Below, piece by piece: positions 1 through 33,975 of a stretch of 33,975 nucleotides of DNA; the first letter of the stretch is position 1; each line of letters opens with the position of its first letter. Under the pieces are notes generated by a model, which saw only the letters and a list, made by a program, of their open reading frames with translations, did not search any database and was not told where the DNA came from. Source of the DNA: Candidatus Zambryskiibacteriota bacterium (GTDB lineage Bacteria; Patescibacteriota; Minisyncoccia; Phycocordibacterales; DATDWN01); assembly GCA_026394775.1 (NCBI GenBank), contig JAPLZY010000017.1, positions 1-33,975 of the forward strand, in the 5' to 3' direction. Position numbers and translations under genes: made by a program.

Positions 1-99
1 CATTCTCAACTTAATCCTCTGATTTTAAAGAAAGAAATTGAACGATTGAAAACCTCGATGTATGATATCCAAAGGAAACTCGGTGGACCTCAGATCTAA
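1..99 (+). CDS. 3' end of a CDS truncated by the window edge (…HSQLNPLILKKEIERLKTSMYDIQRKLGGPQI*)
   Basis: Open frame 1 from base 1 to TAA at 97-99; no start codon in window; short fragment. Confidence 0.45.
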   Translation, partial: HSQLNPLILKKEIERLKTSMYDIQRKLGGPQI

Positions 100-149
100 T
101 CAGTTGGGTAACAGTTAATTATTATCTATTACGGAGAAGACATAAAGAA

Positions 150-1070
150 ATGAAAGAAAACCTTAAGTTGAGTCAAAAGATAAAAGAAATTGTAGAGAGC
201 TTGTCTTTACGACCACAGGAAATATCTGTTGCAATTATTGATCTGAAGGGGTCAGAGCCGCAGATTGCAGGTTTTAATACGGATCATTTTATATATCCAG
301 CAAGTATCTATAAAGTCTTTGTCGCTGCAGAAATATTGAGACAAATAGACGTAGAAGAAAGAAAACTTGAAGATGTTGTACTGATTTCTTCTCTAAATGA
401 AGTTGATACAAATGTTAGGTTTTTCCCAAAAAGTACTCATAAGGATTATCGACCACTTTTGAAGAAGGGAGAGACAGTCACTCTCGACTATTTGCTCGAC
501 CTCATGCTCACTCGGAGCGACAATACTGCGGCAAATATTCTCATTGATATTGCTGATCGGCAAAATATAAACAAACATATTATCATTCCAAATGGTTGGG
601 AAGGAAGTGACGTAACTCGAAAATTTTTAGACCGTCTGAAAGAAGAAGGGGAATATCGGGTTTCAAAAATTACTGTATCAAATACACGACATCTCGCAGA
701 ACTTTTTTATAAAATTGAAACCAATCAGCTTTGTAGTCAGTGGGTATCTCAAAAATTAAAAGAATATTTATTAAAGTGGAATAGAGACAAAAGAGGGGGC
801 TTAAATCTTTCTGTTTTTAAAAGCTATTACAGAAAGGGTGGCTGGCTTGAGATCAATGGATACAAATGGAATGTGTATCGAGGTATTAAAGCTGTATTTC
901 AAAAAGGATATGCAATACTGAGATATAACGGAGATGTGGGGGTGGTAGTGGGCAAAAATTCTCATTATTCTATCGCAGTGCTTACACTTTTAAAAACAAA
1001 GTGGCCATGGCAGAGATTTCCAATGGAGGAACTTTCTCGGAAGATTTATGAAATTATGGAAACAAATTAA
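150..1070 (+). CDS. Serine hydrolase, class A beta-lactamase/transpeptidase-like
   Basis: PASIYKVF (SxxK) and TRSDNTAANILID (SDN) motifs in canonical order; full-length ORF. Confidence 0.75.
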   Translation: MKENLKLSQKIKEIVESLSLRPQEISVAIIDLKGSEPQIAGFNTDHFIYPASIYKVFVAAEILRQIDVEERKLEDVVLISSLNEVDTNVRFFPKSTHKDYRPLLKKGETVTLDYLLDLMLTRSDNTAANILIDIADRQNINKHIIIPNGWEGSDVTRKFLDRLKEEGEYRVSKITVSNTRHLAELFYKIETNQLCSQWVSQKLKEYLLKWNRDKRGGLNLSVFKSYYRKGGWLEINGYKWNVYRGIKAVFQKGYAILRYNGDVGVVVGKNSHYSIAVLTLLKTKWPWQRFPMEELSRKIYEIMETN

Positions 1071-1071
1071 T

Positions 1072-1548
1072 ATGTTTTCTCACTTCAAGCAAAAATTATT
1101 CAAATATATCTTGTATCCGTTTGCTCGGGTGTACTGGAAGATACTGCGGCCGAAGACCTATGGAGCGCGGGCTTTGGTACTGTATGGAGATAATGTTTTA
1201 CTTGTAAAAAATCTCAACCTCCCATATTGGACAATACCGGGAGGAGGAATGGCTAAGGGAGAATCGCCAGAAACTTGTGTGATTCGAGAATTAAAAGAAG
1301 AACTTGACCTTGATATTGATTCTGTAGAGTACAAGCTCGGCATATACACATCAGGCCATGAGGGTAAACAGGATGAAATCCATATTTTTGTAGTTAAGCT
1401 TCTGACCACTCGATTTGTAAAACAATGGGAACTTGCAGATGCACAGTGGTTTCCGATTGATAGCCTTCCTGAAAACATCAGTTCTGCAACAATAAGAAGA
1501 ATTCAGGAACTGAAAGCAGGTTTAAGAAATCTTTTCTTACCGTGGTAA
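1072..1548 (+). CDS. Nudix hydrolase
   Basis: Nudix box GGGMAKGESPETCVIRELKEELDLDI; internal ATG at 1072 is a more likely start than 1048. Confidence 0.85.
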   Translation: MFSHFKQKLFKYILYPFARVYWKILRPKTYGARALVLYGDNVLLVKNLNLPYWTIPGGGMAKGESPETCVIRELKEELDLDIDSVEYKLGIYTSGHEGKQDEIHIFVVKLLTTRFVKQWELADAQWFPIDSLPENISSATIRRIQELKAGLRNLFLPW

Positions 1549-1602
1549 ACTGTTTATAAGATTGCCTATATACGAGTAGTAGTATAGTGATATAATAAAG
1601 AC

Positions 1603-2187
1603 ATGAAAAAATATATTGTAGAATCATTGGGTACATTTACCCTTACATTAATCGTTGCATTATCATTAGCGGGTAACTTTCAAGTGTCGACTCCGTTTTT
1701 GGCGGCGTTAACATTGGGACTTTTTGTATATTCAGTTGGTCATATTTCAGGAGTACATATCAATCCGGCAGTTACTATCGGTGCGTGGTCAATTAAGAAA
1801 ATCAGTAGTAAGGACGCTCTGTTTTATATTATCAGTCAGTTTATCGGAGCTATTATTGCTGTGTTTATAGTGTCTGGTACAAAAGGTGCAGTTAATCTCT
1901 CAGTTTTTAATACGGGAATGACTTTCTTTGCTGAGCTTTTGGGTACGTTCTTCTTTACGTTCGGCATCGCTTCGGTTGTATATGAAAAAACACCACATCA
2001 GATGAGTGGTATCGTGGTTGGAGGTTCACTCTTGCTTGGTATTGGTATTGCAGCACTTTTGGGTTCAAACAGTGTTCTTAATCCTGCGGTTGCGTTGGGT
2101 ATTGGTTCGTTTAGTTTTGTATACGTGCTTGCTCCTATAATTGGGTCAGTATTGGGCATGCGTACATATCGATATTTGAATCAATAA
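1603..2187 (+). CDS. MIP/aquaporin family channel
   Basis: Two NPA motifs (HINPAVTIG and VLNPAVALG), hydrophobic segments; -10-like TATAAT 1591-1596. Confidence 0.82.
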   Translation: MKKYIVESLGTFTLTLIVALSLAGNFQVSTPFLAALTLGLFVYSVGHISGVHINPAVTIGAWSIKKISSKDALFYIISQFIGAIIAVFIVSGTKGAVNLSVFNTGMTFFAELLGTFFFTFGIASVVYEKTPHQMSGIVVGGSLLLGIGIAALLGSNSVLNPAVALGIGSFSFVYVLAPIIGSVLGMRTYRYLNQ

Positions 2188-2189
2188 TC

Positions 2190-3041
2190 ATGAGTTTTTT
2201 TAAAAACAAAATAGTTAAGAGAACTTTTCTTACGCTACTTTCTCTTGTTGCTGTTTTCTTCGTCTGGCAGGGTGTAAAGTCTGTTCCTCTGGAGGGGGAT
2301 TGGCAAGAGCACCTCGCAATACCTTCAACAGCAGAATTTAATGGAGACTTGGTGACAGTGAAAAATGTCAGAAATTTCCGCTATGGTCCGACTGAGGCAG
2401 ATATGCAGGCAGGGTATTATGACAGAGTCTATGACCTAAGAGAGCTCAAAAAGATCTGGTATGTGACCGAGCCGTTCAATGAAAACCAGTCTGCGGCACA
2501 TACGTTTGTTTCTTTTGAGTTTAACAATGGGGATTTCTTGGCTATTAGTATTGAAGCACGTAAGACTAAAGCACAGTCGTATAGTATTTGGAAAGGCGCA
2601 CTACGCACATATCCACTCATCTACATAGCAGCAAATGAGCGAGACGTAGTGCTTTTACGAGCCAACTTACGTAAAGACAAAGTATATGTGTATCCAGTAA
2701 AATTAGAAAAACCAGAAAACGGCAGACTTCTTTTGGTGGATATGTTGGAGAAAATGAATAGCCTTGTTTCTACAGAGCCTGCCTGGTACAACACCTTGTT
2801 TACCAACTGTACTTCGGCTATTGCAGCTCATGTAAACAAGCTTTCACCTTCACGACTTTCTATTTTTTCTTGGCAATTATGGCTCACTGCATCTGCAGAC
2901 GAGCTTGCGTTAAAACATGGACTTTTGGACACCACTCTTTCAATCGAAGAAGCGCGTAAAAAGTTTTCAATCAATGAAGCCTCACTTCGGGTAGGAGATG
3001 TACCCGCTTACTCACAGGAAATCAGAAAATTTAAAGAGTAG
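2190..3041 (+). CDS. DUF4105 (Lnb N-terminal-like) membrane-anchored protein
   Basis: N-terminal TM; YNTLFTNCTSAIAAHVNKL resembles the DUF4105 NCT core. Confidence 0.65.
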   Translation: MSFFKNKIVKRTFLTLLSLVAVFFVWQGVKSVPLEGDWQEHLAIPSTAEFNGDLVTVKNVRNFRYGPTEADMQAGYYDRVYDLRELKKIWYVTEPFNENQSAAHTFVSFEFNNGDFLAISIEARKTKAQSYSIWKGALRTYPLIYIAANERDVVLLRANLRKDKVYVYPVKLEKPENGRLLLVDMLEKMNSLVSTEPAWYNTLFTNCTSAIAAHVNKLSPSRLSIFSWQLWLTASADELALKHGLLDTTLSIEEARKKFSINEASLRVGDVPAYSQEIRKFKE

Positions 3042-3075
3042 TTTGTTTCTTGTAACTATAAATAATTCTATCGCA

Positions 3076-3732
3076 ATGAATGAAGAACATACAAAAGAAC
3101 ATATGGGTAAACTTATCATTGCTCGTCATCATGAGTCGGAGTGGAACAAACTTGGAAAATGGACAGGGACTCGAGATCGACATCTCGATGAGTATGGTTT
3201 TCAGAAATCAAACGACATGGGTGTATTGATTAAAGATATTTCAATCGACTGCGCGTTTGCTTCAATGCTTGTGCGGTCAATAGAGACGCTCTCGTGTATA
3301 TTAAACGTCTGCGAGAAATATACAGTACCGACTGAACACTCGGCAGCGCTCAATGAACGAGACTACGGCGACTATACAGGAAAAAATAAATGGGAGATGG
3401 AGAAAGTACTAGAACCGCTAGAATTTGAAAAATTACGTCGTGGTTGGGATTACCCTGTACCAAATGGCGAGACATTAAAAGTAGTATATGAACGAGTTGT
3501 CCCGTACTTTTTAGAAAAGATTCTTCCACGACTGCAAGAAGGAAAAAACGTGCTTGTTGTTGCACACGGCAATTCTCTTCGTGCATTGATGAAATATATC
3601 GAACATATTTCAGATGAAGGTATTGAACACGTAGAATTTCCTTTTGGTTCTATTGTTATCTATGATCTCGATATGGAGGGACATATGATAGATAAAGAAA
3701 TCAGAGAGACAGCTTCGCATGTGCCGGCGTAA
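3076..3732 (+). CDS. Phosphoglycerate mutase / histidine phosphatase superfamily
   Basis: IIARHHESEWNKLGKWTGTRDRHLDEYG, LNERDYGDYTGKNK, VVAHGNSLRALMKYIE; start 3076 or 3103 rather than 2998. Confidence 0.85.
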   Translation: MNEEHTKEHMGKLIIARHHESEWNKLGKWTGTRDRHLDEYGFQKSNDMGVLIKDISIDCAFASMLVRSIETLSCILNVCEKYTVPTEHSAALNERDYGDYTGKNKWEMEKVLEPLEFEKLRRGWDYPVPNGETLKVVYERVVPYFLEKILPRLQEGKNVLVVAHGNSLRALMKYIEHISDEGIEHVEFPFGSIVIYDLDMEGHMIDKEIRETASHVPA

Positions 3733-3754
3733 ATTATCCCTTGGATAAACCACA

Positions 3755-3784
3755 AAAAAACTCTGTATAAAGCAGAGTTTTTTT
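3755..3784 (+). terminator. Rho-independent terminator
   Basis: AAAACTCTG-tataaag-CAGAGTTTTTTT. Confidence 0.8.
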
Positions 3785-3798
3785 GTTAGAATTAATTT

Positions 3799-4365
3799 AT
3801 GTTTGATTTTATTGACACAAAGACTCTCTATACCATAGTTCATGTGTTCGGTGCCATTATTGGTGCGGGTGGTGCGTTTGTAAGTGATGGTGTGTTTTTT
3901 GACACCATTAAGGACGGGAGAATTACTAAGCGTGAACTTGATTTTATGAAGTTAGGGGGGAAGTTTGTGTGGGCGGGAATTAGTGTATTGTTTGTGTCAG
4001 GAACTCTTATTTTCTTAACTGATCCAGCACAGTATCTCGCATCCGCAAAGTTTCTTGCTAAGGTAACTATTGTAGGTGTCATTGTGCTTAACGGCATCAT
4101 ATTCCACACCATTCATATTCCGCATATCCAAGATCATCTTGGTTTGAAGCTTAAAGAATCGAAAACATTTCTTAAAAAATCTTCTCTTATTATAGCTAGT
4201 GGAGCAGTGTCTTTTGTGTCATGGGTTTTCACAGTTGTCCTTGGAAGTCTTCGCAGTGTACCGTATAGCTATACTGACATACTGAGTGTGTATGCAGTGT
4301 GTGTTATCTTGGCTGTACTCGGCGCATGTACTCTGAAAAAAAGATTTTTCAAAATTAAAAAATAA
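3799..4365 (+). CDS. Multi-pass membrane protein of unknown function
   Basis: Full ORF with about 4-5 hydrophobic segments. Confidence 0.7.
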   Translation: MFDFIDTKTLYTIVHVFGAIIGAGGAFVSDGVFFDTIKDGRITKRELDFMKLGGKFVWAGISVLFVSGTLIFLTDPAQYLASAKFLAKVTIVGVIVLNGIIFHTIHIPHIQDHLGLKLKESKTFLKKSSLIIASGAVSFVSWVFTVVLGSLRSVPYSYTDILSVYAVCVILAVLGACTLKKRFFKIKK

Positions 4366-4383
4366 TGTTAAAAAATACCTAAG

Positions 4384-5496
4384 GTGATTAAAAAATTTTT
4401 ATTTATTTTCTTACTAGCAACACTTATGTCGCCTGCCACTCTTGGTGCGCAGGAGCTTTATAGTGATTATCAGGGCACATGGAGAGGAAAAGTTTTACAG
4501 GTAATAAGTAGTGAAATCAAAGAAATACCGGGTACAGAAGCGAAACATTTGTTCCAAGCCATCGAAGCAGAGATTTTAGACGGTCCTCAGGTAGGAAAAG
4601 TCGTGAGGATTGAAAATGATTATTTGAAACTTGATAAAGGAGATAGGTTTTACTTTAACTACAACGTAGATAGAGATGGAACCGAGCGGTACGGTATTAT
4701 AAATATAGATCGTCGTGGTTCATTGGCTATACTCCTACTACTGTTTGTTGGCACTATTATTCTCTTTGGAAGATGGCAGGGGGTGCGATCGCTTTTGGCT
4801 CTTGCAGGTAGTTTTTTTGTCATTTTCTATGTCTTGATGCCAGGACTTTTAAATGGGTGGAATCCACTACTTGCAAGTTTTTTGGTTGCAAGTGGAATTC
4901 TCTTCGGTGCTATATTTTTCACTCACGGATTTAACAGAGAGTCTGTTGTTGCTTTTTCTGGCACAATGATAGCAGTGTTTTTAACTGGGCTTTTTGCAAT
5001 TGTGGCGGTAAAGATGACAAGTCTTTCTGGTTTTAGTGCAGATGAGTCGATGTATTTAAATTTAAATACAAATGGCACACTTGATTTTACTGGGTTACTC
5101 CTCGGTGCAATTATTGTTGGAGTACTTGGAGTGCTTGATGATATTGCAGTGACGCAAGCAGCTGTAGTAAGCGAACTTTATGATAGTAATCCTCAGATGA
5201 GTAAAGCAGAGGCTTATGCAAGGGCATTGAGGATTGGAAGAGAACATGTGGGAGCTTTAGTAAACACACTTGTTCTTGCTTACACTGGTGCGTCATTGCC
5301 TATACTTCTCTATTTTCAAGTTTCAAAAATGAGCTTTAATTCTGCGGTAAATTTGGAGATTTTTGCAACTGAAATTGTGAGAGCGATTGTCGGTAGTATC
5401 GGGCTTATACTTACGGTACCTATCGTCACCCTACTTGCTGTTTTCTACTTGAAGGGGTACAAGTCGAAAAACCCACATGTACACCACCATCATTAG
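4384..5496 (+). CDS. YibE/F-like family membrane protein
   Basis: Signal/TM N-terminus, long TM series, LGVLDDIAVTQAAVVSELYDSNP…REHVGALVNTLVLAYTGASLPILLYF typical of YibE/F; GTG start. Confidence 0.82.
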   Translation: MIKKFLFIFLLATLMSPATLGAQELYSDYQGTWRGKVLQVISSEIKEIPGTEAKHLFQAIEAEILDGPQVGKVVRIENDYLKLDKGDRFYFNYNVDRDGTERYGIINIDRRGSLAILLLLFVGTIILFGRWQGVRSLLALAGSFFVIFYVLMPGLLNGWNPLLASFLVASGILFGAIFFTHGFNRESVVAFSGTMIAVFLTGLFAIVAVKMTSLSGFSADESMYLNLNTNGTLDFTGLLLGAIIVGVLGVLDDIAVTQAAVVSELYDSNPQMSKAEAYARALRIGREHVGALVNTLVLAYTGASLPILLYFQVSKMSFNSAVNLEIFATEIVRAIVGSIGLILTVPIVTLLAVFYLKGYKSKNPHVHHHH

Positions 5497-5568
5497 TAAG
5501 TAATTTACGAGTTAGGGTACTTTCAATTGCATATTTTTTAAACTGTAGTAGTCTTCTTTTGAGAGGAC

Positions 5569-6144
5569 ATGGAAATGTTGAACATTGTTTCGTTGGTTTT
5601 TGGTTTCGGCACATCACTTTTGCTTTGCCTTGTTATTTTGAAAGCAGAGGGGGAGAAAAAAAGCTTTGCTTCATTTTTAATGTGGGGAGTACTCAATGCA
5701 ATTATTGCATTCTCTCTCTATGTACAAGCGGGGAACTGGATGCCAGTGGTGCTCTATGCGGTGACAAGCTTTCTCACAAGTATTTGTATTTGTATTAAGT
5801 TTGGTATGGCGTGGAGATCTGAGGATACGTGGATAGCGTGTATCGCATTAACCTGCATGGTCACACGATTTTATGTGGATGCACGGTATGTCACGATCAT
5901 GACTACGGCGGCGGTGATGTTGGTTGGCATCTCGCAGTTGCAGGATATTTCTAGAAACCCTGACCTGCAAAAAAGTTGGCCGTGGATCGGTTTTGGAGCC
6001 GCACACTTTTGCTCTATTCTAGCTGGAAAAGAGTGGAGTGTGCCGGAGCGCCTTTATCCCACTGCATGCCTGCTTTTTTCTCTACTCTTGATACTGCAGG
6101 TTCACAAGAAGTCTAATCGTACTTTTCTGAACACTGTTTTTTAA
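5569..6144 (+). CDS. Membrane protein of unknown function
   Basis: Full ORF with several TM segments; purine-rich GAGAGGA upstream; start 5569 or 5575. Confidence 0.65.
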   Translation: MEMLNIVSLVFGFGTSLLLCLVILKAEGEKKSFASFLMWGVLNAIIAFSLYVQAGNWMPVVLYAVTSFLTSICICIKFGMAWRSEDTWIACIALTCMVTRFYVDARYVTIMTTAAVMLVGISQLQDISRNPDLQKSWPWIGFGAAHFCSILAGKEWSVPERLYPTACLLFSLLLILQVHKKSNRTFLNTVF

Positions 6145-6280
6145 TAACCCATTGTACGGCAGAAAGATCCATAAGCCGTAGAGTGGGTTTTTCTGTGCAG
6201 GTAAGTTGGTGGATAACTATCTTTCTCTGAAATTTTGCTGGTGGTATACTTATTAATATAAAAGCATAATAAATAAATGT

Positions 6281-6340
6281 ATGGCAAAAGGAACATCACA
6301 AAGAAAAGAAGTAAAAAAACCAAAAAAGCCAAAAGCTAAG
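6281..6340 (+). CDS. 19-aa Lys-rich basic peptide MAKGTSQKKRSKKTKKAKS
   Basis: Extended -10-like TGGTATACT at 6242-6250, ATG 6281, stop TAA 6338-6340, followed directly by a terminator. Confidence 0.45.
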
Positions 6341-6344
6341 TAAG

Positions 6345-6379
6345 AAAAAAAGACCTAGATTAATTCTGGGTCTTTTTTG
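6345..6379. terminator. Bidirectional-looking terminator
   Basis: AAAAAAAGACCtaga-ttaat-tctgGGTCTTTTTT between convergent genes. Confidence 0.75.
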
Positions 6380-6883
6380 TTACATATTTTTTTCAGGGTC
6401 AATACTCGATGCGTAATATAAAGACAGGATACTTCCAATACCAATAGTACATATTCCTAAAAAGTATATTCCAGAGGCCACAATGTCAGTGTGAGGCAGT
6501 AAACCTGTGGTGCTCAGTAGATAATTCCAGTCGTGCATTACCGAATCTCCACCGAGAAGGTCGAGTTGTTGGAGCACAGCATCGCCTGCATATACAGAAA
6601 CACTAAGCAGGCTTTGCCCAGTCCACAGAAGACAGAGTGCACCTGAGATATTTTGTCGGTGATAGAAAAAATAGAGTGCAATAGAGAGAGGAAGCATTAC
6701 TTGGAGACCACTACCTGCGAGTACTTGTATAAAAGTCCCAAGGAAAAAAAAGATAGTGTGACCTGCTTCGTGAAATATCAGGTTTGCATTGTCGATAAAA
6801 TGCCACTCTGTATAGTTTTTAGCGCAATACCAAAAGTATGCACAGGCAAGAACGGTCGAACCAATACGAAAAGATTTATTCAT
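6380..6883 (-). CDS. Membrane protein with HEAGH (HExxH) motif, possible membrane metallopeptidase-like
   Basis: NLIFHEAGHTIFFFLG plus TM segments; TATACT 7 nt before ATG. Confidence 0.65.
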   Translation of the reverse strand: MNKSFRIGSTVLACAYFWYCAKNYTEWHFIDNANLIFHEAGHTIFFFLGTFIQVLAGSGLQVMLPLSIALYFFYHRQNISGALCLLWTGQSLLSVSVYAGDAVLQQLDLLGGDSVMHDWNYLLSTTGLLPHTDIVASGIYFLGICTIGIGSILSLYYASSIDPEKNM

Positions 6884-6939
6884 CTGTATAAGTATAAGAT
6901 GAATCTTTTTAAAAGTCTTCTGTGATAAACTATAAGCAT

Positions 6940-7104
6940 ATGCAATCTAAAAAAATAATTTTTCTTACAATGACAGTAGGTGGATATGTCGGAAGCTATA
7001 TACCAGCTTTGTGGGGCACAGGGGAGTTTTCATTTGCGTCAATTATTTTTTCTGCCATCGGTGGATTTGCAGGGATTTGGCTTGGATATAAAATAAGTCA
7101 GTAA
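6940..7104 (+). CDS. Small (54 aa) membrane protein
   Basis: MQSKKIIFLTMTVGGYVGSYIPALWGTGEFSFASIIFSAIGGFAGIWLGYKISQ; Gly-rich TM hairpin. Confidence 0.6.
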   Translation: MQSKKIIFLTMTVGGYVGSYIPALWGTGEFSFASIIFSAIGGFAGIWLGYKISQ

Positions 7105-7202
7105 GTAAAGCTTTTTAGGGGAGATAAGGTATGCACAGTAGTATTAATAGTACATCAATATAAGATGCTATAATTAAGATACATTACCATTTATCACAAT
7201 TT

Positions 7203-8996
7203 ATGATCGAACTTATCGTTATCTGTTTGGGGGTTGGAGTATTAATAAGAATTTCAAGTCTCAGTAGTGCGGTCAGAGAAATTAAGGCTGAAGTTGCTGA
7301 ATTGAAAAATCAAAAGCTTGGTGGACAAGTTTTTGTAAAAAATACACAGACTTCTCCTGGTACATTCATGCCACCCACTCCTTCAGAGATGACAGAATCA
7401 CAAATGATAGTAGATAGTGTGGTGCAGGGCACACCATATTCTTCCCCTACGCTTGGTTCTGTAGCTTCAGACGATATCTCACATTGGTTTAAAGAAAATA
7501 TTTTACTTAAGATTGGTATTCTTATGGTTCTTGCTGGTTTTGGTTGGTTTGTAAGCTACGCCTTTATTCAAAACTGGATCGGTCCCGTTGGTCGGATCAG
7601 TCTCGGGTTTATAACAGGGGCACTCATCACTATTTTTGGTACTTTCCGACTCGGTAAAAATGAAGTTCAGGGAAACGCGTTTACAATTCTCGGTTCTGCA
7701 CTCATTATCATCACAGCGCTTGCGGGGCAGTATTATTATGATTTCTTCACGCCATTTATGGTTCTCGGCATCGCTTTTCTTGTGTCTGTATATGTCAGTA
7801 TGACAGCTGTGGCGTACCAGTCCGAAAAGCTCGGGGTGTACGGACTTCTCATTTCACTCTCCGCTCCTTTCTTTTCACATACCACCTCTATAGATCCATT
7901 TATTTTGTACGCATACCTTTTTGTAGTGAGTGCTGCATCTATTGGGCTCTCAGTTATCAAAGGTTGGCGTCTCATAAACGTAGTTGGAATAAGTGGTGTG
8001 CTTTTGTACAGCACATCTATTATTTTTGGCGGGTTAAGTCTTGTAGGAGATTCAAGGTATATGATACTGGCTCTTATCTACGCTATATCACTTTTGTACC
8101 TCTGTGTTAGTTCGTGGAGTCTTATCCAGAAAAGAGAGCAAGCGACATATGAAGATGTCTACCTCACGATTGCAAATACTGCACTTGTGCTCGGCACAAC
8201 GATACAGATAGTACCAGAAACATATCAAGGTCTTATTATTGCCGGATGGATGTTGGTATATGCATTTTCAGGTTTTTTTGTATTTCAGCAAACAAAAAAC
8301 GAAAAACTGTTTTATATTCACGCGCTTGTTTCCATCTTACTTCTTGCAGTCGCTACATCTATCGAGCTCAGTGGGCAGACAACACTCGTTATTGCTTTTG
8401 CTATTGAAGCAGCTGTTATTATTGTCGCTTCTTATGTTGTAACAAATAAGATAAGTATCGCTCGCGGGTTTGGTCTCTTGTTGATCGCGCCCGGCCTCAT
8501 GTCTCTACCAAGTCTTGTTTCCTCAAAATGGGATCAAGGTGTTTTACATTCAGATTTTGCTGTGCTTTTAATTCTTGCTCTCGTCTCGGTTGCGGTGGGG
8601 TATCTCTATAGTTTCTTCAAAGAACAAAACTCCAAAGAACTCCAGTTACATCAATTTATGTTTATTGTCGGAACGTTCTATGTGTATGCCATAATATGGC
8701 TTTCTGCGCACGCTCTTGCCGCAAATGATGACAGTGCAGTGTTTGTCTCTCTCCTCACTTTCACACTTATCGGTCTTACTACACACTTTATAGGATTGTT
8801 TAAGGACAATAGTGTACTAAAAAACTATGGAAAATTCTTACTCATTCTCGTAGTCGGACGACTTTTGCTTGTCGATGTGTGGAAAATGGAACTCGCACTT
8901 CGAGTAGTAACATTCATTGTCCTCGGTATTATGTTTATGAGTACCGCTTTTATCGGAAAAAAGAAGGAGACTAGCGTAATATCACCGATGCAATAA
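7203..8996 (+). CDS. DUF2339 family multi-pass membrane protein
   Basis: N-terminal coiled coil then long TM array with [23 protein letters not shown]. Confidence 0.8.
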
Positions 8997-8997
8997 T

Positions 8998-10197
8998 ATG
9001 AAAAAAATATTCACACTAGCTTTGTTGCTGTTTGTATTTTGTGCAGGGTCTTCGAGTGTTTTCGCGCAAGATTGGAAGCCTATCAAGACAGGAGATTCAG
9101 AGAGCATGGCTTTAGATCAAAAAATGATTCAATCGTTCCAAGAGTATACCCGTGTGGATGCTCAAAACATAGTTGTACCGAAGGTCTTTCAGGTTCAATT
9201 TGACTCACAGCTTGTCCAGAGTAACTCGTTTGGAGTATTCGATGAGACTGATAAAAAATTTATCCCGCACATGCTTTATAACGCCTACTCAAGTACACAG
9301 GTACTGTATGCAAATGAGAAAGTCGCTGGGGCAAATCTTTTAAATTTGTTCTACAAAGACAACATGGTGCCGTATGACTTTAGAGTAATTGATCCTGAAA
9401 AAAACAAAGCTCGCATAGAAGTTGGTTTTGTAAATCCGATTCAGTCTGATTCCTTGAATATTAACTTAGCTGATTATGTGACCTTGCCGGCTGCACTTAC
9501 ACTGAAAGCAGTTATTGATGATAAAGAAGTCGTTATCCTTAACAATTCAAAAATTACATCATCATATATTCGTTTCCCGGTTACTGTGGCACAGCGATGG
9601 ATTATAGAAATAGACTACGTTCAGCCCCTTCGAATAGTGGATATTGAACTTAGTAATGCATATAGTTTATCTAAAAATCGAACCGTAAGGTTTTTAGGGC
9701 TTCCTGGGCATATCTATAGTGTTTATGTAAATCCAGAAGCTTCTTTTCCTTACAGTAGGTCAATGGGAGAAGCACCGAATTTGGATAGTAATGACGACGT
9801 ATCGCGTATTATAGTTTCGTCCCTCTCAAAAAACCCACGTTTTGTGTGGGCTGACTCTGACATGGACGGTGTAGCTGACCGATTAGACAATTGTGCTGGT
9901 GTAGCAAATACTCTTCAAGAAGATGTAGATGGAAATGGTCGTGGAGATGCGTGTGACGACTTTGACCGTGACGGAGTAATAAATTCCTTAGATAACTGTA
10001 GAGATGTTCCAAACGCGAGTCAGATTGATACTGATGGAGATAAGATTGGAGACTCTTGCGACGCAGGTGAAAGTAGAGTTACTGAAAAATACCCAGTAAT
10101 AGTGTGGGGAGCTCTTGGTTTTGCAACGCTTGTTTTCTTCGGGCTTCTGTTTATTGCTGGAAAAAAGATAAAAGAAAACCAGGCTCCTTTGGTATAG
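8998..10197 (+). CDS. Secreted, C-terminally membrane-anchored protein with thrombospondin type 3 repeats
   Basis: Signal peptide; [49 protein letters not shown]…[13 protein letters not shown]-terminal TM; 1 nt after the DUF2339 stop. Confidence 0.82.
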
Positions 10198-10248
10198 CGC
10201 TGTAGATGCTCTTCAACAATTGAATTATTTGTGTTACGCTACAGACTC

Positions 10249-11745
10249 ATGTCAAAAGATGAAGTAATCGTACGCTTTGAAAATATAAGCTTTGAATACG
10301 AACCAAACAAACCTATTTTAGAAGAGGTCTCTTTTTCTGTGCGAAAAAATTCTAAGATCACTATCATGGGTCAAAATGGTGGTGGAAAAAGCACGACTTT
10401 TGGCCTCATTATAGGAAAACTTAAATCAGAAGAAGGAAATATTTTTATGCCCTCAGGGCTCACTATCGCTCTCTCACGCCAGGTGATCCCACGAAACGAA
10501 CTCGACCTCACGGTCCGAGCGTTTTTTGAAAAAGCTTTTTCCGATGCTATATCTGCCGGACTTCGGAAAGATACGGGAAAGATATACGATATTGACCCAC
10601 GTATCGACACAGTGCTTGAAGTAGTAAACCTCAGAGGTCACGAAAAAATGCATGAGCGGATTATCAGATCATTTTCAGGTGGACAGCAGGCACGCCTTCT
10701 TCTTGCGTCTGCGTTGATCCAAGACCCGGACCTACTTTTGCTTGATGAGCCAACAAACAACTTGGATAAAGCGGGAATACAGCACCTCACACAGTTTTTG
10801 AAGGATTACAAAAAAACAGTGATGGTGATTTCTCACGAATCTGACTTTCTCAATGCCTTTACAGACGGTGTGCTCTATCTCGATGTCTACACTAAAAAAA
10901 TTGAACAATATGTTGGAGACTATTTTGATGTGGTAAAGCAGATTGCAGTGCAGGCTGAAAAAGAAAACAGAAAAAATGCTCTGCTTTCAAAGCAAATACA
11001 AGAAAACAAAGACAAGGCAAACTTTTTTGCTAACAAAGGAGGTCAGATGCGTCTCGTGGCTCGCCGAATGCGTGATAAAGCAGAAGAGCTCGAAGAAAGT
11101 AAAGTAGATACACGTAAAGAAGATAAAACTATTCGCTCATTTACGATTCCATTTCAAAATGTGATTGGGGATATTTTGAAAATCACTGAATTTTCTATTA
11201 TCAACCCAAAAACTCACAAACCAGTAAAACGAAAAGTCGAGCTCGCGCTTCGTAAAAACCAGCACCTCCTGCTAAAGGGTCCAAACGGCATTGGAAAAAG
11301 TACATTGCTTGAATCTATTGCACAGGGCACTGCATCGGGCTCTCATATAGCACCTGGTGTTACGGTGGGGTACTATCGCCAAGACTTTTCTACCCTAAAT
11401 TTTGAAGATACAGTCTACGACTCTCTTATCAATGTCACAAAAGATACAAAAGAGGAGACAATGCGAGCTGTAGCAGCAGGTTTTTTGATCACGGGGGATT
11501 TGATGAGAAGCAAGATCGGCAGTCTTTCTGAAGGGCAAAAAGGACTTGTGGCTTTTGCGCGACTCGTGCTTCAAAAACCAAGCCTTCTTATCCTAGACGA
11601 ACCAACAAACCATATAAACTTTAGACACCTTCCGGTTATCGCCGAAGCTCTCAGTACATACGAAGGAGCCATGATTCTCGTGAGCCACGTACCAGACTTT
11701 GTGGAAAAAATCCGTATCGACGAGGTGCTTGATTTGGAGAAATAG
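10249..11745 (+). CDS. ABC-F family ATP-binding protein (two ABC domains)
   Basis: Two Walker A (GQNGGGKST, GPNGIGKST), two signature motifs (SFSGGQQAR, SLSEGQKGL), two Walker B (LLLLDEPTNNLD, LLILDEPTNHIN). Confidence 0.92.
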   Translation: MSKDEVIVRFENISFEYEPNKPILEEVSFSVRKNSKITIMGQNGGGKSTTFGLIIGKLKSEEGNIFMPSGLTIALSRQVIPRNELDLTVRAFFEKAFSDAISAGLRKDTGKIYDIDPRIDTVLEVVNLRGHEKMHERIIRSFSGGQQARLLLASALIQDPDLLLLDEPTNNLDKAGIQHLTQFLKDYKKTVMVISHESDFLNAFTDGVLYLDVYTKKIEQYVGDYFDVVKQIAVQAEKENRKNALLSKQIQENKDKANFFANKGGQMRLVARRMRDKAEELEESKVDTRKEDKTIRSFTIPFQNVIGDILKITEFSIINPKTHKPVKRKVELALRKNQHLLLKGPNGIGKSTLLESIAQGTASGSHIAPGVTVGYYRQDFSTLNFEDTVYDSLINVTKDTKEETMRAVAAGFLITGDLMRSKIGSLSEGQKGLVAFARLVLQKPSLLILDEPTNHINFRHLPVIAEALSTYEGAMILVSHVPDFVEKIRIDEVLDLEK

Positions 11746-11810
11746 TATTTTACTTTTTTGAGAAGATTGTGGGTTCACAGCAAGTGTGCTTGGTAGTATA
11801 CTTATGGTAT

Positions 11811-12353
11811 ATGAAATATATATCATTTATTGTTCTTGCGTTGTTGGTGTTAGGTATTTGTTTTTTTGGTTTTACTCAGTACAAAAAAGGAAAAGTGATT
11901 ACCAACTTTGTTGAGTGTCAAAAAGCAGGAAACCCTGTTTCAGGAGGTCTTTCTCCTCGGCAGTGTTTGGCAAATGGTGTTTTTTACACAGAGGTTCTTG
12001 GTGACAAGCCTGTCGTTACAAAGCCTGTTGATGACACCGAACTTATCCAAGTTGCATCACCAGAAAAAAATAGCAAAGTCAGTAGCCCGCTTGTAGTGAA
12101 AGGAAAAGCACGAGGTACGTGGTACTTTGAAGCCTCTTTTCCTGTCAGATTACTTGATGCAAACGGTAAAGAACTCGCTGTAGCGCCAGCTCAAGCACAA
12201 GGTGAATGGATGACAGAAGATTTTGTGCCGTTTAGTGTGTCACTAACATTCAAAAAACCAAGTACTGCTACTGGTACTCTCATTTTAGAAAAAGACAACC
12301 CTTCTGGAGAGCCTATGAATGATAGGTCAATCAAAATTCCTGTAACTTTTTAA
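11811..12353 (+). CDS. Gmad2-like immunoglobulin-like domain lipoprotein/membrane-anchored protein
   Basis: VASPEKNSKVSSPLVVKGKARGTWYFEASFPVRLLDANGKEL…GEWMTEDFVPFSVSLTF resembles Gmad2; N-terminal TM; start 11811 with TATACT upstream. Confidence 0.65.
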   Translation: MKYISFIVLALLVLGICFFGFTQYKKGKVITNFVECQKAGNPVSGGLSPRQCLANGVFYTEVLGDKPVVTKPVDDTELIQVASPEKNSKVSSPLVVKGKARGTWYFEASFPVRLLDANGKELAVAPAQAQGEWMTEDFVPFSVSLTFKKPSTATGTLILEKDNPSGEPMNDRSIKIPVTF

Positions 12354-12392
12354 CCGTATTAATATCAAAGAGGCGCTTTGATATTCCGAAGT

Positions 12393-12944
12393 ATGAACAA
12401 GAAAAAAATAACACTTATGGTCACATTGATCTTTAGTGTTTTTTTGTTGATTTCAGAGTACAGAGGGGACCCCTCTGTATTTCCTCTAGATAAAGTCAAA
12501 CCTTCTACTACAGTGGTTAGTCAAAAAGAAGGTTTTTATCTTGTGACGAGAGTTGTGGATGGGGATACGATTGAGGTGACCAAAAATGGTGTCAAAGAAA
12601 AAGTCCGTCTCCTGGGTATCAACACTCCAGAGACCGTAGACCCCCGAAAAATGGTGGAATGTTTTGGAAAAGAGGCTTCAGCACACGCAAAGGAGTTACT
12701 TGCCGGGAAGCAAGTAAAAATAGTGTCTGATGACTCTCAAACCAAATATGACAAATATGGCAGATTGCTCGCATATGTGTATACCGAAGAAGGTCTTTTT
12801 GTAAACAAACATATGATAGAAGAAGGGTATGCATATGAATACACATACAATGTACCGTATATATTTCAAAAAGAATTTAAAGAGGCTCAAAAAAAGGCAG
12901 AAACGGAAGGGAGAGGTTTGTGGGGAGAGGGGGTATGTGAGTAA
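12393..12944 (+). CDS. Thermonuclease (SNase-like) family protein
   Basis: VVDGDTIEV…VRLLGINTPETVDPRK…DKYGRLLAYVYTEEGLFVNKHMIEEGYAYEY…EAQKKAETEGRGLWG. Confidence 0.93.
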   Translation: MNKKKITLMVTLIFSVFLLISEYRGDPSVFPLDKVKPSTTVVSQKEGFYLVTRVVDGDTIEVTKNGVKEKVRLLGINTPETVDPRKMVECFGKEASAHAKELLAGKQVKIVSDDSQTKYDKYGRLLAYVYTEEGLFVNKHMIEEGYAYEYTYNVPYIFQKEFKEAQKKAETEGRGLWGEGVCE

Positions 12945-13029
12945 AAGTATGAGTACTTTAAATACTAGATAGTATTAAGTGTTTATACTTTAATACGAGC
13001 TAGACGTTCGATAAGATAAGGAGAAGGAA

Positions 13030-13434
13030 ATGAGTATTAACTTGGAAGATTTTGCCCAAGGTATAAAGAACTTAGAAGAGAAGAAGGCGATGATTCACCT
13101 TATTCTCAATCGACTAAAGCCTGCGATTGAGGAGTTGGTTGAAAAAGATACTTGTGGTAGCTACGGAATTTTTAAATTAAGGGACAATTGCGGTTATTCC
13201 TTAGAGTTGCTTAGTCCGACCGCAAGTTCCCCAAACTTTTCCCTTGCTTTTCAGACTGAAGAGGTTGGGTTCTATATTATGATTATGACGGATTCAAAAC
13301 CATATACGGGGAATGATATTAGTGACTACAGGATCCCTAGCCTTTATGGATTTTTGGAATCTCTCATCAACAAGGTGGCGGAACTGAGCCCAAAAGCACG
13401 AGATTGGTTTGACTTCGTCGTAACTCAAAAATGA
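13030..13434 (+). CDS. Hypothetical protein
   Basis: 134-aa ORF preceded by AAGGAGAAGGAA Shine-Dalgarno; followed by terminator. Confidence 0.7.
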   Translation: MSINLEDFAQGIKNLEEKKAMIHLILNRLKPAIEELVEKDTCGSYGIFKLRDNCGYSLELLSPTASSPNFSLAFQTEEVGFYIMIMTDSKPYTGNDISDYRIPSLYGFLESLINKVAELSPKARDWFDFVVTQK

Positions 13435-13452
13435 GGCCTTCAGGGCTAAAAA

Positions 13453-13486
13453 GAAAAGGTGTGTGCATCAGCGCATGCCTTTTTTG
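13453..13486 (+). terminator. Rho-independent terminator
   Basis: AAAAGGTGTGTGC-atca-GCGCATGCCTTTTTT (G-U pairs). Confidence 0.7.
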
Positions 13487-13515
13487 TTGACAAAATATAC
13501 AAGAGGTGCTATTCT
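13487..13515 (+). promoter_or_regulatory. Sigma70-like promoter upstream of structured leader of the DEAD-box gene
   Basis: TTGACA-17 bp-TATTCT. Confidence 0.6.
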
Positions 13516-13692
13516 TATTAAGTAACTATATCTCATTTTTTGAAGAGATTTCTCTGCGCCCTTGGCGCCTAAGTCTGAAATTCGAGACCGTTTACAGGTA
13601 AGCTTATTCTGTAGACAAGTTATAGGGCCTCGAAACCTTCAGGAGTATGTAATTAGACCTACTCTAAACTATCACAGGAGTTTCGTAGTCGA

Positions 13693-13781
13693 GCAAATTT
13701 CTAGACGGACTAGAAAAATAATTTAAGCCGTACTTGTCGTACGGTGAGAATTATTTTTTGAAGTCCAACAACGAAATTTGC
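13693..13781. repeat. Copy 1 of 89-bp near-palindromic dispersed element
   Basis: GCAAATTTC…GGACTAGAAAAATAATT…CCGTAC…GTACGG…AATTATTTTTTGAAGTCC…GAAATTTGC; matches the reverse complement of 20696-20784. Confidence 0.85.
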
Positions 13782-13805
13782 CGAATACGGAAGTCCAGTT
13801 AATTT

Positions 13806-15041
13806 ATGTATACAAAAAATAAAGGTGGATATGGTGGAGCGCGACCCACTTTCGGCTCCCGTCCATCTTTCGGCTCACGACCTACATCACGGTTTGCACC
13901 ACGCCGACCCGTTAAAAGAGGGCAAGCGTCTTTCAATGACGTTTCTCGATTTATCAATAAAGTTATTGTAACTGAAGAAGCAGAAGTTTTTGTGCCTGAG
14001 CATGCATTTGGCGACTTTGCTGTTCATGATGCTTTGAAAAAAGTGATTGCACTTAAAGGCTACACTACACCGACTCCGATCCAGGACAAATCAATTCCAC
14101 ATATACTTGCTGGTCAAGATATCGTAGGGATTGCAAACACTGGAACAGGGAAGACTGCAGCATTTCTAATCCCGCTTATTCACAAAGTGATGACGGGTAT
14201 TATGGCAAAGCAAAACGAACAGGTGCTTATTGTAGCCCCTACTCGTGAGCTTGCGATCCAGATCGACGCTGAATTCAAAAAATTTACTGATGGACTCAAC
14301 CTTTACTCAGTCTGTGTTGTAGGTGGTGCTCCCATCAACAAACAAATCCGAGATCTCCGGTACCAAAATGATTTTATAATCGGTACGCCAGGACGAATCA
14401 AAGACTTGATGGAACAGGGGTATATAAACCTTTCAAAATTTAATACAATAGTACTCGACGAAGCAGACCGAATGCTCGATATGGGATTTGTAGAAGATAT
14501 GCGCTTTATGATGGCTAAAATGCCCAAAGTACGACATACACTTTTCTTCTCAGCGACTCTTTCAAAAGAAATCGAGCAACTGATCGGAGAGTTCTTAAAC
14601 AATCCGATGCGAGTATCTGTGAAAACACGAGATACATCTAAAAATATTGATCAAGACGTAGTGCGAACAAGAGGTTTAGACAAGCTCGATGTGCTTCATG
14701 ATATTTTGAATCAGCCAGAATGTGACAAAGTGATTATTTTCGGACGAACAAAACATGGAGTAGAGCGTCTCACTGAAATGCTTGCAAAGCGAGGCTTTAA
14801 AGCCGATGCAATCCATGGTGACAAAAATCACACGGGACGTCAGCGAGCACTTACTAAATTTAAAGAAAGCCAGGTTCAGATTCTCGTCGCAACAGATGTT
14901 GCTGCTCGAGGACTCGACATTCCAAACGTTTCTCATGTGATCAACTACGATCTTCCGTCTACGTACGAAGACTATGTTCACCGAATTGGACGAACGGGGA
15001 GAGCTGGGAAGCCGGGGAAAGCCCTGACCTTCATTGACTAG
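13806..15041 (+). CDS. DEAD-box RNA helicase
   Basis: TPIQDKSIP (Q motif), ANTGTGKTAAF, PTRELA, TPGRI, DEAD, SAT, HRIGRTGRAG; ends directly after motif VI. Confidence 0.95.
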   Translation: MYTKNKGGYGGARPTFGSRPSFGSRPTSRFAPRRPVKRGQASFNDVSRFINKVIVTEEAEVFVPEHAFGDFAVHDALKKVIALKGYTTPTPIQDKSIPHILAGQDIVGIANTGTGKTAAFLIPLIHKVMTGIMAKQNEQVLIVAPTRELAIQIDAEFKKFTDGLNLYSVCVVGGAPINKQIRDLRYQNDFIIGTPGRIKDLMEQGYINLSKFNTIVLDEADRMLDMGFVEDMRFMMAKMPKVRHTLFFSATLSKEIEQLIGEFLNNPMRVSVKTRDTSKNIDQDVVRTRGLDKLDVLHDILNQPECDKVIIFGRTKHGVERLTEMLAKRGFKADAIHGDKNHTGRQRALTKFKESQVQILVATDVAARGLDIPNVSHVINYDLPSTYEDYVHRIGRTGRAGKPGKALTFID

Positions 15042-15174
15042 TAAAACTTCCATATTTGGCCAATCAATGATAGCGACTCTTGTCCGACTTTGTTTTCTTA
15101 GAAGTAGTCTTCTTAGAAAACAAGAAGTACTCTAGTAGTGTCAAATCTGAAAGTTTTAGAAAGCTTAGTAGTTA

Positions 15175-15206
15175 CAACAAAAAACCGCTTTAGCGGTTTT
15201 TTGTTG
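15175..15206 (+). terminator. Rho-independent terminator
   Basis: Perfect CAACAAAAAACCGC-ttta-GCGGTTTTTTGTTG. Confidence 0.85.
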
Positions 15207-15255
15207 AACTTCTCATATCTAGCCTCCAACTTCTATCCATGAGATAATGGTGTAT

Positions 15256-15948
15256 ATGCAAAAAGTACTTATTGGTTTTTGTGTCTTTGTTTTTGTGGTG
15301 TTGGGGTATGTGCTCTATACACGCACCAGTGCTCTTTTAGTTGCTGGTTTTTCTACAAACACAATAGAGACACCTTTTTATGAAATGAAAATCACTCAGC
15401 CTGATAATGCTCTGAAAGATTTTCCTGAGCTCTTTGCGGTAACTAAAAATGCAATCACATTGTTTGAAAAAAATTATGGTAATTGTGAAGGAGAAGAATG
15501 CGATAGAATAACTCCAGAAAGTCTTCCGTATGAGCTTCAGATCGACACCACAGTGGCTACGACAACAAAAACAGTTTCGTACATTGTCAGTCTCTATGAA
15601 TACACAGGTGGTGCACACGGGATTACTGCAATAAAAACTTTTACCTACGATAAGAAAAATAAATTCATCGATGAAAAAGCTGTGTTTGGAGAAAGTTCTT
15701 GGAAGCCTTTGGTTTCAAATCTTACCTTTGAGTATTTGAAAGCAAAACTTAAAGACCAAACGAGTGATGAAGTTCTCAAAGAAGGAACTTCTGTGGTAGG
15801 GTCTGCTTTAGATACATGGTATTTGAAAGACAATGATGTGGTGTTTGTGTTTGGTCAGTATCAAGTAGGGCCCTATGTACTCGGTATCCAAGAAGTGCCA
15901 ATACCACGAGAAAAGTTGAGTGAAGTTTTAACACATAATTTTAAATAA
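15256..15948 (+). CDS. DUF3298/DUF4163 (RsiV/PdaC-like) domain protein, N-terminal TM
   Basis: VSYIVSLYEYTGGAHGITAIKTFTYDKKNKFIDEKAVF pattern; start ATG 15256 with GATAAT 7 nt upstream. Confidence 0.7.
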   Translation: MQKVLIGFCVFVFVVLGYVLYTRTSALLVAGFSTNTIETPFYEMKITQPDNALKDFPELFAVTKNAITLFEKNYGNCEGEECDRITPESLPYELQIDTTVATTTKTVSYIVSLYEYTGGAHGITAIKTFTYDKKNKFIDEKAVFGESSWKPLVSNLTFEYLKAKLKDQTSDEVLKEGTSVVGSALDTWYLKDNDVVFVFGQYQVGPYVLGIQEVPIPREKLSEVLTHNFK

Positions 15949-15949
15949 T

Positions 15950-16492
15950 ATGACTGATACTATAGAGAAAGCGGTGTTCGGAGGAGGATGTTTCTGGTGT
16001 ACTGAAGCAGTATTTCAAATGCTTAAAGGTGTAAGTGAAGTATATCCGGGGTACGCAGGAGGAAGTGTGCCAAACCCCACCTATGAACAGGTATGTATGG
16101 GAGATACCGGGCACGCTGAAGTGGTGGTTGTGGAGTATGATCCGAGTCTGGTCTCATACAAAGACCTGATGACTGTCTTTTTTGCAAGTCACAATCCAAC
16201 TGAGAAAAACAGGCAAGGGGCTGATGTAGGGACTCAGTACCGTTCATCTATTTTTTATACGACAGAGAAGCAAAAAGAAGAAGCTCTTGCATATATCGAA
16301 GAGATAAATGCCACAGGTGGAGGAAAACCTCTGGTGACAGAAGTAGAGCCCCTGAGAGAGGTCTACAAAGCAGAGAGCTATCACAAAGACTATTACACCA
16401 ATCATTCGACAGCGGGGTATTGTCAGTTGGTTATTAATCCGAAGCTTGATAAGGTGAAGGAAAAGTTCGCGAATTTATTAAAGGAAAAATAA
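15950..16492 (+). CDS. msrA: Peptide-methionine (S)-S-oxide reductase
   Basis: FGGGCFWCTEAVFQMLKGVSEVYPGYAGG; GHAEVVVVEYDP; QYRSSIFY. Confidence 0.97.
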   Translation: MTDTIEKAVFGGGCFWCTEAVFQMLKGVSEVYPGYAGGSVPNPTYEQVCMGDTGHAEVVVVEYDPSLVSYKDLMTVFFASHNPTEKNRQGADVGTQYRSSIFYTTEKQKEEALAYIEEINATGGGKPLVTEVEPLREVYKAESYHKDYYTNHSTAGYCQLVINPKLDKVKEKFANLLKEK

Positions 16493-16495
16493 TAT

Positions 16496-16655
16496 AAAGA
16501 CTTTTTATTCATCATAAGTTTTCTGGGGCAATCTATCTAGCCCTGCTGGGCTAGCGAACTGCTCGTTGCTCAAGAAAATTATAAATGGATTACCATTTTA
16601 ATTTTCTAAGCTCCTGTGCAAGGCCCCAATAAACTTATAATTAAACAAAGTCTTT
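16496..16655. repeat. 160-bp nested inverted-repeat (multi-branched) element between msrA and msrB
   Basis: AAAGACTTT/AAAGTCTTT, ATAAGTTT/AAACTTAT, GGGGC/GCCCC closing arms enclosing CTAGCCC-tgct-GGGCTAG and AGAAAATT…AAATGG-atta-CCATTT…AATTTTCT. Confidence 0.8.
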
Positions 16656-16672
16656 TAATTAATTAAAAATAT

Positions 16673-17056
16673 ATGGAAATCAACGAAGAAGAATTGAAAG
16701 TCAAGCTTACTCCCGAGGAGTATGCGGTGTTACGAGAAAAGGGAACAGAAGCCCCTTTTTCAGGTGCGCTTTTACATGATGAGCGAAGTGGAATGTATAC
16801 CTGCAAAGTGTGTGGGCAGGACCTTTTTGCATCAGATGCAAAGTTTGATTCAGGTACTGGCTGGCCGAGCTTTGACCAGGCAATACCAGGAAGTGTGGTA
16901 GAGACAGAGGACACTGCTCACGGAATGTCTCGCACAGAAATCACTTGCTCGCGCTGCGGTTCTCATTTGGGGCACGTGTTTCCAGATGGACCAACTCCTA
17001 CAGGTAAACGATATTGTTTGAACAGTGTGTGCCTAGACTTAAAACCATTAGAGTAA
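16673..17056 (+). CDS. msrB: Peptide-methionine (R)-S-oxide reductase
   Basis: CKVCGQDLFASDAKFDSGTGWPSFDQAI…CSRCGSHLGHVFPDGPTPTGKRYCLNSVCLDL. Confidence 0.97.
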   Translation: MEINEEELKVKLTPEEYAVLREKGTEAPFSGALLHDERSGMYTCKVCGQDLFASDAKFDSGTGWPSFDQAIPGSVVETEDTAHGMSRTEITCSRCGSHLGHVFPDGPTPTGKRYCLNSVCLDLKPLE

Positions 17057-17059
17057 GAA

Positions 17060-17103
17060 ATGATGGGGACCATCGGGCGCCCTCGCCCGATGGTCCCCAT
17101 CAT
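17060..17103. repeat. Perfect 20-bp inverted repeat, 4-nt loop
   Basis: ATGATGGGGACCATCGGGCG-CCCT-CGCCCGATGGTCCCCATCAT. Confidence 0.9.
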
Positions 17104-17125
17104 TCAGTTTGGTATACTAATACCC

Positions 17126-18382
17126 ATGCAAGATAGCTCAATGTCACTCGACATAGTCTTTTCTGTCAGCGAATACTTAGACTCTTTGAACCGCTCATTG
17201 AAGCAGGTGCGGGCGCGTATTGTCGGTGAGGTTTTAGGAATACAAGAATATCCTGGCCGAAGCTACATGTATTTTTCAATCAAAGATCCGAAAGATGGAA
17301 GTACAGCAAAGTGCTTCATGTGGAAGCAGGATTACAAAAATTCAAGGGTGAATATTGAAGAAGGTATGGAAGTGGTCCTCACTGCATATCCCAATGTGTA
17401 CAAACCAAATGGTGGCATGACTTTGCAGGTGGAAGAAATAGAACTCGTGGGTGAAGGTGCTCTCAAGATTGCTTATGAAAAACTCAAAACACAGCTTGAA
17501 AAAGAAGGTTTGTTTGATGAAGTAAATAAAAAAGCATTGCCGGCACTACCACATCGTATTGGAGTGATTACTTCTAAAAGCGGAGCAGTGATCAGTGACT
17601 TTCTTTCAAATATCGGCAAGTATGGATTTGAAATCATTTTCGTGGATTCAAAAGTAGAAGGTGAGGGTGCGGTCAAAGACCTTCTTTCGGCCCTCCGTAC
17701 GCTGTATATCCAAAAGGTGGATATACTCGTACTGATGCGCGGAGGAGGCTCCCTGGAGTCATTTCAGGCCTTTAATAATGAGTCTGTGGTGCGAGCGGTA
17801 TCCAAATTTAATGCACCGGTGATTACTGGTATTGGGCATGACAAAGATGCACCACTTGTTTCTTTTGTGTCAGACAAAAATGTATCGACACCGACTGCGG
17901 TAGCAAATCTTTTGAATGCTGGTTGGAAAGAAGCAGAACATGAAGTTGAACTTGCAGAGCAAAAGATTGTAGGGCGATTTGAAAAAGTTTTACACGAACA
18001 GAACTTCCTACTTTCAAATGCAGAGCGTATTATCGAACAGCGTTTTCGAATTGTTTTTGAAACATTCAGGATGTATCAAGAAAGTTTGTCTCGTTCGTTT
18101 GACCGCATCGGAATTGCGATTGAACGAATGAAGGATTCTATTGTAGAGTCTGAGCGAAGAATCCTACGCGAATTTACAGAGGGGTTGGAAAAGAAAAAAG
18201 ATGTGTTGGGACAATTTGAAAAATTACTCACCGGACTCAATCCTGAGCGTCAGTTACGTCTCGGCTGGAGTATTACAAAAAACAAAGCGGGTGTGGTGGT
18301 GCGAAGTGTGAGTCAAGTAAAAAGTGGAGAGGAGCTTGAAGTTTCGCTTGCAGACGGTTCTCTTAATGTTAAAATCAAGTAA
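17126..18382 (+). CDS. xseA: Exodeoxyribonuclease VII large subunit
   Basis: VSEYLDSLNRSLKQV…RIGVITSKSGAVISDFLSNI…DILVLMRGGGSLESFQAFN…VITGIGHDKDAPLVSFVSDKNVSTPTAVANLL. Confidence 0.93.
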   Translation: MQDSSMSLDIVFSVSEYLDSLNRSLKQVRARIVGEVLGIQEYPGRSYMYFSIKDPKDGSTAKCFMWKQDYKNSRVNIEEGMEVVLTAYPNVYKPNGGMTLQVEEIELVGEGALKIAYEKLKTQLEKEGLFDEVNKKALPALPHRIGVITSKSGAVISDFLSNIGKYGFEIIFVDSKVEGEGAVKDLLSALRTLYIQKVDILVLMRGGGSLESFQAFNNESVVRAVSKFNAPVITGIGHDKDAPLVSFVSDKNVSTPTAVANLLNAGWKEAEHEVELAEQKIVGRFEKVLHEQNFLLSNAERIIEQRFRIVFETFRMYQESLSRSFDRIGIAIERMKDSIVESERRILREFTEGLEKKKDVLGQFEKLLTGLNPERQLRLGWSITKNKAGVVVRSVSQVKSGEELEVSLADGSLNVKIK

Positions 18383-18385
18383 TAT

Positions 18386-18604
18386 ATGAAAACAACTGAA
18401 AAAAAATCAACGAAGGGAGAAATCACAGACATGCTTAAAAGACTGGGGGCGATAGTATCGTGGTTTGAGTCTCAGCAAGAAATGGATGTAGAAAAAGCTC
18501 TTGAGCAAGTAAAGGAAGGTGTGGGTTTGATCAAAGAATCAAAAGAGCGATTGAAAGAAATTGAAAATGAGTTTAAAGAAATTAAGAAGAGTATTGAGGA
18601 GTAG
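18386..18604 (+). CDS. xseB: Exodeoxyribonuclease VII small subunit
   Basis: 72-aa helical protein directly after xseA; LKRLGAIVSWFESQQEMDVEKALEQVKEGVGLIKESKERL. Confidence 0.8.
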   Translation: MKTTEKKSTKGEITDMLKRLGAIVSWFESQQEMDVEKALEQVKEGVGLIKESKERLKEIENEFKEIKKSIEE

Positions 18605-18606
18605 TG

Positions 18607-18633
18607 AAAAAGAGACCGGCTGGTCTCTTTTTT
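18607..18633. terminator. Terminator between convergent genes
   Basis: AAAAAGAGACC-ggct-GGTCTCTTTTTT. Confidence 0.85.
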
Positions 18634-18644
18634 GCTTACGATGA

Positions 18645-18818
18645 TCATTCTTTTAGATCATCGTAAAAAACTGCTTGAGCACACCGAGTACACTCTTTTG
18701 GGAGAGGTTCACCTGCAACATGGTTCTCTCCGCCAGCGAAAATTCGGTGTGGTGTCTTTTCCTTACACCAAGCACAGGGCTCACTGGCGCTGCCCCCAAT
18801 AACAACTTTTTTTCCCAT
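18645..18818 (-). CDS. 57-aa two-CxxC zinc-ribbon-like small protein
   Basis: Hand-translated, below the ORF-track size cutoff: MGKKVVIGGSASEPCAWCKEKTPHRIFAGGENHVAGEPLPKECTRCAQAVFYDDLKE. Confidence 0.6.
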   Translation of the reverse strand: MGKKVVIGGSASEPCAWCKEKTPHRIFAGGENHVAGEPLPKECTRCAQAVFYDDLKE

Positions 18819-18848
18819 TAGTTTTGCGCTCCGTGTAAAAATGTACCA

Positions 18849-19898
18849 CTATCTCAGTATCTCGTCAATTTTTGCCGCCACAATAAAGTCATTGTCTGAG
18901 AGGCCTTTGATTGCGTGGGTAGTGAGCACAATCTTCACTTTATTGAATTCATAGAGGTGGATATCAGGGTGATGGCTTTCTCCTTCTGCAATATGAGCAA
19001 CTCGGTTTATAAAACGTATTGCTTCTCTAAAGTCAGTAAATTGAATAATTTTTTCAATATGCGTGTCCTCGATGAGTACCCATTGGTTTATTTGCTCAAG
19101 AAGCTCTTCGCTTTTGTCGTGTGAAAGTGGAGCGGTGTTTCCTTCGCACGGTAGACATTCTTTTGTTGCAAGTGGGTTTATGATTTGAAAATGTCCAAGG
19201 GGTACGCCATTTCGAATAGGTGCTTTTTTAATAATATCTAAAATCAAATTCTCATCATCTGTAATGGTATACAAGTTTAAATCATCAGGGTCAATTGTTC
19301 CTCGAGAAAGCAGTTCTTCTTTGAGCATTTTCTGTAGACCACCCCAAAAATCACTTCCGACAAGAATAATAGGGACTTGTTCAATTTTTTTGGTTTGAAC
19401 AAGAGTGAGGATTTCAAAAAATTCATCGAGTGTCCCAAACCCTCCAGGGAAAAATATGTATGCTTCAGCAGCAAAAGAAAGACATACTTTTCGACTAAAG
19501 AAATAGTAGAAATCGAGGTGTCGAGTGAGGTAGGGGTTGATTGCTTGTTCGTGAGGAAGCTGGATTGTGAGTCCGACTGATTCACCTTTAGCTTGAAACG
19601 CTCCTTTGTTTGCTCCCTCCATTACACCTGGTCCTCCGCCAGTCACAACAGCATACTGAAGCTCTTGTGCTATTCGCAAAGCAAGAGATTCGGCTTGTTT
19701 GTAGAGAGGATGTGTTTCGTTAAAACGAGCTCCTCCGAAGAAAGTTACAGATTTGGGAAGATCTTCAAGAAAAGTAAATGCCTCTTTAAATTCTTGTGAA
19801 ATCAAAGAAACTCGTTCGTGTGCCGCTGAGTGGATTTCTTTTTTTGTAAGGGTTTTAAATTCTGGTTTAGAACGATTTATTTTATGTACATCAGTCAT
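18849..19898 (-). CDS. LOG/TIGR00730-type Rossmann protein fused to C-terminal pterin-4a-carbinolamine dehydratase domain
   Basis: VTFFGGARF…VVTGGGPGVMEGANKGAF…FFPGGFGTLDEFFE (LOG) followed by ECLPCEGNTAPLSHDKSEELLEQI…EGESHHPDIHLYEFNKVKIVLTTHAIKGLSDNDFIVAAKID (PCD); ATG 19898 preferred over TTG 19916. Confidence 0.9.
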   Translation of the reverse strand: MTDVHKINRSKPEFKTLTKKEIHSAAHERVSLISQEFKEAFTFLEDLPKSVTFFGGARFNETHPLYKQAESLALRIAQELQYAVVTGGGPGVMEGANKGAFQAKGESVGLTIQLPHEQAINPYLTRHLDFYYFFSRKVCLSFAAEAYIFFPGGFGTLDEFFEILTLVQTKKIEQVPIILVGSDFWGGLQKMLKEELLSRGTIDPDDLNLYTITDDENLILDIIKKAPIRNGVPLGHFQIINPLATKECLPCEGNTAPLSHDKSEELLEQINQWVLIEDTHIEKIIQFTDFREAIRFINRVAHIAEGESHHPDIHLYEFNKVKIVLTTHAIKGLSDNDFIVAAKIDEILR

Positions 19899-19936
19899 AC
19901 ATGTATTGTAACTCAAGAAGAGTAAATCTGAAATAC

Positions 19937-20638
19937 TTATAACCCCAGAGAGTTTAAAAATACTTCCTGTTCTTCATCTACTATCTCTCTGTACTGACCT
20001 GGTTTTACAGCGTTAAGTTCAATATTTTGCACACGTACCCGTTTGAGGTCTGTTACGGTGTAGCCGAGTTTTTCGGTCATACGTCTAATCTGTCTGTTTT
20101 TGCCCTCGGTCAATGTCAAAGAAAAAACATCTTCTTTGATTTTTTTAAACTTCGCAGGTTTTGTCATATGGTCTCCGATATCAATACCTGAAGACATGTG
20201 CTTCATAAATGCGGGAGTGAATTTTTTGTTTACGGTCACGACATATTCTTTTTCGTGGTTTTTTTCAGGGTTTAAGAGTCGGTCGGTAATACGTCCGTCG
20301 TTGGTGAGGATAATAAGTCCATATGAGTCTTTGTCGAGGCGTCCGATAGGGAAGACACGTGTCCGATAGTGGACTGCATCCACAATCTCTTTTTCTTCAC
20401 CCTGGGCACCAGTAGTGACAATACCTTTTGGTTTGTTGTATGCCAAATACACATACTGAGTTGGTTTTCTCTTTTGCTTTACCACCACCACGTCTGCTTC
20501 GGTGACTTTGTCCCCAAGCACTGCTCGTTTGCCGTTTATCGTCACGAGGCCTTTGGTGATGATCTCATCGGCTCCTCGACGTGTCTCGTAGCCTTTGAGA
20601 GCCAGGTATTTGTTGATGCGAATAGCTTTTTCTTCCAT
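19937..20638 (-). CDS. RsuA/RluB-family rRNA pseudouridine synthase (S4 domain)
   Basis: IRINKYLALKGYETRRGADEIITKGLVTINGK; YNKPKGIVTT; FPIGRLDKDSYGLIILTNDG; EGKNRQIRRM. Confidence 0.93.
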   Translation of the reverse strand: MEEKAIRINKYLALKGYETRRGADEIITKGLVTINGKRAVLGDKVTEADVVVVKQKRKPTQYVYLAYNKPKGIVTTGAQGEEKEIVDAVHYRTRVFPIGRLDKDSYGLIILTNDGRITDRLLNPEKNHEKEYVVTVNKKFTPAFMKHMSSGIDIGDHMTKPAKFKKIKEDVFSLTLTEGKNRQIRRMTEKLGYTVTDLKRVRVQNIELNAVKPGQYREIVDEEQEVFLNSLGL

Positions 20639-20646
20639 ATATCCAC

Positions 20647-20675
20647 ACTATACCTTGGATTAAGACATGGTACAA
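20647..20675 (-). promoter_or_regulatory. Promoter of the pseudouridine synthase, apparently leaderless
   Basis: Minus strand TTGTAC-17-TATAGT-8-ATG. Confidence 0.55.
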
Positions 20676-20695
20676 TAAGAAGAACTCCACATCTG

Positions 20696-20784
20696 ACAAA
20701 TTTCGTTGTTGGACTGCAAAAAATAATTTCCACCGTACAGCGAGTACGCCTACAATTATTTTTCTAGTCCGCCTAGAACTTTGC
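20696..20784. repeat. Copy 2 of 89-bp near-palindromic dispersed element (inverted relative to copy 1)
   Basis: Reverse complement aligns gap-free to 13693-13781 with about 12 mismatches by eye. Confidence 0.85.
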
Positions 20785-20812
20785 TCAGATCTGAAGTTCT
20801 AAACTAAATATT

Positions 20813-21268
20813 ATGAAGAAATTAAGTAAAAATGAAAAAATCGCTGTCACCGTTTCTTTGTTTGTGATAGGATTCTTTTTTCTCTTTGGAGAACAAATTT
20901 TACGAGTTGCAATTAATAGCGGAGCACGCGATGTAAAAATTATGACTATTCCACAAATAATAAGTGAAGATAAAGAAATCGGTACAGGAGCAGAAGCGCT
21001 TCCTGGACGACAAGTAACCGTAAACTATACAGGGACATTTACTAATGGAAAACTATTTGATACATCAGTCGGTAAACAGCCATTTACATTTCTTTTGGGT
21101 GCGGGGCAGGTGATACAAGGATGGGATAAAGGTGTGGTGGGTATGAAAGTGGGTGGAAAGAGAATGCTTACTATTCCTCAAGAATACGCTTATGGCGCCA
21201 ATGATTACGGACCGATTCCTGGAGGCTCAACTCTTATATTTGAAATTGAATTATTGAACGTACAGTAA
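20813..21268 (+). CDS. FKBP-type peptidyl-prolyl cis-trans isomerase, membrane anchored
   Basis: GRQVTVNYTGTFTNGKLFDTSVGKQPFTFLLGAGQVIQGWDKGVVGMKVGGKRMLTIPQEYAYG…STLIFEIELL. Confidence 0.95.
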   Translation: MKKLSKNEKIAVTVSLFVIGFFFLFGEQILRVAINSGARDVKIMTIPQIISEDKEIGTGAEALPGRQVTVNYTGTFTNGKLFDTSVGKQPFTFLLGAGQVIQGWDKGVVGMKVGGKRMLTIPQEYAYGANDYGPIPGGSTLIFEIELLNVQ

Positions 21269-21282
21269 AAGTAAGGTATTGT

Positions 21283-22491
21283 GTGCGAATGAAGCCTATC
21301 CTATTTAAGATAGAAAAAAAGTTAGAGGGCAAACTCGGGCGAACTGGGGTTTTGTCGACTCCGCATGGTGACATACAAACCCCTGCTTTTGTGACCGTGG
21401 GCACTAAAGCCACTGTCAAAGCGCTCACTCCTGAAATGGTCAAAGACTTGGGTGCTCAGGTGGTGCTTGCCAATACGTATCATTTGTATTTAGAACCCGG
21501 AGACGGGATTGTGCGTGATGCAGGAGGTATACAAAAATTTATGAATTGGAAGGGTCCAACGATGACCGACTCAGGAGGTTTTCAAGTTTTTTCTCTGGGA
21601 GCTGCATATGGAAACGGCTTGGGGAAGATTTTGAAACGTGGAAAAGAAGAGCTTGCATTGCCAGTACTAAACGAAGAGATGTCTCGCAAAGCGATCATCG
21701 ACCCAAATGGAGTGATGTTTCGTTCTCACATCGACGGCTCTTCGCACTACTTCACTCCAGAAAAAAGTATTGAAATCCAGCATAATCTCGGAGCTGACAT
21801 GATTTTTGCTTTTGATGAATGCACTTCACCTCACGAGTCCGACCATTACCAAGGAGAAGCACTGGATCGTACACATCGCTGGGCAAAGCGTTCGCTCGAA
21901 TATCACAAGTCAAAACCAAATAAAGATACACAGGGGCTTTTTGGAATTGTTCAAGGTGGGAGAAGTGAAAAACTTCGTAAAGAAAGCGCGGAGTTTTTGG
22001 GTACATTAGATTTTGACGGATATGGTATCGGAGGCTCATTTGAAAAAGAAGATATGAACAAAGCGGTGGAGTGGTGCAACAGCGTGCTACCTGAAGACAA
22101 ACCAAGACATTTGCTAGGTATTGGTGAGCCAATGGATCTGTTTGGTGCAGTGGAAAACGGCTGTGACCTTTTTGACTGTGTGGCGCCAACACGCATGGGA
22201 CGCAATGGAGGAGTGCATACACGAGACGGCAAGATCAACCTCGGCAATGCAGAATACCGCACTGACTTTACTCCAATAGATGCAGAGTGTGGATGCTATA
22301 CATGTAAAAATTATACCAAAGCGTACTTGGCACACCTTTTCCGCTCGAAAGAAATGCTCGCGGGGACTTTGGCATCAGTTCACAATCTGTATTTTATTAT
22401 TCATATGGTAGATACGATGCGCGAGGCGATAGGGAATGACACTTTTTTTGAATATAAAGAGGAGTTTTTGAAACGGTATTATCGGAAGTAA
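21283..22491 (+). CDS. tgt: tRNA-guanine transglycosylase
   Basis: LANTYHLYLEPG, TDSGGFQVFSLG, GIVQGG, GIGGSFEKEDM, zinc site CGCYTC…H. Confidence 0.95.
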   Translation: MRMKPILFKIEKKLEGKLGRTGVLSTPHGDIQTPAFVTVGTKATVKALTPEMVKDLGAQVVLANTYHLYLEPGDGIVRDAGGIQKFMNWKGPTMTDSGGFQVFSLGAAYGNGLGKILKRGKEELALPVLNEEMSRKAIIDPNGVMFRSHIDGSSHYFTPEKSIEIQHNLGADMIFAFDECTSPHESDHYQGEALDRTHRWAKRSLEYHKSKPNKDTQGLFGIVQGGRSEKLRKESAEFLGTLDFDGYGIGGSFEKEDMNKAVEWCNSVLPEDKPRHLLGIGEPMDLFGAVENGCDLFDCVAPTRMGRNGGVHTRDGKINLGNAEYRTDFTPIDAECGCYTCKNYTKAYLAHLFRSKEMLAGTLASVHNLYFIIHMVDTMREAIGNDTFFEYKEEFLKRYYRK

Positions 22492-22574
22492 ATTATTCGT
22501 GCCTTGTGTGAAAAATATCTTTATGTAAGTATACAAGCAGATCTGGTTGTCAGATCAAATCCAAGGAGGGTCCA

Positions 22575-22616
22575 ATGAAGACCTTTACCGTGGAGGTGAT
22601 CCAGAAGATTCGGTAG
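22575..22616 (+). CDS. Putative 13-aa ORF MKTFTVEVIQKIR
   Basis: Strong Shine-Dalgarno AAGGAGGG 5 nt upstream; frame continues past two TAG codons to TAA 22656-22658 just before the terminator stem. Confidence 0.35.
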   Translation: MKTFTVEVIQKIR

Positions 22617-22654
22617 TTCCCATCCTAGGGAAACAAGGAGGTGGTGCAGGTGAC

Positions 22655-22688
22655 ATAAAGGCGGTCTTGCCCGACAAGACCGCCTTTT
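22655..22688 (+). terminator. Rho-independent terminator
   Basis: AAAGGCGGTCTTG-cccga-CAAGACCGCCTTTT. Confidence 0.85.
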
Positions 22689-22728
22689 CTCTTGCGTGTA
22701 TAGTTATCCACAGTTTTTTAAAAAAGAT

Positions 22729-22757
22729 TTGACAGAAAAATGAGGTGGTGGTAAGTT
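22729..22757 (+). promoter_or_regulatory. Candidate promoter
   Basis: Consensus TTGACA, 17 bp, TAAGTT (weak -10). Confidence 0.4.
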
Positions 22758-22763
22758 AATAAA

Positions 22764-23028
22764 GGAACGAGTGGGATCCCCACTTCCAACTGACAAAGGC
22801 TACTATGAATATGAAAAAAAACAATTGCGGTACCCTTGTGGCTCAAAATTCGGACCCATGCTTGGCGCATGGCACCCCGGCGGCTCATTCCACCCTGACC
22901 TCCCCGTTCCTCTCGGCGGCCTTCGCCGACACCCCGTAACCCTCCGATTGATCCTTCTGGGGGGCTCTGCACAACTCCGAACGGAGTTCGTCACAGTACG
23001 TGACGAACTCCCAACGGGGCTTTTTTTT
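22764..23028 (+). ncRNA. Candidate GC-rich structured small RNA or tiny-ORF transcript
   Basis: Promoter-like start, GC-rich island in AT-rich genome, strong terminator at the end; also contains a 44-codon ORF (22805-22939). Confidence 0.35.
22975..23028 (+). terminator. Strong intrinsic terminator with a competing upstream hairpin
   Basis: CTCCG-aac-GGAGTTCGTCAC-agtac-GTGACGAACTCC-caa-CGGGG-C-T8; alternative AACTCC-GAAC-GGAGTT. Confidence 0.8.
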
Positions 23029-23056
23029 GTCTATTTTTCTCCAGGTGTAGTATATT
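23027..23056 (+). promoter_or_regulatory. uvrB promoter, apparently leaderless
   Basis: TTGTCT-18-TATATT-6-ATG(23063). Confidence 0.5.
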
Positions 23057-23062
23057 ATGCAT

Positions 23063-25201
23063 ATGAATAGAGAAGGTTTGTTTAATCTAAAAAGTGAATA
23101 CGCTCCGGCTGGAGACCAGCCAGAGGCCATAAAAAGCCTCGTGGAGGGAGTAAAAAAGGGTCTGCGACATCAGACGCTTCTTGGTGCTACAGGCACAGGA
23201 AAGACATTTTCAGCCGCAAACGTGATCGCACAGATCGGCAAGCCAACACTTGTCATTGCCCACAACAAAACACTCGCGGCACAGCTCGCCCAAGAATACC
23301 GAGAGTTTTTCCCCGACAATGCTGTGCATTACTTTGTGTCGTACTACGACTACTACCAGCCAGAGGCGTACATGCCGACCACTGACACTTTTATAGAAAA
23401 AGAAGCGACGATCAACGAAGAGATCGAGCGCCTCAGACATGCATCCACCCAAGCCCTTCTTACTCGTAAAGATGTCATTATTGTGGCATCTGTTTCGTGT
23501 ATTTACGGCCTCGGTTCTCCTGTTGAATATGAAAAGGTAAATATGAAAATAGCAGAGGGGGACAAGGTCACTCGAGCAGACTTTATCAGACGTCTGGTGG
23601 ACATTCACTTTGAGCGCACTCCTGCAGATCTCACTCCAGGAAGTTTTCGGGCACTTGGAAACACGGTGGAGATAATGCCGGTGTCAGAAAAGATTGTGTT
23701 TCGTATCGAGCTTTCACCTGAAGGTATTACGAGTATTTTAAAGCTCGACCCAGTCACTCGCACTATTTTCGAAACTATAAAAGTGTTTTACCTTTTCCCT
23801 GCAAAGCACTTCATTAGTAGTAAAGAAGACTCGGAACGAGCGTTTAAAACGATCAAAGCAGAACTCGCAGAGCAACTCAAAGTATTTGAAGAAAAAGGCC
23901 TAGTGCTTGAAGCAGAGCGTATCAAGCGACGTACGACCTACGACCTCGCAATGATCAAAGAGATGGGTTACTGCAGTGGTATCGAAAACTATTCACGGCA
24001 TTTTTCTGGAAAGATGCCAGGTGAAGCACCCGATACACTCATTTCATATTTTCCACATAAGGCAGATGGAACACCTGACTTTCTCACTATTATCGACGAG
24101 TCGCATGTGACCGTACCTCAGCTTGGAGGAATGTTTGCCGGGGACTCATCTCGAAAAGAAACTCTCGTTAACTTTGGTTTCAGATTGCCTTCAGCGAAAG
24201 ATAACAGACCACTTAAATTTGCTGAATTTGAAAAAGCAGTGGGGCAGACGATCTACACCACGGCGACACCAGGACCTTACGAAAAAGAAAAGAGTACAAA
24301 TGTAGCTCAACAAGTGATCCGACCAACAGGACTAACTGACCCTGAGGTTTTTGTGCGTCCGATTATTGAAAAAGGTAACTACAAAGGACAAGTGTTTGAC
24401 CTGATCGCTGAAGCAGAAAAAGAGATCAAAAAAGGTGGACGTGTTATTGCTACCACACTGACCAAGAAGATGGCAGAAGATTTAACTGAATTTTTGAAAG
24501 AGAAAAAAATAAAAGCGGAGTATATTCATAGTGATATCAAGACCATACAGCGTATTGAGATCCTCACTGAGTTTCGTCGAGGAAAATTTGATGTGATCGT
24601 GGGGGTAAACCTTCTGCGAGAAGGACTCGATCTTCCTGAGGTAACACTCATTGGTATTTTGGATGCAGACAAAGAAGGTTTCTTGCGTTCAGAGACTGCA
24701 CTGGTACAGATTATTGGGCGAGCAGCACGAAATGTGGAAGGGAGAGTTATCTTGTACGCAGACCGTATGACAGGCTCTATGGAGCGAGCAATGGCCGAGA
24801 CAAAGCGTCGCCGGGATATTCAGATTGCATACAATACAAAGCATGGTATTACTCCAAAGACTATTATTAAACAAATCAAAGATATTACAGACCAACTACA
24901 GTCCAAGCACGACAAGACAGTGCTTGGCATGATTGCGCTTGATCAGAAAATGATGGGAGGGGAAGCGAAGCTCACACGCAAAGGTATTGAGAAGATGATC
25001 AAACATAAAGAAAGACAAATGCAGGCATCGGTTAAGATATTGGATTTTGAGACAGCAGCACTTTTGCGTGATGAATTAAAAAAACTAGTTGAAATGAAAG
25101 ATACTAAAGCGGATATTGAAGTAAAGGAAGAAGATTTTACGGTGGTGATAAAGCCTGAACTTGGTGTGCCGAGCAAAAAAGGGAAAAGAGGTGCAAAGTA
25201 A
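23063..25201 (+). CDS. uvrB: Excinuclease ABC subunit B
   Basis: LLGATGTGKTFSAANVI, YFVSYYDYYQPEAYMPTTDTFIEKEATINEEIERLRHAST, C-terminal UVR domain. Confidence 0.98.
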   Translation: MNREGLFNLKSEYAPAGDQPEAIKSLVEGVKKGLRHQTLLGATGTGKTFSAANVIAQIGKPTLVIAHNKTLAAQLAQEYREFFPDNAVHYFVSYYDYYQPEAYMPTTDTFIEKEATINEEIERLRHASTQALLTRKDVIIVASVSCIYGLGSPVEYEKVNMKIAEGDKVTRADFIRRLVDIHFERTPADLTPGSFRALGNTVEIMPVSEKIVFRIELSPEGITSILKLDPVTRTIFETIKVFYLFPAKHFISSKEDSERAFKTIKAELAEQLKVFEEKGLVLEAERIKRRTTYDLAMIKEMGYCSGIENYSRHFSGKMPGEAPDTLISYFPHKADGTPDFLTIIDESHVTVPQLGGMFAGDSSRKETLVNFGFRLPSAKDNRPLKFAEFEKAVGQTIYTTATPGPYEKEKSTNVAQQVIRPTGLTDPEVFVRPIIEKGNYKGQVFDLIAEAEKEIKKGGRVIATTLTKKMAEDLTEFLKEKKIKAEYIHSDIKTIQRIEILTEFRRGKFDVIVGVNLLREGLDLPEVTLIGILDADKEGFLRSETALVQIIGRAARNVEGRVILYADRMTGSMERAMAETKRRRDIQIAYNTKHGITPKTIIKQIKDITDQLQSKHDKTVLGMIALDQKMMGGEAKLTRKGIEKMIKHKERQMQASVKILDFETAALLRDELKKLVEMKDTKADIEVKEEDFTVVIKPELGVPSKKGKRGAK

Positions 25202-25258
25202 GGCCTACCTATTGTTTTTTTATTAAAAATATAGCATAGTATTTTTAGGAGAAAACTT

Positions 25259-25750
25259 TTGCACTTTATTGTTTCAGAAAGAATTTCTAGATATCAAAAC
25301 GTTGAGCTCTTCTTTGAAAATCAGTTTGCTCGTATGCCAGGGTGGTTTAAAGCTAAAGTGGCAGGGCATGTGATTGTGCTTGTGGGAACGAGTACTGAAG
25401 TAGTAGACCGCATGGAATCCCATTTATCTCGCCCTTTGCCCAAAAGAGTCATCAAAATCATTTCTGTAGTAAATCATGGAAGTACTGTTGTAAGACTTTT
25501 CGCAGGCCTGCTGAGAGAGGTTTTAGAAGCAGATGATGCTCTTAATCAAAAGTTCGCAGAACATGTGGTGGCAATAAAGAAAAGCAGCCTCTCTCTTCAG
25601 GAAGAGGGTAATGTTTTGACTTGCCACCTGGTCGCGTTTTATCTCGGGCTACCAGGTGGGATGCATGATGAGGTCCGACATAAGCTCTGCAGGCAGATCG
25701 CCGCAGAGTTTGAAGAAATTCAATTGGCTGCTCAAGGCACCCTCGTATGA
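25259..25750 (+). CDS. Hypothetical protein between uvrB and uvrA
   Basis: 163-aa ORF, TTG start 7 nt after AGGAG; ends in a terminator stem. Confidence 0.65.
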   Translation: MHFIVSERISRYQNVELFFENQFARMPGWFKAKVAGHVIVLVGTSTEVVDRMESHLSRPLPKRVIKIISVVNHGSTVVRLFAGLLREVLEADDALNQKFAEHVVAIKKSSLSLQEEGNVLTCHLVAFYLGLPGGMHDEVRHKLCRQIAAEFEEIQLAAQGTLV

Positions 25751-25757
25751 GGGTGCC
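25736..25757 (+). terminator. Hairpin/terminator overlapping the stop codon
   Basis: GGCACCCTC-gtat-GAGGGTGCC followed by weakly T-rich sequence. Confidence 0.6.
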
Positions 25758-25857
25758 TATTTGTATGTAATATGTAAGTATACAAATTTCCTCTCTGTGG
25801 TATTATATGAAAGTTAGCATATAACCCTATGCCCGATGTTCGGGCCTACTTTCGTAT

Positions 25858-28503
25858 ATGAAAGACAAAAAAACGCACAGACCAGAAGATAAAATAATTG
25901 TCAGAGGTGCACGAACACACAACCTCAAAAATATTACTGTGGAGATGCCACGGGGTACTATGAACGTGTTTACGGGACTTTCTGGTTCTGGTAAGTCATC
26001 TCTTGCCTTTGATACTATTTTTGCCGAAGGCCAGCGTCGCTACGTAGAGTCTCTGTCTTCATATGCACGACAGTTTTTGCGACAAATGCAAAAGCCAGAT
26101 GTAGATGAGATTGTCGGCCTTTCTCCCGCTATTTCTATTGACCAAAAGTCACGCTCCAACAACCCGCGCTCTACCGTGGCGACTATTACAGAAATATACG
26201 ACTACCTTCGTATTTTGTATTCACGTATCGGGCACCCTCACTGTCTTGTTTGTGGAGATGAAATCAAAAAGCTCTCAAACGAAGAGATTAAAAACTTTTT
26301 GCTCGAAAAAGTAGAAATACAAAAAGTAGATTTTGCAAAGATACGAAAAGACAAAAAAGTGCCTATGCCGATGTATGCAGAAATCTTTGCACCTATTGTG
26401 CGTGGGCGAAAAGGCGAATACTATCAGCTCCTCTACGACCTTTTAGGTAAAGGCTACTCTCACGTACTTGTCGACGGCACTCGCGCATCTCTGCGAGAAC
26501 ATATCGAGCTTTCAAAAACAAAACGACATGATATAGATGTTTTGGTAGACAGTATCAGTATTCTCGACTTTATCGACAATCCAAAAGATGCTGAAGAACG
26601 TCTCGCAGAATCTCTAGAAAAAGCGCTTGAAGAATCTGATGGTATGGTCAAAATCGTATTTAGAGACACAGGCCGAGAACAAGATGAAAAAGACTACAAG
26701 GCAGAAGAGATTTTCATGTCTTCAAAACTTTCATGTCCAAAAGACGGTTACTCATATCCAGAAGTTGAGCCGAGACTTTTCTCTTTCAACTCACCATACG
26801 GTGCGTGCCCCGAATGTAATGGTCTCGGTACCAGGCATTTTTTTGGAAACGAACAGTGTCCAAAATGTAATGGAGCTCGTCTGCGAGAAGAAGCACTTCA
26901 TGTGCTTATTGGCAAGAAAAACATTGTCGACTTTGTAGGACTTTCAATCAAAGATGCAAATGAATTTTTAGATACACTCAAGCTCACAGATCGCGAGCAA
27001 AATATTGCAAAGATTGTGCTCAAAGAGATCAAATCTCGTATTGATTTTATGATCAATGTGGGTATTGAATATTTGTCTCTGGATCGTCGTGCTCACACGC
27101 TCTCAGGTGGAGAGGCACAACGTATCAGACTCGCATCCCAGCTCGGTTCAGGGCTTGTCGGGGCACTGTACGTGCTTGATGAACCAACTATCGGTCTCCA
27201 TTCTCGTGACAATGACCGTTTGATCCAAACACTTCTCAATCTTCGTGACCTTGGCAACACTATTATCGTTGTCGAACACGACGAAGATACTATTTTTGCA
27301 TCTGACTACATCATCGACATTGGACCAGGTGCTGGAGTGCATGGCGGAAATGTGGTGGTGGCAGGATATCTTGATGAACTCATCACTGCAAAGAAAAACA
27401 CATCAGGGTCTCTGACACTCGAATATCTTCGAGGAGAAAACTTTGTCGAAGTGCCCGAAAAAAGACGAGACTCACCAAAAGGTGAAATACAGATTCGAGG
27501 TGGAAAAGTATTTAATATTAAAAACCTGAACATCGATATTCCGCTTGGGCGTTTTGTGGCAGTCACGGGTGTGTCAGGTTCAGGAAAATCTTCTTTTGTC
27601 TATGAAATCTTGCATAAAAACTTGCAGGCACGGCTTGAGCGTAAATACCGCAGTGCAGAGACATTTAATGCAAAGACATTTACCGGTTCTGAATACGTGG
27701 GGCGTTCTATTTTGATCGACCAAAGCCCTATTGGCCGTACACCACGTTCAAACCCAGCTACTTACACAGGAAGTTGGACATTTGTCCGTGACCTTTTTGC
27801 CGAGACTCCAGAAGCACGTGCACGAGGGTGGAAGTCGAGCCGTTTTTCTTTCAATGTGAAAGGTGGACGATGCGAAACCTGCCAGGGAAATGGTGAGATC
27901 GAAGTGGAAATGCACTTTTTGCCGACGGTGTATGTGCCATGTGACGTCTGTCGAGGTAAGCGCTTTATGAAAGAGACGCTTGATGTAAAATACAAGAAGA
28001 AAAATATATATGAAGTATTGAAAATGACAGTCGAAGAAGCGCTTGCATTCTTTGAAGATATTCCCGCTATCTATGACAGACTAAAGAGTCTGAACGACGT
28101 AGGTCTTGGCTACCTTGAGCTCGGACAATCCGCAACCACGCTCTCTGGTGGAGAAGCGCAGCGAGTGAAGATCTCTTCAGAGTTGTATCGACCACAGCTA
28201 CAGAAAACTATATATCTTTTGGACGAGCCAACCATCGGTCTTCACTACGAAGATGTAAAAAAACTCATTGAAATTTTGCAGAAACTCGTGGATAAAGGGG
28301 GGACTGTGCTTGTGATCGAACACAACTTGGATATTATAAAATCAGCAGACTATGTCATCGACATTGGTCCCGAAGGAGGTGCGGGAGGGGGAAATGTAGT
28401 GGCCAAAGGAACTCCTGAAGAAGTGGCAAATGTAGAAAAGAGTCATACAGGAAAGTACTTGGCGAAAGTGTTGAAGGATTATCGGATGAGGGGGAAGAAG
28501 TAG
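25858..28503 (+). CDS. uvrA: Excinuclease ABC subunit A
   Basis: [35 protein letters not shown]; zinc-finger cysteines; two ABC signatures LSGGEAQR. Confidence 0.98.
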
Positions 28504-28546
28504 GACAGGTAGAAGTCAGATACTAGAAGAAAGAAGTTAGAGATAT

Positions 28547-28583
28547 GAAAAAGCGGGCGCCACAGCGATGTGGGGTGCCCGCG
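28547..28583 (-). terminator. Terminator of the 28591-28893 minus-strand gene
   Basis: Minus strand GCGGGCACCCCACA-tcgc-TGTGGCGCCCGC-TTTTTC. Confidence 0.7.
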
Positions 28584-28590
28584 TTTCGGG

Positions 28591-28893
28591 TTAGTGGGCG
28601 ACGCCGTTTACCACCTCTTCGGTTTGAGGTAATGCCTGGGCCGACGGAGTGATTACTGGCTCGGTGAGAATTTCGAATAACTCATTGAACTTCTCGTGAA
28701 GTAGCCTTACGTTCTCCGTTAGTTCTTCGATTCTGCTCCCGGTACCTAACCCTTTAGGTTCGAGAACACGAGTTCGGGCATGGTCTGACATGCTCCGGGC
28801 ACCCGAGTTTTTTGTTGCGTCAGTGAGTTCTTGAAACTCTCCTTCACTAACGCGAAAATTTACTATTCGACGGCGTGGCGTTTTGACTGCCAT
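28591..28893 (-). CDS. Ribbon-helix-helix-like protein with C-terminal coiled coil, unknown
   Basis: RRRIVNFRVSEGEFQELTDATKNSGARSMSDHARTRVL looks RHH-like; strong SD AAGGAGGG; own terminator. Confidence 0.6.
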   Translation of the reverse strand: MAVKTPRRRIVNFRVSEGEFQELTDATKNSGARSMSDHARTRVLEPKGLGTGSRIEELTENVRLLHEKFNELFEILTEPVITPSAQALPQTEEVVNGVAH

Positions 28894-28896
28894 AGG

Positions 28897-28925
28897 TTGT
28901 TACCCTCCTTTTTTTATAGTATAAT
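28897..28925 (+). promoter_or_regulatory. uvrC promoter, apparently leaderless
   Basis: TTGTTA-17-TATAAT-7-ATG. Confidence 0.6.
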
Positions 28926-28932
28926 ATAAATT

Positions 28933-30213
28933 ATGAATCGTCAACAAGCCTTAGATCTCATAAAGAAATTTCCCGATACACCTGGTGTGTATTTTTTCCG
29001 TAGTGGTTCAGATGTCCTGTATATCGGCAAAGCCACATCTTTACGTGACAGAGTAAAAAGCTATCTTTCTTCTGATATCACAGTCACTCGAGGTCCGAAG
29101 ATTGTCAAAATGCTCACTGAATTTGATTCAATTACAGTTGAAAAGACTGACTCAGTGCTCGAAGCACTTCTTATGGAAGCGCATCTTATAAAAACATATC
29201 AGCCACTTTACAATACCAAAGAAAAAGACGACAAAAGTTTCTACTATGTCGTCGTGACCAAAGAAGATTTCCCTCGAGTACTTTTGGTGCGAGGGCGAGA
29301 TGTGCTTGTTTCCGCACTTTCAAAAGAGGGAACTAAAAAGATAGATTACAAAATCGCTCAGTCCTTCGGACCGTTTCCTTCAGGTCCCACTATTCGAGAA
29401 GCACTCAAACTGATCAGAAAAATATTTCCATATCGAGATAAATGCACACCGTGTATAAAAAACCCTACACCTGGTGTAGGGGACAAATGTAAACCTTGCT
29501 TCAACAGACAGATCGGACTTTGCCCAGGTGTATGTAGTGGAGAAATCACACAAGAAGATTACAACCTTGCTGTGGGACACATTGTCAGGTTTTTTAGAGG
29601 TGAGAAAAAAGCCATCATCAAAGATTTGGAAAAACACATGAAGGCTTTGGCTAAAGAAAAAAGATTTGAAGAAGCGGGGAAAGCAAAACACCAGATTTTT
29701 GCACTCAATCATATTCATGATGTCTCGCTCATTAAAGAAGAAAGCTGGGAAGAGAAAACTCCAAGAGGTTTTCGTATAGAGTCCTATGATATCGCCCACA
29801 TGTCAGGGGCAAATGTTGTCGGAGTGATGACTGTCGTAGAAGACGGTGAGATTGAAAAAGCAGAATACAGAAAATTTAAGATTAAAGAAGACCCAGGGGT
29901 CAACGATACAAAAGCGCTCAAAGAAGTGGTGCGACGAAGACTCGGACACAATGAATGGAGACTTCCCGGGCTCATTGTAGTAGACGGTGGCTTGGCACAA
30001 AAGAGAGCGGTGGAGGCAGTGCTCAAGGAAAACAAGGTAGGGATACCGGTCGTATCTGTCGTAAAAGACGAGCGACACAAACCAAAAGAGATCCTGGGGG
30101 ACCGGGCGTATTTGGTATATGAGAAAGAAATATTACTTTCAAATGCCGAAGCACATCGCTATGCGATTGGCTTTCATAAAGAGCTCCGAAGTAAGGGGAT
30201 GAGGGGTACTTGA
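28933..30213 (+). CDS. uvrC: Excinuclease ABC subunit C, short form lacking HhH tail
   Basis: GIY-YIG domain PGVYFFRSGSDVLYIGKATSLRDRVKSYL; UVR-like segment; RNase H-like SYDIAHMSG, VVDGG, EAHRYAIGFH; stops at ELRSKGMRGT. Confidence 0.94.
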   Translation: MNRQQALDLIKKFPDTPGVYFFRSGSDVLYIGKATSLRDRVKSYLSSDITVTRGPKIVKMLTEFDSITVEKTDSVLEALLMEAHLIKTYQPLYNTKEKDDKSFYYVVVTKEDFPRVLLVRGRDVLVSALSKEGTKKIDYKIAQSFGPFPSGPTIREALKLIRKIFPYRDKCTPCIKNPTPGVGDKCKPCFNRQIGLCPGVCSGEITQEDYNLAVGHIVRFFRGEKKAIIKDLEKHMKALAKEKRFEEAGKAKHQIFALNHIHDVSLIKEESWEEKTPRGFRIESYDIAHMSGANVVGVMTVVEDGEIEKAEYRKFKIKEDPGVNDTKALKEVVRRRLGHNEWRLPGLIVVDGGLAQKRAVEAVLKENKVGIPVVSVVKDERHKPKEILGDRAYLVYEKEILLSNAEAHRYAIGFHKELRSKGMRGT

Positions 30214-30280
30214 CAGTTTTTATATACCATGCTATACTTTATCACAGTGAACTGAACGAAGTTCATAAATAGTACTTTTT

Positions 30281-30371
30281 TAGAGAAAACTTTTCCTGCC
30301 AGGCACCCCCAATTTGCCCACCAAAATGCTCCTTAGTAAAAGCCCCTCATTTCCTCATTAAAAAGTTTTCT
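30281..30371. repeat. Inverted-repeat-bounded intergenic segment
   Basis: AGAAAACTTTT … AAAAGTTTTCT enclosing a C-rich interior with CCTGCCAGG. Confidence 0.6.
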
Positions 30372-30372
30372 C

Positions 30373-30396
30373 AATCCCGCACACTTGTGCGGGATT
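30373..30396 (+). terminator. Hairpin/terminator
   Basis: AATCCCGCAC-actt-GTGCGGGATT then TCATTTAT. Confidence 0.6.
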
Positions 30397-30484
30397 TCAT
30401 TTATAAAAAAATTAAATACTTCGAAACAAAAAAATGAAAGGGTGAAGTATACAGACGGCTCATGTCGCATGATATAATACTTTC

Positions 30485-31459
30485 ATGAATATCTCATCAC
30501 CGAAAAGAGTAGCAGTGCTTCGCGGAGGACCTTCGCACGAATACGACGTATCGTTGCGAACAGGAGGTGAAGTGCTCAAACATTTACCAGAAGGGTATGT
30601 GGGACTAGATGTGTTAATCGATAAAGCAGGAGTCTGGCACATTCACGGACTTCCTAAATCTCCTGAAAAAATATTGGCACATGCAGATGTAGTGTTTAAT
30701 GCACTTCACGGACACTTTGGAGAAGACGGTAAAGTGCATCATATACTCGAAATGCACGGCATGCCACATACAGGCTCTCCGGTGTTACCTTCAGCACTCG
30801 GTATGAACAAATCATTGGCTAAAAATATTTTTGCAAAATACGGTATCCGAACACCACACTTTGAAACTCTTCATAAAGACGACATGACAAATGCTCGGGT
30901 GAGAGAAATATTTACGACACTGCCACACCCCGCTATCGTAAAGCCAGTCAGTGGAGGTTCATCTCTTGGAGTAAAGCTTGTGACGACCATTCCTGAGCTC
31001 GTAGACGCACTTGAAGAAGCGTTTGCATATGGAGAAAAGGTGGTGGTAGAAGAATATATTTCTGGCAGGGAAGCGACCTGTGGGGTGATAGCAGGATATA
31101 GAGACGAGAGTTTGTATTCACTCCCTGTGTTTGAAGTGAAAAAACCTCTCGGGGATTTGGTGCATACATTTGATCATAAAATAAACAACGAAGCAGAGTT
31201 TAGTCACCAGAGTCTCACACCTCTTGAAAAAGCAGAAGCAAAACGCACTGCACTTTTGGCTCACAAAGCTCTTGGTCTTTCACACTATTCAAGAGCTGAT
31301 ATGATAGTTCATCCAAAGCGCGGAGTGTACTTACTTGAAGTCAACAGTCAGCCAAGTCTTGCACTAGGGTCTGCATTTACCTACGGACTCGAACAAGTCG
31401 GTAGTTCACTTTCACACTTTTTGGATCATGTGCTTGTGCGGGCGATGAAGAGGGTTTAA
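30485..31459 (+). CDS. ddl: D-alanine--D-alanine ligase
   Basis: VLRGGPSHEYDVSLRTG, LHGHFGEDG, GSPVLPSALGMNKSLAKNIF, KPVSGGSSLGVKLV, EVNSQPSL. Confidence 0.93.
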   Translation: MNISSPKRVAVLRGGPSHEYDVSLRTGGEVLKHLPEGYVGLDVLIDKAGVWHIHGLPKSPEKILAHADVVFNALHGHFGEDGKVHHILEMHGMPHTGSPVLPSALGMNKSLAKNIFAKYGIRTPHFETLHKDDMTNARVREIFTTLPHPAIVKPVSGGSSLGVKLVTTIPELVDALEEAFAYGEKVVVEEYISGREATCGVIAGYRDESLYSLPVFEVKKPLGDLVHTFDHKINNEAEFSHQSLTPLEKAEAKRTALLAHKALGLSHYSRADMIVHPKRGVYLLEVNSQPSLALGSAFTYGLEQVGSSLSHFLDHVLVRAMKRV

Positions 31460-31484
31460 ATTGTGTAGTCCATATTATTGCGCT

Positions 31485-32600
31485 ATGAAAAAAATCATCA
31501 TCCTTGTAGTAATCTTACTCATACTTGGCTCCGTGAGTGCGCCTTATATGTATCGTGCAGTGTTCAAACCAACCTCGTCTACCATCCCCGTCGTCATACT
31601 CCCTGACCGAGCGGAGATTAAAATCTTGGCTGGCAATCTGCAGGTTCCGTGGGACATCGCAATACTTCCCGACGGCAATCTACTCGCAACCGAGCGACCG
31701 GGAGATTTGGTACTTGTTAGTCACGAGAGAGGAGTGATTGGGCGAACTACAGTGCCGGACGTATCAACTGCTGGAGAAGGAGGGCTTATGGGTATCGCGC
31801 TTCACCCAAACTTTGAGACTAACAATTTTATTTATCTCTATCGCACAACTATGTCAGAAGGTCGTCGGATCAATCAGATTGTTCGCTTTTCATATTCTAT
31901 AGCAAAGCATACTCTCAGTGACGCAAAGGTTATATTAGATAACATCCCTGGTGCCACCTACCACGACGGCGGAGCAATTTCTTTTGGACCAGATGGATAC
32001 CTCTATGTCACCACAGGCGACGCTGGTACACCCGCACTCGCTCGCGACACGAGTTCTTTGGCCGGTAAGACACTTCGTATGACTGATGATGGTTCTCCAG
32101 CGCCTCGCAATCTTTTTGGTAATATAATTTATTCATTTGGTCATCGCAATGCTCAGGGCTTGGCTTGGGATACACAAGGTCGTCTCTGGCAAACGGAGCA
32201 TGGTCGCTCAGGTGTGAGGAGTGGTCTCGATGAACTTAATCTGATTCGGATTGGTGGCGACTATGGTTGGCCAGAGTCTCAAGGTGACACGGTGCTTACG
32301 GGGACAATCGGCCCAATGCTTCACTCTGGTGAATCTGATACCTGGGCACCAGGTAGCATAACAGCTGACGGCGACACATTATATTTCACTGGCCTTCGAG
32401 GTCAAAAGTTGTACCGTGTGACAGGACTAGAGACCAATCCAGCTATCGAAGCTTTGTTGGTTGAAGAATATGGCCGACTGAGAGCTGCGAGGATTTTTAA
32501 TAACACTCTTTACCTCACCACGAGCAATACTGATGGACGCGGAAAGGCAGGTTCAAATGATGATCAATTGATTGCAATTCCGCTTGAGTTAATGCGTTAA
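31485..32600 (+). CDS. PQQ-dependent sugar dehydrogenase-like beta-propeller (glucose/sorbosone dehydrogenase family), N-terminal TM
   Basis: LQVPWDIAILPDGNLLATERPG, GEGGLMGIALHPNF, HDGGAISFGPDGYLYVTTGDAG, GHRNAQGLAWD, LWQTEHG, GGDYGWPE; start 31485. Confidence 0.88.
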   Translation: MKKIIILVVILLILGSVSAPYMYRAVFKPTSSTIPVVILPDRAEIKILAGNLQVPWDIAILPDGNLLATERPGDLVLVSHERGVIGRTTVPDVSTAGEGGLMGIALHPNFETNNFIYLYRTTMSEGRRINQIVRFSYSIAKHTLSDAKVILDNIPGATYHDGGAISFGPDGYLYVTTGDAGTPALARDTSSLAGKTLRMTDDGSPAPRNLFGNIIYSFGHRNAQGLAWDTQGRLWQTEHGRSGVRSGLDELNLIRIGGDYGWPESQGDTVLTGTIGPMLHSGESDTWAPGSITADGDTLYFTGLRGQKLYRVTGLETNPAIEALLVEEYGRLRAARIFNNTLYLTTSNTDGRGKAGSNDDQLIAIPLELMR

Positions 32601-32724
32601 TTAACGAGTGCTCATTTTGCAATGATTAGACTATAGTGATGATTTTTCAATTTTTTGTGAAAACGGTGGCTGAACATTTTAACTCCAAGCGTCTATATTT
32701 TAATATATAGTAAGGGATATCATT

Positions 32725-32745
32725 ATGAAAAAGACCCTTAAGTAG
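32725..32745 (+). CDS. Possible 6-codon ORF MKKTLK embedded in a terminator
   Basis: AAGGG 9 nt upstream of ATG; ORF lies inside the left arm of the hairpin. Confidence 0.2.
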   Translation: MKKTLK

Positions 32746-32770
32746 ATACGTCTACATCAAGGGCTTTTTC
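32728..32770 (+). terminator. Rho-independent terminator
   Basis: AAAAAGaCCCTTaaGTAGA-tacg-TCTACatcAAGGGcTTTTTC. Confidence 0.75.
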
Positions 32771-32827
32771 TTTATATTTGTTTTGAGAACTTGTGATTGT
32801 GATTATTGAAAAACGTGATCTCAATAC

Positions 32828-33187
32828 TTATTGAGGGATGCCGTCAAAACTTTGTAGCAGTAACAGCCTTCTTTCCTTATTCTCCCTATTCATTTGCATT
32901 AAGTACTCTTTTCTTCTATGTAAATCTTCTCTTTCAGAAGCAATACCATCTTCCAACTTTTTCTTTGTTTCAAGCATGCTATTTCGAATAGACTCGAGTT
33001 CCACTTTTTGTTCATTTTGAGCAGATATCGCAATTAATACTTCAATACCAGCAATATCTTTATTTATCATCTCTAGTAATTCTCCTGAATTATTTAATTC
33101 ATCTTCTAACTCTTGCAATAATTCTGATATTGTTCTCTCAATTTCTAGAAGTTGCTCCTCAGTAGTTATATTTGGTGCTTTTTCCAT
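32828..33187 (-). CDS. Coiled-coil hypothetical protein
   Basis: MEKAPNITTEEQLLEIERTISELLQELEDEL… heptad-rich; start 33187 preferred over 33250. Confidence 0.6.
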   Translation of the reverse strand: MEKAPNITTEEQLLEIERTISELLQELEDELNNSGELLEMINKDIAGIEVLIAISAQNEQKVELESIRNSMLETKKKLEDGIASEREDLHRRKEYLMQMNRENKERRLLLLQSFDGIPQ

Positions 33188-33278
33188 TATTTTTTTTAAA
33201 TAATAATATTTATTATAGTAACATAAGAATGAAAAAGTCAGGTCAGACACCTTTAAATTCTACAGTACATTAAACCTC

Positions 33279-33310
33279 GGAATTTATGATGTCGCCACAT
33301 CATAAATTCC
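33279..33310. repeat. Perfect 14-bp inverted repeat, 4-nt loop
   Basis: GGAATTTATGATGT-cgcc-ACATCATAAATTCC. Confidence 0.9.
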
Positions 33311-33360
33311 TGATCAGCAGTTTGTCGACAAGCCCTGCTGGGCTCGTAAACCGACAAACT

Positions 33361-33402
33361 GTTCGAGTCCTGGCGCAAAGCTCTGCTTTGCTTAGGGTCC
33401 AC
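33361..33402 (+). repeat. Inverted partial copy of the tRNA-Ala 3' half, interrupted by a palindromic insert
   Basis: GTTCGAGTCCTG-[gcGCAAAGCtctGCTTTGCtt]-AGGGTCCAC versus tRNA GTTCGAGTCCTG-T-AGGGTCCAC. Confidence 0.85.
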
Positions 33403-33433
33403 GAAAAAATCCGCTTTCGCGGACTTTTTTCTG

Positions 33434-33506
33434 TGGACCCTACAGGACTCGAACCTGCCACCCCATCATTGCAAATGATGTGCTCTACCAGATGAGCTAA
33501 GGGCCC
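33434..33506 (-). tRNA. tRNA-Ala(TGC)
   Basis: GGGCCCT…AGGGTCC acceptor, GCTC/GAGC D-stem, CATCA-TTTGCAA-TGATG anticodon arm, GCAGG-TTCGAGT-CCTGT T arm; 73 nt, no encoded CCA. Confidence 0.9.
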
Positions 33507-33638
33507 AATATACTTTATTTTCTTACAAACAGTCTTACGTTGCAAGTGATGGCCACAGATATTTTTCTGATGAAAAATTCCGCGACCCCATCTCGGCTCG
33601 TCAGCCTCCGATCTTGCGAAGTGATAACATCACTCCTC

Positions 33639-33664
33639 ACCCTACCAGATGAGCTAAGAGCCCC
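33639..33664 (-). pseudogene. tRNA 5'-half-like remnant
   Basis: GGGGCTCTTAGCTCATCTGGTAGGGTG resembles the 5' half of the neighbouring tRNA-Ala but no matching 3' acceptor follows. Confidence 0.45.
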
Positions 33665-33842
33665 TAAAACTTTGCGGAGCAAAGTTCGGTCGACCTGCTG
33701 CTGCAGGTTTAGCCAAAACTAAACTACTCGTGTATACATACTACCAAAACTGCTTTAAAAATCAACCTTTAAAACTCTAGCTCAACTAGTTGACATTGTT
33801 CCTATTCGATTATATATTAAAAATGGAGGTGGTCACCTCTAG

Positions 33843-33975
33843 TTACCCCTCAAGTAGGACAGATTGAATATTTACATAATAACTCATTGGAGTTCTAAAC
33901 CCAAGCACTTCTCTCGGTCGGTCATTGAGAAAGGAAAGTATTTCCTGCATTTCTTCCTCACTGACGGTACTAATA
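33843..33975 (-). mobile_element. 3' end of an IS30-family-like transposase, truncated by the window edge
   Basis: Hand translation ISTVSEEEMQEILSFLNDRPREVLGFRTPMSYYVNIQSVLLEG*; LNDRPREVLGFRTP matches the IS30-type C-terminal signature. Confidence 0.8.

Follow-up and report, generated by a model that had tools for sequence, protein, structure and literature searches.

What is the near-palindromic element that stands, in two inverted copies, at unrelated places in the window (the whole stretch of 33,975 nucleotides analysed here)? The original prediction described an 89-bp sequence at 13693-13781 (+) with an inverted copy at 20696-20784 (-), and offered two readings, a MITE/REP-like mobile palindrome or a shared cis-regulatory RNA. 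Alignment of the two copies gave 77 identical columns out of 89 without a gap, exactly as had been estimated by eye, and the nested palindrome and its hairpin tip are both present in the sequence. The palindromes exceed chance expectation, with sense-strand RNA-fold z scores, relative to dinucleotide shuffles, of -8.7 (copy 1, inner 95 nt, -39.8 kcal/mol) and -3.6 (copy 2). The extent of 89 bp was too short: pairing continues for about 15-18 nt on either side, and homology and pairing together cover about 35 bases more, at 13675-13799 and 20678-20802. With the full element, the distance to the start codons shrinks from the predicted 25-30 nt to 6 nt (start at 13806) and 10 nt (start at 20813). 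The relevant features of the window are listed below, with scores from the covariance models R1 and R3 described in the following paragraphs.

13675..13799, + strand: copy 1 of the element (subtype A) over its whole length (R1, 130.7 bits; R3, 118.3 bits)
13701..13713, + strand: conserved core internal loop, 5' half, TCTAGACGGAC (family consensus TTCTAGGCGGAC), from the alignment of copies
13759..13775, + strand: conserved core, 3' half, GAAGTCCAACAACGAAA, common to divergent ERICs
13806..15041, + strand: ORF of 411 aa, putative DEAD-box helicase (as called in the original prediction), with its stop codon at copy 3
15041..15158, - strand: third, diverged copy, from sequence (R3, 21.6 bits, E 0.018)
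19937..20638, - strand: ORF of 233 aa, whose start faces copy 2 from the opposite side
20678..20802, - strand: inverted copy 2 of the element (subtype A), with a divergent start codon on either side (R1, 128.3 bits; R3, 115.1 bits)
20813..21268, + strand: ORF of 151 aa, putative FKBP (as called in the original prediction)

The third copy had been overlooked. Its sense 3' end lies at the TAG stop of ORF 13806-15041, and its arms, TAAAACTTTCAGATTTG/CAAATATGGAAGTTTTA, are the conserved outer arms of the element (16 of 16 consensus positions in the outer arm scan, TA on both ends) around a different core. The arm-pair scan is mostly noise (165 hits vs 134 in shuffles) and is useful only for this copy and for a second locus of the same genome, L293, where the same core type recurs. 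At the latter (6647-6882, contig C20) a 236-nt composite is found, in which a subtype-B hairpin is nested in a copy of the third-window type with conserved outer arms. Elsewhere in the window, the start of ORF 17060-18382 is spanned by an inverted repeat (17059-17104) whose 21-bp arms match perfectly around a 4-nt loop; it may reflect either a site for a regulator or an artefact of assembly.

The element is not confined to the window. BLASTN of the 753-kb host genome (G000) returned more than 15 additional copies with E values from 4e-31 to 1e-8, 17 full or partial copies being recognised by blastn, and the number rose to about 32 with R1, a covariance model of 125 positions built from 16 own-genome copies, and to about 32-35 with further scans. 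The closest pair is 93% identical and there are no recent near-identical copies; the own-genome copies are old. At one locus (L018/L047, contig C18:4229-4428) an extension of about 75 nt gives the apical region a multi-branched structure. All 16 other genomes of the host's family carry the element, with 4-44 copies each; of 44 genomes in the same order but in other families, 14 gave model matches. In the rest of the phylum Patescibacteria, screened with stricter filters, 6 of 286 sampled genomes contain it. The core pattern is also found in Clostridia MAGs (rabbit gut, roe deer omasum and UBA1234), and three such MAGs gave 24, 7 and 3 model matches. In the rabbit-gut MAG (G061), 5'-truncated copies stand directly upstream of full copies on the same strand (L165, L169, L171, L173, L181, L184 and L186); no partial copies were seen downstream of full ones, and the spacers look related, an arrangement suggestive of polar growth in tandem, or of copying that starts at the 3' end. 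The strict core pattern had no match in IMG/VR, while a looser pattern gave 17 chance matches there, none with the structure of the element. Likewise, the clostridial consensus had no BLAST match among phages and plasmids, an Rfam scan of the window and nine own-genome loci returned no match, and a literature search for repeats of Patescibacteria found none described.

Comparison with a congener (G001) by joined-flank alignment revealed element-free orthologous intergenic sites at L027, L028, L029, L033, L037, L038, L040 and L041; the element is therefore mobile. At L037 the junction can be read directly, as CGAAAATAG-AATGAATAG in the congener matches CGAAAATAG[element]TAAAAGATG; the other exact junctions are blurred by the 20-25% divergence between the two genomes. 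Orthologous genes that lack the element end at the same residue (L027, L028, L035, L046, L050 and L054). At the boundaries, pairing is 96% at offset -2, 54% at +1 and at chance level from +3. T and A occupy the edges, and pairing stops at TA...TA, ends that are also found in the most distant copies from Patescibacteria. The dispersed intergenic copies carry no transposase of their own. Thus, of the mobile reading originally proposed, the MITE-like part stands on further copies, insertion polymorphism and TA ends, whereas the REP-like part does not, given a length of 123 bp and Y1/RAYT genes that do not track the element.

A single long imperfect stem with fixed internal loops spans the whole element. 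The covariation proposed as a check of the prediction is present and strong: among the 16 own copies, 24 of the 46 stem pairs are changed on both sides, a number reached in 0 of 500 shuffles, and across 98 copies from two phyla, compensatory changes occur in 45 of 46 pairs. The covariation score of the latter set is 0.688 vs 0.192 when shuffled and at most 0.15 in slid controls. This argues for a structured single strand under selection. Neither a lack of further genomic copies nor a lack of covariation and positional conservation in relatives, the two grounds on which the original prediction could have fallen, was found. On the strand reading CTAGGCGGAC...GTCCAACAACG, G.U pairs outnumber A.C mismatches by 168 to 23 (binomial p 2e-28). 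As such a bias is not expected of a two-strand cruciform, it is attributed to folding of a single strand of that polarity. One outer-arm U.G pair is kept in most copies, and the terminal bases vary with compensation rather than being conserved in sequence. Pairing was kept through several compensated double changes at one orthologous site (L034/L110), and at two others (L031/L125 and L048/L099) the core has been swapped for that of another subtype with retention of the outer arms. The strand folds as RNA or as ssDNA, and the data fit either.

The position of the copies is polar as well. In 61 of 102 copies, the 3' end of the folded strand adjoins the stop codon of an ORF on the opposite strand, at a distance between -6 and +9 nt; some of these ORFs are perhaps spurious antisense ORFs, such as the 74 codons at copy 1. 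The 5' end does so in 8 of 102 (p 9e-16). The same polarity is seen in Clostridia (14 of 29 vs 2 of 29, p 8e-4). Often the stop codon (TA + R) is completed by the element itself, which provides its last base. Copies occur between divergent, convergent and co-directional genes, the favoured place being the 3' end of a gene, in antisense orientation. The third window copy obeys this rule, and both strong copies belong to the minority, one ending just before a start codon and the other lying between divergent starts. A fixed sense position in 5' leaders is not seen, and a cis-regulatory RNA shared by the downstream genes is accordingly unsupported in the form first proposed.

These properties are reminiscent of ERIC (also IRU or RU-1), which is given as a repeat of Enterobacteriaceae and Vibrionaceae in a 2024 review (PMC10969869). 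Like the element, ERIC (Enterobacterales, Vibrionaceae) is about 127 bp long, has TA ends, folds into a single long imperfect hairpin, is intergenic, lacks a transposase of its own and keeps the same strand orientation; divergent members also have the core loop CTAGGC/AACAACG and the apical GAG/UGA loop. To our knowledge, ERIC was previously known only from gamma-proteobacteria, and its origin and movement have been unsettled since 1991.

Kinship was evaluated with R3, a covariance model from Patescibacteria and Clostridia copies alone that includes no ERIC. An ERIC of E. coli IncF plasmids (L334) scored 41.1 bits, two from Pantoea 35.7 and 28.9 bits, and one from Proteus 26.2 bits, relative to at most 14.5 bits in hairpin-rich controls. 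The matches are full length and on the plus strand only. E values of these four divergent ERICs range from 1e-6 to 3e-3, the best two having about 1e-6 and 5e-6. L334, which is 69% identical to the ERIC consensus, has the core CTAGGCGAC...GAAGTCAACAACG, to be compared with CTAGGCGGAC...GAAGTCCAACAACG in the Zambryskibacteria element; in the longer form, CTAGGCGACAAG...GAAGTCAACAACG stands against CTAGGCGGACAAG...GAAGTCCAACAACG, L334 being one base pair shorter. None of 3.1 million pair-preserving shuffles reproduced the core arrangement of L334. ERICs of Providencia, Proteus and Vibrio have the same or closely similar loops. E. coli copies of the consensus type score weakly (10-14 bits with R3), so that the link leans on the divergent ERICs and the loop motifs. 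Tests with sequence-only profiles gave p values of 0.02-0.06 for the ERIC consensus and about 0.005 for L313/L314. The element differs from ERIC in its hosts (Patescibacteria and Clostridia, outside the reported range of Enterobacterales and Vibrionales), in outer arms unrelated in sequence, in a core helix one base pair longer and in its marked stop-codon polarity, which is not seen in a small, plasmid-biased sample of ERICs (about 4 right and 3 left of 19).

A related annotation exists in Rfam, where V_AS5 (RF02818) appears to be the Vibrio ERIC element. With a gathering threshold of 96 bits, this model gives 102 bits for L336 and 46 bits for an E. coli ERIC. When "Vibrio RNA AS5" was compared with L299, L313, L334, L336 and L338, enterobacterial ERICs matched below the gathering score. 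The antisense annotation of V_AS5 fits the antisense position of the element, whereas the window and the nine own-genome loci gave no V_AS5 match even at E 1.

The reading that best accommodates these observations, with a probability of roughly 0.72, is that of a hairpin about 123 bp long, with TA at either boundary, that is mobile but not autonomous and represents a deep branch of the ERIC superfamily. Copies are dispersed and polymorphic between congeners, and they sit at TA in one orientation, preferably at the TA of a stop codon (TAA/TAG). Each forms one long stem with fixed internal loops that has been conserved on one strand over the long term. Kinship with ERIC is, on this evidence, very probable.

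A multi-copy family of structured RNA genes or antisense RNAs, with effects in trans or on the 3' ends of genes, would explain part of the same data. Mobility would then be incidental, and selection would keep the copies antisense to stop codons. The one-strand G.U bias, the conserved non-canonical loops, the compensatory changes at orthologous sites and the stop-codon polarity all agree with this idea, as does the classification of Vibrio ERIC as an antisense RNA in Rfam (V_AS5). However, the flanks hold no conserved promoter-like sequence, presence varies at orthologous sites, and start codons or the gaps between divergent genes hold a minority of copies, both strong window copies among them. 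We consider this explanation possible but rather unlikely.

Alternatively, the copies could be an unrelated, TA-targeted MITE family derived from an insertion sequence, as RUP is from IS630, with the palindrome as fused terminal inverted repeats and a merely convergent resemblance to ERIC. RUP and Correia (NEMIS) MITEs measure 100-150 bp, have TA at their ends and give hairpin transcripts (PMC2229807); they share size class, TA ends and inverted arms with the element, and the weak scores of the ERIC consensus are also in line with such an origin. These systems are tied to IS630 or to terminal repeats conserved in sequence, whereas none of six carriers tested has an IS630-type DDE_3 gene (PF13358), which was rejected as the mover. 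The terminal bases vary with compensation, unlike ends bound by a transposase. No distant arm pair enclosing a gene was seen in the stretches read, and the exact core is common to L334. An insertion-sequence origin of this kind appears improbable.

Another option is that the palindrome persists through quasi-palindrome correction, a templated form of mutation, and that no folded strand is under selection. Although this process could, from general knowledge, alter both partners of a pair at once, the conserved U.G wobble and internal loops would be lost under it, and the 168:23 strand asymmetry would not arise, which renders it very improbable.

Movement of the copies as REP/RAYT-type ssDNA repeats by a Y1 (HUH) transposase is suggested by single-strand folding, by the dispersed palindromes common to REP/REPIN and the element, and by two Y1 genes in the host genome. 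REP/REPIN units are shorter and reliant on the Y1 enzyme, whereas four carriers, all at least 97% complete, are free of Y1 (G005, 44 copies; G008, 23; G006, 15; G002, 7) and five genomes with Y1 lack the element (G023, G025, G030, G031 and G033). Y1 (PF01797) was thus rejected as the mover, its presence not tracking the element across genomes, and this model is contradicted unless another HUH family is responsible; we regard it as highly implausible. RVT_1 (PF00078) was rejected as well, as it does not track the element. The RAYT-like Y1 gene of the host (L026, C8:71746-72042) is flanked by different hairpins, REP hairpins of the GGGGAAA type, which likewise speaks against this model. Separately, an IS200-like transposase ORF (L025, C16:11573-11938) apparently splits an AbiEii-like gene, the flanking ORFs resembling its halves.

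Finally, sites like integron attC share the geometry of the element (a hairpin just after the stop codon, a folded bottom strand, structure kept as sequence varies), and GTCCAAC on the 3' arm fits RYYYAAC, but this box is on the wrong side, its GTTRRRY partner is missing, and the copies are dispersed without cassette arrays among genes that stay put where the element is absent, so that this identity is scarcely credible.

Returning to the mobile hairpin of the ERIC superfamily, a mechanism can be outlined. A folded single strand, complementary to the coding strand of the gene before it, would be recognised via the internal loops CTAGGC/AACAACG and GAG/UGA and moved by an enzyme encoded elsewhere. 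Insertion at stop codons would be tolerated, since the last base of the stop (TA + R) then comes from the element and the protein stays the same. Once inserted, the hairpin may be retained by selection, perhaps for a structural effect, as RNA or DNA, on transcript 3' ends. In Yersinia, ERIC is reported to have an effect on transcript 3' ends, and control of the upstream mRNA by RNase E, dependent on orientation, counts among the traits of ERIC. ERICs at the 3' ends of genes are reported to alter mRNA decay (PMC10969869). As a tentative proposal, which we hold somewhat short of even odds, ERIC could represent only the gammaproteobacterial part of a superfamily of structure-selected mobile hairpins that is either ancient or widely transferred and extends to Patescibacteria and Clostridia. 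Its members would travel as a folded single strand and enter, in one orientation, at the TA of a stop codon, with an enzyme and a mechanism as yet undescribed.

The finding is larger than first described: Patescibacteria and Clostridia hold a family of mobile hairpins that are under selection for their structure. With relatives from gut Clostridia and from the tiny, host-dependent Patescibacteria, comparisons would be deep enough to define the core and the folding strand of ERIC, and these distant relatives expose a polar rule of insertion at stop codons. The search for the enzyme narrows to gene families common to distant carriers, and intergenic hairpins in the genomes of Patescibacteria, now unannotated, become recognisable.
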